Source: Neobacillus dielmonensis (GTDB lineage: Bacteria > Bacillota > Bacilli > Bacillales > Cytobacillaceae). Taken from it: 64,000 nt of DNA. Each line of letters begins with the position of its first letter. Position 1 is the stretch's first letter. The stretch covers positions 1 to 64,000 of the forward strand of contig NZ_HG942051.1 of NCBI RefSeq assembly GCF_000612665.1, in the 5' to 3' direction. Shown here in pieces: positions 1 to 64,000 of this stretch. The notes under the pieces are model-generated. The model saw only the letters and a list, made by a program, of their open reading frames with translations, was not told the origin of the DNA and searched no databases. A program made the position numbers and the translations under genes.

Positions 1-9
1 CTATTGTTA

Positions 10-24
10 ATGATATTATATCAT
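10..24. promoter_or_regulatory. 7-1-7 inverted repeat, possible operator
   Basis: A perfect 7-1-7 dyad (ATGATAT, T, ATATCAT) in AT-rich DNA at the window edge. The layout resembles Fur-family operators, but the sequence is not a clear Fur, PerR or Zur box, and the gene it would control lies outside the window. It could be chance in AT-rich sequence. Confidence 0.2.
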
Positions 25-64
25 ATTAACGCGGTGAACTGTTAAAGTAATTAGATGTAATAAG

Positions 65-119
65 AGGCTGCCGAAGGGTTTTTCGACAGCCTGAGGCTGA
101 CATAAGCGTCAGCCTTTTT
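65..119. terminator. Two back-to-back terminator hairpins
   Basis: Two adjacent stem-loops. The first spans 65-92 (AGGCTG...CAGCCT). The second spans 94-115 (AGGCTGAC/GTCAGCCT) and is followed by a T-run on the plus strand. They sit between a gene outside the window and the minus-strand gene ending at 123, so they probably terminate both. Confidence 0.65.
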
Positions 120-122
120 CTT

Positions 123-326
123 CTAGGGGTCTACAAAATACTCCTTATAAAAACCGCCCACTTTACCGGAATTATCAATAATATAATAGAACTCTTCTGT
201 TTCGTTTTTCACATCATAAACATGTCCTTCTGTTAATACATTATTCACAATGTATTTCTTTGCATTGGTATGAACACACTTGACCTTTTTAATTGTTTCC
301 CGCTCACGCCATGTTAAATGAATCAT
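123..326 (-). CDS. Small conserved Bacillaceae protein, DUF6501-like
   Basis: A 67-residue cytoplasmic protein without signal peptide or membrane segment. It reads like the small Bacillus family I know as DUF6501 (N-terminal MIHLTW, central KKYIVN, C-terminal GGFYKEYF), whose function is unknown to me. A GTG nine bases upstream is in frame, but AAAGGA lies 12 bases before the ATG at 326 and only 3 bases before the GTG, so the ATG is preferred. The family name is from memory; the coding call is firmer than the name. Confidence 0.65.
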   Translation of the reverse strand: MIHLTWRERETIKKVKCVHTNAKKYIVNNVLTEGHVYDVKNETEEFYYIIDNSGKVGGFYKEYFVDP

Positions 327-542
327 TATGACCACCGTTCCTTTATTTATAATCCAGTATCTAGTATAAACAATTGAATCCGACGGAGCAACTATTCATT
401 CCTTTTTCAAGAGTAATGTTCCCAATGAAACATTTTGACAATATCATGAAAAACTTGCAAAAAAGGTTCTCAAAACAGTGAAATTCCATTACAATATTAA
501 AAACTGAATATTCAATCCATTTTCCAAGGAGGCATTCTCAAG

Positions 543-677
543 TTGAAAATTATGAGTAACGAGCAGTTGATTGTTTCGTATCGAGATGCATTGAAATCTG
601 GTAAGGAAAAGGAATGGATAAAAATATTAAAAGAAGAAATTGAACGTCGGGGTTTAAAACCTTTTAAGAATCGATAG
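543..677 (+). CDS. sda: Sda-like sporulation kinase inhibitor peptide
   Basis: A 44-codon gene starting at TTG 543, with AAGGAGG at 526-532 ten bases upstream; the internal ATG at 552 is too far from that site. The peptide has the Sda pattern: an N-terminal SNEQLIVSYRDAL helix, then WIKILKEEIERRGL, matching the antiparallel helical hairpin of the KinA inhibitor Sda (46-52 residues in B. subtilis). Sda blocks autophosphorylation of sporulation sensor kinases when replication is disturbed. A strong terminator follows at once. I see no obvious DnaA boxes upstream. Several Sda-like paralogues exist in Bacillaceae, so this may not be the primary checkpoint copy. Confidence 0.7.
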   Translation: MKIMSNEQLIVSYRDALKSGKEKEWIKILKEEIERRGLKPFKNR

Positions 678-688
678 CTATGACAAAT

Positions 689-730
689 AACGTAAACAAA
701 CCGCTATTCAATTAGCGGTTTGTTTACGTT
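689..730. terminator. Bidirectional terminator between sda-like gene and mnmH
   Basis: A near-perfect 18-bp inverted repeat (AACGTAAACAAACCGCTA and its complement) around a 6-nt loop, between convergent genes ending at 677 and 736. Confidence 0.8.
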
Positions 731-735
731 CATCT

Positions 736-1809
736 CTAGGACTGAGGTACTCCGATTACTGGTTTAAACCCCAATTCCTCTAATTTCACCACAATTTTTT
801 TAGTGGCATCTTCCGGATCTTGTGCGAAAACATCATAGAACTCGCCTTGATAATCCTGTCTTGCATAATCGTACCGCGGGTCATAATAGTACTCAAGTAG
901 GAGTGGGATTAAGGCCTGATAATCGTGCGCGTTCACTAATTCTGCCATCCTGCTTCTCATTTCCACATTTTTAACTCTCTTTAACACTCTTTCCATACTA
1001 ACAGCAATCTTTTCATGATACCAAGACTCATGCTGATAGGGTAGTACATATTCATCCACCAGCAACCTCACCCTTTGCTCAAGTGGAGTGTGGATATATA
1101 TGTTAACCCCTTTAAACTTAATATCCATTAATTTCTCGGGCTGTACTGCTTTTCCAATCCTTTTGCTCTCCGCTTCAACAAGAAAATAATTTGAGCCTGC
1201 GATGTCTTGTAGTCCTTTAAACAGCAAGGAATCGAAAGTTTTTTGGTTATGGCCTTCCCCTAAACCGATCGTTCCAAATATCGAGCCGCGATGTCCCGCC
1301 ATTGCTTCTAGATCAAGGATTGGATAACCCTTTTGTTTCAAAAGCTTCAATACTTCGGTCTTGCCAACCCCTGTCATACCGTGTAAAACAACAGCTTTGT
1401 CGGGAATTTGATCTTCCATTATTTCTAGAATATAATGTCGATAGGCTTTATATCCCCCAATCAATTTCCACGCGTAAATACCGGCAAATTCCAAGAAGGT
1501 AACAACCGCTTTGCTGCGCATCCCCCCACGCCAGCAATGGATGACTAACTCGCCTTTATCCGAGTAGGATTTTATGGTCTCCATCATTTTGGGGATTTTA
1601 GGAGAGACAATTTCCATAGCTCTCCATTTCGCTTCACTTTGTCCTCTTTGTTTATAAATAGTCCCTATTTCCTCCCGTTCAGAATCAGTGAACAGTGGAA
1701 CATTAATTGCACCAGGTATGGCACCATCCTTGTACTCAACAGGAGAACGGATATCAATGATAATTGGGTTATCTATTTCAAATAAGTTTTCAACAGGTAG
1801 TTCTTTCAT
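736..1809 (-). CDS. mnmH: tRNA 2-selenouridine synthase MnmH (SelU/YbbB)
   Basis: A 357-residue protein that converts 2-thiouridine at tRNA wobble position 34 to 2-selenouridine via a geranylated intermediate, using selenophosphate. An N-terminal rhodanese domain carries the catalytic Cys in HCWRGGMRS (about residue 92), followed by a P-loop NTPase domain with GMTGVGKT (about 144-151). The frame runs upstream to 1896, but TTAGGAGAG eight bases before the ATG at 1809 fixes this start, and the product then has the family length. No selenophosphate synthetase gene (selD) is present in this window, so the selenium donor must be supplied from elsewhere. Confidence 0.93.
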   Translation of the reverse strand: MKELPVENLFEIDNPIIIDIRSPVEYKDGAIPGAINVPLFTDSEREEIGTIYKQRGQSEAKWRAMEIVSPKIPKMMETIKSYSDKGELVIHCWRGGMRSKAVVTFLEFAGIYAWKLIGGYKAYRHYILEIMEDQIPDKAVVLHGMTGVGKTEVLKLLKQKGYPILDLEAMAGHRGSIFGTIGLGEGHNQKTFDSLLFKGLQDIAGSNYFLVEAESKRIGKAVQPEKLMDIKFKGVNIYIHTPLEQRVRLLVDEYVLPYQHESWYHEKIAVSMERVLKRVKNVEMRSRMAELVNAHDYQALIPLLLEYYYDPRYDYARQDYQGEFYDVFAQDPEDATKKIVVKLEELGFKPVIGVPQS

Positions 1810-1992
1810 TTTGATTTCTCTCCTAAGAATTAATCCAACACAACTAAAATATCGATTAAAACGAACAAAACTTCCACACAAGGGAAGTTTTGTCAAAAAA
1901 ACTGTTTATCAATCAGTGTACGTAAAATTATTATGTTCTTATTATATAGGAGTTAATCAACTGTTTCAAGAGCTTGATACCTCTTAACGAAT

Positions 1993-2436
1993 TTAGACCT
2001 GCTCAAGACCAAAAGGAGCCCCGATTAATTTTTCAATCGACTTGCACAGCAGAACCCAATTGCTTGGGAAACACTCTATACCATTACTTTGATAGACCTT
2101 TACCTTTGTTTCAAGCTCTACACTCCAATACTTTCCATCTAATATTATTCCATCCTCCTTATAATAAACCGAGTCCCAACTCCAAATATCAAAATTGTAT
2201 AATTCTCTTTTAAACGTTTCAACACTGCCTGGCAGTCCTAGTGGAAGATTCTCGGAGGAGGGCTTTGAATCGCCAGGGGATCTCCAGACAACAAAAACAA
2301 AACGCTTTTTTAAAAAGTCAATCCGAACTTGTTGGGATTCTCCCCCAAACCGCTCAACTTTTACAGTTAAACTCTGAAGAACTCTGGATGGCGGGATGGA
2401 AGTTCTCCGGCCGTTTTTGTCAAATAGTCCGTTCAT
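1993..2436 (-). CDS. Hypothetical protein, unrecognised
   Basis: A 147-residue protein with no signal peptide, membrane segment or motif I recognise; it is rich in Trp, Phe and Lys. TGGAGGG lies six bases before the ATG, a good ribosome site, which supports real translation. It stands alone between mnmH and the trp terminator and has no operon partners. Function not assigned. Confidence 0.6.
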   Translation of the reverse strand: MNGLFDKNGRRTSIPPSRVLQSLTVKVERFGGESQQVRIDFLKKRFVFVVWRSPGDSKPSSENLPLGLPGSVETFKRELYNFDIWSWDSVYYKEDGIILDGKYWSVELETKVKVYQSNGIECFPSNWVLLCKSIEKLIGAPFGLEQV

Positions 2437-2543
2437 ATTACACCCTCCAAACTTTACAGATTCGATACCTTGTTAGTCAAAATTATAGTTAAGATTGCTC
2501 GAAACGGCTGTAACAAAAAGCACGTTTGGTGAAGTTGTAAGAA

Positions 2544-2575
2544 AAAGGTCTACTCCTATACCAGAGTAGACCTTT
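2544..2575 (-). terminator. trp operon terminator
   Basis: A 12-bp perfect stem (AAAGGTCTACTC and complement) with an 8-nt loop, followed on the minus strand by a T-run, two bases after the trpA stop codon. Confidence 0.85.
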
Positions 2576-2577
2576 GC

Positions 2578-3363
2578 TTAAATATTGGCAGAAGACTTTT
2601 TATAAGCCGACATAAAATCTTCCAATTCTTCCAGTCTGTTTTTTGATAATAAGTCAACAATTTTACTTCCGACTACCACACCATCACAGTATTTAGTCAT
2701 CTCGGCAATTTGTTCGTTATTAGAAATGCCAAACCCTGCAACAACTGGGATTGGGCTCACTTGTTTTACTGAGGATAAAAATGTACTTAATCCACCGTCA
2801 AACTCACCTCTAGCACCTGTTATCCCTTTGACGGTTACAGTATACAAGAAGCCATTTCCTCTATTGGAAATTTCCTCGACCCTTTTGATTGGCGTTGTTG
2901 GGGTCACAAGCCTAATCAATTCAATTCCAGCTTCTGCAAGCTGCGGTGCAATGATTTCTTCCTCTTCAATCGGCAAATCTGGAATAATGCATCCGTCTAT
3001 CCCTGCAGTTTGAGCAGCTTCAACAAAGCGATTTATTCCATAAGAATAAATAGGGTTTAAATAAGTCATGAGAATAATAGGGATATGAAGGTTTGCTTTT
3101 GCCTTTGTTAACTCGACAAGAATGTCATTAAGACTCGTTCCATCTTTTAATGCTCTGATACCAGCTTGTTGAATGGTGGGTCCATCCGCTACAGGGTCAG
3201 AAAACGGCACTCCCACTTCTACAGCGGTTGCATCTAACCTTTCCAATAATTGAAGACGTTCAACAAGGCAAGACAAGCCGCCATCCCCGGCCATGATATA
3301 TGGAATAAATGCTTTGCCGTTTGTTTCTGTTAACCTTCTGAAGGCTTGTGTAATCCTATTCAT
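2578..3363 (-). CDS. trpA: Tryptophan synthase alpha subunit
   Basis: 261 residues, the usual length. It cleaves indole-3-glycerol phosphate to indole and glyceraldehyde 3-phosphate and channels indole to TrpB. It is a TIM barrel with the family signature [18 protein letters not shown] carrying the catalytic Glu, an Asp in IPDLPIEE, and the C-terminal phosphate loop GFGISN. It overlaps trpB by 8 bp, is the last gene of the trp operon, and is followed by a strong terminator. Confidence 0.97.
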
Positions 3364-4567
3364 TTGTTACTCCCCCTTGCAATCTTGTTTTTACCGCATC
3401 AACATCTTTATCTCCTCGTCCCGATAAGCAAACCACCAAATTCTGGCCTGGCTCCATTTCTGCTGCAAGCTTAATCGCAAACGCAACGGCATGCGCACTC
3501 TCTAGTGCCGGGATGATCCCCTCAAGTTTCGATAAGAGCTGAAATGCATCTAGAGCTTCCTGATCGGTAATCGAATGGTACTGGGCACGGCCGCTATCCT
3601 TTAAATAACTGTGTTCAGGTCCGACACCAGGATAATCTAATCCTGCCGAAATTGAATGGGCTTCCTGGATTTGGCCGTCTTCATCCTGCAACAAATACAT
3701 TAACGCTCCGTGTAGCACCCCCGGCTTACCCTTTGTTAAGGAAGCCGCGTGGAATGGAGTTTGAATCCCTTGACCAGCAGCTTCCACTCCGTATAAACGA
3801 ACCTGCTCATCTTTAATGAATGGATAAAACATTCCCATTGCGTTGCTTCCCCCGCCAATGCAGGCTACTACAGCATCTGGAAGCTTTTCATTTCTTCCTA
3901 AGAACTGTTCCCTTGTTTCCTTACCAATCACGCTCTGAAAGTCCCGGACAATCATCGGGAATGGATGAGGGCCCATGACTGAACCTAGTAAATAGTGTGT
4001 ATCATCAACATTTGCCACCCAGTAACGAAGAGCCTCATTTACTGCATCCTTCAAGGTTGCACTGCCGGAAGTGACACTGACTACCTTCGCTCCCAACAGC
4101 TCCATCCGAAACACATTAAGTGCCTGGCGTTTGATATCTTCTTCACCCATAAAAACGATACATTCTAAGTTGAGCAAAGCACAAACAGTAGCGGTAGCTA
4201 CCCCATGCTGTCCAGCGCCTGTCTCAGCTACGACCTTTCGTTTACCCATCCGGACTGCCAGCAGCGCCTGGCCAATTGCATTGTTAATTTTATGAGCCCC
4301 CGTATGATTTAGATCCTCACGCTTTAAATAGATATGGGCTCCCCCCGCATATTTCGTTAGATTTTCAGCATAGTACAATGGGGTTTCCCGGCCGACATAT
4401 TCCTTTAGCAGATCCTGAAACTGTTTTTGGAATTCTGGGTCCGCTTTTGCTTCTCGATAGGCGCTTTCTAACTCCATTACCGCCTTCATCAATGTTTCCG
4501 GGACAAATCTCCCTCCAAAAATGCCAAAATGCCCTGTTTCGTCTGGTAATGTATAAGTGCTCTTCAT
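3356..4567 (-). CDS. trpB: Tryptophan synthase beta subunit
   Basis: 403 residues, full length. A PLP enzyme that condenses indole with L-serine to give tryptophan. The PLP lysine lies in the motif HTGAHKINN, and the phosphate-binding GGGSNAMG is intact. It overlaps trpF by 4 bp and trpA by 8 bp, which indicates translational coupling and matches the alpha2-beta2 complex. This is the standard TrpB1 type. Confidence 0.97.
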
Positions 4568-5187
4568 CTTACTTCCTCCTGTCTTGAACTTTTAGCTTGA
4601 CTAATAAATTTTTTTATTTTGTTCAAATCTTTGATTCCATCCGTTTCGACCCCGGAACTTACATCTACCATATACGGGTTGATCATCTTTATTGCCGACT
4701 CTACATTATCTGGGTTAAGCCCGCCGGCAAGAATCAATTTCTTTTCCTTTAACACATTGGTATCAACCTGTTTCCAATCAAATGAGGTGCCATTGCCTCC
4801 CCTGTACTTCCCCTTAGGACCGTCCAACAAAAGAAACTCACTAGGGTAGGTATTCAATTCAGCCAGTCGTTCATTGTTTTGAAAATTTATAGCTTTTATA
4901 ACCGGCAAGGTCAGCGACTCACACATTTCCGCTGTTTCCTCCCCGTGCAGCTGGATATGGGTCAGTCCAACAAACGCGGCAATTCTTTCAATTTCCTCTC
5001 CAGATTCATTCACAAAAACGCCAACTTTGAACACTTCTTGGGGCAATCTGTCAATAATCGCTTTTGCTGTTGTTTCTGCCACTTTCCGCTTACTTTCTGC
5101 AAAGACAAAGCCGATGGCATCTGCCCCGTATTCAGCTGCTTTAACCCCGGTTTCTACATCTGTGATCCCACATATTTTTATTTTCAT
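4564..5187 (-). CDS. trpF: Phosphoribosylanthranilate isomerase
   Basis: 207 residues. It catalyses the Amadori rearrangement of phosphoribosylanthranilate to CdRP, the third step of tryptophan synthesis. The N-terminal [10 protein letters not shown] contains the catalytic Cys, and the second catalytic residue is the Asp of LLLDGPKG. It is a separate gene, not fused to trpC, and overlaps both trpC and trpB by 4 bp. Confidence 0.96.
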
Positions 5188-5975
5188 TGTTTCGCTCCTT
5201 CAGTTAATGACAGGCGAAAATCTGAAAAGGTCTGTTTAACATCAGCACTCTTCATAAAGGCCTCACCGACTAAAATGCCATTTGCCCCTGCCTCTTGGAC
5301 CCTTTTTACATCAGCTTGTCTGTGAATACCGCTTTCGCTGATTAAAAAAGCGCCAGAACCTTTCACTTGTGCTGCCAGGTTTTCGGTTACATCAAGGGAA
5401 ACATTAAAGGTTTTTAAATCACGATTATTGACTCCTATTAACTCAGCCCGGGTTTTCAGGGCAATATCTAGTTCCTTTTGATTGTGTACTTCCATCAATA
5501 CCTCTAAATCTAACTTTTTAGCATAAAGGTAGAGTTCCTGTAAGGTCTCTTCATGTAAGGCTGCCACTATTAACAGAATAATGTCGGCACCATGTGATGC
5601 GGCCATATCAATTTGTAATGGGTCGATGATAAAATCCTTACAGAGAATCGGCAAATCAACCGATTCTCGAACAGCCGCCAAATCAGAGTAGGATCCTTTA
5701 AAAAAAGTTTCATCAGTTAAAACGGAAATAGCTGAAGCACCATAGCTTTCATACTTAGCAGCCTGTACTTTCGGTTCAACAGCATTATTGATAATCCCTT
5801 TTGATGGCGATGCCCGTTTATATTCTGCAATAATCGAAATTTCCTCTGCCTTTTGTAACTTTTCTATGAAAGAATGCTTAACACGTGGCTTTCCTGTGAA
5901 TGGTAATCCTTGTTCGCGTAGCCGTTTGAGTTCTAATTTCTTTTGTTCAATAATTCGATCTAGAATGGTTTCCAT
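5184..5975 (-). CDS. trpC: Indole-3-glycerol phosphate synthase
   Basis: 263 residues. It closes CdRP to indole-3-glycerol phosphate. A TIM barrel with the typical IIAEYKRASPSKG loop holding the catalytic Lys, LCKDFIIDPLQI with the catalytic Lys, and the phosphate site SESGIH...GILVGEAFM near the C-terminus. It follows trpD directly and overlaps trpF by 4 bp. Confidence 0.97.
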   Translation of the reverse strand: METILDRIIEQKKLELKRLREQGLPFTGKPRVKHSFIEKLQKAEEISIIAEYKRASPSKGIINNAVEPKVQAAKYESYGASAISVLTDETFFKGSYSDLAAVRESVDLPILCKDFIIDPLQIDMAASHGADIILLIVAALHEETLQELYLYAKKLDLEVLMEVHNQKELDIALKTRAELIGVNNRDLKTFNVSLDVTENLAAQVKGSGAFLISESGIHRQADVKRVQEAGANGILVGEAFMKSADVKQTFSDFRLSLTEGAKQ

Positions 5976-7001
5976 CTATATAGCCTCCCTTTGTACTGCC
6001 TGGGATTTTTTTATCAAAACAGCTAGTTTTTCATAGGCTGCTCCCGAGTCTATGACTTCCGCTGCTGCTTTTATTCCGTCCGTTATCGTTAAGGCTTTTC
6101 CCGCTGTATATATGCCAAGGCCAGCATTAAGTAATACCGTATCGCGGTAGGCGCCCTTTTCCCCTTTTAAAACATTTACCAGGATATCTGCATTCTCCAT
6201 GGCATCCCCGCCTTTAATGAATTTGTTATCGTATACCGGCAATCCAACTTCCTCCGGTTGAAAGGAACGACTGGTAATCACACCATCTTCTAAAATCGTT
6301 AAATGGTTTTCTCCTTGCAGGGAAGCTTCATCCATATAGCCTGCTCCGTTTAAGACAACAGCTCTTTTACGTCCCAATTGCTTTAATACTTCGGCGAATA
6401 CGTTCAACAGGTCCCTCCGATAAACACCTAGTAATTGATAATCTAATGAAATAGGGTTGGTCAGTGGACCAATAAAATTAAAAACTGTAGGGATTTTTAA
6501 TTGACGTCTAACCATAGAAACCTTCTTTAGCTTTGGATGCACATTGGGAGCAAATAGGAAGGCAATACCAATTTCCTCCAGTAATTCTTCAATGCTTTCC
6601 GCGGTTAAATTTAAATTAACGCCTAAGTGTTCAAGAACATCGGCACTGCCTGTTTTGCTTGAAATACTTCTGTTGCCGTGTTTTGCCACTGGAATACCGG
6701 CACCAGCTATGACAAAGGCTGAGGTTGTGCTTACATTAAAACTTGAAGAGCCATCTCCACCTGTGCCGCAATTATCGATCGCTTCCGGTAATTTCTTTGT
6801 AAAGGAAAGTGTCTTTCCCATTAATGCTTTAACGATTCCTACGATTTCATCCACTGTTTCTCCTTTAGATTTAAGTCCCATCAAAAAGGCAGCGATTTCC
6901 GATTCCGATACTTCTTCACCTAAAATAAAGTCCATTGCCTCACGCATTTCACTTTCTGAAAACGATTTTTGTTCAGCTAATTGGAGTAAGTAATTTTTCA
7001 T
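5976..7001 (-). CDS. trpD: Anthranilate phosphoribosyltransferase
   Basis: 341 residues from the ATG at 7001, chosen because GGGAGAG lies seven bases upstream; the frame extends to 7025 without a ribosome site. It transfers phosphoribose from PRPP to anthranilate. The PRPP motif GTGGDGSSSFNVST and the anthranilate-site sequence KHGNRSISSKTGSADVLE are intact. The start overlaps the end of trpG by about 29 bp. Confidence 0.96.
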   Translation of the reverse strand: MKNYLLQLAEQKSFSESEMREAMDFILGEEVSESEIAAFLMGLKSKGETVDEIVGIVKALMGKTLSFTKKLPEAIDNCGTGGDGSSSFNVSTTSAFVIAGAGIPVAKHGNRSISSKTGSADVLEHLGVNLNLTAESIEELLEEIGIAFLFAPNVHPKLKKVSMVRRQLKIPTVFNFIGPLTNPISLDYQLLGVYRRDLLNVFAEVLKQLGRKRAVVLNGAGYMDEASLQGENHLTILEDGVITSRSFQPEEVGLPVYDNKFIKGGDAMENADILVNVLKGEKGAYRDTVLLNAGLGIYTAGKALTITDGIKAAAEVIDSGAAYEKLAVLIKKSQAVQREAI

Positions 7002-7584
7002 GTTTCTTCTCTCCCTCGATTTCAAATAAAAAGTTTTTTATGATTTGTTTTCCATCAGGAGTCCCAATCGACTCGGGATGGAACTGCAGGCCATACACAG
7101 GATATTGGACATGTTTGACTGCCATTATTTCTTGGTCGTCCAGCGAATAGGCGATTGCTGTCAATTGCTTTGGCAGAGTACTGCTTTCAATAATTAAAGA
7201 ATGATAACGCATAACCTCAAGCGGTGAGGTTAAATGGTTAAAAACTCCAGTACCATTATGATGAATCAGGGAAGTTTTCCCATGCTTAACTTGAGATGCC
7301 CGCTTGATTTCCCCGCCAAATGCTGCTCCAATCGCCTGATGGCCTAGACAAATTCCCAAAATTGGAATTTCTTTAAAAAAGGTTTGGATTAATTCAATAC
7401 AGATACCGGCATCCTCCGGTCTTCCTGGTCCAGGGGACAGGATAATGGCTGTCGGATGCAAATTTCTTATACTATCTATAGTCAGTTGATTGTTTCGATA
7501 AACAGCGGCGGTTTCCCCTAACTCTCCTAAATACTGATAAAGATTAAATGTAAATGAATCAAAATTATCTATGAGCAGAATCAC
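6973..7584 (-). CDS. trpG: Anthranilate synthase glutamine amidotransferase component
   Basis: 203 residues, class I glutamine amidotransferase. The catalytic Cys is in GICLGHQAIG, and the His/Glu pair in LQFHPES. It supplies ammonia to TrpE. In B. subtilis the equivalent subunit is encoded in the folate operon and shared with PabB, whereas here it sits inside the trp operon, as in the B. cereus group. Whether it also serves folate synthesis cannot be read from this window. It overlaps trpE by 4 bp. Confidence 0.95.
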   Translation of the reverse strand: MILLIDNFDSFTFNLYQYLGELGETAAVYRNNQLTIDSIRNLHPTAIILSPGPGRPEDAGICIELIQTFFKEIPILGICLGHQAIGAAFGGEIKRASQVKHGKTSLIHHNGTGVFNHLTSPLEVMRYHSLIIESSTLPKQLTAIAYSLDDQEIMAVKHVQYPVYGLQFHPESIGTPDGKQIIKNFLFEIEGEKKHEKLLTPIS

Positions 7585-8969
7585 TTCGGCACCTCCAAAA
7601 ACGATCTCAATTTACTCAAGGTTTCTTGATACTCCGATTCAGGAACAGAATCGTAAACGATCCCGGCACCTGCCTGGATATAAGCATGATGATCTTTTAA
7701 AATCATAGTTCGGATGGCTAAGGCAAAATCCATGTTTCCATTTGCTGATAGATAGCCAATGGCACCTGAGTAAAGTCCACGTTTGGATTTTTCAAGGGAA
7801 TTAATAATCTCCATTGCCCTGACTTTCGGAGCACCAGAAACGGTTCCTGCCGGCAAACAGGCTGCTAGGGCGTCAAGAGAGGTTTTATCGGACTTCAGCC
7901 TGCTGCTAACTTCTGATACAATGTGCATCACATATCGGTATTTTTCTATTGCCATATATTTTTCTACCTGAACGGATCCGAACTCACTGACCTTTCCAAG
8001 ATCATTTCTTCCTAGATCCACCAGCATCTTATGTTCTGCCAGTTCCTTTTCATCCTGTAACAATTCCTGTTCGATCGCCTGATCTTCTGCACTCGTTGTT
8101 CCTCTTCGTTTTGTCCCGGCTATGGGGTTGGCAATTACCGTTGTTCCTCTCGTTTTAATGAGGCTTTCTGGTGATGAACCAATCACGGTATAAGCTTCAA
8201 ATTCGATATAAAACATATAGGGGGTTGGATTATTTGACCTATGACTTCGATATAAAGCTAATGGAGATCCGGTGAAGCCCGCCTTCATCCTTTGCGATAA
8301 TACCACCTGAAAAATATCACCTGCCAAAATATGTTCTTTTGCAATTTTGACATTATCTATAAACGTTTCCTTGGTCATTTCTGATTGGAACTCCGAAAAT
8401 TCGTATGATTGCTCCTCTTGATCCTCAAAGGGCTGCTTAAGTTCAAACAAAAGCTGGTTTAGCCTATTTTGAATGCTTGCATCACTACTGTCTGGTAAAA
8501 GCGGGATACCAAACAGGAACACCTTTTCCTCCAAATGGTCAAATACGACCATTTCTTCATAGAACATGAGATGAACGTCAGGCATCGATAATCCATTCGG
8601 AAATTCCTCTCCAATCTGTTCATATTGCCGAATAATGTCATAACCCACATATCCAATTGCCCCACCTGTGAATGGAAATGGAATTTCATCGGTTTTCAAA
8701 TCGGGTATTAGACTCTTCACTATTTCAAGCGGATTGCCAGTTAAACTCTGTTTCTGTCCATTTCTAAAAATGAGCTGATTTCTGTCTCCCTGGGCAATTA
8801 ATTCAAACGCTGGATCTGCGCCTATAAAGGAATACCTCCCCGAGTCATTATATTTATGGGAACTTTCTAATAAAAACTTTTTCTTGCCGCTGACTTTTTG
8901 CAAAATGGAAATCGGCGTTAATACATCACCGCTAATCTCTTTAAAAAAATACCCTGTCTTTGTCTTCAT
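7581..8969 (-). CDS. trpE: Anthranilate synthase component I
   Basis: 462 residues from the ATG at 8969, which has AAAGGAG a few bases upstream; the longer frame to 9116 runs into the T-box leader and is not used. It converts chorismate to anthranilate. The N-terminal LLES element associated with tryptophan feedback inhibition is present, and the chorismate-binding motifs (GDIFQVVLSQR, PIAGTKRRG, LPAGTVSGAPKVRA) are intact. First gene of the trp operon. Confidence 0.96.
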   Translation of the reverse strand: MKTKTGYFFKEISGDVLTPISILQKVSGKKKFLLESSHKYNDSGRYSFIGADPAFELIAQGDRNQLIFRNGQKQSLTGNPLEIVKSLIPDLKTDEIPFPFTGGAIGYVGYDIIRQYEQIGEEFPNGLSMPDVHLMFYEEMVVFDHLEEKVFLFGIPLLPDSSDASIQNRLNQLLFELKQPFEDQEEQSYEFSEFQSEMTKETFIDNVKIAKEHILAGDIFQVVLSQRMKAGFTGSPLALYRSHRSNNPTPYMFYIEFEAYTVIGSSPESLIKTRGTTVIANPIAGTKRRGTTSAEDQAIEQELLQDEKELAEHKMLVDLGRNDLGKVSEFGSVQVEKYMAIEKYRYVMHIVSEVSSRLKSDKTSLDALAACLPAGTVSGAPKVRAMEIINSLEKSKRGLYSGAIGYLSANGNMDFALAIRTMILKDHHAYIQAGAGIVYDSVPESEYQETLSKLRSFLEVPK

Positions 8970-8989
8970 ACAGCCACTCCTTTCGAAAT

Positions 8990-9262
8990 AAAAAAATCGT
9001 CCTCTACATGCCCAGATATTTCTAGGCATATAGAGGACGATTTTAAACGTGGTGCCACCTCTGTTCGAAGCAGTTATTCCTGCTTCCTTTTTCAGATACT
9101 GAACAAATACGATCAATATCCTATCCTTTTAACGGCGGAACTCCGTGTATCCCTACTAACGTTCAGGATACCTCTCACAAGCCCATTCCACAATTCCGTT
9201 CATATCGGGCTCTCACCTGTCCCCGATTCTCTGTGAAGAACTAAAAATGTGTACTCTTCTTG
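8990..9262 (-). promoter_or_regulatory. T-box riboswitch 2 (proximal), Trp specifier
   Basis: Second of two tandem tRNA-sensing leaders before trpE. The T-box core (AGGTGGCACCACG on the transcript) lies at 9049-9062 and the terminator hairpin at 8994-9044 (TCGTCCTCTA/TAGAGGACGA plus U-run). Stem I ends with GTGGAA-UGG-GC, placing a Trp specifier codon opposite plus-strand 9183-9185. Uncharged tRNA-Trp would stabilise the antiterminator and switch trp on. Confidence 0.9.
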
Positions 9263-9299
9263 TTCAACGATTTTTCATGATTATTTATGGAAAAATAAA

Positions 9300-9583
9300 A
9301 AAGGGTCCTCCATCCTCAAAAAGGACGGAAGACCCGTGGTGCCACCTTCATTAGCTAAATCAATAGCTCACTTTACCGATATCGAGCAAATGCTTAATAT
9401 CTGTCTCATGTAACGATGAGAATTCGCCAAAGCCTACTAATCCCGATTGGATGGTTCGGTTTGGAAGCTCAGAAGTCCATTCACTATTTCATCAACACTG
9501 ATTTGCACCAACCATCAGCTCTCTGAAGAATCTAAAATAGTTACTACTCTTCATCATTGCCATACTTTAATTACGTTTTATTG
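9300..9583 (-). promoter_or_regulatory. T-box riboswitch 1 (distal), Trp specifier
   Basis: First leader element after the promoter. Stem I has the classic AGAGAGCTGATGG and GGTGCAAATCAG loops. The specifier reads GAAUGGAC, with UGG opposite plus-strand 9477-9479. The T-box core AAGGTGGCACCACG lies at 9335-9348 and a terminator (GGGTC...GACCC plus U-run) at 9303-9335. Together with the proximal copy this forms a tandem T-box array. Confidence 0.92.
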
Positions 9584-9589
9584 GTTTCA

Positions 9590-9618
9590 ATATTATTAAA
9601 GTTTTTCTTCAATGTCAA
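9590..9618 (-). promoter_or_regulatory. Sigma-A promoter of the trp operon
   Basis: TTGACA (plus-strand complement 9613-9618), a 17-bp spacer, and TAATAT (9590-9595) on the minus strand. The start point would fall near 9583, just before stem I of the distal T-box. Confidence 0.85.
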
Positions 9619-9752
9619 GTGTCTTGTTTAAATTTTCTAAATTAACATAATCTTTCAATGCCATTAAAAGGATACTCTGCTTTCCGTTTTTTTTTCTTTA
9701 AAAAAGTCCATATTAAAGGTACAACAACAATGAAAGCGGGATAGATAGAAAA

Positions 9753-11045
9753 ATGGAGCATATCGAACGTTTATCGAATAACCCACCAGCCGCTAAAAGC
9801 AAAAACTCTGAGAAAGAGAAAGGCCATAAAAAGTCGAGTGAAATCTCAAAGCAGAAGTGGGCCATTCTTTCAATATCATCTATTCCATTGGTGATGACTT
9901 TAGGAAATTCAATGTTAATTCCCGTTCTGCCTGCTTTGGAGGAAGAGTTGGGAGTTACATCTTTTCAATCAAGTTTAGTTATTACAGTGTATTCAATAAT
10001 TGCGATTTTGCTGATTCCTGTAGCAGGGTATTTATCTGACCATATCGGCAGAAAAAAAGTCATTATCCCCAGTCTTATTATTGCGGCTGCAGGGGGCCTT
10101 ATTTCTGGTTGGGCTGCCTGGAAATTAGAGAGCGCCTATTGGATTATATTAGCCGGTCGTGCCCTTCAAGGGGTAGGGGCAGCTGGTGCGTTTCCTATTG
10201 TGCTTCCACTGGTAGGAGATATGTTTAAAAAAGAGGATGACGTTAGTACATGCTTAGGTTTGATTGAAACATCAAATACATTTGGAAAAGTATTAAGTCC
10301 CATTTTTGGAGCTTTTTTAGCTGGATTTGTTTGGTTTTTGCCTTTTTTAGCTTTTCCTGTATTTTGTGCTATTTCGGTTATTATGTTAGTTTTTCTTGTA
10401 AAGTCTCCTAAGAAAAAAGAAAAACCGATACCTTTTAAAGATTTCATTGTAAATGTCAAAAAAACATTTACGGAAAACGGCCGCTGGCTGTATGCAATTT
10501 TCTTCATTGGCGGAATTCTGATGCTGGTACTGTTTGGAATACTTTTTTACCTCTCTGAAATCTTTGAAAAAGAGTATGAAATAAAAGATATAAAAAAAGG
10601 ATTTTTCTTAGCTTTGCCCCTTGGGGCTCTTTGTTTGTCATCCTTTATCAGCGGGAAGTTAATTAAAAAGAATAAAATTCTAATGAAATGGCTGACATTT
10701 TCCGGGATTTTAGCTGCTGCCTTGTCAATCGCTGCCTTGTGGTTTTCGATCAAGTTATGGTATATGCTTTCGATGTTTTTAATTGCAGGTGTAGGAATAG
10801 GTATTAGCTTGCCAAGTTTGGATGCCCTGATCACTGATGGTGTTGAAAAAAAGGAACGGGGGACCATTACTTCTATTTATAGTTCGATGCGTTTTATCGG
10901 AGTGGCAGCGGGGCCACCAATTATTGCATTATTAATGAAATATTCCACCCATTGGATTTTTATTTTGTTAAGCGGCTTATCAATCCTTGCTGCCATTGCT
11001 ACATTATTGGCAGTCAAACCACCACCGAAAGAAGAAGCGTCATGA
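9753..11045 (+). CDS. MFS drug/metabolite exporter (DHA1 type)
   Basis: A 430-residue inner-membrane antiporter with about 12 hydrophobic segments after a charged 30-residue N-terminal tail. The MFS signature between TM2 and TM3 is clear (GYLSDHIGRKKVI), and motif C of drug/H+ antiporters may be the G-rich RALQGVGAAGAFP segment. Resembles Bacillus multidrug or siderophore exporters of the YmfD/Bmr group; the substrate cannot be read. It is transcribed alone, away from the trp leader, and ends in its own terminator. The ribosome site (GGGATAG) is weak. Confidence 0.85.
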   Translation: MEHIERLSNNPPAAKSKNSEKEKGHKKSSEISKQKWAILSISSIPLVMTLGNSMLIPVLPALEEELGVTSFQSSLVITVYSIIAILLIPVAGYLSDHIGRKKVIIPSLIIAAAGGLISGWAAWKLESAYWIILAGRALQGVGAAGAFPIVLPLVGDMFKKEDDVSTCLGLIETSNTFGKVLSPIFGAFLAGFVWFLPFLAFPVFCAISVIMLVFLVKSPKKKEKPIPFKDFIVNVKKTFTENGRWLYAIFFIGGILMLVLFGILFYLSEIFEKEYEIKDIKKGFFLALPLGALCLSSFISGKLIKKNKILMKWLTFSGILAAALSIAALWFSIKLWYMLSMFLIAGVGIGISLPSLDALITDGVEKKERGTITSIYSSMRFIGVAAGPPIIALLMKYSTHWIFILLSGLSILAAIATLLAVKPPPKEEAS

Positions 11046-11070
11046 AGAGCTGAAGTTTCAGCTCTTTTTT
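11044..11070 (+). terminator. Terminator after MFS gene
   Basis: AAGAGCTGAA/TTCAGCTCTT stem with six T residues, overlapping the stop codon region. Confidence 0.85.
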
Positions 11071-11137
11071 CTAATACGTGAATTTTTTTCTTTACATCTC
11101 GACTTATTATGTTATAATAATAATCGTCCTTGATGAT

Positions 11138-11211
11138 GCGGGTGTGGTTTAATGGTAGAATTTCAGCTTCCCAAGCTGACGGCGGGGGTTCGATTCCCCT
11201 CACCCGCTCCA
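11138..11211 (+). tRNA. tRNA-Gly (anticodon CCC)
   Basis: Acceptor GCGGGTG pairs with CACCCGC, and CCA is encoded. The anticodon arm TCAGC-TTCCCAA-GCTGA gives anticodon CCC, which reads GGG. The T arm is GGGGGTTCGATTCCCCT. It is the less common Gly isoacceptor, paired with the Ser gene just downstream. Confidence 0.93.
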
Positions 11212-11220
11212 TAAATTTGT

Positions 11221-11312
11221 GGAGGAGTACCCAAGTGGTTATAAGGGGGCGCACTCGAAATGCGTTAGGGCGGGCAACCGTCGCGTGAGTTCGAATCTCA
11301 CCTTCTCCGCCA
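11221..11312 (+). tRNA. tRNA-Ser (anticodon CGA)
   Basis: Class II tRNA with a long variable arm. Acceptor GGAGGAG pairs with CTTCTCC, and CCA is encoded. The anticodon arm GCGCA-CTCGAAA-TGCGT gives CGA, which reads UCG. It lies 9 bp after tRNA-Gly and is probably co-transcribed. Confidence 0.93.
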
Positions 11313-11330
11313 TCCATACATAGATTTTGT

Positions 11331-11356
11331 AAAGCACCAGTCATACTGGTGCTTTT
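11331..11356. terminator. Terminator after the tRNA pair
   Basis: AAAGCACCAGT/ACTGGTGCTTT stem followed by T residues. It can also serve the minus-strand gene ending at 11361. Confidence 0.85.
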
Positions 11357-11360
11357 TTTA

Positions 11361-12260
11361 TTATCCTATTGGGCTTAACCACTCAGGATTCCTCTCTTTA
11401 CAAATATGACAAGCATGCTCACCGTTATGGAATGATGGGAATACTGTCCCGCATTTCTGGCATGTGTGGTAAATCACCGCTATTGAGCTGATTGCCTTTT
11501 TCTTTATCTCAGGAATGATCCGTAATGCAGATTGTGGACAGAGATCGGTACAATCCGTACAATTAACACACTTTCCATGGTCAATTTGCAGTGCTGAATC
11601 CTCGAGGAGAAACACATTTTGTGTGCAAAAATGAAAACAAGCTTGACATAAGCTACATTTCTCTACGTCCACTTGCACGGTATAAAATTGGTAATCGGAA
11701 AAATAATTTGTTAAAATCCACTCACCCGATTGGATTTTCCAAGCAGCAGGCGATAAGTCCTTACCTAATTGCCTGCCTTGCTTTTTAATGAATGAAAAGA
11801 GCTCACGTTTCGATAAGTTTCCCCCGTCAGGACCGGTAACCGTAAATGGCCTTTCTTCTAATAAAACCAGTTTTTGATTTGCCTCTTCAATGGCTGAAGT
11901 CCATTGTTCGTTTAATCGGGAAACAGTCATAATTGTTTGTATTCCTTTTTCTTTGTATATGAGGAGTTCTTTATCCGAAATCTTATATTGATCACTATAT
12001 TGTAAGCTCCTGTTATCAAATATCCTTAATACTGAAATGCCTTCAATAGCAGACAGCGGACAGGAAACCATACAGTCGCCACAGCTATTGCATAAATCCA
12101 AATCAATGTGGATTTCTTGACCTTCAATAGAGATGGCTCCAGTTTTGCAAGCATCTAAACAAAACTGGCAGCTGGACCTGTGGTTTCTCTTCCGGGAGCA
12201 TCTTTTTGTAATTTCCATATCAACGTGCATGCTTTCCAGCCATTTTGTTAATATAGACAT
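11361..12260 (-). CDS. Polyferredoxin-type 4Fe-4S protein (NapF-like)
   Basis: 299 residues, soluble, no signal peptide. Cysteine clusters suggest several [4Fe-4S] sites: an N-terminal pair (CQFCLDACKTG and CNSCGDCMVSCP) and a C-terminal pair (CSLCQACFHFC and CVNCTDCTDLCP), separated by about 120 residues without cysteine pairs. A C-terminal CQKCGTVF...CHICK looks like a zinc ribbon. It follows the DMSO-reductase-type operon after a terminator-like hairpin, has its own GAGGTG ribosome site, and may carry electrons to the enzyme or help its maturation. The role is inferred from context. Confidence 0.8.
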   Translation of the reverse strand: MSILTKWLESMHVDMEITKRCSRKRNHRSSCQFCLDACKTGAISIEGQEIHIDLDLCNSCGDCMVSCPLSAIEGISVLRIFDNRSLQYSDQYKISDKELLIYKEKGIQTIMTVSRLNEQWTSAIEEANQKLVLLEERPFTVTGPDGGNLSKRELFSFIKKQGRQLGKDLSPAAWKIQSGEWILTNYFSDYQFYTVQVDVEKCSLCQACFHFCTQNVFLLEDSALQIDHGKCVNCTDCTDLCPQSALRIIPEIKKKAISSIAVIYHTCQKCGTVFPSFHNGEHACHICKERNPEWLSPIG

Positions 12261-12280
12261 GTTTACACCTCGTTAAAAAA

Positions 12281-12314
12281 GGGCTGCAGGCTCCAATTTC
12301 ATCCTGCAGCACCC
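12281..12314 (-). terminator. Hairpin after the Fe-S subunit gene
   Basis: GGGTGCTGCAGG/CCTGCAGCCC stem followed by TTTTTT on the minus strand, between the Fe-S subunit gene and the polyferredoxin gene. It probably reduces read-through. Confidence 0.75.
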
Positions 12315-12330
12315 ATCATTCTTCTTATAC

Positions 12331-12927
12331 TCATGAACTTGACAGTCTTGCATCTTTATGAGGGGTAATTACCAGATTGGGATTTGTGATAGTGTCACTT
12401 GGCATCCCTTTAATTTGACTCACATTTCCATATTTTTTCCTCAGCTCGTCGATCGGGCCGAACTCAATCGCCCGCATCGGACAGGTTGCCACGCATACCG
12501 GATCCTCGCCTTTTTCTTGAAGATCGATACAAAGATTGCACTTATTAGATTTAAAAACCTTTTTATTATATTGGGGGGCACCATAGGGACAGGCTTTGAC
12601 GCATAACTGGGTTCCTTGGCATATCTCTTGGTCAATCGTCACCACACCATTGTCTTTATCCTTAAAGATTGCTCCAACCGGACAGCTTGGAAGGCATTTT
12701 GGATTGGTGCAATGGTTACAAGAAATACTATAATAAAACGCCTTGATGTTGTGAACAATACCACCGCCGGGCTGTTCCATAAAACTTCCATTTTCATAGG
12801 TATAGACTCGCCTAAAGTTAATCCCCACATCGAGATTATTTTTATCTTTACATGAAACACTGCACGCTTTACAGCCGGTGCAAAGGCTCTGATTTATATA
12901 AAATCCTAGTTGCCCCAATCTCCTCAC
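12331..12927 (-). CDS. dmsB: DMSO reductase-type Fe-S subunit (DmsB-like)
   Basis: A 198-residue electron-transfer subunit with four ferredoxin-like cysteine groups: CTGCKACSVSC (from residue 16), CNHCTNPKCLPSCP (from 70), CQGTQLCVKACP (103-113) and CNLC...CVATCP (130-149). In the third group the second Cys position is Thr106, which predicts a [3Fe-4S] rather than a [4Fe-4S] centre, as in NarH where Trp takes this place. It lies 3 bp after the catalytic gene. No membrane anchor gene (DmsC) follows. Confidence 0.88.
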   Translation of the reverse strand: MRRLGQLGFYINQSLCTGCKACSVSCKDKNNLDVGINFRRVYTYENGSFMEQPGGGIVHNIKAFYYSISCNHCTNPKCLPSCPVGAIFKDKDNGVVTIDQEICQGTQLCVKACPYGAPQYNKKVFKSNKCNLCIDLQEKGEDPVCVATCPMRAIEFGPIDELRKKYGNVSQIKGMPSDTITNPNLVITPHKDARLSSS

Positions 12928-12930
12928 TCC

Positions 12931-15324
12931 CTATGCCTTTGTTACTTCCACCAAATTGGTTAGTTGCGGATTAGCTTTTGCCAGAGGTGTTGGCCGTTGG
13001 GAGGTTAACACGTTTACTGCCCCCCGTTGGTCAATGCCATTTTTATCAGGGGAATACCACCCGCCTTGAGGTATGGCACAAACCCCTGGTGTAATTCTAG
13101 GCGTTACCTTGACATCAATAACGAGTAACCCCCGATCATTAAATACTTGGACACGATCACCATTTTTAATACCGCGCTGTTCCGCATCCTTCGGGTTCAT
13201 CCACATTTCTTGTTTGGCCGCTTCATCAAGCCATTCCTGGTTATCATAAGTGGAGTGACATCTCCGCTTGTAATGCCAGCTGGTTAATTGTAATGGATAT
13301 TTATTGGTTAGCGGATCCTCCGGGCCTTCCCAGGAAGAAATATATCGACCAATTGCTGGAATTTCATCATGCTGATTCATATCCCATAATGCTTTTGAAA
13401 ATAATTCAATTTTTCCGGATGGTGTTTGGAATGGATGTTTAACGATATCCTCAATCTGTTCTTTGAATGCCACCAGCGGCTCATCAAATTTAAAATGGTG
13501 TACACCCATCTTTTTGAACTCTTCATATTCAGGGAATTTAGGATCTATTTCCTTTCTTGTCCGCTCAACACTTTCCTTTACAATATCAAGAGTTGTTTTC
13601 CCTTCCGTAAATTGCTCTTTCATCCCAAGTTTTTCAGCTACTGCGGCAAATACATCATATTCATCACGGCACTCATATAACGGTTCGATGACTTTATTCC
13701 CCAAAATGACATAGTCGCCTCCTCCCCATGGAAAGCCAATATCATGCCGTTCAAAAAACGTAGTTCCTGGCAATAAGATATCGGCAAATTTAGCACTAGG
13801 GGTCATAAAAATATCACTTGCCAGAATGAATTCTACTTTAGATTCATCCTCGAGAAGCTTGGTTGTTTTATTGATATCAGCATGCTGGTTAATCAATGCG
13901 TTTCCTGCCAAGTTTACGATAAGCTTTATATTAGAGTTTAATCGGTCCACACCTTGCAAACCGTCAGCTGCTGTCATTTCCGTCCCTTTTTCTACAGCCA
14001 TCGTCCACAAGAAGCATGGAATTGAAGCCTTCACAGGATTTTGGTATGTTAATGGTTGGATCATTTTGGTGCGGCTCCAGCTGCCTGTGCCGCCTGCCCA
14101 GGTACCGAGTTTGCCGACATTTCCAGTCAAACATGCAAGCTGTGCTCCGCCGCGCGTAAATTGCTCACCATACGCCTGGCGCTGTGCCGCCCATCCTTGA
14201 ATCAAAGCTCCGGGCTTCGTGGTTGCATATTCTCTAGCCAACTGTTTAATTTTATCCGCTGGAACCCGGCAGATTCTCTCAGCCCATTCCGGTGTTTTCG
14301 GAACTCCATCTTGTTCCCCTAGCAAATAACTTTTCACAGACTCGATCCCCGGAACCCCTTCTGGCATGTGATCCCTATCAAACCCAATGCAGTACTTGTC
14401 CAAAAATGCTTGGTCATGTAACTGTTCTGTGACAATTACATAGGCCATTGCATCCATAAGCGCTGTATCGGTAGTCGGAAGGATTGGAATCCACTCATCA
14501 GCAAATGCAATGGCTGTATCAGAGTAGCGAGGGTCAATTACAACTATTTTTGCTCCATTCTTCTTTGCCTGCATTAAATACTCCCGATAAGGTGTGGAAT
14601 AAATCATCTCGGAAGGATTTTGGCCCCATAAAATAATGTATTTCGAATGCAGTAAAGAATCAAAACTGCTTCCTGTCATGTTGGTACCATATGTATAAGG
14701 TGTTGCAGCCTCGGCAGCTCCTGCGCTGTAGTCGAGTCTGTAGTTAAGAAATCCTCCTGTAAGCGATAATAATTTTCTGGCTGAATTTCGACCGCCATGG
14801 AGACCGCTGCTTTGGCCAGTTGCATAGTTTACATACCTGGATTCCGGACCATAGGTATCGCCGATTCGCTTAATTTCCTTAGCGATCGTTTCAATAGCTT
14901 CGTCCCAAGAGATTCGCTCAAATTTTCCTTCTCCCCGTTTTCCCACCCGCTTCATTGGGTATTTTAACCTGTCTGAATCGTAAAGCATTTTCCGGTAATT
15001 CCTGCCTCTTACGCAAGCCCGCAGCGGCGGTGTTGACGGGTCTCCGCCTATTTGGGTATCCGTACTAATCCTCACTACTTTTCCATCTTTTACATGGGCT
15101 TTAATGATACATCTGCCACCGCAGTTTGTTATGCTGCAGGTAGAGACGATTTGTTCGGTCTCTTTTGCACTGACAGGTTTCGTTTCGCCCTTCTTCTCAA
15201 CTAGCATTTTAGTCCCTATCCCACCAGCAATAGCGGGTATGCCAATAGCCCCAGACCACTTTATAAACGACCTTCGCTTCATTTTATTGGTTAATAGATT
15301 TTTAAATGGATTCTGTTCAGACAT
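12931..15324 (-). CDS. dmsA: DMSO/selenate-type molybdopterin reductase, catalytic subunit
   Basis: A 797-residue bis-MGD oxidoreductase of the DmsA/YnfE type. The twin-arginine leader KRRSFIK (residues 16-22) precedes a hydrophobic stretch, so Tat export is expected. One Fe-S cluster is built from C63, C68, C72 and C104. The probable molybdenum ligand is Ser200 in LDYSAGA, as in DMSO reductases, and not Cys or Sec. Length and the C-terminal MopB domain match the family. AAGGGAGG lies nine bases before the ATG. Substrate (DMSO, TMAO, selenate, other) cannot be decided from sequence. The chaperone gene ends 1 bp upstream. Confidence 0.88.
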   Translation of the reverse strand: MSEQNPFKNLLTNKMKRRSFIKWSGAIGIPAIAGGIGTKMLVEKKGETKPVSAKETEQIVSTCSITNCGGRCIIKAHVKDGKVVRISTDTQIGGDPSTPPLRACVRGRNYRKMLYDSDRLKYPMKRVGKRGEGKFERISWDEAIETIAKEIKRIGDTYGPESRYVNYATGQSSGLHGGRNSARKLLSLTGGFLNYRLDYSAGAAEAATPYTYGTNMTGSSFDSLLHSKYIILWGQNPSEMIYSTPYREYLMQAKKNGAKIVVIDPRYSDTAIAFADEWIPILPTTDTALMDAMAYVIVTEQLHDQAFLDKYCIGFDRDHMPEGVPGIESVKSYLLGEQDGVPKTPEWAERICRVPADKIKQLAREYATTKPGALIQGWAAQRQAYGEQFTRGGAQLACLTGNVGKLGTWAGGTGSWSRTKMIQPLTYQNPVKASIPCFLWTMAVEKGTEMTAADGLQGVDRLNSNIKLIVNLAGNALINQHADINKTTKLLEDESKVEFILASDIFMTPSAKFADILLPGTTFFERHDIGFPWGGGDYVILGNKVIEPLYECRDEYDVFAAVAEKLGMKEQFTEGKTTLDIVKESVERTRKEIDPKFPEYEEFKKMGVHHFKFDEPLVAFKEQIEDIVKHPFQTPSGKIELFSKALWDMNQHDEIPAIGRYISSWEGPEDPLTNKYPLQLTSWHYKRRCHSTYDNQEWLDEAAKQEMWMNPKDAEQRGIKNGDRVQVFNDRGLLVIDVKVTPRITPGVCAIPQGGWYSPDKNGIDQRGAVNVLTSQRPTPLAKANPQLTNLVEVTKA

Positions 15325-15325
15325 A

Positions 15326-15979
15326 TTATAATGCCTCCCTTGCCTGAGTAAGTGTCTCCAAATCGAACCAGCAAAAGTCTCTCAGAAGCATGGCCGCTCC
15401 CGAATAGAAAGGGCTGGTTGTATTTTGAATAATTCTTTCACAAAATTGTGGGATCCAACTCAATAGGTGTTCCTGAAGGAAGTCAATCTGTGTTGTTAAC
15501 AAGTTTTTTAGATATTCCAAATCTTTCTTTAGCAAACTTTGTTCTGATAGAAAGACCATAAATTCTAATTCCAATGACAAATGGTCATCTGGTTCCTTGT
15601 TCTCCATTTTATTCTGTAGACCAAATTGATAAAATAGCTCTCTAATTTGAATCATGCAGTCCTCAAACAGCAGATGATCTTGACTACGGTAGTAAGATTC
15701 CCAAGGTGGGGCGCTCATTCCCGGACCGATAAATAGCCGATGAAACTCTTCGATTTGTTCATGGATTAGCTGTTTAGATAAATGATGAAAAAATTGCCTT
15801 AGTTTTCTTCCACCATTTTTATGAACTTCCTCCAATCCATTCATATCAATTTCTCTATTTAAATCCCCAAAAAGTGGATTTGCTTTGGGTTCTGTAAACA
15901 ATAAAGCAAGAAACTGATAAAAATTTCTCCTTGATAATAAAAAGGGCTCAAAGTCCCTTATTTCTCCAATGATGGTCAT
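15326..15979 (-). CDS. TorD/DmsD-type redox enzyme chaperone
   Basis: A 217-residue, all-helical, soluble protein with the TorD-family pattern: LLSRRNFYQFLALLFTEP at the N-terminus and a central FHRLFIGPGMSAPPWESYYR. Such proteins bind the Tat leader and help insert the molybdenum cofactor. It is the first gene of the operon, directly before the catalytic subunit, so that is its likely client. GAGGGAG precedes the ATG. Confidence 0.85.
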   Translation of the reverse strand: MTIIGEIRDFEPFLLSRRNFYQFLALLFTEPKANPLFGDLNREIDMNGLEEVHKNGGRKLRQFFHHLSKQLIHEQIEEFHRLFIGPGMSAPPWESYYRSQDHLLFEDCMIQIRELFYQFGLQNKMENKEPDDHLSLELEFMVFLSEQSLLKKDLEYLKNLLTTQIDFLQEHLLSWIPQFCERIIQNTTSPFYSGAAMLLRDFCWFDLETLTQAREAL

Positions 15980-16052
15980 ATATCTCCCTCATGTATTATT
16001 GTCATTTGTTCCTCTTCATCTTATCGTAACGCTTAAATTAGGTGTAATAGAA

Positions 16053-16068
16053 TGTGCAATATTTCACA
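16053..16068 (-). promoter_or_regulatory. FNR/CRP-like box upstream of the reductase operon
   Basis: TGTGCAATATTTCACA has inverted TGTG/CACA halves, close to the Bacillus Fnr box TGTGA-N6-TCACA. It lies about 80 bp upstream of the chaperone start. A weak -10 (TACGAT, plus-strand complement 16023-16028) would place its centre near -44, close to the -41.5 typical of activation. Consistent with anaerobic induction. Confidence 0.6.
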
Positions 16069-16186
16069 TATTTTTCAAATCTTTTGTTACAAAATTGCAA
16101 TAATTTCATTTTCGATACCATTCTGTTTTTTTTATCGTAAAAAGATGTGTATAATAAAAACGATAAAAAAGCAAAGGATGATTTAA

Positions 16187-16474
16187 TTGAATATATCTGG
16201 GCATTCAGTTGAAAAACTGGTAGATCCATTCGGGCTTCTTTCTGGTGACCGCTATGAATTTTTCCTAGACCTTGAGGTTGACGAAGAAGATGAGCTTTAC
16301 TCAGATAAAGGAGTTGGCTTACGGGTTTTGTTTGTTGTGGACAACGATGTGATGAAAATTTCTAATTATCATTTTTATGAAAAAGAGACAGAAGAAGTTC
16401 TCGATTTTGAACTTGAGGAAGATGAGGAACAGCTCGTTTTTGATTATTGTAAGGATCATTATCTGGAAGATTAA
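16187..16474 (+). CDS. Small acidic conserved protein, DUF6509-like
   Basis: 95 residues, very acidic (many Asp/Glu), cytoplasmic. It starts with TTG at 16187, six bases after AAAGGATG. It resembles a small Bacillus family I recall as DUF6509 (VEKLVDPFGLLSGDRYEFFLDLEV); function unknown. A TATAAT at 16150-16155 gives a likely -10 without a clear -35. Confidence 0.65.
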   Translation: MNISGHSVEKLVDPFGLLSGDRYEFFLDLEVDEEDELYSDKGVGLRVLFVVDNDVMKISNYHFYEKETEEVLDFELEEDEEQLVFDYCKDHYLED

Positions 16475-16483
16475 AGATTAAAA

Positions 16484-16511
16484 AAAAAAGCAGGTGTTAC
16501 CCTGCTTTTTT
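16484..16511. terminator. Bidirectional terminator
   Basis: AAAAAGCAGG/CCTGCTTTTT stem between convergent genes, with T-runs on both strands. Confidence 0.85.
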
Positions 16512-16512
16512 G

Positions 16513-16716
16513 CTAGTATGTTTTTTGGCTGTGGTTGTTTATCACCTGGAGTTCCTTGGTGGTTAATATCATTTTACTATTACATATAGGACATAGGGGT
16601 TCTGCACTGCTTTTAAAGTTATCTCGAATCCAGCACTTACACACAGTTGAACTGCAAACCCAAACCTTCGTTTCTTCCAATTTGATTTCCTCTGTATTTC
16701 TCCTGCCAAAAGTCAA
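16513..16716 (-). CDS. ydjO: YdjO-like cold-inducible zinc-binding protein
   Basis: 67 residues from a TTG start at 16716, chosen because AAAGGGGGAG lies just upstream; the frame runs to 16791 but has no ribosome site there. It matches B. subtilis YdjO in length and in the CxxxxC...PLCPICNSKM arrangement. The first cysteines (VCSSTVCKCW) and the final CPIC form a likely zinc site. It follows the cold-shock gene directly, in line with the cold-inducible label of this family. Molecular function unknown. Confidence 0.75.
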   Translation of the reverse strand: MTFGRRNTEEIKLEETKVWVCSSTVCKCWIRDNFKSSAEPLCPICNSKMILTTKELQVINNHSQKTY

Positions 16717-16799
16717 AATTCTCTCCCCCTTTAGGATCAATCTCACACAGTCACTAAAAAAGCGATGCCAAATCAAAAGCATCACTTTCACTAGATCAA

Positions 16800-17000
16800 T
16801 TAAGCAATTTTCACGTTGGAAGCTTGAGGGCCACGAGCACCTTCAACAATTTCAAATGTTACTGTCTGTCCTTCGTCTAATGTTCTGAAGCCATCAGATT
16901 GTATGGCAGAGAAGTGAACAAATACATCTTGACCTCCATCTGCTTCAATGAAGCCAAATCCTTTTTCTGCGTTAAACCATTTTACCTTACCGTTTTTCAT
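16800..17000 (-). CDS. Cold-shock protein, CspA family
   Basis: 66 residues, a single cold-shock domain with both RNP motifs (KGFGFIEA and VFVHFSAI). It is an RNA chaperone that melts mRNA structure at low temperature. A long structured 5' leader of about 145 nt precedes it, typical of csp genes. The ydjO-like gene lies 84 bp downstream on the same strand. Which csp paralogue (B/C/D) it corresponds to cannot be settled here. Confidence 0.96.
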
Positions 17001-17147
17001 AAAATAAAACCTCCAAAATTTGTTTCACTTTAAGTTGATCTACATTTAATAATAAAAGCCGCACTACACGGGTGGTCATTAGACATCCCCCACAAATCGT
17101 GCAGTACGGCGACTAATCCTATAAAATATTTAACGAACTAAAAGCGT
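17001..17147 (-). ncRNA. Structured 5' leader of the csp mRNA
   Basis: About 145 nt between the predicted start point and the csp ATG. It holds a long imperfect hairpin at 17058-17110 (GCCGTACTGCACG pairing with CGTGTAGTGCGGC). csp leaders act as temperature-dependent switches in other bacteria; that role here is inferred. Confidence 0.6.
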
Positions 17148-17153
17148 AATTTA

Positions 17154-17182
17154 ATCCTAACACACTTTTTACCAATTGTCAA
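17154..17182 (-). promoter_or_regulatory. Sigma-A promoter of csp
   Basis: TTGACA (complement of 17177-17182), 17-bp spacer, TAGGAT (complement of 17154-17159). Confidence 0.8.
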
Positions 17183-17190
17183 TGAGAACC

Positions 17191-18090
17191 CTAGGCCTCT
17201 TTCTTAACCTTTGCAGGTGCTTTTTTTCTCGGGGCCGCTTTTGCAGGTTTTGCTGCGGCTTTGGGAACGTCTGTACCTGTTGCAACCTTGCGTCCTTCTG
17301 TAGATGCTGCTTTACCCGGCTTGGTTCGATCTATGGAAGCCTGAAGAGCTGCCATTAAATCAGTCACATTGGAAGGTGTATCTTTTGCTGCAGCTGTAAC
17401 GAATTCTTTCCCTTGTCGTTTTGATTCAATCAATTCTAGTAATGCAGTGCGGTACTCATCTGTATACTTTTCAGGTTCAAACTCTGAAGTTAACTGGTCA
17501 ATGAGCATGATGGCAGTGTCCAGTTCCTTCTCGGTCACTTTATCCTCTGCAGGAACATTCGGTACGTCACTTGCTTTTCTCACCTCATCAGGATAATGGA
17601 TGGTTTCCATGACTAATGTGTTTTCATAAACCCGAATGACCGCAAGCTGCTCTTTAGAACGAATCACGATTTTGGCCAGACCTACTTTTTGAGACTCCTG
17701 AAGAGCTTTCCGCAAGAGGGAGTAAGCCTTTCCTCCCCCCTCATTTGGCGACATATAATAACTTCTCTCATAATATATGGGGTCAATTTCTTCCATTTTG
17801 ACAAAATCAATAATTTCTACCGCTTTGTCTTCATTTTCCTTGCGCAGTTTTTCTAAATCTTCCTCATCTAAAACCACGAATTTCCCTTTTGTATACTCAT
17901 ACGCTTTCACAATATCTTCTGGTTTTACTTCTTCTTCACAAACGGTACAAACCTTTTCATATTTAATCGGGGCATGACATTTATTGTGCAAAGTTCGTAG
18001 CTTAATGTCTTTGTCTTCTGTGGCAGTGTGAAGCTTGATTGGAATATTCACCAATCCAAAACTGATACTGCCTTTCCACATTGTATGCAT
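17191..18090 (-). CDS. ku: Ku protein for non-homologous end joining
   Basis: A 299-residue bacterial Ku. The core starts MHTMWKGSISFGLVNIPIKL and contains two CxxC pairs in the N-terminal part (CHAPIKYEKVC, CEEE). The C-terminal tail of about 50 residues is rich in Lys, Ala and Pro, as in Ku proteins that thread on DNA and recruit LigD. GGGAGACC precedes the ATG. It diverges from the ligD gene. In B. subtilis the pair serves spore DNA repair under sigma-G; I found no clear sigma-G promoter in the 128-bp gap. Confidence 0.96.
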   Translation of the reverse strand: MHTMWKGSISFGLVNIPIKLHTATEDKDIKLRTLHNKCHAPIKYEKVCTVCEEEVKPEDIVKAYEYTKGKFVVLDEEDLEKLRKENEDKAVEIIDFVKMEEIDPIYYERSYYMSPNEGGGKAYSLLRKALQESQKVGLAKIVIRSKEQLAVIRVYENTLVMETIHYPDEVRKASDVPNVPAEDKVTEKELDTAIMLIDQLTSEFEPEKYTDEYRTALLELIESKRQGKEFVTAAAKDTPSNVTDLMAALQASIDRTKPGKAASTEGRKVATGTDVPKAAAKPAKAAPRKKAPAKVKKEA

Positions 18091-18218
18091 GTTTAAGGTC
18101 TCCCATCTTTTTATTTTATTTTGTGCCGCTCACTCGATGGCATTCCTACAATCAGCTGGAAATGGATGATTGTCAAGTTATGAGCCAAAATAAAAATAAA
18201 ACAAAGGGGAAATGTCTA

Positions 18219-20051
18219 ATGAAACCAATGCTGCCAACGCTTACGTTTGAGCGCCCCATCAAGAAGGGATGGGTATATGAGGTTAAATATGATGGATTTC
18301 GAGCTATATTGGAGTGGAATTACCAGGGAATTGATTTAATCAGCCGAAACGAAAAGTCCTTGCTTGAGCAATTTCCAGAAATAAAGAGCTTTATACTATC
18401 CTTGGAGGACAAAATTAAGCCGTTTCTTCCTTTGCGGCTCGATGGCGAGTTGGTTTCACTCGAAAACCCATGCAAAGCAAACTTTTCTGCTATTCAAACT
18501 CGCGGTCGCTTAAAAGCCAAGAAAAAAATTAAGGAGCTTTCGGAACTTTCTCCTTGCCGGCTAATGGTCTTTGATGTCCTCATTTTAAAAGGGAAACCCT
18601 TGCATACTTTTTCTTTTCAACAACGCAAAGAAATGTTGATTGATTTCTTCGAATCACTTGGTCTTGAAACAACGGCTGAACCGGCCAGCCATCAGTTGTT
18701 GCAGCCTGTGATCCCCCATAACGATTTTAACGAGTTATGGGAGAAAGTAGTCCTTTATGATGGCGAAGGTATTGTGGCTAAAAACAAAACCAGCGTATGG
18801 GAGGAAGGTAAACGTTCATCGAATTGGCTAAAATACAAAAATTGGAAATATGTAAGCTGCTTTGTCACCTCATTTGATAAAACCAACGGTTATTTTTATG
18901 TAGGAGTCTATAAAAACGAACAGGTGACTACTATTGGGCAGGTGCTGTTTGGTTTTAAGCCCGATGAAAAGCATGCACTTGGACAGATTGTCAAACAAAA
19001 CAAAATTAGTGAAGATCAGCAATACATTTATGTAGAACCTGCCATTTGTCTGGAGGTCAAATACCTGGAATTGTACGAAAACCAGCTGCGAGAACCTCAT
19101 TTCCATCAGTTTCGTTTTGATTTACAGCCATCAGATTGCACGTATGATCATTTTATTTTCCAACAGAAAAATTTGCCTGAAGAACTTGAAATCACTCATC
19201 CGGAAAAACCGCTTTGGGAACAGCACGCCATTCGTAAGGCAGACTATATATTATATTTAAGGGAAGTATCACCCTATATGCTGCCTTTTTTAAAAGATCG
19301 ACCATTGACCGTGATCCGCTTTCCACATGGAATGTTTGGGGAAGCCTTTTATCAGAAAAACTGTCCGGACTATGCTCCAGATTTTGTCCATACTTATGCA
19401 ACAGAGGACATCAACTATATTTTATGCAATAACCTGAAAACGCTGATTTGGCTTGGAAATCAGTTGGCGATTGAATTTCACGTTCCGTTTCACACCATTT
19501 ATAGTCAAGGTGCCAGCGAAATCGTTTTTGACCTGGATCCTCCATCGATTGACGACTTTTCTTTGGCTGTGAAAGCTGCCCTGCTGATTAAGGAGGTGCT
19601 TGACCAGCTAAAGTTAATTGGTTTTGTCAAGACATCCGGAAATAAAGGGTTGCAAATTTATCTGCCACTACCAGAAGGAAAATTTACTTATGATGATACA
19701 AGACTTTTTACCAGCTTTATGGCAGAATATTTAATCTCGAAGGACCCTGATTCGTTTACTATTGAGAGAATGAAAAGAAACAGAGGAAACAGGCTGTATG
19801 TTGATTATGTACAGCACGGGGAAGGAAAAACGATCGTTGCCCCCTATTCTATGCGGGGAAATGACCATGCCGGTGTGGCCACACCGCTTTATTGGGACGA
19901 GGTGAATGAAAAATTAGAGCCAAGAAATTTCACCCTAAAAACAGCCTTACAGCGGATTAAGCACCAAGGGGACCCATTTAAAAATTACTTTCAAACAAAG
20001 GAAATCCAGCCATTTGCACCCGTTTTGGAAATTTTAAAAAAACAAGGATAA
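18219..20051 (+). CDS. ligD: ATP-dependent DNA ligase/polymerase LigD
   Basis: 610 residues, the size of the B. subtilis enzyme (611). The N-terminal ATP ligase domain has the adenylated Lys in YEVKYDGFR (about Lys23) and motif IV in YDGEGIVAKNK. The C-terminal primase-type polymerase domain has IVFDLDPP with the metal-binding aspartates. There is no 3'-phosphoesterase domain, as in Bacillus. The frame extends upstream to 18081, but AAAGGGG lies eight bases before the ATG at 18219, and the family starts here. Partner of the divergent Ku gene in end joining. Confidence 0.96.
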   Translation: MKPMLPTLTFERPIKKGWVYEVKYDGFRAILEWNYQGIDLISRNEKSLLEQFPEIKSFILSLEDKIKPFLPLRLDGELVSLENPCKANFSAIQTRGRLKAKKKIKELSELSPCRLMVFDVLILKGKPLHTFSFQQRKEMLIDFFESLGLETTAEPASHQLLQPVIPHNDFNELWEKVVLYDGEGIVAKNKTSVWEEGKRSSNWLKYKNWKYVSCFVTSFDKTNGYFYVGVYKNEQVTTIGQVLFGFKPDEKHALGQIVKQNKISEDQQYIYVEPAICLEVKYLELYENQLREPHFHQFRFDLQPSDCTYDHFIFQQKNLPEELEITHPEKPLWEQHAIRKADYILYLREVSPYMLPFLKDRPLTVIRFPHGMFGEAFYQKNCPDYAPDFVHTYATEDINYILCNNLKTLIWLGNQLAIEFHVPFHTIYSQGASEIVFDLDPPSIDDFSLAVKAALLIKEVLDQLKLIGFVKTSGNKGLQIYLPLPEGKFTYDDTRLFTSFMAEYLISKDPDSFTIERMKRNRGNRLYVDYVQHGEGKTIVAPYSMRGNDHAGVATPLYWDEVNEKLEPRNFTLKTALQRIKHQGDPFKNYFQTKEIQPFAPVLEILKKQG

Positions 20052-20070
20052 GGAACAGGTCCTTATCCTT
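20044..20070. terminator. Bidirectional terminator between ligD and dapF
   Basis: An 11-bp perfect stem (AAGGATAAGGA and complement) with a 5-nt loop, between convergent genes, with a T-rich tail on the minus strand. Confidence 0.85.
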
Positions 20071-21046
20071 CTAGGTTTGCCATTAAATACTCCTGTACCT
20101 CTGATTGCAATCTATTATAGGAACTTTGTTCTGCGAGGTCTTTTTTGCTAAGAACCGCAAAAGCCCCCTTATCAAAATCGACATCTACACTTGCATTAAA
20201 TAAATAGGTGGCATTTCCGATTAAATCAATCCGATAATTCTTACCTTGTTGATGAACAATGCACTTCACTTTGCCACCATTGTTATAAACGTCGATTGCT
20301 GTCTCAAACTGATTTAGCTGCTGAAGACAAGTGACAAGCGACGAAGCCGACATGGCTGTACCACAAGCATTCGTAAATCCGACACCCCGTTCAAAAGTTC
20401 TGACATAAATTTCACCAGTCTGAAGTACCTTTACGAAGCTAACATTCACCCCATCAGGAAATAGCTGATTGGGGCCATTCACTTTTTCACTTAGTAGTTT
20501 CTGCGTATCGCTTTTTAAGGTAACCGTATCGACCAGTGTAATCAAATGTGGATTGGGTACAGCTACAGCTGTAAACTCCAATTCCTCTGACAGTTGAGGA
20601 ATACGTTCATTCATCAATACCGGCTGTGGCAGATTTAGCGGCAAAGCCTTTAAATCAAATAATACCGGAGAAATTTCCACCTGATATGTTTGAATATCCG
20701 GATAAAGTTCTTTATACTTGCTGACTTTTAAGTCTGCTTTCATAGTCTCCACTACTGCATGATCAAGACCTTTCGATTCACATAGATAACGTGCTGCCAA
20801 TCGTAATCCATTTCCGCACATCGAGGCTTCGGACCCGTCTGCATTAAACACTCGCATTTTTCCGTCAGCCCGTTCACTGTTCATGATATATAAAACTCCA
20901 TCTGCTCCTAGAGATGTTTCCCGATTACATAATAATTTTGCTAGTTCGGACCTTTCCGTTTCTGTAAATGAATACCCAGTAGTGAATTCATCTACTAAGA
21001 AAAAGTCATTGCCTGAACCATGTCCCTTAATGATGTCTAGTTTCAC
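20063..21046 (-). CDS. dapF: Diaminopimelate epimerase
   Basis: 327 residues, about 45 longer than the usual enzyme because of a longer C-terminus. It interconverts LL- and meso-diaminopimelate for lysine and cell wall synthesis. The two catalytic cysteines are in MCGNGLR and NACGTAM, and the N-terminal KGHGSGNDFFLVD is typical. It is monocistronic, convergent with ligD. Confidence 0.93.
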   Translation of the reverse strand: MKLDIIKGHGSGNDFFLVDEFTTGYSFTETERSELAKLLCNRETSLGADGVLYIMNSERADGKMRVFNADGSEASMCGNGLRLAARYLCESKGLDHAVVETMKADLKVSKYKELYPDIQTYQVEISPVLFDLKALPLNLPQPVLMNERIPQLSEELEFTAVAVPNPHLITLVDTVTLKSDTQKLLSEKVNGPNQLFPDGVNVSFVKVLQTGEIYVRTFERGVGFTNACGTAMSASSLVTCLQQLNQFETAIDVYNNGGKVKCIVHQQGKNYRIDLIGNATYLFNASVDVDFDKGAFAVLSKKDLAEQSSYNRLQSEVQEYLMANLEG

Positions 21047-21124
21047 TGAATTAACCCCCGTAGCCTGTTTTGAATGTATAGTCTATGATACCAAACAATT
21101 AGAATTTGGAAAACCTAAAGACTC

Positions 21125-21907
21125 CTATCTTTCCACAAAATATTCCTGTATTAAAAACGCCATTCCAAGCAGCTTTTCCGAATCAGGCAAATCTTTTTGG
21201 ATCGACAAGACTGGTGTATTTGCATCAGGAAATATCGCACTCCACTCCAACGGCATCCACCCGCGTCTAAGCCTCACCACCTCATGATGATTCTGATTTA
21301 AAATTTGTTCATCCATAAACATGGAGGAGCCTTCCACTGAACCAATCACTTTACGCTCCTTATCTAGGATTTCTCCTTTAACTTTTTTGCGCACTTTCCG
21401 TTTCTCGAAGGAGCCAATATGTCTCAGATTCTGGTCGTAAACGTTAATACGTTTTCCTAGATGTTGGTACAATCCAATTAATTCTTCCTGTTGATTATAA
21501 AGGGCAAATGCTTTAGGAACTCTCCATTTCATGAATCCTTTTTGTGGGTATTTTTTTATCACACCAGCTAACATCCCGTCTGGGAAATATAACTGCAACT
21601 TTGGCAGCTGGCTGTTTTGGTATAATACCAAAAGCTGGCTCGAATCAAATACAGTACTGTTGCCATTTTCCTGCTTTGCTTCTTTCTTGATATTCTTGCC
21701 AATCCTAATCGACTGTTTCATGCGGTAAAGATAGATTTGAAAACAAATAATGCTATAAAGGAGAAACGGAATAGTAAGCTTCATTATATCCGGGTCGTTA
21801 AAAATAGCCAGATTGCCAGCTGCTATTAATAGAGAAGGAATCAATGATGCGATACTATCATTCAGACTAATTTTGGCTACTTCTTGATAATAATGATTTA
21901 TTTTCAT
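21125..21907 (-). CDS. Hypothetical membrane protein
   Basis: 260 residues. Two hydrophobic segments (about 20-38 and 42-60) are followed by a long soluble, basic, beta-rich part with repeated short turns (KAFALYNQQEELIGLY, NVYDQNLRHIGSF, EILDKERKVIGSV), which could be a tubby/LURP-like barrel; that fold guess is mine. Monocistronic. Function not assigned. Confidence 0.65.
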   Translation of the reverse strand: MKINHYYQEVAKISLNDSIASLIPSLLIAAGNLAIFNDPDIMKLTIPFLLYSIICFQIYLYRMKQSIRIGKNIKKEAKQENGNSTVFDSSQLLVLYQNSQLPKLQLYFPDGMLAGVIKKYPQKGFMKWRVPKAFALYNQQEELIGLYQHLGKRINVYDQNLRHIGSFEKRKVRKKVKGEILDKERKVIGSVEGSSMFMDEQILNQNHHEVVRLRRGWMPLEWSAIFPDANTPVLSIQKDLPDSEKLLGMAFLIQEYFVER

Positions 21908-21990
21908 CTAGAATACTCCTTATCATTCCTCTTATACTACTCTATTAACTTATGTAACAAAAAATGATAGGAGTTTTCCAAGGAGCAAAA

Positions 21991-22014
21991 AAAAGAAGAG
22001 TCACCTCTCTTCTT
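21991..22014 (-). terminator. Terminator after the patatin gene
   Basis: AAGAAGAG...CTCTTCTT stem with eight T residues on the minus strand. Confidence 0.75.
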
Positions 22015-22867
22015 AGGATTGAATATAGTTCACGATCTTATCTTTCATGGCTTGTGCATCCTTATAGCCTTGAGTATATAAATCCTCCAATTTTGCAGGA
22101 TTCCTTTCCATTCTTCCGACCGACAAGGGTTCAGTTGGACGGATAATTAAGACATGCCCTTGTTTTTCTTCTTTCTCAAGATAGGCAAGTGTCTGATTAT
22201 AAGCCAGATACCGCTCTTTCAAGGCCATTTGCAACCCTTCATAACGAGGATATTTACGCTTTACAAGGAAGTGAAATTTGGATGGCTTCTTTCGATAATC
22301 GGCATTTCTGGTGAGAATAACAATATTTTTCGCATAGCCATCTCTCTGCGCTTTTTTAATGGGAATTGGATCACTAATACCGCCATCAAGCAAAGTTTTA
22401 TTTTGAAATTGAACCTCTGGAGCAATGAATGGAAGCGAACTAGAAGCCCGCAATACTGTTAATAAGTCGGTTTTGTAATCTTGCTTTTTAAAATAAACCG
22501 GCTCTCCTGTTATACAGTCAGTCGTTCCCACCACAAACTCAGTAGGACTACTGTAAAAAGTATCATAGTCGTAAGGAACGTGCTGGTTTGGGATTTCATC
22601 AAAAATAAAGTCCATGCCAAAAAACTGCCTGTGTTTAAAATAGTTCTTCCAGGATATATATCTGGGATCAGATGCATATTTTATATTAACCGTTTTATTT
22701 CTCCCTTTTTGCTTGGATAAATACGATGCAGCATTGCATGCCCCTGCAGAAACACCAATCACATAAGGGAAAAACAGATTTTCTTCTAAGAAGAATTCCA
22801 GAATCCCAGCAGTATAAACTCCGCGCATTCCTCCACCTTCCAAAACTAAACCGACTTGTTCTGCCAT
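22013..22867 (-). CDS. Patatin-like phospholipase
   Basis: 284 residues from the ATG at 22867; AAGGAAGGA lies eight bases upstream, whereas the longer frame to 22906 has no ribosome site. The patatin features are all visible: oxyanion loop LEGGGMRGVYTAG, nucleophile elbow GVSAGACNA, and catalytic Asp in LLDGGISDPIP. No signal peptide, so it acts inside the cell or at the inner membrane surface. It resembles the RssA/YjjU type; the lipid substrate is unknown. Confidence 0.9.
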   Translation of the reverse strand: MAEQVGLVLEGGGMRGVYTAGILEFFLEENLFFPYVIGVSAGACNAASYLSKQKGRNKTVNIKYASDPRYISWKNYFKHRQFFGMDFIFDEIPNQHVPYDYDTFYSSPTEFVVGTTDCITGEPVYFKKQDYKTDLLTVLRASSSLPFIAPEVQFQNKTLLDGGISDPIPIKKAQRDGYAKNIVILTRNADYRKKPSKFHFLVKRKYPRYEGLQMALKERYLAYNQTLAYLEKEEKQGHVLIIRPTEPLSVGRMERNPAKLEDLYTQGYKDAQAMKDKIVNYIQS

Positions 22868-22996
22868 TTTTTTCGTCCTTCCTTTTGGTTGGTAATAATA
22901 GACCATTATAGTCGATTCATCCTGTCTTTGAAAACTAAATTGATTGTAAGCAGAAAAATAGACTGACCCATAGGAGTCAGCCGAACAAGTAAAGAT

Positions 22997-23320
22997 TTAT
23001 TTAATTAACCGAAAAATCAAAGGGAACCGATATTCCTTTCCTTCAAAAGCTTTAACTGCTGCAATGATATTAAAAACGAATGCTGCAATCCCTACCACCC
23101 ATAGTAAGAATATACCGATAAGGAGTATTACTAAAATACCACTTACGACAGAATAAATAAAATAAGAGATCGTGAAATTAAAGTATTCCTTCCCATGGAA
23201 ATCTATAAAGGCGGACTCATCTTTCTTTAACAGCCAGACAATCAACGGACCAATCACCGGGACAAAAAAATTTAGAACATACATGACTGCAGCAAGAATC
23301 TTTTCTTCTTTGGTAACCAT
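22997..23320 (-). CDS. DUF4870 membrane protein
   Basis: 107 residues with three to four hydrophobic segments and the DUF4870 pattern: an N-terminal MYVLNFFVPVIGPLIVWLLKKDES, a central FHGKEYFNFTISY, and a C-terminal NIIAAVKAFEGKEYRFPL. A GGGGGGAG ribosome site precedes the ATG. Function unknown. Confidence 0.85.
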   Translation of the reverse strand: MVTKEEKILAAVMYVLNFFVPVIGPLIVWLLKKDESAFIDFHGKEYFNFTISYFIYSVVSGILVILLIGIFLLWVVGIAAFVFNIIAAVKAFEGKEYRFPLIFRLIK

Positions 23321-23559
23321 TCTTAGGCTCCCCCCTTGGGATTTTTAACTTCTTTCTTTTAATGTACGTAAAGAACTGCTAATAGTTTCATAAATTCCTT
23401 TATATTCTTATGCTTAGTTTTTTTATACTCCAATAATTTCTCCCCCAATAATATTCATTAAAAACTATGTAGAATTATGAAGAAAAATGGAAAAATTTTT
23501 AACAAAAACTACACAAAAAAACTATTTTCTTTTTCAATTTTTTCTTGTATGATACTTTA

Positions 23560-23779
23560 GGTGACTATTAATTTACGTAATACTTTGGAGGTTTACAACT
23601 CTGTAATGTAATGCCGCTAAATCCAAAATAAAATAGGGAAGGCAAATGGTGCGCCACCAGTAAATCTGGTTCTAGTGGGTTCGATTCCCACCCCGAAATT
23701 TTTTTTAACTTTAAAAAATTTCGTGGGTGGGCCGTTTCTCTTTATGTGGGATGGTATGCCCCAAATCGGAGGGATATTC
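23560..23779 (+). ncRNA. Structured leader with tRNA T-arm mimic before a GNAT gene
   Basis: About 220 nt between a likely -10 (TATGAT at 23548-23553) and the acetyltransferase ATG. It contains TGGTG-CGC-CACCA (23647-23659), ACCAG-TAAAT-CTGGT (overlapping it), GTGGG-TTCGATT-CCCAC (a textbook T-arm, about 23675-23691), and a long hairpin in which CCCACCC and GAAATTTTTT pair with AAAAAATTTC and GGGTGGG (23687-23731). The hairpins share bases, so they exclude one another. No matching 5' acceptor strand exists, so it is not a complete tRNA. A GGAGG at 23587-23591 precedes tiny ORFs ATG-TAA (23606) and a 6-codon ORF (23611-23631). Looks like a cis-regulatory RNA; I do not recognise the family. Confidence 0.5.
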
Positions 23780-24340
23780 ATGCTCAAGAAACGTGATCTA
23801 TATGATAGCCGCGAATTGTACGAACTAATGACGCATCCAGATGTCTTCCCTTTTGTACGTCAAAAAGCTTATTCTTATGAGGAATTTATCTTTATCACTA
23901 AGCAGACGATCGAAGCAGAAGAACAAGGACAGTTAATTTCTCGGACCATTCTTGATGAGTGGGGTACACCAATTGGCACTATCAGTTTATTTGATATTAT
24001 CGATAATGCAGGATTCTTAGGAACCTGGCTCGGAAAGTCATATCATGGAAAAGGGTATAATCAAGCAGCAAAAGCGGCATTTTTCCAAGAACTTTTTTAC
24101 GAAATTGGTATCGAAACGGTGTTTATGAGGATTCGTAAAGAAAATATCCGTTCAATAAAAGCGGCAGAAAAATTGCCATATGTCATTAAGGCCAATGAAA
24201 CTAGAAAAACCCTTTACGAGCAACTAAATGCAAATGGAGACATTTACGATTTATATGAAATCCCTAAAGACCTGTATACCTTCCATCTGCAGTGGAGCAC
24301 TCCTGAAAGTGATACAGAGTCACATCGTTTAGAAGCATAG
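23780..24340 (+). CDS. GNAT family N-acetyltransferase
   Basis: 186 residues from the ATG at 23780, six bases after GGAGGG; the longer frame begins inside the structured leader. The RimJ/RimL-type GNAT fold is seen in WGTPIGTISLFDI, the acetyl-CoA loop (LGKSYHGKGYNQAA), and IGIETVFMRIRKENIRSIKAAEKL. It transfers acetyl from acetyl-CoA to an amine; the substrate is unknown. Transcribed alone, behind the unusual leader, with its own terminator. Confidence 0.88.
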   Translation: MLKKRDLYDSRELYELMTHPDVFPFVRQKAYSYEEFIFITKQTIEAEEQGQLISRTILDEWGTPIGTISLFDIIDNAGFLGTWLGKSYHGKGYNQAAKAAFFQELFYEIGIETVFMRIRKENIRSIKAAEKLPYVIKANETRKTLYEQLNANGDIYDLYEIPKDLYTFHLQWSTPESDTESHRLEA

Positions 24341-24355
24341 ATTTATATATACCTG

Positions 24356-24394
24356 CAAAAAAGCAATCGGTTATGAAAACCCGATTGCTTTTTA
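24356..24394. terminator. Bidirectional terminator
   Basis: AAAAAGCAATCGG and CCGATTGCTTTTT around a short loop, between convergent genes. Confidence 0.85.
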
Positions 24395-24410
24395 GTCGTT
24401 ATATTAATTG

Positions 24411-24569
24411 TTATTCGACTAAATTTTGGTCAACTACATCGCTGACCTCACTTATTCCCATTTGGAGCAAAAAATCACTTAGTTCCTCATTTGTCAATGT
24501 TTCAAAACGTCCATCATGGAAAAAAATTTGGGTTTGATTGGGATTAATGCGGTTGAGGTTAAAACTCAT
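24411..24569 (-). CDS. Small hypothetical protein
   Basis: 52 residues from the ATG at 24569, eight bases after GAAGGGAG; the frame to 24611 has no ribosome site. Hydrophilic, acidic C-terminal half (TNEELSDFLLQMGISEVSDVVDQ). No motif recognised. The good ribosome site and terminator support expression. Confidence 0.6.
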   Translation of the reverse strand: MSFNLNRINPNQTQIFFHDGRFETLTNEELSDFLLQMGISEVSDVVDQNLVE

Positions 24570-24662
24570 TTTCTTTGCTCCCTTCCATTGATATTTACTT
24601 CCTATTATCAACGGTAAAAAGCTCTTTCATACAACATTAACTAATAGCGCAAAAAGTTGACA

Positions 24663-25436
24663 TTACATTTTGAAAACTTTTCCTAATACATCGGTCCCTC
24701 CTGTTACAGGAATCACACTGCCAGTAATTAAATCGGACCGCTCATCTATTAAAAACGCAATCACCCGAGCAATGTCTTCACCAGTCCCTTGTCTTTGCAT
24801 TTCATTGCCAGCATGCAAATTGTCAAGGGCTTCTTTGATGTTTTTCTCTTTCCAATCATGTGTGATATCTCCAGGACAAACCATGTTGGCTGTAATCCCA
24901 TATTGCGCTTCTTCAATCGCAATCGTCCTTGTCAGGGAAACCAAGCCAGTTTTTGCCGCAGCAAACGCCGAACGGTACACCCATCCTGGGGCAGTTTCTA
25001 CTCGGTCATAACCCATGGTGATAATCCGGCCCCATTTGTTCCTCCGCATTACAGGAATGACTAGCTTTGACAAATAAAATACAGCACTCAAGTTCCCTTG
25101 TATTAGATAATCCCATTCCCCAAATGAGTAATCGGCCATCGTTTTTCGTTCATGTATGTATGGTCCTGCATTATGAATGAGTACATCCACTGATTCATAA
25201 GTAGAAAGAGTCTCGTTTACAAGGCGGATACAATCCTCCTTGTTGACCACATCGCCTTGTACAGCTATGTTTTTGGTGCCATAGTGGTTAGATAAATCCT
25301 TAGCTAAAGAATTTGCCTCTGATTCGCTTTGACGATAATTAATCACAAGTTGATAGCCCTTATCAGCAAGCAACATGGCTGTTTTTTTTCCAAGTCCAGA
25401 GGCTCCCCCAGTTACCAACGCCGTTTTCATCTTCAT
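24663..25436 (-). CDS. SDR-family oxidoreductase with Phe in place of catalytic Tyr
   Basis: 257 residues, a Rossmann fold with TGGASGLGK at the N-terminus, an NAG motif (IHNAGPY), and a C-terminal GSVIPVTGG. The catalytic YxxxK is FAAAK here (codon TTT), and the usual Ser before it is not obvious (IITMGYDRVE). A Tyr nine residues before the Lys (VYRSAF) might substitute. It is close in look to FabG- or YtkK-like proteins. It is divergent from the spore cluster. Activity as an ordinary dehydrogenase is doubtful. Confidence 0.85.
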   Translation of the reverse strand: MKMKTALVTGGASGLGKKTAMLLADKGYQLVINYRQSESEANSLAKDLSNHYGTKNIAVQGDVVNKEDCIRLVNETLSTYESVDVLIHNAGPYIHERKTMADYSFGEWDYLIQGNLSAVFYLSKLVIPVMRRNKWGRIITMGYDRVETAPGWVYRSAFAAAKTGLVSLTRTIAIEEAQYGITANMVCPGDITHDWKEKNIKEALDNLHAGNEMQRQGTGEDIARVIAFLIDERSDLITGSVIPVTGGTDVLGKVFKM

Positions 25437-25556
25437 TAGCCATCACCCCTCTTTTATCAAATTTTAGCCTTGTTATTATGTTAGAAAGTTTCCATGTCAG
25501 ATGCAAACATTAATCATTTTTCCCTCACCTTGTCTCACACTGCTTAATAATTAATT

Positions 25557-25585
25557 AACCTATGGGCATTTATTTGCATAGTATA
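25557..25585 (+). promoter_or_regulatory. Perfect sigma-K consensus promoter
   Basis: AACC (mACm), exactly 16 bp, then CATAGTATA (CATANNNTA). Both elements match the late mother-cell sigma-K consensus. The start point near 25592 lies about 20 bp before the first GerP-like gene. Confidence 0.8.
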
Positions 25586-25613
25586 GGTTAACAAATTAAA
25601 AGGATGTGACAGG

Positions 25614-25856
25614 ATGCAGACTGTAATAAACATTTTCAGCTTGAAAATTAACAGCGTATCTAACAATGGGTCTGTCAACATCGGAGAAGCACTTCATAAT
25701 GCTCATACCGCTAACTCGAAATCTCAGGGACAAAATACATCTTATGGAGACTTTGCCCCGCCAACTGCAGCCATGGAAAATGCCTTTATAGATCCGGATC
25801 TCAATGATATGGGAGATATCGCCAATCCGTCCAATGTTTTTTCTAATCCGATATAA
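25614..25856 (+). CDS. GerPA/GerPF-family spore germination protein
   Basis: 80 residues. It has the GerPA/PF pattern: an N-terminal NIFSLKINSVSNNGSVNIGEALHNAHTANSK, Asn- and Ser-rich, with NxGSVNIG, and a C-terminal DPDLNDMGDIANPS. GerP proteins sit in the spore coat and help germinants reach their receptors. First gene of a five-gene row behind a sigma-K promoter. AAAGGATG precedes the ATG. Confidence 0.8.
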   Translation: MQTVINIFSLKINSVSNNGSVNIGEALHNAHTANSKSQGQNTSYGDFAPPTAAMENAFIDPDLNDMGDIANPSNVFSNPI

Positions 25857-25874
25857 AAGGACTGAAATAAAAAT

Positions 25875-26117
25875 ATGCCTTTTCAAATAAATATTTTTAA
25901 CTTTAAAAATAATGCCATCAATAATAACGGAAATATTGATTTCGGCCCGATTGTGCACAACTCCCATACTTCTAACTCTAAATTAGTTGGAACCAATGCA
26001 GCATTTGGTGATTTATCACCAGCAACCTCTTATCATGCAAATGGCTATGTAGACTTCGATGTAACAGACCAAGATCAAATTGCCAACCCATCTGCACCAG
26101 TATCAAATCAATTTTAA
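25875..26117 (+). CDS. GerPA/GerPF-family spore germination protein, second copy
   Basis: 80 residues, a clear paralogue of the gene 18 bp upstream (NIFNFKNNAINNNGNIDFGPIVHNSHTSNSK, C-terminal DQIANPSAPVSNQF). The pair probably arose by tandem duplication. Spore coat role inferred from the family and from the shared sigma-K promoter. Confidence 0.8.
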   Translation: MPFQINIFNFKNNAINNNGNIDFGPIVHNSHTSNSKLVGTNAAFGDLSPATSYHANGYVDFDVTDQDQIANPSAPVSNQF

Positions 26118-26138
26118 CTGCTGAAAGGATGAAAAGCT

Positions 26139-26615
26139 ATGTTCCCGTGGAACATTTTCCCCTTCAATAAAGACATGAAAGATGCATTACAAAAAATGAA
26201 GCCGGAAGAAATTGATAAATATGTACAGGACATTATTTCTAAAGTGCTTCCAGCCAACATGGGAGGGATGATGAACCCACAAGAAGTTTTTAGGGGGTTC
26301 ACTAATCAACCTAGCCAAGGTTCAACAAATCCTGGAAAAATAAATTCGGCAGCTTTTGAAACGCATGATTACGTTTTTGTACGAATTTCTATTAAAGATG
26401 AAGCATGGATTAAAAAACTGAAAATTTACCATACATCTAATCAGTTGATTGTCGAACATGTCCCAGAGGATGGTGACAAGAACACTATCACCCTCCCGGC
26501 CATTGTGAAAAAGAAAGGTGCGACAGCCAATTATAAAGATGGCATCCTTGAAGTAAAAATCCCCAAAAATGTAGATATGCAATTTTCGCAAATTGACGTG
26601 ACAGAAATTTTATAG
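26139..26615 (+). CDS. Hsp20/alpha-crystallin-type spore coat protein (GerT/CotP-like)
   Basis: 158 residues. An N-terminal region with FPWNIFPFNKDMKDALQKMKPEEIDKYV helices is followed by an alpha-crystallin-like beta domain (about 72-158: VFVRISIKDEAWIKKLKIYHTSNQLIVE, then ATANYKDGILEVKIPK). It resembles B. subtilis GerT and CotP, Hsp20-related coat proteins, more than heat-shock Hsp20. Same operon as the GerP-like genes. Confidence 0.75.
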   Translation: MFPWNIFPFNKDMKDALQKMKPEEIDKYVQDIISKVLPANMGGMMNPQEVFRGFTNQPSQGSTNPGKINSAAFETHDYVFVRISIKDEAWIKKLKIYHTSNQLIVEHVPEDGDKNTITLPAIVKKKGATANYKDGILEVKIPKNVDMQFSQIDVTEIL

Positions 26616-26690
26616 ACGTCATTTTTTTTGCATGTTTTCACTAACTGCTAATATGATGAACTAACGGGCTAATAACGAGAGGTGAGCAAG

Positions 26691-27152
26691 ATGGAGCTCG
26701 AAAAATACAAAAAGTGGATGGAAGCTGCCCAACAGTTTCAATCAGAAAGTTTTTGGAATAAGATATTTGACAGTCCCAATTTAAAAAATCCACCTTTAAC
26801 TCCAATAAAAATGTCTGAATTGATTCCAAAATGCGATTTATATGAAAGCGAGGAATACCTGATTGCCGAGATCGAACTTCCAGGTGTACCAAAGGAATCT
26901 CTTCATATTTCTGTTCAACGCCAGCTCCTTGTTATTACCGGTGAATTTAAAACACTTAAGGTAAACCATAAGTATCATTTAAAGGAGCGGCCTAACCATC
27001 AATTCAAGAAAGAATTAACTCTCCCCTACCCGATCGATGTCAAGGATGTTAAATCAGAACTTCGTAATGGTGTTTTATTCATTGTCATGCCATTTACAAT
27101 GGATGATATGGAAACCATTCCAATTGAGTTGAATGATTCAGCAGCAGAATAG
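26691..27152 (+). CDS. Hsp20/alpha-crystallin family protein
   Basis: 153 residues from the ATG at 26691, four bases after GAGGTGAG (a GTG nine bases earlier lies within that site). A standard small heat-shock fold: PKCDLYESEEYLIAEIELPGVPKES, then ELRNGVLFIVMPF. It lies 75 bp after the first Hsp20-like gene; its position suggests a spore-coat role. It may form mixed oligomers with its neighbour. Confidence 0.82.
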   Translation: MELEKYKKWMEAAQQFQSESFWNKIFDSPNLKNPPLTPIKMSELIPKCDLYESEEYLIAEIELPGVPKESLHISVQRQLLVITGEFKTLKVNHKYHLKERPNHQFKKELTLPYPIDVKDVKSELRNGVLFIVMPFTMDDMETIPIELNDSAAE

Positions 27153-27161
27153 AGGGGTATT

Positions 27162-27545
27162 ATGCGTGTTTGGTTTCGTTTTTTCACCAAGAACAACGCC
27201 CTCGAAACGAAGATTTGTGAACTAGAAAAAAAACTGGCTGTTCTAGAAACAAAGGTAAACATAGTTAAGGAAAAAGAAGCTAAGCTTCCAGACAAAGAAC
27301 CAGAACCTGATCCCATCCCCTCCATCCACGTTGAAAATTTAACAGTCGAAAAAATCATTATTGAACATTTGGATTACGCAAATAATTTTGGCCAATTAGG
27401 AATTAAAGAATTAACCGGTAAATTAAATATCGGAACTAGCTATGAAGGTGACTTCTCCAAGGAATTTGATAAAAAAGTGAATGAATTAGTTCAAAATAAG
27501 CTAGGCAATGAGCCTAGGGTGAATTTAAAACCAAAGAAAGAGTAA
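27162..27545 (+). CDS. GerPC-like coiled-coil protein
   Basis: 127 residues. An N-terminal coiled coil (about 12-40: ALETKICELEKKLAVLETKVNIV), a Pro/Glu-rich hinge, then a C-terminal segment (VENLTVEKIIIEHLDYANNFG and IKELTGKLNIGTSY) that resembles the GerPC motif VETLEGTLNIG. It is shorter than full GerPC (about 200). Nine bp after the Hsp20 gene; last in the sigma-K row. Confidence 0.65.
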   Translation: MRVWFRFFTKNNALETKICELEKKLAVLETKVNIVKEKEAKLPDKEPEPDPIPSIHVENLTVEKIIIEHLDYANNFGQLGIKELTGKLNIGTSYEGDFSKEFDKKVNELVQNKLGNEPRVNLKPKKE

Positions 27546-27595
27546 GAGGCCGGCTCTTATGATTGAAGCATTCACTTAGAAGCCAGCCTCTTTAT
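27546..27595. terminator. Terminator after the spore cluster
   Basis: GAGGCCGGCT/AGCCAGCCTC stem with one mismatch, followed by T residues, between convergent genes. Confidence 0.7.
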
Positions 27596-27617
27596 TTTTG
27601 TCTATAAGTGTCCCGGG

Positions 27618-28079
27618 TTAATTTCCGTGACCCTCCATGTCCATCCCTTCCATAGAATCCGACGATTTACCATCCTCAGGTTCACTAGGTTCCCCTATAA
27701 TAAACTCTTTTTTAGGCATATTGTGCATATCCCTTGCTGTGACGTGAGAAATAATATAATACGTTCCATCCTGTGGAAAACTCTTTTCCAGTCGATAAAT
27801 ACCATTTTCAGCATGCTCTATTTTTATTTTTTCATGATGTTCATCTTTCGCACGCCAAATTTCGAATTTTACTTCATCCGCATCGGTAACCGCCTCGCCT
27901 CCCTGCGTTACTTTTGCTTCGAACGTAACAGGCTGATTAGCAGTTGCTTTTTCAGGGGTAATCGATAGTTTCACCTCTAGCAATTCGGGAACATCATTTT
28001 TCCCTTGGTCGTCCTTATTGCAGGCAGCCATTAATCCTAGCAAAAATAAAACCATTATGCCCAAAAGTAGTTTTTTCAT
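27618..28079 (-). CDS. FixH/YtkA-like lipoprotein
   Basis: 153 residues from the ATG at 28079, nine bases after AAAGGA. A type II signal peptide with lipobox LMAAC, then a beta-sandwich YtkA/FixH-like domain (KLSITPEKATANQPVTFEAKVTQ). The tail is rich in Met, His and Asp (MEGMDMEGHGN), which suggests copper binding at the outer membrane face. Homologues accompany copper handling for cytochrome oxidase; role inferred. Confidence 0.78.
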   Translation of the reverse strand: MKKLLLGIMVLFLLGLMAACNKDDQGKNDVPELLEVKLSITPEKATANQPVTFEAKVTQGGEAVTDADEVKFEIWRAKDEHHEKIKIEHAENGIYRLEKSFPQDGTYYIISHVTARDMHNMPKKEFIIGEPSEPEDGKSSDSMEGMDMEGHGN

Positions 28080-28224
28080 TTTTCTCAATCCTTTGCCTTT
28101 GCTATATTTTCCACATAGTGTCTGATCATGATTACGTTATCAGCTGTTCCTCATATGCATTGTTACATATTTATCATCATTATTGCAAAAAATAGATTTT
28201 ACTACTATATGAAAGGAGATTACC

Positions 28225-28470
28225 ATGTCTACTCCGTATAGATGTCCCAATTGTAAAACCAATCGTAGCCGTTTTAATATGATTCAACAAGTATCTCAGT
28301 CAGTGAGGCTTGATCCCCGATCCGGTGAAATCATTCGGGAGTATGCTGAAAATGAATTAGAGCCCTTTCATCTGAGATATAATGGTCCTGCCTATCGGAT
28401 ACAATGTGGTTCCTGCGGTTTAATTGAAGATGAGCGGACATTTATTAAATTTGGCGAACAGCCAATTTAG
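28225..28470 (+). CDS. Small zinc-ribbon protein
   Basis: 81 residues with two CxxC pairs (CPNC near residue 8 and CGSC near 61), a likely zinc ribbon. GAAAGGAG precedes the ATG. Found in many Bacillaceae as I recall, without a known function. Monocistronic. Confidence 0.7.
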
Positions 28471-28487
28471 TTTATCTTATTATTTCA

Positions 28488-28537
28488 TAAAAACACCTTT
28501 ACTCAGGAGTGAAACTCGACTAGGTAAAGGTGTTTTT
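28488..28537. terminator. Bidirectional terminator
   Basis: AAAACACCTTTAC/GTAAAGGTGTTTT stem with a 20-nt loop between convergent genes. Confidence 0.8.
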
Positions 28538-28543
28538 CATTGC

Positions 28544-29365
28544 TTATAGCAGATTATTTTCTTTTAAAAAGGCAATTGAATCTATCTTCCACGAACCCAC
28601 TGGTGAAAACCTGACCATATGAATGGTTCCCTTATAGGACACGGCTCCCATGTTTTTGACAAACCAATCCACTTCAATCGGTACTTCCAGATAGAGTTCT
28701 GATGTCAGGTCTTCGGGGGGAAGATACTCCATTCTTGTGATTCTTGCATTCTCCACTTTCTTTAAAATCAGTTTCCAGTTTACGTCTTGTAATGATGCTT
28801 GTGAAGTTATAAAGGAATCCTGCTGTTTGTAACCGGCAATGTAAGCCTCAACGACTTCATATGGGTTTGCCTTGTCTAAGTAATCATCCAATTTCCCCGA
28901 AGCTTTGTAAATCATCAACATATGTGACAAATCCATTCTATTCGTTCGATGAGTAGTACTGCCATAAAAGTGAATACAAAAGTGGCCGGGAAAGTTATTA
29001 TCAAGAGTACCAGCTCCATGTGGCATTCCGTGCATGGAAGCGGCTATCCTCTGTTTCTTGTGGATGACAACGATCGCTCTGCGCTTCCAGCTCCATTTCC
29101 CTCCGTATATTTGTTTCATCACTTTGGTATCCTTTGCAGTTAAAGGTTGAACATCTGCATGGTGACTGCCTGCTCGCCGCTGTACATTGAATTTTTTTCC
29201 TGTTTCAAGATCATACACCATAAATTTAGTGTATTTAGGCAAAATTTGATTAACCTCATCCCACTCAAGCATTTCATTTTTGTTAACTAATGCTGCATTT
29301 ACTTTCGAGAACTGGCCATAAAAGAGGGAATAGAAAAGAAATAGTAGAATAAACGTTTTTTTCAT
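28544..29365 (-). CDS. Exported protein with conserved HADV...FPGHFCIHF motif
   Basis: 273 residues from the ATG at 29365 (GGGGGA six bases upstream; the ATG at 29371 abuts the site). A signal peptide (KKTFILLFLFYSLFYGQFSKVNA) is followed by a domain with SHHADVQPLTAKDT, HGMPHGAG and NNFPGHFCIHFYGSTTH. The Cys-His pair in GHFCIHF could be catalytic; I recall similar domains in clostridial secreted proteins, faintly like L,D-transpeptidases. Function not assigned. Confidence 0.7.
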   Translation of the reverse strand: MKKTFILLFLFYSLFYGQFSKVNAALVNKNEMLEWDEVNQILPKYTKFMVYDLETGKKFNVQRRAGSHHADVQPLTAKDTKVMKQIYGGKWSWKRRAIVVIHKKQRIAASMHGMPHGAGTLDNNFPGHFCIHFYGSTTHRTNRMDLSHMLMIYKASGKLDDYLDKANPYEVVEAYIAGYKQQDSFITSQASLQDVNWKLILKKVENARITRMEYLPPEDLTSELYLEVPIEVDWFVKNMGAVSYKGTIHMVRFSPVGSWKIDSIAFLKENNLL

Positions 29366-29455
29366 CAACATTCCCCCTCTCTTAAAAATACCTCATTAAT
29401 AATTAAAGATTTACCTTTATATAGGAAATTCATGCATCAAATGACCAATTCAACC

Positions 29456-29492
29456 TAAAAAGGCTCAATTCCTACTGGAATCGAGCCTAATT
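29456..29492 (-). terminator. ctpA terminator
   Basis: AGGCTCGATTCC/GGAATTGAGCCT stem with TTTTT on the minus strand. Confidence 0.8.
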
Positions 29493-29509
29493 TCTGGAAA
29501 TCCAAACGA

Positions 29510-30973
29510 TTATTTCATTTCCTCTTTTAGTACTTCAACTGCTTTTTGCAGCTGGGTATCATTGGTCTGGATTTTTGTCCTTAATAGTTCCATTAACTTC
29601 ATGGTACTATCTCCCTTTAGAACACCATCTGCCGGCAGGCCGTTATCATTTTGAAAGGCAACAACGGCAGCTTTTGTTTTGTCATCAAAGAAGCCGTCTT
29701 CACGACCAGGGTCATACCCTAACGCTGTTAGCATTTTTTGGGCAGTCTGTACCTCTGTAGAGGAACTGGAAATTGACAGTTCTTTATCCGGATTTATGAT
29801 TGAAAGTGAAGCGTAATCAGGTAACGCTACTTCTACATCTGGTTTAATCCCTTTCTTGTGAATCCAATTACCATTCGGAGTTAACCACTTGGCAATGGTA
29901 AATTTTAAATTGGAACCGTCTGTGAAATTAGACGCCGTTTGAACAGTACCTTTTCCGAATGACTTTTCGCCAACAAGCTTAACTCCTGCTGACTCTCTAA
30001 CTGCCGCCGCAAAAATTTCTGAAGCACTTGCACTTCCTTTGTCAATCAATACAACTAACGGCAGGTTAGGATTTCCTTTATTTTCCGAAGCAATCTCTTT
30101 TATTTTCCCATTTCGGTCTTGTTCTTTTACGATGATTTTTCCTTCAGGAACAAACATACTCGAGATACTTACGGCTTGATCCAATAATCCACCAGGATTT
30201 TGCCTTAAATCTAGAACAAGCCCTTTCATCCCTTTGCCTTGGAGGTCGTTTAAAGTTTTTACTAACTCTTTTGATGTATTTGTCGAAAAGCTAGTGATTT
30301 GAACCTTTGCAATTCCATCTTCCACCATTTCACCATAAACTGTCTCAATAGGAATTTCATCCCGAACAATAGGTACCGTTAATGGCGTGCCGGAGCCTGA
30401 CCGTTGAACGGATAACTCAACCTTTGTCCCCTTTTTACCGCGAATGATGGTTACAGCCTCTGATGAATTCATTCCCTGCAAGCTCTTACCGTCCACTGAA
30501 AGAATGATGTCATTTGGCTTTAGTCCTGCCTTTTCTGCTGGTGAACCTTTGATTGGAGATACAATCACGATATGTCCGTCTTTTTCCTGGATTTCAGCCC
30601 CAATTCCTTCGAAAGATGAGGAAATGCTGCTATTAAAGCTTTTTGCTTCTTCTTGGCTCATGTAATCGGAATAAGGGTCATCTAAGGATTCTACCATGCC
30701 ATTTATTGCCCCGTTAATCAGTTTTTGCTCGTTCACTTTTTTGTAATAATCCTTATTAATCGTATCGAATGCTTCATATAATTTTTTAAACTCACTGCGT
30801 TCACCACTGACAGTTACAACCTTCTCGTCCCCAAACGAAAGTGCTACTGCCGTAATCCCCGCTGATAAAAATACAATAAGAAACAGAAGCATGATAAAGT
30901 GGAATTTTTTCAATCGAATAAAATTAGACTTAACCTCTGTTATTTGTTCTTGAGCTGGTTTTTCCTGTTCCAT
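29510..30973 (-). CDS. ctpA: C-terminal processing peptidase CtpA (S41 family)
   Basis: About 487 residues. One N-terminal membrane anchor (FHFIMLLFLIVFLSAGITAV), a PDZ domain (SFEGIGAEIQEKDG to KKGTKVELSV), the protease domain with Ser in KGSASASEIFAAA and Lys in GEKSFGKGTVQ, and a C-terminal peptidoglycan-binding domain. It closely follows B. subtilis CtpA, and the neighbourhood (deoD, yodL) agrees. The start is uncertain: the frame reaches 31006, but GGAAG before the ATG at 30973 is the only ribosome-like site. Confidence 0.92.
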   Translation of the reverse strand: MEQEKPAQEQITEVKSNFIRLKKFHFIMLLFLIVFLSAGITAVALSFGDEKVVTVSGERSEFKKLYEAFDTINKDYYKKVNEQKLINGAINGMVESLDDPYSDYMSQEEAKSFNSSISSSFEGIGAEIQEKDGHIVIVSPIKGSPAEKAGLKPNDIILSVDGKSLQGMNSSEAVTIIRGKKGTKVELSVQRSGSGTPLTVPIVRDEIPIETVYGEMVEDGIAKVQITSFSTNTSKELVKTLNDLQGKGMKGLVLDLRQNPGGLLDQAVSISSMFVPEGKIIVKEQDRNGKIKEIASENKGNPNLPLVVLIDKGSASASEIFAAAVRESAGVKLVGEKSFGKGTVQTASNFTDGSNLKFTIAKWLTPNGNWIHKKGIKPDVEVALPDYASLSIINPDKELSISSSSTEVQTAQKMLTALGYDPGREDGFFDDKTKAAVVAFQNDNGLPADGVLKGDSTMKLMELLRTKIQTNDTQLQKAVEVLKEEMK

Positions 30974-31156
30974 TTTCTCTTCTTCCAACGCCTTCACCAC
31001 TTTCATTCACAAAAAAATTAAGATTAGAGCCTGCTGCTAATGTGTGGGTAAAGTCAACACGAATCTTGGGACATTCTATTTTAATTACCCTTAGTGTTTA
31101 GAATAACATCTTTTTAATAAAATTAACAAAGAAAAGTTAACGATAGACAAAAATCA

Positions 31157-31185
31157 AAAAACCACTTCCAAACGGAAGAGGTTTT
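31157..31185 (-). terminator. deoD terminator
   Basis: AAAACC-CTTCC and GGAAG-GGTTTT stem with a bulge and short loop just after the deoD stop. Confidence 0.75.
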
Positions 31186-31190
31186 CGTTT

Positions 31191-31898
31191 TTAGGATTCA
31201 CTAACAGCGGCTTCCAACGCGACTTCAATCATATCATTGAAAGTAGATTGTCGTTCCTCAGCGGTTGTTTCTTCGCCTGTGATGATATGGTCACTGACGG
31301 TTAAAACGGTTAATGCTTTACGCCCGAATTTGGCGGCTAGGGTATATAAAGCTGCTGTCTCCATTTCGACTGCAAGAATTTGATATTTAGCCCACTTTTC
31401 GAGCTCAGCATTATCATTATAAAAAGAATCTGCTGTAAACACATTACCTACCTTTAAATTTAGCCCCTTTTTGACACCGGCATCATACGCCTTTTTTAGC
31501 AGTTCAAAATCAGCGGATGGAGCAAAATCGACATGACCAAACGTCAATCGATTTATATTAGAATCCGTCGAACTTGTCATAGCCAAAATAACATCACGAA
31601 CTTTGACATCCTTTTGAATAGCACCACATGTTCCCACACGAATAAGGGTTTGAGCATTATAGCTGTTGATTAGTTCATTCGTATAAATAGAGATAGAAGG
31701 GACACCCATTCCTGTCCCCTGTACGGAAATTCTTTTTCCCTTGTATGTACCGGTAAATCCGTACATGTTACGGATTTCATTATAACAGAAAGCTCCTTCT
31801 AAAAAGTTTTCGGCAATATATTTAGCACGAAGCGGGTCACCAGGAAGAAGTACAGTTTCCGCTATTTCATTATCTTTTGCACCAATATGTACACTCAT
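31191..31898 (-). CDS. deoD: Purine nucleoside phosphorylase, DeoD type
   Basis: 235 residues, the hexameric PNP length. It splits (deoxy)adenosine and other purine nucleosides with phosphate. Signatures: [40 protein letters not shown], and the catalytic Asp in LTVSDHI. Monocistronic; position between ctpA and yodL matches B. subtilis order. Confidence 0.97.
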
Positions 31899-32127
31899 TT
31901 TAAAAATCCCCCCATATATTTAGTACTTTTACTATTTTGTACCATAGACACTATACCATAAACATTTTTTCGGGAAAACCATTAAGCCAAAATGACATGA
32001 TTTTTTAAGATTATGGAACACTATCCTTAAACTCAATATGTTCTTGAGTTACATTTGATATGAGTGATCATTAGGACAGGTAGATAAAAGGATAAATTAT
32101 TATTACTAGCGTATTGGAGGATGAAAC

Positions 32128-32256
32128 ATGGGAAAAAAACATCGCAGCCGAATCAACGCACCTAAGAAGAATAATCATGTACCGCCTGAAGCGATTATTG
32201 CAGAACATGAAGCCCATGCAAAAGAATATTCAGCTAGTGGGGGGCGCAAGCGCTAG
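32128..32256 (+). CDS. Small basic peptide, unrecognised
   Basis: 42 residues (starts MGKKHRSRINAPKKNN, ends SASGGRKR), strongly basic at both ends. GGAGG lies seven bases before the ATG and a strong terminator lies 20 bp after the stop, so it is very likely translated. The composition is like small spore or nucleic-acid-binding peptides, but I do not recognise the family. It interrupts the deoD-yodL pair on the opposite strand. Confidence 0.65.
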   Translation: MGKKHRSRINAPKKNNHVPPEAIIAEHEAHAKEYSASGGRKR

Positions 32257-32275
32257 AAAGTAATTAAAACCATTT

Positions 32276-32318
32276 AAAAAGGAGTCGGCATCGTCATGAC
32301 GGCCCAGACTCCTTTTTT
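32276..32318. terminator. Bidirectional terminator
   Basis: AAAAAGGAGTC/GACTCCTTTTTT stem, with a second small stem in the loop. Confidence 0.85.
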
Positions 32319-32329
32319 CAGTATATTTA

Positions 32330-32650
32330 TTATTTGTGGTTGGGAAATAAGATAATTCGATTGATGGGAACCCATCCTCCAGGCTGCAGCTGGTAATAAT
32401 ATTGCCCGCTACGTCCTTCATCTATTAATACAATATCTCCCGTTGAGAGGAAACGTCCCTTATAATTAACAGGGATTCTATCTGTAACGTTAAATCGGCT
32501 GAATGTTTCCCGTAAGCAGTGTTCACGGCTTACCGCTGGGACGAACGTCCGATATACTTGTTTATGCCCCTTTTTTTCGCGTTGCTTTGGAGTTTGAAAG
32601 ATCGTCACATCATATTGAATAGTACTTTTTCTAGTCAACGCTTTGATCAT
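32330..32650 (-). CDS. yodL: YodL-like protein
   Basis: 106 residues from the ATG at 32650, five bases after GGAGGG (frame extends to 32680). It matches the YodL family (YDVTIFQTP...KQVYRT, RFLSTGDIVLIDEGR, YYQLQPGGW). In B. subtilis YodL affects cell width through MreB when over-produced in growth and is a sporulation gene. Position next to deoD agrees with the B. subtilis order. Confidence 0.82.
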   Translation of the reverse strand: MIKALTRKSTIQYDVTIFQTPKQREKKGHKQVYRTFVPAVSREHCLRETFSRFNVTDRIPVNYKGRFLSTGDIVLIDEGRSGQYYYQLQPGGWVPINRIILFPNHK

Positions 32651-32765
32651 ATAAACCCTCCAATTATTAGAATTAATCATCTATTCTATTAATTAGAGAT
32701 ACCAATTGTCGAATCCTTCATAGAAAATTCACTATTTTTGTCGAAACTCAAAAAAAATGAAAGTT

Positions 32766-33536
32766 TTAGGAATATTGTTGAATGAAACTGTGCAGTTTAT
32801 GCTGCATGGAGGGAATATCTGAAGCTGTCACGGTCATTCGTATATTTGTCTCATCTGCCCCGAGAGCCTCGGAGAATAGCCCCGCAAGTCCCCTTGCTCT
32901 GCGGTCCACCTGTACCATTAAATCAAGCGACCCATTTCTTGAAGGAAAAAAGATGATTTCCAATTCGTCAAGTCTGCCACGAAAAGGACCGGAGACCGGT
33001 ACAAATTCAAATTCTTGAACAAAGGGTAACCTTCCGCGTAAACGTCTAGGAGCCTCCTCGCAATCTGCCTCACGAATTCGGAACCCAAGGCTGTCTACAG
33101 CTTGAAACACAGACGACATTAACGGATTGGGGACCACTTTTAAATAATCTTTGTCACTCGGATCCGCACCGCCTTTTATATCAAGACCTGTGGTAATCCA
33201 GACCTTCGACCGTCCTATCGATAAAGGAGTATCGTATGGTAGCTGAAAGGTAAATGGAAGGTCTTTTGTTTCATTTATCCGAATTAAAAATGGTGTTGTC
33301 AGTCTAAATCTGTCAATAATCGCATTTACTGAATACTTTCGATCATCCGATTCTCGCAAATAGGTAGTATTTAGGTTTAAATAGATTTCATCCACTTGCT
33401 GATCCACTTTACCGCCTCTAATAGCAACAACTCCTTTTACGGTCTCGCCCGGCATATACGTATCCTTTTCGAGTTTCGTATCCACTGTGGCAGCACCAAT
33501 TCCCACACTTGCAAAAACTTTGTTAAAGAACGACAT
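32766..33536 (-). CDS. spo0M: Sporulation-control protein Spo0M
   Basis: 256 residues with an arrestin-like N-terminal beta-sandwich (MSFFNKVFASVGIGAATVDTKL start typical of Spo0M) and a C-terminal SpoOM domain (GRLDELEIIFFPSRNGSLDLMVQVDRRARG). It is cytoplasmic and influences entry into sporulation and division. It overlaps the kinase gene upstream by 14 bp and lies downstream of a sigma-W-type promoter; spo0M is a known sigma-W target in B. subtilis. Confidence 0.93.
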   Translation of the reverse strand: MSFFNKVFASVGIGAATVDTKLEKDTYMPGETVKGVVAIRGGKVDQQVDEIYLNLNTTYLRESDDRKYSVNAIIDRFRLTTPFLIRINETKDLPFTFQLPYDTPLSIGRSKVWITTGLDIKGGADPSDKDYLKVVPNPLMSSVFQAVDSLGFRIREADCEEAPRRLRGRLPFVQEFEFVPVSGPFRGRLDELEIIFFPSRNGSLDLMVQVDRRARGLAGLFSEALGADETNIRMTVTASDIPSMQHKLHSFIQQYS

Positions 33537-34335
33537 TATTTTTCCTCCTTAATAAATGGATAACCTTTTGGAGATCCGTTTTAATTTGAGCGCAATTTTG
33601 ATAGGCATGGTCAATTTGCAATAGTCTCCTAATTAGTTGCTTAGTTTCTGAACAGATGTCCAGCTCTTCTTCCCAGCTTTTTTCCTTCTTATCATCAGGA
33701 ACTTCAAAATTGGAATATAGCAAAAATAGTAGGAAATGTCCTAGTCCATAGAAGTCTGCCTGGACATTTACTTGTTTCCGAATATCCTTTTCCCGGTTTA
33801 AGCCTGTATACAAATACCTAGCCAGCCCTAAATCAATCAGGCGGATTCGATGATCACTGTATAAGACATTCGGAATTCGAATATCTCTGTGTATTATGTT
33901 CTGTTGATGAAGATACTCAATTTTCTCCAACAAATCTTCAGCAATCAACAATACGTCCAGTTCCGATACTTTCCATCCATCAAAAAAAATAAGCTGCTCA
34001 AAGTTTTTTCCATTAATAAATTCCATCGTATAATATGGGGTGTTTTTATATGTACCTCCCTCAAAATACTTTGGGAAACCGGGATGACCGATTGATTTTA
34101 ACAGATTCTGCTCTGTTTCAAATCCTTTTCTGCCTGCTTTCGTTGTTCTCTTATGAAGACGCAGAGCCTTTAGAACCTTAGTTTGGCAATTCACAGTGTC
34201 CGTGACTAAATAACTATAGCCATAGCCGCCTGCGCCTAGCAGATTGACTACTTGGTAGCGGTCGTTAATTATTTCCCCCTTTTTGAAGGGGCGTTCAAGA
34301 AAATGACAAAAAAATAAAAGCAGTTTTTTGATCAT
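33523..34335 (-). CDS. Hanks-type Ser/Thr protein kinase
   Basis: 270 residues, a kinase domain only, no PASTA repeats and no membrane segment apart from a short hydrophobic N-terminus (LLLFFCHFL). Glycine loop GAGGYGYSYL, ATP Lys in VLKALR, catalytic HRDIRIPN, and DLG in place of DFG. Resembles B. subtilis YbdM. It overlaps spo0M by 14 bp and follows a His-rich peptide gene by 6 bp; the lack of its own ribosome site suggests translational coupling. Spo0M is a possible substrate (inference). Confidence 0.88.
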   Translation of the reverse strand: MIKKLLLFFCHFLERPFKKGEIINDRYQVVNLLGAGGYGYSYLVTDTVNCQTKVLKALRLHKRTTKAGRKGFETEQNLLKSIGHPGFPKYFEGGTYKNTPYYTMEFINGKNFEQLIFFDGWKVSELDVLLIAEDLLEKIEYLHQQNIIHRDIRIPNVLYSDHRIRLIDLGLARYLYTGLNREKDIRKQVNVQADFYGLGHFLLFLLYSNFEVPDDKKEKSWEEELDICSETKQLIRRLLQIDHAYQNCAQIKTDLQKVIHLLRRKNNVVL

Positions 34336-34341
34336 AAGCCA

Positions 34342-34524
34342 TTAACTGCTAAAAAAGCTTGACATAAAGCTTGAGCCTTTATATTTCTTTTTATAATGGT
34401 GATGTCCCAGATGATTGTACTTATGGGATTTATGTTTCTTCCACGAATCACTTGAAGACCCATAATGATTGTGATTATGGTGAAGCTTGCTCTTGATGAT
34501 AGATTTAAGAATTTTTTTAAACAT
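34342..34524 (-). CDS. Small His/Lys/Ser-rich peptide
   Basis: 60 residues with His-rich stretches (KLHHNHNHYGSSSD and KYNHLGHHHYKKKYKGSS), about 11 His in all. GAGAGGGGA precedes the ATG, and the predicted sigma-W start point is about 20 bp upstream. It is the first gene of the kinase-spo0M row. Could bind metal or anionic surfaces; no family recognised. The overlapping frame to 34550 has no ribosome site and is rejected. Confidence 0.68.
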   Translation of the reverse strand: MFKKILKSIIKSKLHHNHNHYGSSSDSWKKHKSHKYNHLGHHHYKKKYKGSSFMSSFFSS

Positions 34525-34551
34525 AAATATCCCCTCTCTTCTTTGTTCATA

Positions 34552-34578
34552 TATACGAAAGGGTGAACAAAAGGTTTC
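34552..34578 (-). promoter_or_regulatory. Sigma-W-type ECF promoter for the His-rich/kinase/spo0M operon
   Basis: On the minus strand: GAAAC (complement of 34574-34578), exactly 16 bp, CGTATA (complement of 34552-34557). This matches the sigma-W consensus TGAAAC-N16-CGTATA apart from the first base. Confidence 0.8.
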
Positions 34579-34608
34579 TGTTTTTATAAAGAATTTTTTA
34601 TACCATAT

Positions 34609-34637
34609 AAAAAACGAGCTGATTTGCTCGTTTTTTC
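34609..34637 (-). terminator. Terminator after yozD
   Basis: AAAAACGAGC/GCTCGTTTTT stem upstream of the sigma-W promoter; it isolates the two units. Confidence 0.8.
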
Positions 34638-34681
34638 ACTCATCTATAGATAGGAAGTTGACTTCCAGTTAGCAGAGGTGG

Positions 34682-34855
34682 TCAATCTTCCCCAATTTCC
34701 TCATCAATGATGCACTTTTCAATTAAGTATTCAAACGTGATGTCTGCCAGTTCTTCCAATTCTTCCTCGCTAGGAACGTATCCCCTTTTCACAAGCTCAT
34801 GAAAGAAAAATTCCGCTATTTCTTCGGTATCAATAAATACTTCAATTTCTCTCAA
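34682..34855 (-). CDS. yozD: YozD family protein
   Basis: 57 residues from a TTG at 34855, seven bases after AAAGGGGG; the frame to 34960 lacks a ribosome site. It matches the YozD pattern (REIEVFIDTEEIAEFFFHELVKRG, PSEEELEELADITFEYL, CIIDEE). Very acidic. Function unknown; position conserved with B. subtilis. Confidence 0.82.
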   Translation of the reverse strand: MREIEVFIDTEEIAEFFFHELVKRGYVPSEEELEELADITFEYLIEKCIIDEEIGED

Positions 34856-35023
34856 GTAATCGCCCCCTTTATACAGAATGTATGAACGGCATTCATTTTT
34901 CATGCTAGTTTCTTTGACATGCCGCTCATAATGTAAACTTTCTCTACTCTCCTGAAACATATGGGTATTTTTGTTTGCAGACAGGCATAGGATGGATTAA
35001 AAGAATTTTCCTGAGGTGAGATT

Positions 35024-35188
35024 ATGTCCAATTTTTATTTAAAACTTGAGGCTTGGGTCGAAGATGTTAATAAGGAGGATGGAGTGACCCTCCAATTCTT
35101 TGAAAAAATAATTAATAAAATGTTTCTTGTCATTAAATGGGCTTTTGTTCCATACCTTTTTTATTTGTTCGTTACTCTCCTCAGTTGA
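35024..35188 (+). CDS. Small membrane protein, unrecognised
   Basis: 54 residues: an acidic N-terminal half (EAWVEDVNKEDGV) and a C-terminal hydrophobic segment (FLVIKWAFVPYLFYLFVTLL). GAGGTGAG lies three bases before the ATG. It is convergent with yodN, 4 bp apart. A single-pass peptide of unknown role. Confidence 0.6.
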   Translation: MSNFYLKLEAWVEDVNKEDGVTLQFFEKIINKMFLVIKWAFVPYLFYLFVTLLS

Positions 35189-35191
35189 ATG

Positions 35192-35887
35192 CTATACATG
35201 ACTTTTGCCATCGTTACTGGTTAATCTTTCCAGCTTCTTAAGTATGACCCGCATAACCTGGTAATATTCCTGGTCATGAAATAATTCATATAGAATACGA
35301 TAATCATTGAAAATATCTAATAGATGGTCGATTAATTGCTTTTTTTCTTTCACTCGGATTATTTCTTCCATTTCCGATTTTCTTAGCTTGTTATTATGCT
35401 TTGGACTCGGTTTATTTTTGTCTTGTTTATTCACTAAGTACAGCAGACCGAGCTTTTGGATAAATGTGTCAGCACTTTCTGCATCAGCAACTAGCGTCAA
35501 TTCTTCCTCACCCACTTCAAGCCATTCGCCATCACTAATTCTTGAAAGTTCATAAATAACATCTTCCCATGCATCCTCTTTATATCGCCAAATCTCCGTC
35601 CGAAAACCTATGACCTTAAATAAATCGGCCCCGTAGCCACTTACTTGAACAAGGTCACCGATAAAGAACTTATATTCTATATCAATTTGCTCTTGCTCCA
35701 TTGCCTTTCCTTCATATTCAGATAGCAGCTGCAATGCTGACTCATTGAATAATCCCTGCCCCTTATTCACCTCATAAACATAATCGCTTTCAAGCCATTT
35801 TACATCCGTTACCTTACCCACTGTTCCATAGACGGTAATGACCACCGTATCACCAATTTTATATTTTGGTTTTTTTCTGCCTGCCAT
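35192..35887 (-). CDS. yodN: YodN-like protein
   Basis: 231 residues, soluble. Two SH3-like or KOW-like stretches (KYKIGDTVVITVYGTVGKVTDV and YKFFIGDLVQVSGYGADLFKVIGF), a Lys-rich linker, and a C-terminal helical region. Matches YodN in order and size. Function unknown. Confidence 0.78.
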   Translation of the reverse strand: MAGRKKPKYKIGDTVVITVYGTVGKVTDVKWLESDYVYEVNKGQGLFNESALQLLSEYEGKAMEQEQIDIEYKFFIGDLVQVSGYGADLFKVIGFRTEIWRYKEDAWEDVIYELSRISDGEWLEVGEEELTLVADAESADTFIQKLGLLYLVNKQDKNKPSPKHNNKLRKSEMEEIIRVKEKKQLIDHLLDIFNDYRILYELFHDQEYYQVMRVILKKLERLTSNDGKSHV

Positions 35888-36013
35888 TTCCTCCCCTCCC
35901 TTAAGGTTAGTCGAGTTAATTGATTACAATAGTATATGCGGAGGGATCATTTAAGCGCACGGCCATTTTATCAATAAAAAAACCGCCTCCTATGGAGACG
36001 ATTCTACAATTGT

Positions 36014-36235
36014 CTACTCTTCCGACTGGATATATAGCTGCCATGCTTCATCAAAAATGGACATCGACTCTAAATAGTCACCGCTGAGTTCTAGGTATGA
36101 ACTTAATTCATGATAGTCACTTGAATGTTTCGGAAAGCTGTGGTCTGAATAGGCATAGTTGGCAAACACACTAATATTATCCTTTGGTTCAGGATGTCGA
36201 TATTTCATTAAAAAGTGGTAAAATGATTTTCTCAT
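36014..36235 (-). CDS. yozE: YozE family protein (SAM-like fold)
   Basis: 73 residues. It has the YozE/UPF0346 signature (FYHFLMKYRHPEPKDNISVFANYAYSDHSFPKHSSDYHE). Small helical protein of unknown function, conserved across Firmicutes and in the same place in B. subtilis. Confidence 0.9.
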   Translation of the reverse strand: MRKSFYHFLMKYRHPEPKDNISVFANYAYSDHSFPKHSSDYHELSSYLELSGDYLESMSIFDEAWQLYIQSEE

Positions 36236-36334
36236 TGTAAGCGCCTCTCAATATACAATTACTGTTAATGTATCACTATAGACGATATAGATGCAATCGT
36301 CCAATTTGTTGCTTGTGGATAAATTACCAGTGAG

Positions 36335-36622
36335 CTACTCCGATAAGAAATCAAAATAATTTTTCTTCAGTAATCTTGGAAGTGCCATTAGTTCTTGATA
36401 GCTTACGACCTTCCCGATTTTTTTACAATCGATAAGAAACAATTGGTCCTCGATTTCTTTAACTGTTCTCTCACTTTGATACACCATCGAGCAGTCAGGA
36501 CAGGATAGCGTTGGAGTTTCTTTGATTTCAATGGCACTGGTTCCATCTGGAAGTTCCCAAAAAACCGAACTCGTTATGGCCGTTATTTTTTTACTATTAC
36601 ACCATTCACAGGTATGATTCAA
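36335..36622 (-). CDS. yokU: YokU-like zinc-finger protein
   Basis: 95 residues with two CxxC pairs (CEWC and CPDC), the N-terminal zinc-finger type seen in YgiT/MqsA antitoxins, but with no toxin gene next to it. It lies 15 bp before kamA in coordinates (downstream of kamA in transcription) and may share its transcript. Position matches B. subtilis yokU. Confidence 0.8.
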   Translation of the reverse strand: MNHTCEWCNSKKITAITSSVFWELPDGTSAIEIKETPTLSCPDCSMVYQSERTVKEIEDQLFLIDCKKIGKVVSYQELMALPRLLKKNYFDFLSE

Positions 36623-36637
36623 TACTTCTCCTCTCCT

Positions 36638-38035
36638 TTAATCCGATTTCGTTTCTTTTTTTGTGAGTGCTTGATATTTTTTTTCCTTTAACTCATCTCG
36701 CTTGCCTCGCTTATCCTTTAACGTTTGATGGTCTGGATTTTGATTGTATTCCCTACGCCGGTTTAACCGTGATAATCCTTCCGGAACAAGATTAAACTGC
36801 TGATCATTCATTACTCCGGCAATGCCGTTGACCGATTTGTAATTGTCCATTTCAGGGTAGATTTCCTTAAAATAGCCATCTGCCCTTCCTGGAACATAAT
36901 TTTCAGGTTCAGGGTAAGAGGTAATGACTCCCTCGAAATTTCGTAAGATCACCTTTTCGGGGCTTTGCGAGATTAAATAGTTCGGCTGCAAAGCGATTTT
37001 CCCGCCACCGCCTGGGGCATCGACTACAAAAGTAGGTACCGCATAACCGCTCGTATGCCCACGAAGCCCTTCAATGATTTCGAGTCCCTTCGAAACTGGT
37101 GCGCGGAAGTGACCAATACCTTCAGACAGATCGCACTGGTAGATATAATAGGGGCGAACACGGATTTTGACTAGGTCATGCATCAGCCGTTTCATAATTG
37201 GGACACTATCATTGATTCCAGCAAGAATAACAGATTGATTTCCTACCGGTACACCGGCATTGGCTAACATCTCACATGCCCGTTTCGAATCTTCTGTTAT
37301 CTCAATGGAAGTATTGAAATGAGTATTTAGCCATATGGGATGATATTTCTTCAGGATATTACAAAGGTCCTCGGTAATTCTCTGGGGAAACACAACAGGT
37401 GCCCTCGTGCCAATCCGGATGATTTCCACATGGTCAATGTCCCTGAGATTTTTTAAAATATATTCTAATATATTATCATTAATTAATAGCCCATCCCCTC
37501 CAGAAATTAGTACGTCCCTTACCTGTGGTGTCTGACGTATATAAGAAATGGCTGCATCAAGCTGTTTTTTGGGGACTCCCATTCCGATTTGCCCGGAAAA
37601 GCGTCTTCTTGTGCAGTAGCGGCAATACATGGAACATTGGTTGGTCACTAGAAATAGGACGCGGTCCGGATACCGGTGGGTAAGCCCCGGAACCGGGGAA
37701 TCTTCGTCTTCATGCAGTGGGTCTTCTAAATCATATTTCGTTTTATAGATTTCTTTGGAAACAGGAACTGACTGCATGCGAATTGGACAGCGCGGATCAT
37801 CCGGATTCATTAATGAAGCATAATAGGGAGTGATATTTAATGGGATCGTTTTGGTGGAGATACGGACACCTTCTTCCTCATCCGGTGTGAGATTTATAAC
37901 TTTCTTTAAATCCTCAAGCGTACGGATGGTATTGGTCAACTGCCATAACCAATCATTCCATTGCTCCTCGGTAACATCCTTCCATAACTCTATGTCTTTC
38001 CAATGCCTTGTTGGCTTATATAAGAACTGCTTCAT
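36638..38035 (-). CDS. kamA: Lysine 2,3-aminomutase
   Basis: 465 residues. Radical SAM and PLP enzyme that turns L-lysine into L-beta-lysine. The Fe-S cysteines are in CSMYCRYCTRRRFSG, the glycine-rich SAM site in SGGDGLL, and the PLP Lys in the GGGGKIALQPNY region. The length fits the family. A consensus sigma-54 promoter lies 36 bp upstream of the ATG, and the activator gene is next upstream. Confidence 0.96.
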   Translation of the reverse strand: MKQFLYKPTRHWKDIELWKDVTEEQWNDWLWQLTNTIRTLEDLKKVINLTPDEEEGVRISTKTIPLNITPYYASLMNPDDPRCPIRMQSVPVSKEIYKTKYDLEDPLHEDEDSPVPGLTHRYPDRVLFLVTNQCSMYCRYCTRRRFSGQIGMGVPKKQLDAAISYIRQTPQVRDVLISGGDGLLINDNILEYILKNLRDIDHVEIIRIGTRAPVVFPQRITEDLCNILKKYHPIWLNTHFNTSIEITEDSKRACEMLANAGVPVGNQSVILAGINDSVPIMKRLMHDLVKIRVRPYYIYQCDLSEGIGHFRAPVSKGLEIIEGLRGHTSGYAVPTFVVDAPGGGGKIALQPNYLISQSPEKVILRNFEGVITSYPEPENYVPGRADGYFKEIYPEMDNYKSVNGIAGVMNDQQFNLVPEGLSRLNRRREYNQNPDHQTLKDKRGKRDELKEKKYQALTKKETKSD

Positions 38036-38070
38036 GCTAACTCCTCCTAATTTGCCTTTACTAAATAATA

Positions 38071-38087
38071 TGCAAGAATCGTGCCAA
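38071..38087 (-). promoter_or_regulatory. Sigma-54 (-24/-12) promoter of kamA
   Basis: TTGGCAC-N5-TTGCA on the minus strand, an exact match to the sigma-54 consensus TTGGCAC-N5-TTGCW. It needs an ATP-dependent activator, and such a gene lies just upstream. Confidence 0.9.
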
Positions 38088-38145
38088 GGTGGAAATAAAC
38101 AAAAAGTGTTGGGATCGAGATGTCAGCGAGTTATATATAAAAAAT

Positions 38146-38167
38146 AAGTGCCGAATATTCGGCACTT
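38146..38167. promoter_or_regulatory. Perfect 22-bp palindrome: activator site and/or kamR terminator
   Basis: AAGTGCCGAAT followed by its exact complement. It directly follows the activator stop codon and has TTTTTT on the minus strand, so it can terminate. It also lies about 60-80 bp upstream of the sigma-54 promoter, the usual place of an enhancer site, and its half-site GTGCCGAA recurs before the activator gene. Confidence 0.65.
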
Positions 38168-39555
38168 CATATCATTTTTTTGAGTTTATATTGTAAGGTT
38201 TGCCTGGGGATTTCTAGAATTCTAGCAGCTTGGTTAATATTGCCTCTACACAACTTCATTGCCTCCATAATCAATTTTCGTTCCAAATTCATTACATTTT
38301 TTCTTAATGATAATCCTTCCGAATCGACAGTATCTCTGTTTGAATTTATCTGGTGCTTTAACATCACGGGCAAGTGTTCAATTAACAATCTTTCTCCCTC
38401 ACAGACATTTACCATATACTCAATTGTGTGTTTTAATTCACGTACATTTCCCGGCCAAGAATACTCTTCGAAAAATTTCTTAAGCTTTTTCTCCATGTCT
38501 TTAACTGATTTCTGTAACTTTTGACCAAATTCTCTTATGAAAAGGTCGGATAGAAATAAAATATCTGATTTTCTCTCCCTTAATGGTTGAAGGGAGAAAC
38601 TGAACACATTTAATCGATAATATAAATCAGACCGAAGCAGTTTATCTTGTAGAGCCTGTAGAGGAGGGACGTTGATAGCAGCAATCACCCGTACATTCAC
38701 GATTGAACTTTCCAAGCTTCCTACCCGTCTAATCAGTCCATCCTCCAACACCCTTAGAAGTTTCGCCTGCAATTCAATGGGCATCGCATGCAGTTCATCG
38801 AGGAATAAAGTGCCGCCATCCGCCAATTCAAATAGCCCTTTTCGATCAACGGCTCCTGTATAACTGCCTTTTACAGTGCCAAAAAGTATGCTTTCAAGCA
38901 ATGTTTCAGGTATTGCAGCACAATTTTGGGCAATAAATGGCCCGTTGCTTCTACTTGATTCATGATGAATTCCTTGCACCAACAACTCTTTTCCCGTGCC
39001 AGACTCTCCATAGACCAGAATTGAAGACTCCGACTTTGCCAGTTTTTTGGCTTCCTGCTTCATTTTTTCAAAATTCGGGTCGTTGGTCTTTAAATCCTCA
39101 AGTGTATAATTGACATGCTTTGGTGTTTTTTTTCTTTTTCCCTTATTTACTTCCTTTTGCAGGTCGAGCAATCTCTCTGCGAGAAGTTTCATCCTGGAGT
39201 AATCTTTTGCAATCTCAACAGCGCCGACAATTTTCTTTCCAATAAATATGGGCAAGGTCGTATTAATGGTATCAATCCTGGCTCCATGTAAATTAACATA
39301 AACCTGTGCCTGATTGTAAATGGGCTGTCTGGTGGCCATTACTTTTAATAAAGTGCTTGACTGCTCTGATAAAGAAGGAAATGCTTCAAATAAATGTTTT
39401 CCAAGTACCTCCTCCACTTCCATACCATCATGCCTGGCAGCAACCGCATTATAAAAAACTGTTTTTCCTTCGGTGTTGACCACATGGATTCCCTCATCAA
39501 TACTATTTAATATGGCTGTCAAAACTTCTTTGGTTAAAGCATTTTGCTGCTCCAT
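38167..39555 (-). CDS. kamR: Sigma-54-dependent transcriptional activator (KamR-like)
   Basis: 462 residues. N-terminal PAS domain (about 10-120), AAA+ domain with Walker A GESGTGKE, the sigma-54 contact loop as GSYTGA instead of GAFTGA, Walker B GGTLFLDELHAM, and a C-terminal Fis-type helix-turn-helix (NINQAARILEIPRQTLQYKLKK). RocR-like in layout. It sits between yodP and kamA and should activate the sigma-54 promoter of kamA. The name follows the kam-cluster activator described in B. thuringiensis. Confidence 0.9.
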   Translation of the reverse strand: MEQQNALTKEVLTAILNSIDEGIHVVNTEGKTVFYNAVAARHDGMEVEEVLGKHLFEAFPSLSEQSSTLLKVMATRQPIYNQAQVYVNLHGARIDTINTTLPIFIGKKIVGAVEIAKDYSRMKLLAERLLDLQKEVNKGKRKKTPKHVNYTLEDLKTNDPNFEKMKQEAKKLAKSESSILVYGESGTGKELLVQGIHHESSRSNGPFIAQNCAAIPETLLESILFGTVKGSYTGAVDRKGLFELADGGTLFLDELHAMPIELQAKLLRVLEDGLIRRVGSLESSIVNVRVIAAINVPPLQALQDKLLRSDLYYRLNVFSFSLQPLRERKSDILFLSDLFIREFGQKLQKSVKDMEKKLKKFFEEYSWPGNVRELKHTIEYMVNVCEGERLLIEHLPVMLKHQINSNRDTVDSEGLSLRKNVMNLERKLIMEAMKLCRGNINQAARILEIPRQTLQYKLKKMI

Positions 39556-39567
39556 ATTTTAACCGCC

Positions 39568-39616
39568 TTTTCGGAATAGCTTTAAGTGCCGAAAAACTGT
39601 GATAAGGCGCCGAAAT
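39568..39616. promoter_or_regulatory. Cluster of CCGAAA half-sites before kamR
   Basis: TTTTCGG (39568-39574), AAGTGCCGAAAA (39584-39595) and AAGGCGCCGAAAT (39604-39616) lie in the gap between yodP and the activator gene. They share the core of the 22-bp palindrome before kamA and may be sites for autoregulation. Confidence 0.4.
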
Positions 39617-39617
39617 T

Positions 39618-40472
39618 TCAGCAGGTTGATAAATCTTTTACCCACATATTCATATCTTCTAGCTTGTCATAAATATAACAATTGTTCATTAACCTTCCGC
39701 GATAAGAATATTCTAACTGGAAAAGGGCTGCATTCATGCCAAAAGATAACGCTCTTGCAATTGAATAAGCACAAAAAATCCCCTTCCTTTGCAATTCCTT
39801 CTCAAGTGCATTTAATAAAAATTTCATTAAGCCAAACTTTCTGTGCTCCGGAAGTGTGGCACAATCTGTCAGTTCAGCATTCTTATAAAATAAATTCACC
39901 TCCGCTGAAGCAGCACTGACTATCTTTTCTTGATGGAAATATGCATAATAAATCGTCCCATCCTTCATGGTTTTACTAATATATTTCGGGTCATGTAAAG
40001 GAGTTGGATATATTTGGAAAACCTTGCTGTAAAGCAAAGCAAGTTCAGCTGCTGAGCTTTCCTCAACCCTTTTTAACACATATTCTTGCGGAACCAAGGG
40101 CCTTTGATTAGTAGAGCCTAACTGACAAACACTATGAATAATTTGATCTTCTGTAATCCAATAATCACTTTTCTTACGATCTGCCGTATAGAATTTAGAG
40201 AAAAAATAAGCATGGGAACCGAGAAAATATCGATCGATCATGCCCTCTGGTTGAAGTCCAAGCTCATAGAAAGTGCTGACATCTTCGTTCCGCCCTTTAA
40301 CAATTAGTTTATCAGCACGATGTTTTATCACCATGTCTTCTACCATTTGTAACAATGCCTTGGTATTCCCTCGGTAATCATCGATTCGTATTCGTTTATT
40401 AAATGGATCGAGGAAGATATCTGCAGTAAAATCACGTTCCTTGACACAAACTGTTTTTGCTAAATGCGTCAT
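39618..40472 (-). CDS. yodP: Putative beta-lysine N-acetyltransferase (YodP/AblB)
   Basis: 284 residues with a GNAT domain in the C-terminal half (AELTDCATLPEHRKFGLMKFLLNALEKELQ, containing the acetyl-CoA loop). The family acetylates beta-lysine at the epsilon-amino group, giving N-epsilon-acetyl-beta-lysine. The N-terminal half is an ablB-type extension. Adjacent to the mutase gene through the activator gene. Preceded by a hairpin, so it may have its own start. Confidence 0.88.
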   Translation of the reverse strand: MTHLAKTVCVKERDFTADIFLDPFNKRIRIDDYRGNTKALLQMVEDMVIKHRADKLIVKGRNEDVSTFYELGLQPEGMIDRYFLGSHAYFFSKFYTADRKKSDYWITEDQIIHSVCQLGSTNQRPLVPQEYVLKRVEESSAAELALLYSKVFQIYPTPLHDPKYISKTMKDGTIYYAYFHQEKIVSAASAEVNLFYKNAELTDCATLPEHRKFGLMKFLLNALEKELQRKGIFCAYSIARALSFGMNAALFQLEYSYRGRLMNNCYIYDKLEDMNMWVKDLSTC

Positions 40473-40508
40473 TGTTACCCCCCTTTATAAAATGTGCCTA
40501 TAACAAAT

Positions 40509-40533
40509 AAGCCTGGCCATGCGTGAGCCAGGC
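40509..40533 (-). terminator. Hairpin between yodQ and yodP
   Basis: GCCTGGC/GCCAGGC stem, 7 bp, after yodQ on the minus strand. It has a modest T-tail; partial termination is plausible. Confidence 0.55.
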
Positions 40534-40541
40534 ACATACCG

Positions 40542-41807
40542 CTAGTCTTCACATCCACACCAAGCTATGATTGTCAGGGCAATGATTTCGCTGGCGGTAA
40601 ACATATCTTCCAAAATAATATGCTCATTTGCATCATGAGCAACCTCAGTGATGCCCGGTCCAAATACGACAACCGGTGTGTTACCGACCGATGAAAGTAT
40701 TCCTCCATCTGTTCCCCATGGGCTAGCTTCTATCATTGGGGCTTTCCCCATTACTTGCTTAAAGCCTTTAGACAACTCTTGCATCAAGGGGTGACTTGTT
40801 TCTAATTTACCAGGCTGCCATCGACCTCCAAACCATTCCAGGGTCAGTGGATGAAGAACGAACCATTCATCCTGTTCATTAAGCTCCTGCAAACAATTTT
40901 CCATCTCTTGTTGAGCGGCAGCAATGGTTTCATCTGGGGCTACTCCCATTCGCCCCTCGATAATCGCCTTATCCGGAACGGAGGAAGGCCAGTCGCCGCT
41001 TTGAATTTTCCCAATATTAATCGGAATGGGGATCGATATATTCTCGTACAAAGGATCGTTGATGTTGGCATTTCTGTCCTTCTCCAACTGCAGGAGTCGC
41101 TCTATGACCCTCTGAGCCTTTTCAATCGCATTAACTCCTTCGTATCTGGTACCCCCATGGGCTGCCTTTCCGGACACCGTAATTCTAAACCACATCGAAC
41201 CTTGCTGTTTGGGGAATAGCTTCATATTGGTCGGTTCAGGAATCAATGCACCATCCGCCTGATATCCTCTTAACACTGCCGCAAGAGTACCGGCACCGCC
41301 GCTTTCTTCCTCAATGACACTTTGAAATATGACGTCTCCTTTTAACTTTACTCCGGTTGCGACAATTGATTCCAATGCCATTAATAACGCAACGGTTCCC
41401 CCTTTCATATCTGTGGTTCCTCTCCCATAAAGCTTGCCTGACTCAATCCAACCGCTAAAGGGATCACGGTCCCAATTGTTGAGGTCACCAACCGGCACGA
41501 CGTCAATATGCCCATTTAGGATGAGCGACCTGCCTCCCCCAGTCCCTTTTAACACTGCGACAAGATTAGGATTTCCTGCAAAACTGGAACGGTCACAGCA
41601 ATAGGCTGGATGTTTAGTCAGTTCATCCCCGCCAATTTCCCAAATGTCTAATGTTAAACCAAGTTGCCGGCATTTTTCAATAAGTATTGCCTGTGCGCTG
41701 CTTTCATTTCCCCGAGTACTGTTTTCACGGACCAGTAATTGTAATAATCTTGCCCCTCTTGCACGATTTTCCTTCAGCCAGTTTCTTATTCGCCCTTCAT
41801 CCTTCAT
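40542..41807 (-). CDS. yodQ: M20 family deacylase/deacetylase (YodQ)
   Basis: 421 residues from the ATG at 41807, nine bases after AAAGGAGTG; an ATG at 41831 is also in frame but has a weak site. Metal-binding pattern of M20/ArgE enzymes: NGHIDVVPVGD, GRGTTDMKGG, SVIEEESGG and a His near the end (EVAHDANEH). It probably removes an acyl group from an intermediate of the pathway; the exact substrate is unknown. Confidence 0.87.
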   Translation of the reverse strand: MKDEGRIRNWLKENRARGARLLQLLVRENSTRGNESSAQAILIEKCRQLGLTLDIWEIGGDELTKHPAYCCDRSSFAGNPNLVAVLKGTGGGRSLILNGHIDVVPVGDLNNWDRDPFSGWIESGKLYGRGTTDMKGGTVALLMALESIVATGVKLKGDVIFQSVIEEESGGAGTLAAVLRGYQADGALIPEPTNMKLFPKQQGSMWFRITVSGKAAHGGTRYEGVNAIEKAQRVIERLLQLEKDRNANINDPLYENISIPIPINIGKIQSGDWPSSVPDKAIIEGRMGVAPDETIAAAQQEMENCLQELNEQDEWFVLHPLTLEWFGGRWQPGKLETSHPLMQELSKGFKQVMGKAPMIEASPWGTDGGILSSVGNTPVVVFGPGITEVAHDANEHIILEDMFTASEIIALTIIAWCGCED

Positions 41808-41830
41808 CAAGCAGTCCACTCCTTTAGACA

Positions 41831-42496
41831 TTAGTAAGCAATTCTCCTGATATTTTTACTCACTTGAAACACGGCTTCTGTTTTTGACCTAACCGTCTCC
41901 AATTCAAATGGAGGAAAAATTTCTGTCAGGATGAGACCGGCTTCGGTTACTTGAAAAACGGCTAATTCTGTTACAATCATGTTTACCGTGCCCGAAGATG
42001 TTAATGGCAGCGTGCATTTTTCCACTATTTTTGGACTTCCATTTTTATCACAGTGATTCATGAGGACAATGACCTTTTTCGCCTTTTGGGCAAGCTCCAT
42101 CGCCCCGCCCATTCCTGGCACTTTTTTCCCCGGCACAATCCAATTGGCTAAATCTCCTGATTGACTAACCTGAAGGGAACCTAAAATGGTTAGATCTATT
42201 CTGCCGCTGCGGATTATCCCAAACGCAATAGAACTGTCACAATATGATCCCCCACTGTTTAAAGTCACCGGAAATCCGCCTGCATTACATAAATTCTCAT
42301 CTTCGTCCCCACTATTAGGGCTTGGGCCCATTCCAACAATCCCATTTTCAGCGTGGAACATGACCTTGATATCCTCTGGCAAGTGATTGGGAACGAGAGA
42401 AGGAATGCCAATTCCGAGATTGACAACCATGCCTGTTTTAATTTCTTCAGCAGCTCTTTTTGCTAAGCGATGGCGAGTTTCTATTCCCAAGCCCAT
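41831..42496 (-). CDS. yodR: CoA-transferase subunit B (YodR)
   Basis: 221 residues. 3-oxoacid CoA-transferase beta chain, with the catalytic Glu in FHAENGIVGMGP and the GGAMELAQKAKKVIVLMNH segment. It overlaps yodS by about 16 bp. The start was set at ATG 42496, ten bases after AAAGGGGG; a TTG at 42502 is possible. Acts with YodS. Confidence 0.9.
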   Translation of the reverse strand: MGLGIETRHRLAKRAAEEIKTGMVVNLGIGIPSLVPNHLPEDIKVMFHAENGIVGMGPSPNSGDEDENLCNAGGFPVTLNSGGSYCDSSIAFGIIRSGRIDLTILGSLQVSQSGDLANWIVPGKKVPGMGGAMELAQKAKKVIVLMNHCDKNGSPKIVEKCTLPLTSSGTVNMIVTELAVFQVTEAGLILTEIFPPFELETVRSKTEAVFQVSKNIRRIAY

Positions 42497-43173
42497 TTCC
42501 AATTGACCCCCTTTGATGGAATAACATAATCGACAAATACCCCAGGAGTAATAATCTCTTCTGGACTTAAACTCCCAAGAGAAACAATTTCTTCAACCTC
42601 TGCGATGGTGATTTTGCCGGCCATTGCCACCAGGGGGTTGGTGTTACGGGCACTTTTGTCATAGATTAAATTCCCGTACTCATCAGCCTTTTTAGCATAA
42701 ACAATGGAAACCTCTGCAGTTAGCGCTGTTTCCACCAGATACTTTTTCCCGTTTAGTTCAACTAACGGTTTATCTTTGGCCACTATTTCATTATCGGTTC
42801 CGATATCCGATAAAATTCCGGGAAGGCCTACGCCACCGGCCCTTATTCGCTCTACAAGGATTCCTTGTGGAGAAAATTCAACATCTAGCTTCCCTTCGTG
42901 CATCAGACGGCCGGCAATAGGATTGGATCCGATATGGGATGCGATGACATTGTCGACCCTGCCATTGCTGACTAGTTTGCCGATTCCGATGTCTGGAAAG
43001 CCAGTATCATTTCCAATTAACTTCAGATGTTTTACCTTCTTTTCTAATATTCCGCCAATAAGTCCCGGTGGTGAACCAACACCACCGAATCCACCAAACA
43101 TCAAAGTCATCCCATCATGAAAAAAATCCAGCACCTGGTCTAGTGTAGTAACTTTATTAAAAGGATTTTCCAT
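42481..43173 (-). CDS. yodS: CoA-transferase subunit A (YodS)
   Basis: 230 residues. 3-oxoacid CoA-transferase alpha chain (FHDGMTLMFGGFGGVGSPPGLI and KKADEYGNLIYD). It begins directly after the yodT stop and overlaps yodR. With YodR it probably transfers CoA to a 3-oxo acid arising from beta-lysine breakdown. Confidence 0.9.
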   Translation of the reverse strand: MENPFNKVTTLDQVLDFFHDGMTLMFGGFGGVGSPPGLIGGILEKKVKHLKLIGNDTGFPDIGIGKLVSNGRVDNVIASHIGSNPIAGRLMHEGKLDVEFSPQGILVERIRAGGVGLPGILSDIGTDNEIVAKDKPLVELNGKKYLVETALTAEVSIVYAKKADEYGNLIYDKSARNTNPLVAMAGKITIAEVEEIVSLGSLSPEEIITPGVFVDYVIPSKGVNWKWAWE

Positions 43174-44541
43174 TTACCCTTCACCAGCCATTTCCTGTTC
43201 CTTGAGTAGATTGGCAAAGACTTTAAAGGCTTTCGATAATAAATCAACTAATTCGTCAATTTCTGTCTCTGAAATTGTTAATGGCGGTGATATGATAATG
43301 GCATCACCGTTTACTCCGTCAAGACCTGCACCTGCCGGGTAAACAAGCAGACCTTGTTCCTTGGCCAAGTTTATGATTTTCTGGGTTACCGATACATTTC
43401 TTGCGAACGGCCGCTTTGTTTTGCGGTCCGAAACAAATTCAATCCCGAGAAGCAGCCCTTTGCCACGAATATCACCTACAAAGGAAAACTGGTTCTTTAA
43501 CTGTTCGAGGGCATTCATCAGATAAACAGATTTAGATTTTACTTGACTCATAAGATCATTTTTTTGCAGATATTCCAAAACAGCTAAGGAAACTGCACAT
43601 GATAAGGGGTTCGCGCTTAATGTATGTCCGCTCATCACTGATTTTGATCCATTTAGAATTGGCTTCATCACTTTATCACTGGCAATTGCGGCAGCAATCG
43701 GCGTGTACCCTGCACCCAGCCCTTTTCCAACTGCAACGATATCAGGAAGTACACCCCAGTGTTCACAAGCAAGCATCGATCCGGTTCGTCCAGACCCTGT
43801 CATTACTTCATCGGCGATAAAAAGTATTTCATATTGATCACAAATTTTTCGGATGGTTTGAAAGTAGTCTTTTGGGGGAGCGATGGCACCGCCAGCCGCA
43901 CCGATAACCGGTTCAGCGATAAATGCAGCGACTTGTTCGGCACCTATTCTTTGAATGGCTGTTTCCAATTCTCTTGCACATAGATAATCACAGGAAGGTG
44001 CTTGAAGGTGGTAGGGACAGCGGTAACAATAAGGAGGATGGATAGTGGGAAAGTCCTCAAGCAGCGGGACAAATCTTGCTCTTCTGCCGGTATGGCCCGA
44101 CATAGAAAGTGCACCTAGTGTAATGCCGTGATAGCTTACCCATCTGGATAATATTTTTGTTTTAGTGGTAATTCCCTGTTCTTGCCAATATTGAATCGCC
44201 ATTTTCATGGCTGTCTCAGTAGCTTCGGAACCACTGTTGACAAAAAAACTCCAGTTCAAATCTCCGGGTGTCAGGCAAGCAAGCTTCTCTGCTAAACGTT
44301 CTGCTGCCTTACTGGTAAATTGCGAGCGGTAAACAAACGAAATCTTTTCTGCCTGTTCCTTGATTGCCTCCAATATTTCCGCCACTCCATGACCGATATT
44401 GGCGGTTACAGCACCAGATGATCCGTCCAAGTATCTTTTTCCATTTTCGTCATATAAATAAACTCCTTTTCCATAGGCAATGACAGGGTAAACCTCATCA
44501 AGCATCGGCTTTATTAAAAAAGAATGTGCCACAAAGAACAC
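43174..44541 (-). CDS. yodT: Class III PLP aminotransferase (YodT)
   Basis: 455 residues. PLP Lys in VAVGKGLGAGYTP, and the class III motif LFIADEVMTGSGRTGS. First gene of the yodT-S-R-Q-P row. Likely removes an amino group from an acylated beta-lysine intermediate. The ribosome site is weak. A CATACAAT matches the sigma-E -10, as in B. subtilis where the operon is sigma-E dependent. Confidence 0.92.
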   Translation of the reverse strand: MFFVAHSFLIKPMLDEVYPVIAYGKGVYLYDENGKRYLDGSSGAVTANIGHGVAEILEAIKEQAEKISFVYRSQFTSKAAERLAEKLACLTPGDLNWSFFVNSGSEATETAMKMAIQYWQEQGITTKTKILSRWVSYHGITLGALSMSGHTGRRARFVPLLEDFPTIHPPYCYRCPYHLQAPSCDYLCARELETAIQRIGAEQVAAFIAEPVIGAAGGAIAPPKDYFQTIRKICDQYEILFIADEVMTGSGRTGSMLACEHWGVLPDIVAVGKGLGAGYTPIAAAIASDKVMKPILNGSKSVMSGHTLSANPLSCAVSLAVLEYLQKNDLMSQVKSKSVYLMNALEQLKNQFSFVGDIRGKGLLLGIEFVSDRKTKRPFARNVSVTQKIINLAKEQGLLVYPAGAGLDGVNGDAIIISPPLTISETEIDELVDLLSKAFKVFANLLKEQEMAGEG

Positions 44542-44575
44542 CGCTTTCTTTTATAAATAATGAGTTGTCATAGAA

Positions 44576-44583
44576 ATTGTATG
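44576..44583 (-). promoter_or_regulatory. Possible sigma-E -10 element before yodT
   Basis: CATACAAT on the minus strand, an exact match to the sigma-E -10 consensus, 35 bp upstream of the yodT start. The -35 region is poor, so this is tentative. Confidence 0.4.
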
Positions 44584-44732
44584 ATGGAGACTATTGTTTC
44601 TTTCATGTAATTGACAGTAAACAAAAGAAAAAGTACCCACGAGGCTTGCCAGCCTATTGTCCTTACCAAACTTTTACTTTTTGCTGCAATTATTATAGAA
44701 TTACAGGGAGATTCGTTTAAGGAAGGGAAGAA

Positions 44733-46094
44733 ATGAAAACAGGAAGATCATTGCAGACAAAATCAAAGGAATTATCAGCTATCCAATTAATTGTCATCTT
44801 TTACATGTCCGCGTTAATTGTATCCACTTTATTATTATTATTACCATGGGGGCATCGGCCTAATGCTAGTATAAGTTTTATTGATGCATTATTTACCTCT
44901 GCGAGTGCCATCAGTGTCACTGGTTTAAGTGTGATTTCAATAAACGATACCTTTAACAATTTTGGCATCTTTTTATTATGTGTCATTCTGCAGCTTGGCG
45001 GATTAGGTGTCATGTCTTTAAGTACCTTCTTGTGGATTGTAGTGGGGAAAAAAGTGGGTCTTAGAGAGAGGCAATTAATCATGATTGACCAAAACCAATC
45101 AAACCTATCGGGGTTGGTTCATTTAGCAAAGAGAATATTAATCATGATGTTTTCAATTGAAATTCTTGGTGGCATTATCCTAACCATCGCTTATATGGAC
45201 TATTATGATACTTTTGCCGCTGCATTAAAACATGGGCTTTTTTCTTCCATAAGTGCGACAACAAATGCAGGTTTCGATATTACAAATGCCTCTCTTATTC
45301 CTTTTGAGAATGATTATTTTATCCAGTCCATCATTATGTTTTTAATTATTTTTGGGGCCATTGGGTTTCCTGTTATTATTGAATTTTATGAGTTCTTATT
45401 AAACTTACGAGTTAAGAAAAAATTTCATTTTACACTTTTCACCAAACTAACAACCACTACTTTTATAATTGTGACAATACTTGGTGCTATTATCATCTAC
45501 CTATTGGACATGGACCATTTCTTCAAGGACAAAGATTGGCATGAATCATTCTTTTACTCTTTATTTCATTCCGTAACTACCAAAAGTGCCGGGCTAGCAA
45601 CGACGGATATCAATCAATTTACGGCAACGAATCAGCTGTTTTTGGCAATCTTAATGTTTATCGGAGGGTCGCCAAGCAGTGCCAGTGGCGGTATTCGGAC
45701 GACTACATTTGCCATAGCCCTGTTAGCGGTGTTTTTTTACGCACGAGGAAAAGGGTCAATTAAAGTATTTAAACGTGAACTTAACACCGATGATGTGTTT
45801 AAATCTTTTATTGTGATCACCACAGGAGCTTTGCTGTGTTTGTCATCCATTATCATTCTTTCAATTTCTGAAAAAGGCACGATGATGATGATTATCTTTG
45901 AGGTGGCCTCTGCTTTTGGAACCAACGGTTTATCGATGGGACTAACCCCTAGTTTAACAACCTTCGGAAAACTGGTCATTATTCTGTTAATGTTTATTGG
46001 ACGAGTGGGGATTATTACTTGCTTGTTGCTGTTAAGGGGTAAAGGTAGTAAAGAAACCTTCCACTACCCGAAAGAAAAAGTAATTATTGGATAA
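44733..46094 (+). CDS. TrkH-type potassium channel subunit (KtrB/KtrD)
   Basis: 453 residues, integral membrane, four M1-P-M2 repeats. P-loop filters end in SVTGLSV, TTNAGFD, KSAGLATT and FGTNGLSMG; the SASGGIRTTT gating loop follows. Its size matches B. subtilis KtrB/KtrD (about 445-450). No KtrA/C regulator gene lies beside it, which favours the orphan KtrD arrangement. Ends in a strong terminator. Confidence 0.93.
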   Translation: MKTGRSLQTKSKELSAIQLIVIFYMSALIVSTLLLLLPWGHRPNASISFIDALFTSASAISVTGLSVISINDTFNNFGIFLLCVILQLGGLGVMSLSTFLWIVVGKKVGLRERQLIMIDQNQSNLSGLVHLAKRILIMMFSIEILGGIILTIAYMDYYDTFAAALKHGLFSSISATTNAGFDITNASLIPFENDYFIQSIIMFLIIFGAIGFPVIIEFYEFLLNLRVKKKFHFTLFTKLTTTTFIIVTILGAIIIYLLDMDHFFKDKDWHESFFYSLFHSVTTKSAGLATTDINQFTATNQLFLAILMFIGGSPSSASGGIRTTTFAIALLAVFFYARGKGSIKVFKRELNTDDVFKSFIVITTGALLCLSSIIILSISEKGTMMMIIFEVASAFGTNGLSMGLTPSLTTFGKLVIILLMFIGRVGIITCLLLLRGKGSKETFHYPKEKVIIG

Positions 46095-46134
46095 AAAAAG
46101 CTGTCTCCGATACATGGAGACAGCTTTTTTTATA
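46095..46134. terminator. Bidirectional terminator
   Basis: AAAAAAGCTGTCTCC/GGAGACAGCTTTTTTT, 15-bp stem, between the K+ transporter and yjcZ. Confidence 0.9.
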
Positions 46135-46314
46135 TTAATAAGCCCAGCTTGCGCCAATGATAATTAATAAGATAAATAGAACAACAATTAACGCAAACCC
46201 GCCAAATCCTGCACCAAATCCAAAGCCTCCATAACCAAAACCGCCTGCTGGATAGCCAAATCCGCACCCACAGCCATCATGGCCAAATCCGTAACCATAT
46301 CCATACATTTGCAT
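46135..46314 (-). CDS. yjcZ: YjcZ family sporulation protein
   Basis: 59 residues, Gly/Phe/Tyr-rich N-terminal part ([18 protein letters not shown]) and a C-terminal membrane segment ([20 protein letters not shown]), the hallmark of the YjcZ group. GAGGAGTGA directly precedes the ATG. A sigma-K-type promoter lies 30-60 bp upstream, which fits a late mother-cell role. Confidence 0.88.
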
Positions 46315-46346
46315 TCACTCCTCTAATATTTGTTTCATTTCCCTGT

Positions 46347-46375
46347 TAGATTATGTAATAGGTGCTTGACCTGTA
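46347..46375 (-). promoter_or_regulatory. Sigma-K-type promoter of yjcZ
   Basis: TACA (consensus mACm, first base off), 16-bp spacer, CATAATCTA (exact CATANNNTA) on the minus strand; predicted start point about 25 bp before the yjcZ ATG. Confidence 0.7.
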
Positions 46376-46426
46376 TGTGCAAACGCCTATATTATTTTAG
46401 AGACAAAGTGAAAGACAGGTGAAATC

Positions 46427-47032
46427 ATGAAGACAATCATAAGAAACTTTCTCAATGGAATCCTGACCATTGTTCCAATCATTCTCGTCATTTATGTAAT
46501 ATATAAAACGTTTTTATTTTTGGATGGCTTGCTTGGAAACACACTGAAACCTTATTTCAGAGATGACTATATTCCAGGGATTGGGCTGCTAACCACGCTC
46601 ATTTTAATTACTGTGTTAGGCTGGATGTCCACGAAGTACATAACAGGAAAAGTAATCAAATTGATTGATTACCTACTTGACCGGATACCTGTAGTAAAAA
46701 CAATCTATTCGGTCATCAAAGATACAATTCAATCGTTCCTTGGCGATAAAAAGTCTTTTTCGAAGGTGGCACTTGTCATGATTCCTGGTACTGAGATGCG
46801 CAGCCTTGGTTTTATTACATCGGATCAATTGGAGGATTTTTATAGCCCCTTAAAAGATTATGTTGCGGTTTACGTGCCGCAAACCTTTCAAGTAGCCGGC
46901 TTCACGTTTCTGATTCCAAAAGATCAGGTAGAAATTATTGATGTGAAACCGGAGGATGCAATGAAATTTATCCTCTCGGGTGGAATGACGTCCACTTCCC
47001 TCCATAAAAGTGAAAAAATAAAGAGCCGCTGA
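46427..47032 (+). CDS. DUF502 membrane protein
   Basis: 201 residues with two N-terminal membrane segments (FLNGILTIVPIILVIYVIYKTFLFL; GLLTTLILITVLGW) and the DUF502 core (RIPVVKTIYSVIKDTIQSFLG; VALVMIPGTEMRSLGFIT). Function unknown. Monocistronic. Confidence 0.88.
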   Translation: MKTIIRNFLNGILTIVPIILVIYVIYKTFLFLDGLLGNTLKPYFRDDYIPGIGLLTTLILITVLGWMSTKYITGKVIKLIDYLLDRIPVVKTIYSVIKDTIQSFLGDKKSFSKVALVMIPGTEMRSLGFITSDQLEDFYSPLKDYVAVYVPQTFQVAGFTFLIPKDQVEIIDVKPEDAMKFILSGGMTSTSLHKSEKIKSR

Positions 47033-47044
47033 TGTGCGGCTCTT
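47020..47044. terminator. Bidirectional terminator
   Basis: AAGAGCCGC/GCGGCTCTT stem at the junction of convergent genes. Confidence 0.8.
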
Positions 47045-47483
47045 ATTTTCCTTCAAATAATTTGAGATACTCCCCATACCCTTCTTCTTCTAGCTTATCC
47101 TTTGGAATAAACTTTAGTGCAGCAGAATTTATGCAATATCTTAATCCTGTGGGGTGAGGCCCATCATTAAACAAATGCCCGAGATGGGAATCTGCAGACT
47201 TGCTCCGGACCTCTGTCCGAACCATAAAATGGCTGAAATCATCTTTTTCTAAAATTTCTTCCTCTTCAATTGGTTTCGTAAAACTAGGCCAGCCACAGCC
47301 GGCATCATATTTGTCTAAGGAACTGAACAAAGGTTTCCCAGAAACAATGTCAACATAAATTCCGTCTCTTGTTTCATTCCAATATTCATTGCGGAATGGC
47401 GGCTCAGTTGCGCTATTCTGAGTCACTTCATATTGAAGTTCAGTCAAACTTTTTTTTAGTTCCGCAGTATCCTTATTTGCCAT
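47043..47483 (-). CDS. msrB: Methionine-(R)-sulfoxide reductase
   Basis: 146 residues. Reduces the R-form of methionine sulfoxide. Catalytic Cys in [25 protein letters not shown] is the family motif. It has no CxxC zinc pairs, as in other Bacillus MsrB. It overlaps msrA by 11 bp, so both are one unit. Confidence 0.96.
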
Positions 47484-48018
47484 GATTCTGATTCCCCCAA
47501 TTTGCTTGAATAAACCCCGCCCGGCCAGATCCTATCTGATATCGCTGGTAATGCAATGGATTCTTTTTATAGTAGTGCTGATGATACTCCTCAGCAGGAT
47601 AAAACGGTTCAGCTGGCAGGATTGGAGTCACAATTGGTTTATTAAACTTTTTACTATCGGCTAATTTCTGTTTGGATTCCTCTGCAAGTTTCTTTTGGGC
47701 ATCGTTATGATAAAAAATTGCTGTTTGGTAAGATTGGCCCCTGTCATAAAATTGGCCGCCTGGATCAGTAGGATCAATCTGCTGCCAGTATAACTCAAGT
47801 AATTTTTCGTATGGAAAAACATCCGGATTGAACGTAATTTGTACTGCTTCATAATGCCCCGTTGTGCCAGAACATACCTGTTCATAAGTGGGGTTCTCAA
47901 CAGTGCCGCCTGTATAACCCGAAATGACGCTGAAGATGCCTGGCTGTTCATCAAAAGGCTTGACCATACACCAAAAACAGCCGCCGGCAAATGTGGCTAA
48001 ATGCCTCTCGTTATCCAT
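47473..48018 (-). CDS. msrA: Methionine-(S)-sulfoxide reductase
   Basis: 181 residues. Catalytic GCFWC motif near the N-terminus ([14 protein letters not shown]), SGYTGG, and GHYEAVQ. Reduces the S-form of methionine sulfoxide; together with MsrB it repairs oxidised proteins. Confidence 0.97.
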
Positions 48019-48119
48019 ATTACCACCCCTTTTGTAAAGATAACCTATCTAGTTTGAGTATACAGAATCGATAAGAAAAAATAAAATCTGCAGACCTTTT
48101 ATGGATGCTGAGAATCGGA

Positions 48120-48150
48120 AAAGCCAAACCAGTTTCTTGGTTTGGCTTCT
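48120..48150 (-). terminator. Terminator after ypmS
   Basis: AAGCCAAACCA/TGGTTTGGCTT stem; ends the ypm transcript before msrA. Confidence 0.8.
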
Positions 48151-48161
48151 GAAGTGCATAA

Positions 48162-48740
48162 CTATTTAACTGGAACTAATATAGTAAACGCAATATCATC
48201 CTTTTTCAGGTCGAATTTATCTGCCTTTATTTTCATATCACTTTTGAGTTTTAATTGCTGCATATGAACATAAATCATTTGGTCATCCGATTTAATCTCT
48301 ACTCCATTCGGCAACTTGTAATTCTCACTAATAAACCTAAGTACATACGATATGGGAATCGGCAGTCTGCCAATTGACATTGATTTTTGCCTTAACCTTA
48401 AATCACCATTGTTGAGCGCATCCGGTTCAAAGGTTAATTTCATATTCACTTTATCATTAAATACTGGAAGAGTACCGTATAACTCTACTTCATCTCCGAG
48501 CACCACGCGATAATCGACGGCTGACCCAGACGCTTCTTCCTGTAAATAGTGATTGATTAATTTGTTTAAGTCATATTTGTTTGAGTTCACATGAAAAGAA
48601 ACGTATTCACCTGACTGTGTCGCCGATTTATTGTTTTTTGTTTCTTTTGGCGGACTGAGAGCTAATGAGAATACAATAATTGCTACTAAAAGATTAATTC
48701 CCAGTAAGGCAAGGAAGCCGATTTTCCATTTGTTCTTCAT
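48162..48740 (-). CDS. ypmS: YpmS family protein
   Basis: 192 residues with one N-terminal membrane segment (IGFLALLGINLLVAIIVFSLAL) and an extracytoplasmic domain related to YpmS. Follows ypmR by 5 bp. Function unknown. Confidence 0.85.
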   Translation of the reverse strand: MKNKWKIGFLALLGINLLVAIIVFSLALSPPKETKNNKSATQSGEYVSFHVNSNKYDLNKLINHYLQEEASGSAVDYRVVLGDEVELYGTLPVFNDKVNMKLTFEPDALNNGDLRLRQKSMSIGRLPIPISYVLRFISENYKLPNGVEIKSDDQMIYVHMQQLKLKSDMKIKADKFDLKKDDIAFTILVPVK

Positions 48741-48745
48741 ACAAT

Positions 48746-49570
48746 CTAATTCCCCTCTGTAGTAACCATATAAGGCTTATTCTCAATCGCAGGTAAGACT
48801 TGTTCTTCCATTGTTTTATTGAGTCGGCCTGCTATAAGCTCATAGCCTTTATCATTTGGATGAAAGTTATCAGTGTATAAAAGATTTTCGTTTGTTTTTT
48901 CGAACAAATCTTCAATATCAACAAAATACGCATTAGGATAGTTTGCAATCACCGACTGCCCTGTTTTATTCCATTCAGCGACGATTTCATCCAATTCTTT
49001 TATATCTGAGAACCACTTAGAAAAAGGATTATAAAGGCCTAGCAACACGATCGAGGCATTGGGGTTTTCCTGGACAACTGTATCGATAATTTGCGTTAAA
49101 TGATCACGGTAATTTTCTTTTTCCTCCATAAAGTCAGCTATTTGAAGATCTGAAAAATGATCCTTCACAACCTTCATAATATCATTTCCGCCTATCGTTA
49201 GTATAACCAAATCCGCCTTTTGAATGGCCATTGTCATTTCTGTTGAATTCAGCCGCTTAAGCAGCTGGGTGGTTCGGTTCCCCTTCACACCATAGTTTAA
49301 AAAATCCACCTCATTAATTCCCTTAGAATTTTCAAGCATAGATTTCAAATATGGCAAGTAACCCCCTTGACCCGTGCTATCTCCAATCCCTTCAGTCAAT
49401 GAATCACCCGCTGAAACAATTGTTAATTGCCTTGGAAAAAAATCAGCAGGTATAGGGGCAAATGTTTTGCGTACTGTCTGCTTCTCTTTGTGAAGTGCAA
49501 CTGGCTCAGACTCACTGCAGGAGCTTAATACAAAGATAGAGAGAATTAGAAGGGTGATTAATTTTTTCAT
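48746..49570 (-). CDS. ypmR: SGNH/GDSL lipase-like lipoprotein (YpmR)
   Basis: 274 residues from the ATG at 49570, five bases after AAGGTGA. Lipobox LSSC, so anchored outside. SGNH blocks: AGDSLTEGIG (Ser), NYGVKGNRT, ILTIGGNDIM, and FHPNDKGYE (Asp/His). Lipid or acyl-ester hydrolase of unknown substrate. Confidence 0.9.
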   Translation of the reverse strand: MKKLITLLILSIFVLSSCSESEPVALHKEKQTVRKTFAPIPADFFPRQLTIVSAGDSLTEGIGDSTGQGGYLPYLKSMLENSKGINEVDFLNYGVKGNRTTQLLKRLNSTEMTMAIQKADLVILTIGGNDIMKVVKDHFSDLQIADFMEEKENYRDHLTQIIDTVVQENPNASIVLLGLYNPFSKWFSDIKELDEIVAEWNKTGQSVIANYPNAYFVDIEDLFEKTNENLLYTDNFHPNDKGYELIAGRLNKTMEEQVLPAIENKPYMVTTEGN

Positions 49571-49663
49571 TTGATTCACCTTCCTTCTAAACTATTTTTA
49601 TTATAACATGTCTGGAAAACATACAAAGTTATTCTGTACTTTATCCTATTCTTGGCAAAAAAA

Positions 49664-49687
49664 ATAGACCCAATAAACGGTCTATTG
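49664..49687 (-). terminator. Hairpin at the ypmQ stop
   Basis: AATAGACC/GGTCTATT stem with TTTTTTT on the minus strand, overlapping the ypmQ stop codon. Confidence 0.7.
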
Positions 49688-50260
49688 TAATGCCTTGATA
49701 TCATGAATGATTTCATCATAAGGAACATTTTTATATAGATCATAACTTTTCTTGATTTTCCCATCCTGACTGACAAGATAAACAAAAGTTTGATGAATGA
49801 CCTGATTGCCTTCTTCCGGTTTTTTCACTATTGTTTTAAAAGTTTCTCTAGCATAGGACTCAATAAATTCCTGTGAGTAGCCTGTTAAAAAGGTCCAATG
49901 GTTTAAATCTGCTTGGAATTGCCCAGCGTAACGTGTCAGGACCTCTGGCGTATCTACCGAGGGATCAACACTAAAGGAAACGAATTCTACGTTATCTAAG
50001 CCTTCATCCTTTACCTTTTTTTGCAGATTGGCCATATTGGCCGTCATTGGAGGGCAGACATCGGCACAACTGGTAAAAATAAAATCAGCAATCCAGATCT
50101 TCCCCTTTAAATCTTTTAAACCAAGAGACTTATTTTCATGAGTAGTGGCTGTAAAATCTTTAACCGGCCAATCGACAGCATTTTCAATCTTGTTCCCCCC
50201 ACAGGAAACCAACAATACGGAGGAAATAATTAATATGAGCATGGAAATTCGGACTTTCAT
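49682..50260 (-). CDS. ypmQ: SCO1/SenC copper chaperone (YpmQ)
   Basis: 192 residues, lipobox LLVSC. Thioredoxin fold with the copper ligands CADVC (CxxxC) and a distal His in QVIHQTF. Delivers copper to the CuA site of cytochrome c oxidase (BsSco equivalent). Confidence 0.94.
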   Translation of the reverse strand: MKVRISMLILIISSVLLVSCGGNKIENAVDWPVKDFTATTHENKSLGLKDLKGKIWIADFIFTSCADVCPPMTANMANLQKKVKDEGLDNVEFVSFSVDPSVDTPEVLTRYAGQFQADLNHWTFLTGYSQEFIESYARETFKTIVKKPEEGNQVIHQTFVYLVSQDGKIKKSYDLYKNVPYDEIIHDIKALQ

Positions 50261-50425
50261 ATCTTCACCTACAGCTTGTTCTATTTACCAAACTCAGTTT
50301 ACCAAAGTTTCTCTAATGATGAAAGGAAAACAGGTCAAAAGAGTGTTTTCGGAAAAAAATTGTTATGGTATAATGAATGAGCATTCAGTCATATTTAAAT
50401 ATATTTCAAGAAAGAGGTGATGATA

Positions 50426-51316
50426 ATGCATCGAATAGGTCCACTTTTCATAATTGAAGGACCAAACCAAAGTAAGGTCCCCTATTCACGCAGCTTATAT
50501 GTGAATTGTTCAGAAAAGGTACTGATAGATACGGGTGCAGACCCACAGGAGCTTTTGGATCTTGACCATGAACATGGAGTCGAGTTAATTATTAATACTC
50601 ATTATCATCCCGATCATACCCTTCACAACCACCTATTTAAAGACACTGTCAAATTAATAAACCCCAAAGAGTATGATTCATCCCGTACCATAGAAGGTGT
50701 GGCCCGATTGAATGGGGTTTATCAGGAATGGGGGGAAAAAGGGGTTAAGCTGTGGATGAAGACCCTCCCGGAAGAGTGGTCCAAAAATCTGGGCGAGATT
50801 TCCGGCGCGTACCAGTATGATACTGAATATGTTTTTGGGGATATTAAAGTTCATTTCTTACATACTCCCGGACATACCAGCGGTTTTTCTTGCCCCTATT
50901 TTCCGGACTTGGGTGTAACTTTTGTCGGTGATTATGATATGACTACGTTTGGTCCGTGGTATAACGGCAGTGATGGCAGTATTGAGGATTTCATTATTTC
51001 TGGAAAAAGGCTGCTGGAACTTGATTGTGAAACTTATATTACAGGACATCAAAAAGGAATCTTTACCAAGCAGGAGTTTAAACAGGCCATGAATAAATTT
51101 TTGGCTGTTATCGAACGTCGGGATCAGATTATTGAACGATATGTTCTTCAAGGGATGAATTTTAATGAGCTTACTAGTATTGGTATCTTCTATCCAGCAC
51201 ATATGCTAGATGGCCAAATTTTAAAAACATGGGAACGAAGCGGGATTCGCAAGCATCTAAAACGTCTAGGATATACTGTATCTGAAACCACACAAGAATT
51301 AATGAAAACAAAATAG
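50426..51316 (+). CDS. MBL-fold metallo-hydrolase
   Basis: 296 residues from the ATG at 50426, five bases after AGAGGTGA. Metal motif HYHPDH (about residue 63), HTPGHTSG, and a GDYDMT Asp. A C-terminal helical extension resembles the winged part of LACTB2/RNase-like hydrolases. Substrate unknown. Followed by a 770-bp stretch without an intact gene. Confidence 0.88.
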   Translation: MHRIGPLFIIEGPNQSKVPYSRSLYVNCSEKVLIDTGADPQELLDLDHEHGVELIINTHYHPDHTLHNHLFKDTVKLINPKEYDSSRTIEGVARLNGVYQEWGEKGVKLWMKTLPEEWSKNLGEISGAYQYDTEYVFGDIKVHFLHTPGHTSGFSCPYFPDLGVTFVGDYDMTTFGPWYNGSDGSIEDFIISGKRLLELDCETYITGHQKGIFTKQEFKQAMNKFLAVIERRDQIIERYVLQGMNFNELTSIGIFYPAHMLDGQILKTWERSGIRKHLKRLGYTVSETTQELMKTK

Positions 51317-51396
51317 GATGGAGGTTTCCTTCTCCTGTTTTATTTATTTAATAACGTTCTTTATTTTCTAGCAAATTCTTGGAAACCTGGTTCCTG

Positions 51397-51576
51397 TTAA
51401 TCAAGGGGCGTTTCTAATAATAGTCGCCCTTTTTCTTTTCCTATGATGGATCCGATAACACACGCCTGTGTTCCTTCAGGGTATTTCTGCAATATTTCTA
51501 ACACTAACTGTTTCTCACATTCTGAGCAGATAATGATGGCTTTCCCTTCATTGGCTAAGTATAGTGGATCAAACCC
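51397..51576 (-). pseudogene. hypE: hypE C-terminal remnant
   Basis: On the minus strand, 59 codons read GFDPLYLANEGKAI...YPEGTQACVIG...GRLLLETPLD then stop. This is the C-terminal domain of HypE, the protein that dehydrates carbamoyl-HypE for the cyanide ligands of [NiFe]-hydrogenase. An in-frame TGA stands directly before GFDPLY, and the bulk of HypE (about 270 residues) is missing. No other hyp gene is in the window. It is a decayed gene. Confidence 0.7.
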
Positions 51577-51648
51577 TCAGCAGGTCACAAACGCTCATTT
51601 GCGTATTATACCCAGGCTTAAGTTGGCCATTTTTCATATGATCTTCTT

Positions 51649-51756
51649 TCATTCACATAAAGGTTGAGTCTTTGTCCGTTTTGGAATTGCTGTTCCGGTC
51701 GGAAGAAGTGTCATTTGGATGTTATAATTTTCTGTAGTAGTCATTTGATTACACAT
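51649..51756 (-). pseudogene. Short ORF upstream of the hypE remnant
   Basis: A 35-codon ORF with AAAGGACG six bases before its ATG (MCNQMTTTENYNIQMTLLP start, IPKRTKTQPLCE end). Its end faintly resembles the HypE stretch just before the DPLYLANEG motif (IPxRxxV..CE), so it may be a further scrap of the same gene after a rearrangement. Could also be a random ORF. Confidence 0.3.
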
Positions 51757-51870
51757 AAAAATCGTCCTTTCTGAAATGTTGGTGTAGTAACTTTCATTTT
51801 ACAAGAAAAGACTTTTTTGTGTTTTTTTAAAATTTGGCTATTTGGAGCCCAAAACTTATAGATTGCACCC

Positions 51871-52002
51871 TGTTGATTGGAACGGAAGGCGCGAAGACTC
51901 CTGCGGGATGTAGAGATCTTGGGAGACCCCGCAGGCGCAAGCGCCGAGGAGGCTCCCGGAACCTCCCCGCGGAAAGCGAAGCGCCTGGAGCGCAAATCAA
52001 CA
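51871..52002. repeat. GC-rich interspersed repeat with terminal inverted ends
   Basis: 132 bp, far richer in G+C than its surroundings. It begins TGTTGATTGGAACG and ends GCGCAAATCAACA, imperfect inverted termini. The interior contains internal dyads (GAGACCCCGCAGGCG; GCGCCGAGGAGGCTCC). I recall near-identical elements scattered through Bacillus genomes. It has the look of a MITE or REP-type element. Confidence 0.75.
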
Positions 52003-52032
52003 GGCCAAATCGAACCAGCCAAAAAATATAAA

Positions 52033-52085
52033 AAAGGGGGCTATCTAAAGTCAGTTACCTAACTATTTGGACAGCCCCTTCTTTT
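52033..52085 (-). terminator. tatC terminator
   Basis: GGGGCTGTC...TTAGATAGCCCC long stem followed by TTTTTT on the minus strand, just after the tatC stop. Confidence 0.75.
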
Positions 52086-52086
52086 T

Positions 52087-52824
52087 TTATGCTTCTATTA
52101 ACTCTTCTTCTTGTTGTTTCTTCAGCTTTTTACGATACACAAATTTAGACAATGTAATACTAATCTCATAAAGAAGCAGCAGCGGAACCGTTACTATAAA
52201 ATCAGACATAAATTCTGGCGGCGTAATAACAACCGCAATAATCACTAAAACGAAATAGGCGTACTTGCGAATTTTCGCTAAAACAAAGGGGTTAATAATT
52301 CCAAGCGACGTTAAGAACATTACAACTGCCGGCAATTCAAATAAAACGCCAAATGGCAGACTCATGTTCAATATAAAGCGAAAATAGCGGTCAGCCGTGA
52401 AATTAGTCACAAACATGTCTCCGCCCATGTTCACCAAGAACTTTAAGACCATCGGGAAAATAATAAAATAACCAAATGAAAGTCCGATGATAAATAATAT
52501 GAATAAAGCTGGTATATAAGAAAGAGTGATCCTTCTTTCATTCGGTTTTAATGCTGGCTTTACAAACAACCATATTTCAATTGCAAGAACTGGAATGGTT
52601 CCAGCAATTGCGACTACAGTGGCAAGCATAAAATAAATCCAAATAATATCACTTGGTCCCAAGACCATTAATTTAACGTCCAAATCTCTTACAAACCACT
52701 TGTAGATATCATCAACATAAATAAATCCGACGATAAAAAAGATAACAAAGGCAATAGCAGTTATAATAATCCGTTTGCGCAATTCCTCAAGATGATCAAC
52801 TAATTGTAATTCTTTATCTTCCAT
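52087..52824 (-). CDS. tatC: Twin-arginine translocase subunit TatC
   Basis: 245 residues, six membrane segments. Signature LVDHLEELRKRI at the N-terminus, FVKPALKPNERR, and a conserved Glu in FELPAVV. Forms the signal-peptide receptor of the Tat system. It follows tatA by 114 bp, with a terminator in between. The DmsA-type enzyme at 12.9-15.3 kb is one possible client. Confidence 0.96.
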   Translation of the reverse strand: MEDKELQLVDHLEELRKRIIITAIAFVIFFIVGFIYVDDIYKWFVRDLDVKLMVLGPSDIIWIYFMLATVVAIAGTIPVLAIEIWLFVKPALKPNERRITLSYIPALFILFIIGLSFGYFIIFPMVLKFLVNMGGDMFVTNFTADRYFRFILNMSLPFGVLFELPAVVMFLTSLGIINPFVLAKIRKYAYFVLVIIAVVITPPEFMSDFIVTVPLLLLYEISITLSKFVYRKKLKKQQEEELIEA

Positions 52825-52910
52825 GTACTTCCCCTGCCAATTTCAGTGGTAAAAATTATATCAGTCTTAATCAGTTTTCACACTTAGTAATAGTTTTAAA
52901 TCCGAGAAGA

Positions 52911-52940
52911 AAAGGTGCAAGACTCGGAATCTTACACCTT
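52911..52940 (-). terminator. tatA terminator
   Basis: AAGGTGTAAGA/TCTTGCACCTT stem with a T-rich tail on the minus strand. Confidence 0.7.
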
Positions 52941-53133
52941 ATTTAGTCAATTTTTTCTTTTCTTCTTCGATGTCTCCCATAACATCATCTGTCAGTTCAC
53001 GGGTTGATTTTTTAAATTCCTTTAAGGTTTGTCCAAACGCCCGCCCAATTTCCGGCAATTTCTTTGGTCCAAAAATAATGAGAGCAAGAGTTAAAATCAA
53101 TATTAAACCTGGTATTCCAATGTTAGAAAACAT
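52939..53133 (-). CDS. tatA: Twin-arginine translocase subunit TatA
   Basis: 64 residues from the ATG at 53133, six bases after AAGGGGATG (an ATG at 53142 lies inside that site). One membrane segment ([15 protein letters not shown]), the [14 protein letters not shown] hinge, then an amphipathic helix and charged tail. Forms the pore of the Tat system together with the adjacent TatC. TATAAT before it (complement of 53174-53179) is a probable -10. Confidence 0.95.
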
Positions 53134-53361
53134 AATTAACATCCCCTTAATAATGGTTAATAAGCCTACTCCAATTATAGTATTGAAATAGTAATTTGGG
53201 ATAAGATTTCAAAATAATTCATAGTAAATTCACAATATCAAATTAAATAGGAGCAATTCGGTAATTTACTCTTTTATACAAGTTAGTAATCTCTATAACA
53301 ATTTAACAATAACTACTAGGTAAGTCAATGTCCATTTAGATAAATGAATTTTTAAAGTATT

Positions 53362-53390
53362 TTGACAACTGTTTTTTCCATGCATATAAT
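53362..53390 (+). promoter_or_regulatory. Full-consensus sigma-A promoter
   Basis: TTGACA, 17-bp spacer, TATAAT: both hexamers exact. It drives the 73-residue gene starting at 53447. It sits in the 313-bp gap between tatA and that gene, which otherwise holds only AT-rich sequence. Confidence 0.85.
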
Positions 53391-53446
53391 TAATTCTAAA
53401 GTAACATATACTAAATTGGAACCTTACATGGATAGGAAGTGATTGG

Positions 53447-53668
53447 ATGGAATTTTCACTCTTCAGTTTTGACGGTGCTCTACCAGTAGAAGTAACAGTT
53501 GATGAGGACAATGGCAGGTATACGATTCGTAAAAGCGACACCAGTGGAGAATTCTTTAATACTCCAAAAGAATTAATAGCCTGGATTAAGGCACATTTTC
53601 ATGAAGAAGAATTTTGCCATCCAGACGAATTCCGAATCATGCTGAAACAATTAGCAGAATATGAATGA
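53447..53668 (+). CDS. Small conserved acidic protein, unrecognised
   Basis: 73 residues, acidic (VTVDEDNGRYTIRKSDTSGEFFNTPKEL; EEEFCHPDEF). AGGAAGTGA precedes the ATG. The strong promoter suggests high expression. No family recognised. Confidence 0.68.
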   Translation: MEFSLFSFDGALPVEVTVDEDNGRYTIRKSDTSGEFFNTPKELIAWIKAHFHEEEFCHPDEFRIMLKQLAEYE

Positions 53669-53678
53669 TTAACAAAGG

Positions 53679-53711
53679 ATCATCAGCAGGTGTTTATTTC
53701 CTGCTGATGGA
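53679..53711 (+). terminator. Hairpin after the 73-residue gene
   Basis: CATCAGCAGG/CCTGCTGATG, 10-bp perfect stem, but no good T-run. Confidence 0.5.
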
Positions 53712-53734
53712 TATTAAGTCAGCATCAATGCTCG

Positions 53735-54226
53735 TTAATAAATTTTGCGCTCGTAAATTTTAAACTCATAGTCATATGGGTTTTTTTCATTTTTTATACC
53801 TTTTTGAGAGGAGATAAGTTCCCATTCACTTAATGTAAATAGGGGGAAGAAGGTATCCCCATCAAACGCTTCGTTAATGTATGTTATATAGAGACGGTCC
53901 ACATAAGGAAATGTTTCCTTGAATATTTCCGCCCCGCCAATCACAAAAACTTCCTCGCTGATTTTGCTACTATACTGAACGAATTCTTCTATAGAGGAGA
54001 AAACGGTGCATCCTTGACATTGAAAGTCCTGCTGTCGGGTAATAACGATATTTTCCCTGCCTGGAAGTACACGTCCAATAGATTGGTGGGTTTTCCTCCC
54101 CATCGCTATCGGGTGCCCCATCGTAACCCGCTTAAAGAACTTTAAATCTTCCGGAAGATGCCAAGGAAGCTGATTATCTTTGCCAATTACATTATTCTTG
54201 TCCATAGCTAAGATAAACGAAATCAT
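53735..54226 (-). CDS. dfrA: Dihydrofolate reductase
   Basis: 163 residues. NADPH-dependent reduction of dihydrofolate, needed after each thymidylate synthase turnover. [31 protein letters not shown] and GRKTHQSIG are typical. It overlaps thyA by 4 bp. Confidence 0.96.
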
Positions 54227-55017
54227 ACACTAACTACTCCCTTAATAGGTGGGTAAGGATTATAGTCTTCTAATGTAAAATCATCATAGGAAAAGGCAAA
54301 TAAATCGGTAACCTGAGGATTTAGTTTCATTTTTGGCAATGGCCTTGGCTCTCGTTCTAACTGCAGTTTCACATTATCTAAATGATTTTTATAAATATGA
54401 ACATCCCCAAAAGTATGGATAAATTCTCCAGGTTCCAGGTTGCATACTTGGGCAACCATCATCGTTAACAGTGCATATGATGCAATATTAAACGGAACTC
54501 CTAAAAACAAGTCCGCTGACCTCTGATATAATTGGCAGGACAGTTTTCCATCAGCCACATAGAATTGGAACATACAATGGCATGGAGGAAGGGCCATTTT
54601 ATCTATGTCAGCAACATTCCAAGCGTTGATCAATAATCTTCTTGAATTTGGGTTGTTTTTTATTTGGTCGACTAATTGACTTATCTGATCAACTGTTGTT
54701 CCATCTGCACCTGTCCATGACCGCCATTGGTGACCATAAACCGGTCCAAGCTCACCATTCTCATCGGCCCATTCATTCCAAATTCGAACTCCATTTTCCT
54801 GTAAGTACCGAACATTGGTATCCCCATTTAAAAACCATAGCAATTCATAAATAATTGATTTTAAATGCAGTTTTTTGGTTGTCAGGAGTGGAAAACCCTC
54901 TTGCAGGTCAAATCTCATCTGATACCCAAAAGTGCTGATTGTACCAGTACCCGTACGGTCATCTTTTATCACGCCATTTTCTAACACGTGCTTGCATAAA
55001 TCTAAATATTGCTTCAA
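54223..55017 (-). CDS. thyA: Thymidylate synthase
   Basis: 264 residues. Methylates dUMP with methylene-tetrahydrofolate. Catalytic Cys in [21 protein letters not shown] for phosphate. The short ThyA type (264 residues), as in B. subtilis ThyB. Operon with dfrA. Confidence 0.97.
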
Positions 55018-55099
55018 GATACGACACTCCCTACACTATTCATATCTTCATATTTTAACACAGATTACGGTTTAAAAAGTATGATAAAATTACACTAAT

Positions 55100-55136
55100 A
55101 AAAAAGAGACTGAATTTCAGGTCAGTCTCTTTTTGT
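55100..55136. terminator. Bidirectional terminator
   Basis: AAAAAGAGACTGA/TCAGTCTCTTTTT stem. It lies after the terD gene on the minus strand and separates it from thyA. Confidence 0.85.
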
Positions 55137-55160
55137 AAAAAATACCTCTAAATCATCACA

Positions 55161-55739
55161 TTAAACTTGCAATCCAAAATTACGGCACAGTGCAGCCAGA
55201 CCGCCAGAAAAGCCACTGCCAACAGCATTAAATTTCCAATCTCCGTTATGACGGTATAGTTCACACACAACGACAGCTGTTTCAACAGAGAAATCTTCTC
55301 CTAAGTCAAATCTTAATATTTCTCGATTAGTCTCTTCGTCAACAACCCGAACAAAAGCATTGCTCACTTGACCAAAGTTTTGACTTCGTTGCTCAGCCTC
55401 ATGAATGGTAACTGCAATTGCAATTCGATGGACATGTGATGGAACCTTACTAAAATCAATTTTAATTTGCTCATCATCACCGTCCCCTTCCCCAGTACGG
55501 TTGTCACCTGTATGCTCTACTGCACCCGACGGATCGGTTAAATTATTGTAAAACACAAAATCAGAATCATTGATGACCCGACTATTGTCATCGGTTAAAA
55601 ATGCGGATGCATCTAAATCAAAATCATGGCCGCCTTGATAACGGTTGGTATCCCAGCCAAGTCCAACAATTACTTTCGTTAATCCTGGATTGGTTTTAGT
55701 CAGATCAATTCTTTGTCCTTTAGATAAATTGATGCCCAA
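55161..55739 (-). CDS. TerD family stress protein (YceD/YceE-like)
   Basis: 192 residues from a TTG at 55739, six bases after GAGGTG. One TerD domain: [28 protein letters not shown], calcium-binding acidic motifs ([25 protein letters not shown]). Last gene of the yceG-telA-terD-terD row. TerD proteins bind Ca2+ and support resistance to tellurite and other envelope stresses; their chemistry is not known. Confidence 0.92.
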
Positions 55740-55791
55740 TAGAATCACCTCATTGCTTATAATTTACATAGGAAAGGTACATTTCTAGTTT

Positions 55792-56403
55792 TTAGCTATA
55801 GGAACGAACGACTTCACTTAGACCGGCTGCATTGGTCCCACTACCAATTGCTGCAAACTTCCATTCATTACCGTGGCGATAAATTTCTCCAGTCACAAGA
55901 CAGGTAAGCCCACTGTAATTATCCGTTAAATTATAATGAATTAATTCTTGGTTTGTTGATGGATTCACTACTCTGATAAACGCGTTGCGAATCATTCCAA
56001 AATGCTGTTTACGCTTAACGCAGTCATAAATATTGACCACGAAAACAAGTTTTTGAATATGTGACGGCACCCTGCTTAAGTCAATCATGATTTGCTCGTC
56101 ATCGCCGTCTCCGTCCCCTGTTAAATTATCTCCAGAGTGCTGGACACTTCCGTCATTACTTCTTAAATTACCGAAATAGATGACATCTTTGTTATTCCTC
56201 AGTTTATCATTTTCTCCCAGCATGATAACAGATGCGTCACAGTCAATGTTTGGTGCTCCGCCGCCGCCAAACAGTGAACCGAACAGCCCGCCGCCTCCGC
56301 CGCTTTGAACAGGATCCCAGCCTAGACCCACCATAATTTTTGTAAGACCCGGGTTACTTTTGGTCAAATCTACTCGCTGGCCTTTTTGTAAATTAATTGC
56401 CAC
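55792..56403 (-). CDS. TerD family stress protein (YceC-like)
   Basis: 203 residues from a GTG at 56403, with GGAG eight bases upstream; the frame extends to 56421. One TerD domain with a Gly-rich insert (SGGGGGLFGSLFGGGG) and acidic calcium motifs ([13 protein letters not shown]). A paralogue of the gene downstream, 53 bp away. Confidence 0.91.
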   Translation of the reverse strand: MAINLQKGQRVDLTKSNPGLTKIMVGLGWDPVQSGGGGGLFGSLFGGGGAPNIDCDASVIMLGENDKLRNNKDVIYFGNLRSNDGSVQHSGDNLTGDGDGDDEQIMIDLSRVPSHIQKLVFVVNIYDCVKRKQHFGMIRNAFIRVVNPSTNQELIHYNLTDNYSGLTCLVTGEIYRHGNEWKFAAIGSGTNAAGLSEVVRSYS

Positions 56404-56435
56404 TTCTATCACTCCATCCAAAAGTTTGTCTATTT

Positions 56436-57539
56436 TTATTGCTGCTTCAATTTTTTAAAATTGTCTTGAAGCTGTTCTAACCGTTTTGTTCCCTCTTCGC
56501 GCAAGCGCCTGTTTTCATCTTCAATTGCCTTCGTTTCCTGCATTCCCTTGATGATGATGTTCCAGGATTCCTCAATGGTTTCAATTTTGATGCTCGGCCC
56601 GCCGGCGAGTCTAGCAATATCTGCACTTTGCTGTGAAATATTTTGAGCATTCCGCAGCAGCATTTCATTGGTTCTGCGGTCCAATTCACTCATGGAATCT
56701 GCCACCAGCTTTTGCCGTTTAGCTGCTACCGCTTGGATTAAACCATTTTTAAAAATCGGAATCGTAGTGACAAAAGCCGAATTGATTTTTCCAATCAATT
56801 TTGTATTTCCACGTTGAAGCATCCGAATTTGCGGAGCAGTTTGCAGTGCAACCATTTTAGCCATTTCCAAATCATAGATACGCTGTTCTAATAGCTCTAT
56901 TGCATTTTTTAACGAATCAAGCTGCATCGAGGCAAGCTGGTCACCGGAAGCCGCTTTTGCTTCCAACTGTGGAAGCTGATTGTTTTTTAAGTCTTCTACT
57001 TTTAATTCACCCGCAACAATATACTTTTCGAGGGCCATATAAAACTGATAGTTCTGCTCATACATTCCTTCAAGCATACTAGTTGCATCAACCATTTCCT
57101 GACGGTACTTTGAAATTTCTACATAGACTTTGTCAATTTCGGAACCCATGGTTTGATATTTGCCAAATATTTTTTCAATCATTTTTTCGCCTTTTTTGAA
57201 AAGCTTGCCAAATAAACCACCTGAGGACTTTTGGAAATCTTTTGGATCGAATTTATCCATAATTCGGCCAAGCTGTTTTAACAGTTCACCGGAATCCTCT
57301 ACCTTTGTGGTTCTCATGTTAGCTAAAATTTGGTCAGAGAATCGTGAAACTTGTACAGCTGGCTCTTTGCCAAACTCTAAAACTTGAATTTGGTCACGTT
57401 CATCAATGGAGCGTGCCAGATTTTGAATTTCAGGTTCTTTGCGGAGAGCAAGCTTGATGTCAGAAACTTTGGCCTCATTCAACAGGTCCTCTGTTGGCGC
57501 TGGTGTAAAATTACTGGATGGATTAGGTGATAAATTCAC
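56436..57539 (-). CDS. telA: Toxic anion resistance protein TelA/YceH
   Basis: 367 residues, long helical and coiled-coil stretches (e.g. 150-350). TelA signature around ESWNIIIKGMQETKAIEDENRRLREEG near the C-terminus and IPIFKNGLIQAVAAKRQ. Confers resistance to tellurite and cell-wall-active agents; probably acts at the membrane with TerD. It lies 32 bp before the TerD gene and 3 bp after yceG. Confidence 0.93.
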   Translation of the reverse strand: MNLSPNPSSNFTPAPTEDLLNEAKVSDIKLALRKEPEIQNLARSIDERDQIQVLEFGKEPAVQVSRFSDQILANMRTTKVEDSGELLKQLGRIMDKFDPKDFQKSSGGLFGKLFKKGEKMIEKIFGKYQTMGSEIDKVYVEISKYRQEMVDATSMLEGMYEQNYQFYMALEKYIVAGELKVEDLKNNQLPQLEAKAASGDQLASMQLDSLKNAIELLEQRIYDLEMAKMVALQTAPQIRMLQRGNTKLIGKINSAFVTTIPIFKNGLIQAVAAKRQKLVADSMSELDRRTNEMLLRNAQNISQQSADIARLAGGPSIKIETIEESWNIIIKGMQETKAIEDENRRLREEGTKRLEQLQDNFKKLKQQ

Positions 57540-57542
57540 TGG

Positions 57543-59186
57543 TTAATCTCCCCTTAAATTTTTTAAAATACCTTGGAAAAGCCCCTTTTTAAAAATGGAA
57601 TGGGACGGCTCTTTATAAGCTAGATCAAAAACTACATCCTCAAGCCAATGGATATCGAAAATTCCAGGAGCTATATATGTTTCAATGTCATTGTGACCCG
57701 TTGGATTGTAAAGAATGATATCAATACCAAATTGATTGAGCAAAAGCATCATAGCGGCATCGGACCTTGACAGCCTTCCGGTCAATTCATTATTGAATAC
57801 GATTAGTTTGGGTACTTGCTGTGAATAATCAAAGCGTTCCAACATTTGAATGATGCTTTTTGGCAAAAACATGGACTGAGTAAACAGGAAGATTTTCACT
57901 TCCTCTAAGCTTTCCATTGGCAATGGGTTGATCTCCGGCTTATCACAGATGTTTCTAACCGCATTGGCGATACCTTTTTGTAAACCTGCTGGCAAAAATG
58001 AATAAGGCCAATAATGCGATTTCATGATAGTAGCGGGATCGATCACCCCATCTTTAGCCAAAGCGTTTCGATAATGAAAACGAAAATCACTTGAACTTGG
58101 AACAGTGAAAGGAAGCTGGCGTATTAGCAAGCTGTTTTCTAACTCGACCAGGGAATGAAGACGTTCCCAGTACTCTTTTCTATTTTTACTGACACCTTGA
58201 ATTTTAGCGAAAATTGATGGTATTTTCACCTCACCGTTTTTCACCTCAAATTCCGGACGAATCATAGCCATTTCTTTAGTAAGGATAAATAGTTCATCGT
58301 ATGTTGTCCTCAGTGTAAGTGACGACGGAGTATACTCTCTTAACTGCCAAGGCTTGTATAGTCCAGACCCTTCCTGATTGAGTATTGATTCAATTTCTCT
58401 GGAAGCTCTGTACGCTACGGTAGTTTTCCTGCTTCGCCTTTCGGTTGGAAAAGGTTCAGGGGGCTCCTGATTAGGATATTGATGCTTAAAAATGGGGTCT
58501 GTGATAAAACCATCCAATATATCCCGGCCTTCAGGATGAAATATAACCATGTCACAGCCAAGCGAAATTAAATAAAATAAAAAGTATTGATGGCTTTTTT
58601 TAAAGTCACCGTACCACATAAACCGAGGCATTTCCTTTTGCGGATCAGCTGTTTCGAGCGCTGGCTGCAAATGATTAAACGACCACTTTATGATATCGAC
58701 CAATATCCGCCTAAGCTCATGATTTTTTAATCCATCCTGTTCAAGCCGAGTAAACAGTTCAAGCGTTTCAATCATCGCTTCTCGTATTTTGCGATGAATA
58801 ACAGGGACATTGGATTTTATTAGAAGCTGTTCACCATCGAGAAAAGCTGTAAAACGATTAACCGACAGCTTTTGCTCTTGGCTGATGTTCAAAATTTTCT
58901 GTACAGCTTGGAAACGGTTGTTATCAATTGTTTTATCAAGAGAATCTTCACTCAATAGGTAGAGACGAAATTCTCTGGAAGTTACATAGTCATACAAATG
59001 ATTATAATAATCGTCAGTATCAATTGGAATCCCAAGGAATTCCCCTACTACTTGACCAATTTGAATAGTCCCATTTTCGAATAAATAATTTGGCCTTTCT
59101 GACAACGGCTTTTTTAATATACTCAGCCAATTTTCATATGAAAGGGATACAGGATGGATGTTTAATTGTTGTATAAGTGGATACAT
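57543..59186 (-). CDS. yceG: YceG family protein
   Basis: 547 residues (B. subtilis YceG about 537). No signal peptide. The family always accompanies TerD/TelA; a nucleotide or ligand-binding role has been proposed. Two conserved parts can be seen (DMVIFHPEGRDILD; DIILYNPTGHNDIETYI), which look alike and might be internal repeats. First gene of the sigma-W-type operon. Confidence 0.88.
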   Translation of the reverse strand: MYPLIQQLNIHPVSLSYENWLSILKKPLSERPNYLFENGTIQIGQVVGEFLGIPIDTDDYYNHLYDYVTSREFRLYLLSEDSLDKTIDNNRFQAVQKILNISQEQKLSVNRFTAFLDGEQLLIKSNVPVIHRKIREAMIETLELFTRLEQDGLKNHELRRILVDIIKWSFNHLQPALETADPQKEMPRFMWYGDFKKSHQYFLFYLISLGCDMVIFHPEGRDILDGFITDPIFKHQYPNQEPPEPFPTERRSRKTTVAYRASREIESILNQEGSGLYKPWQLREYTPSSLTLRTTYDELFILTKEMAMIRPEFEVKNGEVKIPSIFAKIQGVSKNRKEYWERLHSLVELENSLLIRQLPFTVPSSSDFRFHYRNALAKDGVIDPATIMKSHYWPYSFLPAGLQKGIANAVRNICDKPEINPLPMESLEEVKIFLFTQSMFLPKSIIQMLERFDYSQQVPKLIVFNNELTGRLSRSDAAMMLLLNQFGIDIILYNPTGHNDIETYIAPGIFDIHWLEDVVFDLAYKEPSHSIFKKGLFQGILKNLRGD

Positions 59187-59306
59187 TTAAAATCCCTTCC
59201 TCTATAAGCAAAACTCATTCCTATAAGTCAGCAAATCGCAAATTGCAAATTATGTAAGGCTTTTACCTTTCTATCTTAACATAGTTGATAAAATGGTTCA
59301 TTTGTT

Positions 59307-59333
59307 TATACGAAAACAGGTTGAAAAAGTTTC
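59307..59333 (-). promoter_or_regulatory. Sigma-W-type ECF promoter for yceG-telA-terD-terD
   Basis: GAAAC (complement of 59329-59333), exactly 16 bp, CGTATA (complement of 59307-59312), a near-perfect sigma-W match. The start point would lie about 115 bp before yceG. The B. subtilis yce genes are also ECF-controlled. Confidence 0.82.
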
Positions 59334-59397
59334 TGCTTTTCACCATTTTTCCTGTCCCTACATATATTTGAATACGATACTAAAGTAGGTGACTTCA

Positions 59398-59643
59398 ATG
59401 AGATTTCTTTATAAACGTCCCAAGATGGACCTCGTATCTGAGGAACTGATTACCGTGATGCAAGTGATGTCATCGGATGTGTTTATCTATTTAGATTTAT
59501 TTGTCTTCAGTCTAATTTTCACCCTGCTTCTCTCACCAGCCCTGGCATCTGTCAGTCATATGATCTTATTTCTCGTAGTTTGCTATTGTTTACTTGCCTC
59601 TATTTATTACTTTATCGTTAGCCGAATGCTCGAGGGTCATTAG
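59398..59643 (+). CDS. Small two-pass membrane protein
   Basis: 81 residues from the ATG at 59398, five bases after TAGGTGA (a GTG at 59389 lies within that site). Two hydrophobic helices (DLFVFSLIFTLLLSPALA; MILFLVVCYCLLASIYYFIV) with a basic N-terminus. It is divergent from yceG and ends 4 bp inside the HAD gene, which runs the other way, so it splits the ter locus. Unrecognised. Confidence 0.65.
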   Translation: MRFLYKRPKMDLVSEELITVMQVMSSDVFIYLDLFVFSLIFTLLLSPALASVSHMILFLVVCYCLLASIYYFIVSRMLEGH

Positions 59644-60440
59644 ATAGCCAAGGGGATTAACCTTAAAAATTGCTGAATAATTTCTTCCCCTGCCTTGACC
59701 CCAGTTTGACTGGTAACAGTCAGGCCTGTGTTTACGGATTCCTTTACAAGCTCCCCATGTTTCGGAACAAAACCGAGCTTACAAAGCGTTAAAAAGTCCA
59801 AGTCAAGGCGGGAATCTCCAGCCCCAGCAGCTACTTTTTGTCCTTCCAGCTTACAAATGAATTCAAGTGCTGCCCCTTTACTGATTGCTTTGGGGATGAA
59901 ATAAAGTTTTCTGCCTTGAAGGGATATCCGCCAACCGCTTGCTTCTGCTGCTAAAGATATTTCTTTAATCAAGGATTCTGGAAGCACATCGTACAAAATG
60001 GAATATAAGAATAAATCCTCTGCTTGCTTCCACTCACCATTCCATTCTAACCCACTGCGCTTAATCTCCGAGAGAAATTCAGCCGGGGATAAAGATTGCT
60101 CTTCAAGATTTTGAGAAATATAGTTTGTCCATTCTTCCAAAGGTCTTCCGTTCTGTATAATGCGTGCTCCATTTGAGGTAATCGCGTATTTTATAGGAAT
60201 ATCTTGGCCGAAGATGAAAACTCGATTGAATTGTTCCGTAGTTCTTGTTGTAACAGGTATAAATAGACTGTTATGCGCAAGCTCTCTTAATGCCGAAAAG
60301 GCGTTCTCAGTCATATAGGCAACCCAACGGCTGCCTTTTTTTTCTACTGGTTTAAGGTTGTCTATTTCACTTGAACCAAGGATATTAATGGCACGATTTG
60401 AATAAATCAGGGTACGGTCCAGGTCAGATGCAAATATCAT
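59640..60440 (-). CDS. HAD-family phosphatase of the Ter biosynthetic module
   Basis: 266 residues. HAD motif I DLDRTLIYS, Thr in PVTTRT, Lys in SKGAALEF, and the acidic motif AGAGDSRLDLDF. A Cof-like cap is likely. It overlaps the PELOTA/PRTase gene by 4 bp. In the Ter-linked module described by comparative genomics, it would dephosphorylate a nucleoside-like intermediate. Confidence 0.88.
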   Translation of the reverse strand: MIFASDLDRTLIYSNRAINILGSSEIDNLKPVEKKGSRWVAYMTENAFSALRELAHNSLFIPVTTRTTEQFNRVFIFGQDIPIKYAITSNGARIIQNGRPLEEWTNYISQNLEEQSLSPAEFLSEIKRSGLEWNGEWKQAEDLFLYSILYDVLPESLIKEISLAAEASGWRISLQGRKLYFIPKAISKGAALEFICKLEGQKVAAGAGDSRLDLDFLTLCKLGFVPKHGELVKESVNTGLTVTSQTGVKAGEEIIQQFLRLIPLAI

Positions 60441-61558
60441 TTCTTAGACCCCTTAACTGTTTTAATGATTCCACAACAGAGATAGCTTAGGTCAGCATAC
60501 TCCACTACTTCCACATTCTTCTCTTCTGCCAGCAGGAGAATGTGTTTTACATATGGGCTTGTTTTGTCTCGCATTAAAATCTTCCATGGCACCCTTCTTA
60601 GTAAAACTCTCGTTGTTTCGCCTACTCCCGGTTTAATAAAGTGAGTACTTTCAACTGAAAATTCCGCTTGGATTTTTTTTACTTCCTCCATGCCTAAAAA
60701 TACAGCGCCTATTTCATCAACTTGTTTTTCTGCCGCAATCTTTTGTGCCTGATTCGCTATGGTTGGGAATTCGCCTTCAATGATATTAATATATTGATTG
60801 GAAACATCTTCGTCAGCAAGTTCTCTATAAAACTTTGCACCGTGAAAATCATCCTTACCAATATAAAGGTCGTTTAAAACAGTACGGCTTACAAGGCCAG
60901 AGACAGTTGAATTTAAGCACGCACTAGGTATTAGAAAGTCTTCTCTAGTACCATACAGAGTGGTGCAGTATCCAGGGTCCGCAATAACGGCTACCGTATC
61001 GTCCATTCTAACTCCATATTTCCGCTCATAATCCGCACATGCCTTTGTTAACTCTATTGAGATTGCTCCTTTTCCGGTCCATCCATCTATAAATTGAATG
61101 TTCCCATTTGGATGAGCCTTCCGTATATAATGAATGGCGTTTTCGTCAATGCCACGATCCCGAATAATCGAGACACTGTAGTGTGGCAAAGAAATGTTAA
61201 AGCGGTCCTTTATGTACCTTTTTATTAATATACCTGCCGGTGTGCCTGCACGAGCTAAGGACACAAGAACGGTTTGTTCACCCTTCAGTTGATAAATTTG
61301 CTCTGAAACAATGCCAATGCATAAAGCCACCTTCTGTTTATATTCGTGTAATGCTTTCCAAAACAGATCCACATAGTGTTGGGGAGGCTGATACTCGATA
61401 GGCAATGACTCACTGTAGTGTCCTCCTGTTTGCATTTTCCATTCCCTGTTATCGGTTGTATCTTCAAGCTGAACATGGCTTAAATCTTTTAACAGAAATA
61501 GCACGTCCTCCTCAGAATAAGAACCCATTTTAGCAGGTTTATTCATTAACTCCTGCAT
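60437..61558 (-). CDS. PRTase-PELOTA protein (annotated elsewhere as StiP family)
   Basis: 373 residues. A phosphoribosyltransferase-like N-terminal part (VSLARAGTPAGILIKRYI; FIDGWTGKGAISIEL) and a C-terminal PELOTA-like RNA-binding domain (THFIKPGVGETTRVLLRRVPWKI). It is the best-known marker of the Ter biosynthetic module. The name cysteine protease StiP is used in some annotations, but I see no protease motif. Overlaps both neighbours. Confidence 0.87.
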   Translation of the reverse strand: MQELMNKPAKMGSYSEEDVLFLLKDLSHVQLEDTTDNREWKMQTGGHYSESLPIEYQPPQHYVDLFWKALHEYKQKVALCIGIVSEQIYQLKGEQTVLVSLARAGTPAGILIKRYIKDRFNISLPHYSVSIIRDRGIDENAIHYIRKAHPNGNIQFIDGWTGKGAISIELTKACADYERKYGVRMDDTVAVIADPGYCTTLYGTREDFLIPSACLNSTVSGLVSRTVLNDLYIGKDDFHGAKFYRELADEDVSNQYINIIEGEFPTIANQAQKIAAEKQVDEIGAVFLGMEEVKKIQAEFSVESTHFIKPGVGETTRVLLRRVPWKILMRDKTSPYVKHILLLAEEKNVEVVEYADLSYLCCGIIKTVKGSKK

Positions 61559-62916
61559 ATTAATCCCCTTTCTTTTGAACAGCTGACAAGTTTTACTGAT
61601 TTGATTTTTGTTTTGGCCAGTTCCTGTAGGAATGGTTCAAGTGCCTTTAAGGACGGCTCTCTCTCAAAAAATAAAAATAATTCATCATAATGATCAGGGG
61701 GAATATTATAGACGAAATGAGCAACATCATTGTCCTCTGGTGAGGGAAAGGCTAAGCCATATCTAGCTCCGTACCCAACCTCATTTGCAACATAAATGGG
61801 ACTTCTCGTGGTAGACTGAAAGAATATACCGCTACCCATCTCGGCTGCTAATTTCATAGGCAGATAAATAAATTCTCCTGTTCCAAGGCAAAGAGTCCGT
61901 CTCCCATTTCGATAGGATGAAAGATATTGCCCAGCCCGAACAATCGTTTCATGAAGTAATTGGTTTTCAAGACTTGAAAGACCGAACCTACCCGTTTCGT
62001 TGATAAATAAAGCCGAATTCTCCTGTTTAATGGACGAAAATTCGGTTGGTATAAAAAATGCTTCTAAATCCAAGGCTTCTACCGTCATATCTTCTTGTTC
62101 TGTCGTCGCGATTTCAGAAGCTTGTCTTTCTAGTTCCTTCAATGTTCTTACATGGACATGCCCTGAAAGCAAACTAACTGCATGAATAGTGATTCCCAAT
62201 TCATGCTCAAGACGGGAAAATTTCTGCCTATCTTGCTCAGAGCGCCAATCCAATATTGAAACAACTGAATATTCCTTTCTTGGAAATCTTTCGTGTAGTG
62301 ATCTAATAATATTGAGAGCTGTTTTTCCAGTTGTCATCTCATCATCAACGAGAATGATTTCCCGATCATTGTCCAACGTTTCGAGCTTTATATAGCAGCG
62401 ATGGGAAGTAGCGTGGGAATGCTCTTCCTCAAACGTAATATCCGGTTGTCTTCCTGCTAGCTCCTCTCTCGTCGTATGAAAATAATCAGCCTGTTGAAAA
62501 CAATCGAAGAACGCTTGGCCAAGTGCAGTAGCCGTTTCGGCAAAACCGATGATGACTGGATTTACGCTTGCAGGTATAAAAGGAATACTTCTATAGTGCT
62601 TCTCATTATGAAATAAAGATATCAGCTCTTCCGTTTCACCGTTGCAGTCCCTACCCAATACACTCTCCGAGTACCTGGCTGCTAATAGAGCAGCGGTTAC
62701 TAGTCCTTTATGCGGATTAATTGGCAAATGCTTACCAAGAACCTTGCTCACAAATAAAAACGAACGTTTTTTATTAATCCGTGCCGCCATTGTAAACAAA
62801 CGTTTGATTTCCAACTTATAAGGATTCTCCGTTACTTCAATTTCAGTCTCAATGGAATCAAGAATAGGAAAGATATACTTCTTTTTTGATAAGGTCAAGG
62901 TTTGTGACTTCTTCAT
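61546..62916 (-). CDS. Phosphoribosyltransferase with TRSP-type domain
   Basis: 456 residues. PRPP-binding motif EIILVDDEMTTGKTALN in the first half; in the second half FSSIKQENSALFINETGRFGL and GTGEFIYLPMKLA, a TRSP-like domain. It starts inside the aldolase gene (59-bp overlap), with GGGGTG before the ATG. Probably attaches ribose phosphate to a base-like substrate in the Ter module. Confidence 0.87.
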   Translation of the reverse strand: MKKSQTLTLSKKKYIFPILDSIETEIEVTENPYKLEIKRLFTMAARINKKRSFLFVSKVLGKHLPINPHKGLVTAALLAARYSESVLGRDCNGETEELISLFHNEKHYRSIPFIPASVNPVIIGFAETATALGQAFFDCFQQADYFHTTREELAGRQPDITFEEEHSHATSHRCYIKLETLDNDREIILVDDEMTTGKTALNIIRSLHERFPRKEYSVVSILDWRSEQDRQKFSRLEHELGITIHAVSLLSGHVHVRTLKELERQASEIATTEQEDMTVEALDLEAFFIPTEFSSIKQENSALFINETGRFGLSSLENQLLHETIVRAGQYLSSYRNGRRTLCLGTGEFIYLPMKLAAEMGSGIFFQSTTRSPIYVANEVGYGARYGLAFPSPEDNDVAHFVYNIPPDHYDELFLFFEREPSLKALEPFLQELAKTKIKSVKLVSCSKERGLICRS

Positions 62917-64000
62917 GTAGCACCCCGTAAAGCTTTGATTTCAGTATCGTCTTTTGCGCCCAATAATAATGGGGCTTGATTTCATTCATCTTGTTGGAAA
63001 ACTTGCTTTTCATTACGCCAACGTCACCCGTTGCAGCATTTACGATATTAATTGCATCAGTATACTCCTCATATGTAACAACATTAAGAGCTTGCACCAC
63101 TTTTATGTGTGTTGGGTGAATAATTGTTTTTCCGGCTAACCCATTGGCAACGTCCATCATCACTTCTTGTATTAAACCGTCCAAATGCTGGTTAATCAAT
63201 TGTTTTCTCCATCTCATCCCTTCTTCGCCATAACGTTCGCGGAATGGGGTTTGTCTTAATTGCGGTTTAAGAATCCTGTCACCTGATGTGAAATATTCCC
63301 AAACGGGACCGGAAACAACATAGGGGCTGTCAAGTCTTTGAAAAATATTAATAATATCTGAGATTGTATCTCGCAAAACAGCAATATCATAAACTGTGCT
63401 CTCAGCGCTCCGCCTGATTCCATACAACCCGCAAAAATCCGTCGCACCAATCCGAATATTTAAAACAATTTCTTTATATTGGTCCACCAACGCCTTAATA
63501 TCCATTAATTCTCTTATTCTTGTTTCTTTATGTATCACGTTCGCGGTTTCTAGAATGGGCATTGCATAAAAAGGCTGATGCTCGGTGTGAATTTGATATA
63601 CTTCTCTTAACAGCGCCTCCCCTGTTTCAGGGCAAAACTTTGGCAGCACCACCCCTGTCAATACATGAATAGAATCCTCTACTTGGGCCACAATCCGTTT
63701 TAATTGCTCGAGCGACCGTATTCTTACAAACATTAGCGGCAAATCAGCAATAGAAATAAATCCTTTGTGGAGTTCTTCCTTCAGCTTTAGCAATTCCAAG
63801 ACTAGTGATTGTTCCGCAGTCTCGACCTCTTTATCCCCAACCGCATCTTCTAAATCAATCACCAGAGAGGTTAGCCCTTCGTGTTTTTTTGAGAGGATTT
63901 CTTGATGAATATTCGGCCGGGTTGCCGGCATGTATAAGGTTGCACCCAACCCATAAGCAAGAAGGTCTCGATTGGTATATTTATTAAAGTCTTGCGGCAT
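62858..64000 (-). CDS. HpcH/HpaI aldolase-like protein of the Ter module
   Basis: 380 residues, beginning with ATG at the last base of the window; upstream sequence is missing, so the true start is not proven. TIM-barrel citrate-lyase-like motifs: LVIDLEDAVGDKE (metal), GVVLPKFCPETG, PILETANVI, NIRIGATDFCGLYGIRR. Likely forms or cleaves a C-C bond of the metabolite made by this operon; the four genes overlap, so one transcript is expected. Confidence 0.87.
   Translation of the reverse strand: MPQDFNKYTNRDLLAYGLGATLYMPATRPNIHQEILSKKHEGLTSLVIDLEDAVGDKEVETAEQSLVLELLKLKEELHKGFISIADLPLMFVRIRSLEQLKRIVAQVEDSIHVLTGVVLPKFCPETGEALLREVYQIHTEHQPFYAMPILETANVIHKETRIRELMDIKALVDQYKEIVLNIRIGATDFCGLYGIRRSAESTVYDIAVLRDTISDIINIFQRLDSPYVVSGPVWEYFTSGDRILKPQLRQTPFRERYGEEGMRWRKQLINQHLDGLIQEVMMDVANGLAGKTIIHPTHIKVVQALNVVTYEEYTDAINIVNAATGDVGVMKSKFSNKMNEIKPHYYWAQKTILKSKLYGVLHEEVTNLDLIKKEVYLSYS

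Follow-up and report, generated by a model that had tools for sequence, protein, structure and literature searches.

Architecture of the leader and its gene

The window, i.e. the whole analysed stretch of 64,000 nucleotides of Neobacillus dielmonensis DNA, carries on its + strand a gene for a GNAT acetyltransferase of 186 aa (23780..24340) and, in front of it, an RNA leader with a tRNA-like part. The protein belongs to the GNAT superfamily, with a PF13302 match above the cut-off (4.2e-15) and a GNAT fold, RimL/SpeG-like, in its AlphaFold2 model (pLDDT 91, from 45 sequences, residues 176-186 being of low confidence). Its best structural matches include FdhC, RimL, SpeG, MccE and AAC(6'), which fall within about 2 Z units, and as regards the substrate, fold and sequence leave these five undivided. 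No RNA-binding extension was seen in the model. Behind the gene a hairpin followed by a run of T (24360..24393, +), read by eye and absent from the terminator scan output, is a likely terminator, so GNAT is perhaps a one-gene transcript. Further downstream (25614-26117, +) lie two tandem, similar ORFs of 80 aa which presumably resemble spore-germination proteins of the GerP type.

The leader proper occupies 23636-23773, with all its parts on the + strand, and runs from a tRNA-like cloverleaf through an A/T-rich hairpin to an expression platform of four strands that ends at the Shine-Dalgarno sequence (SD) of the GNAT gene. The cloverleaf is made up of an acceptor stub of 3 bp, a D arm, a third arm without anticodon, a variable loop of 5 nt and a perfect T arm, and its spacing, as read from the sequence, is the canonical one of class I tRNAs. 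The acceptor stub (helix 1) is formed at tRNA spacing by GGG (23636..23638) and its partner CCC (23692-23694). It is followed by the linker AA (23639..23640), two bases corresponding to tRNA positions 8-9, and by the D-arm-like hairpin GGC-AAATGGTGC-GCC, which has the GG of a D loop (23641..23655). After the D arm come one base and then an arm of 4-5 bp at the position of the anticodon arm; in the window this third arm is ACCAG-TAAAT-CTGGT (23656..23670), and among leaders its loop varies in sequence and length and holds no anticodon. The variable loop TTCTA (23670..23674), 5 nt as in class I tRNAs, has a first T that may pair with A23656, and it leads into the T arm GTGGG-TTCGATT-CCCAC (23675..23691). 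Even with 2 mismatches allowed, this T-arm word occurs at no other place in the window, and 100 shuffles yielded no match.

A preliminary description of this DNA had reported a structured leader with a mimic of a tRNA arm, namely a perfect T-arm hairpin outside any complete tRNA. All the sequence elements that it named are present, and a folding energy of -52.1 kcal/mol was computed for 23620-23780 (161 nt; z = -2.74), a value as low as which none of 200 shuffles came. The T arm itself stands as described, but the idea of a lone arm does not, since D arm, third arm, variable loop and acceptor stub are there as well. A functional tRNA was considered and rejected: ARAGORN calls none, the acceptor has 3 bp rather than 7 bp, and the third arm is of variable length.

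Four strands make up the platform. Strand 1, CCCACCCC (23687..23694), comprises the T-arm 3' strand and the acceptor 3' strand, and its alternative partner is strand 2, GTGGGTGGG (23723..23731), which reads GAGGGTGG in 157 of 203 unique leaders. The two are brought together by the A/T-rich hairpin GAAATTTTTT/AAAAAATTTC (23695..23722), whose loop tolerates inserts, the spacing between strands 1 and 2 ranging from 15 to 80 nt across leaders. Strand 3, TGCCCCA (23757..23763), elsewhere often CTGCCCTC or CACCCTC, has as its partner either strand 2 or the SD, GGAGGG (23768..23773), which is strand 4 and lies 6 nt 5' of the start codon. The long hairpin CCCACCCC-GAAATTTTTT / AAAAAATTTC-G-T-GGGTGGG covers 23687-23731; its one-base bulge, T in the window, is A in 62 of 71 leaders and U, C or G in 3 each. 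Since the T-arm 3' strand also serves as the 5' side of this hairpin, the T-arm fold and the long hairpin are mutually exclusive, just as the preliminary description had proposed, and the two short stems that it held to share CCAG are likewise present as alternatives (UGGUG/CACCA and ACCAG/CUGGU, with CCA(G) in common).

Upstream of these elements, TATGAT (23548..23553, +), read by eye and absent from the consensus promoter scan output, is probably the -10 box of a promoter that serves the leader itself, and GTATGATA-like boxes were seen, by eye and uncounted, upstream of many of 71 non-redundant leaders. A GGAGG (23587-23591) and a minimal ORF ATG-TAA (23606-23611) are both there, as first noted, but neither recurs upstream of the leaders of relatives, judged by eye, which leaves the suggested control by translational coupling to a mini-ORF unsupported.

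Conservation, covariation and linkage to the GNAT gene

Of the 61 genus genomes searched with the DNA sequence, 57 gave a strong match, with 86-95% identity outside the source genome, and a covariance model, R1, was made from 20 of these leaders. R1 gave strong rows (E<=2.4e-23) in 93 of the 101 family genomes and, with rows counted at E<=1.2e-12, matched 158 of the 199 genomes from the order. Among 299 genomes of the class 22 had a match at E<1e-20, 18 of them within the order and the other 4 in a single further family; there were 13 further matches at E 3.7e-5 to 9.3e-4, and the eight of these that were inspected all overlap tRNA genes. Elements in front of other genes were looked for and rejected, as the secondary hits of R1 (13-31 bits), where inspected, fall on tRNA genes or on the opposite strand of the leader hairpin. 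When named GTDB genomes were scanned for the exact motif, at least 119 loci came up, and the matches listed include the genera Neobacillus, Cytobacillus, Priestia, Oceanobacillus, Halobacillus, Virgibacillus, Parageobacillus and Psychrobacillus, as well as a 'Bacillus subtilis' strain, L195, which may be misnamed. The exact core motif had no occurrence in viral_contigs, and a phage origin was rejected on this ground.

Comparison of loci shows that the cloverleaf is conserved. From 102 rows we kept 97 strong loci (92 fetched by R1 and 5 by DNA search); of the rows discarded, 4 lay on the reverse strand and 1 was a tRNA. Among the 97, 90 have the exact core GGGAAGGCAAWUGGUG, and the sole departures are one-base inserts in the remaining 7 (L163, L164, L166, L168 and L172-L174), 4 of which have the extra base in the D loop and 3 in the AA linker. 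Both linker columns are A in all 97, with AAA in 3 of them, and in 71/71 leaders of a set picked by a motif that contains AA; the T arm is GGUUCGAUUCC in 97/97. For the larger sets, 276 core-motif loci were collected, three of them without a GNAT gene immediately after the leader (2 truncated where the locus ends and 1 relic, L315). The other 273 gave 212 unique leaders after removal of 61 duplicates, 203 of which could be parsed into four strands (9 could not), and clustering at 85% identity left 71. The core motif that defines the sets of 212 and 71 omits the 7 strong loci with an inserted base, and in both sets the motif columns are therefore invariant by construction.

The link to the GNAT gene is close. 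In all 97 strong loci the leader ends, counted from the end of the model, 17-67 nt before the start of a GNAT gene whose product is 44-100% identical to that of the window, so that homologous leaders stand before orthologous genes throughout. Within the family, leader and GNAT occur together in 93 genomes and are both absent from the same 8, with no exception; within the order, 158 genomes have both, 38 have neither, 3 have GNAT only (G180, G222, G298) and none has the leader only. At E<=10 R1 found no match in the loci of these three leaderless GNATs, nor in that of a second GNAT copy in G331 (L318, about 1502). The latter is 80% identical to the GNAT of the window and has a good SD, which indicates that the enzyme can occur independently of the switch. 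G223 has three leader copies, one of which (L315 1135-1244, strand -) has an SD and no GNAT downstream, and is probably a relic or an orphan leader. As to operon context, neighbouring genes vary, the commonest upstream gene being present in 51 of 115 loci.

In the 71 leaders 99.4% of the base-pair cells of the cloverleaf and A/T hairpin are paired and both-side changes occur in 15 of 26 pairs, as against a shuffle mean of 5.5 (0/500 as high as 15) and 5-8 in slid controls, in an alignment that was fitted to the model's own structure and is thus biased in favour of the model. Helices 3, 4 and 5 carry the covariation; both-side changes affect 4/5 pairs of the third arm, 2/5 of the T arm and 9/10 of the A/T hairpin. 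Helix 1 is GC at all 3 pairs in 71/71, so that it yields no covariation evidence for the acceptor stub, and helix 2, likewise conserved, varies on one side only. The long hairpin taken alone is 88.5% paired and has no excess covariation (107/500 shuffles reach its value), because strands 1 and 2 hardly vary. Single loci show concerted changes: in L234 (Oceanobacillus oncorhynchi) the T-arm 5' strand, strand 1 and strand 2 have changed together, to a T arm GCGGG/CCCGC and a strand 2 GAGGGCGGG, with both folds kept, and in L164 and L168 GGGG in both strand 2 and the SD goes with CCCC in strand 3. Of 10 leaders whose T-arm strand is CCUAC, the hairpin is followed by UAGG or GUAG in 7 but not in the other 3. 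With a conserved, covarying structure in front of orthologous genes, the leader qualifies as a cis-regulatory RNA in the general sense.

Relation to known RNAs

In accordance with the earlier impression that the leader belongs to no known riboswitch family, no family of Rfam 15 reaches its gathering score on the leader of the window. A search of 23540-23790 at E<=10 gave 7 weak rows, all below gathering; the best two, a 17-nt tmRNA T arm (E 0.002) and the microRNA-type hairpin mir-3938 (E 0.006), are far below it. At E<=0.1 the sole rows inside the leaders of 20 diverse loci were tmRNA T arms, in 5 loci, and the weak rows other than these are chance-like hairpins. In the loci of the order we also observed Rfam S414, a Staphylococcus sRNA, above gathering (62.2 bits) at L120 187-360, strand -, and a weaker match to it, below threshold, in L141. 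The preliminary description had named three outcomes that would speak against it, i.e. assignment to an Rfam element, lack of conservation upstream of orthologues, and a decayed tRNA or att site without covariation; none of them occurred. A survey of 2017 reportedly contains 224 structured-RNA candidates, and an earlier mention of the leader there or in supplements is possible; the portions of the literature that were covered, including parts of the surveys PMC11109978, PMC8632094, PMC6429828 and PMC2864571, contain no such element. On sequence comparison and modelling the tRNA-like leader is real, deeply conserved and apparently undescribed, with a well supported cloverleaf and a plausible translational switch.

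By mechanism, the nearest system appears from sequence and predicted structure to be the yjdF (azaaromatic) riboswitch, RF01764, which by the tests made is a different family. RF01764 had no match in 23540-23790 (E<=10), in 20 diverse leader loci (E<=0.1) or in the source genome (E<=0.01), and R1 had none in 4 yjdF loci (E<=10). According to the part of PMC9142559 drawn on here, yjdF RNAs are Firmicute 5' leaders with a tRNA-like four-way junction, a D-loop GG and a T loop, an elbow of D loop and T loop, and A bases between P1 and P2, and their tRNA-like fold, when held by azaaromatics, turns translation on. The four-way junction, the D-loop GG, the T loop and the A bases have their like in the new leader, for which the ON sense would be the same, and whose secondary structure and loop sequences would fit a yjdF-type elbow. 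The new leader differs in having a canonical tRNA T arm and a 5-nt variable loop, and its OFF state is a predicted relay of four strands by way of the A/T hairpin, whereas P4 of yjdF pairs with the SD directly (same part of PMC9142559). It stands before GNAT in 97/97 strong loci, whereas RF01764 usually precedes yjdF homologues, and in the order it is by far the commoner element (158/199 against 4/61 genomes). Three of the four genomes with yjdF RNAs (L323-L326), namely G191, G208 and G210, also have the new leader, at another place.

The T-box (RF00230) is, like the new element, a Firmicute leader RNA tied to tRNA, and strand 2, GAGGGUGG, has what we take to be a loose resemblance to a T-box sequence. 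The suggestion that the leader senses tRNA in the manner of a T-box found no sign in its favour, since the leader is itself the tRNA-like part, in cis, and RF00230 has no match there. Elsewhere in the window two tandem T-boxes were detected (9030-9276 and 9318-9566, strand -), upstream of a trpE-like gene (7581-9116, -) that is followed by trpG- and trpD-like ORFs, names given by eye.

Among tRNAs the likeness is to tRNA-Gly(UCC/CCC), in the D loop AAUGGU and the T arm GUGGGUUCGAUUCCCA; the leader differs from it by the 3-bp acceptor and by having neither CCA nor anticodon. Under R1 this tRNA scores 19-31 bits, the best in the inspected clusters that hold it, while leaders score 58-140 bits. 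In other clusters, all picked by R1 matches, tRNAs for Glu, Asn, Lys and Trp reach 27-30 bits, and so the score is weak evidence of kinship with tRNA-Gly; that the leader descended from a tRNA-Gly gene is a guess from sequence likeness. The window has a tRNA-Gly(CCC) of its own beside a tRNA-Ser(CGA) (11138-11312, +). Another tRNA-like RNA of a bacillus with a non-translational role is tRNAOther of Bacillus cereus, which the part of PMC3399842 consulted describes as a predicted pseudo-tRNA gene flanking a genomic island and not, as here, an mRNA leader.

A proposed translational switch and its alternatives

Taking these results together we consider it fairly probable that the leader controls the translation of a single GNAT gene in cis, as a switch with a tRNA-like domain at its core, which would make it an orphan riboswitch or RNA sensor. 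How it would act in cells, which fold is ON and what kind of signal it would answer to, we infer as follows. During transcription the 5' part would fold first, as the tRNA-like cloverleaf. A signal that holds the cloverleaf, at a first guess a small molecule in the junction or the elbow, would keep CCCACCCC locked in the T arm and acceptor stub; strand 2 (GAGGGUGG) could then pair with strand 3 (CUGCCCUC), the SD would be free and GNAT would be made. Without the signal strand 2 would invade CCCACCCC, forming the long hairpin at the cost of the cloverleaf, and strand 3, thus released, would pair with the SD and prevent translation.

Computation predicts a difference in SD exposure between the two folds. 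For 199 of the 212 unique leaders the mean probability that the SD is unpaired is 0.58 with the cloverleaf enforced and 0.21 with the long hairpin, while in controls of the same leaders with a shuffled linker (the stretch between strand 2 and SD) the values are 0.39 and 0.37 and the difference is gone. For 65 of the 71 leaders the figures are 0.55 and 0.18, with 0.35 and 0.36 for shuffled linkers (5 shuffles per leader in this set); the 13 and 6 leaders omitted were unparsed or unpairable. Exposure gains above 0.2 occur in 66% of leaders and in 13% of shuffled ones, the reverse effect in 0% and 14%, and a Mann-Whitney test of SD exposure gives p 8e-21, with the 5 shuffles of one leader counted as independent controls. 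SD placement is rough in 5/71 leaders, which have an unusual start codon inferred by tblastn. The leader of the window has 0.74 with the cloverleaf and 0.38 with the long hairpin, at energies of -44.0 and -48.0, respectively. When the RNA is folded up to the end of the A/T-hairpin 5' strand, the T arm has P>0.5 in 68/71 leaders, and the full-length RNA is predicted to retain it in 8/71. Such behaviour in the models is that of a switch which works cotranscriptionally, where the fold made first would need trapping to stay ON. Secondary-structure energies favour OFF by about 8 kcal/mol, so that a strong trap or kinetics would be needed. At single loci, pairing of strands 2 and 3 exceeds that with shuffled linkers (p<=0.05) in 60% of 203 leaders and pairing of strand 3 with the SD in only 18%. 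The 48 loci with a variant strand 2 score on average only slightly better with their own linkers (16.2) than with swapped ones (14.8), many doing worse, and in the window the longest contiguous helix of strands 2 and 3 is 4 bp.

It is possible, if on balance doubtful, that the leader represents a new riboswitch class in which a tRNA mimic in cis senses an attack on tRNA or translation (by a small molecule with affinity for tRNA-like elbows or junctions, for example) and GNAT inactivates the attacker or repairs its effect. The mimic would then perhaps derive from tRNA-Gly, its anticodon deleted and its acceptor shortened to 3 bp. A different role for the mimic, rather unlikely in our estimate, is that of a binding site by which GNAT itself or a tRNA-binding protein, e.g. 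a tRNA-modifying enzyme, sets the switch, and GNAT would then act on tRNA or aminoacyl-tRNA. ThrRS of E. coli, which binds its own leader, is a precedent for autogenous control; some GNATs acetylate aminoacyl-tRNA, and MccE acetylates aminoacyl-nucleotides. The close one-to-one link of leader and GNAT agrees with such control, as do the occurrence of MccE in the list of weak sequence matches of GNAT and in that of its fold matches and the top R1 score of tRNA-Gly(UCC/CCC) in the inspected clusters holding it. However, GNAT lacks the leader in three genomes of the order and in one second copy, the fold search singles out neither MccE nor tRNA enzymes, and the protein has no visible RNA-binding extension.

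That the element senses no signal and is a plain translation enhancer attracting ribosomes, or a processing site of RNase P or RNase Z, we hold to be improbable: translation in vitro increased 2- to 6.3-fold when tRNAs stood in cis ahead of an SD, according to the part of PMC9142559 drawn on, but the long hairpin, strand 3 and the linker-dependent exposure of the SD would be left unexplained, and a 3-bp acceptor stub would probably be a poor substrate for either enzyme. Membership of the leader in the yjdF family, as a diverged branch, could draw on the shared four-way junction, the putative D-loop/T-loop elbow, the A bases between P1 and P2 and translation being predicted ON, as in yjdF, in the tRNA-like fold (same part of PMC9142559), but it is very improbable given that neither model matches the other element, that both elements occur at separate places in three genomes and that the OFF pairing differs. 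A coding extension or upstream peptide, for which the GNAT frame is open back to 23675 in the window, is hardly credible where 57/71 leaders have in-frame stops between core and start, lengths fall in all three phases, and stems covary while loops vary. The idea of a decayed tRNA, attachment site or integration scar, finally, has in its favour that, outside the family, tRNA genes are the sequences closest to the leader; we give it practically no weight, since in our view it is refuted by conservation and covariation, i.e. presence in 158/199 genomes of the order, position before the same gene in 97/97 loci and compensatory changes, and the exact core motif is absent from viral_contigs.

It is unusual for an RNA so conserved, present in most sampled genomes of a well-studied order, to have no Rfam 15 family at threshold here. 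As a translational switch the leader would add a second instance, to all appearance independent, of a tRNA fold that switches a gene, with a four-strand mechanism that is directly testable. If it does sense attacks on tRNA or translation, it would be a decoy tRNA used as bait and kept nearly invariant across an order. Its ligand, once found, could reveal a common stress or toxin of bacilli and the job of the conserved GNAT.
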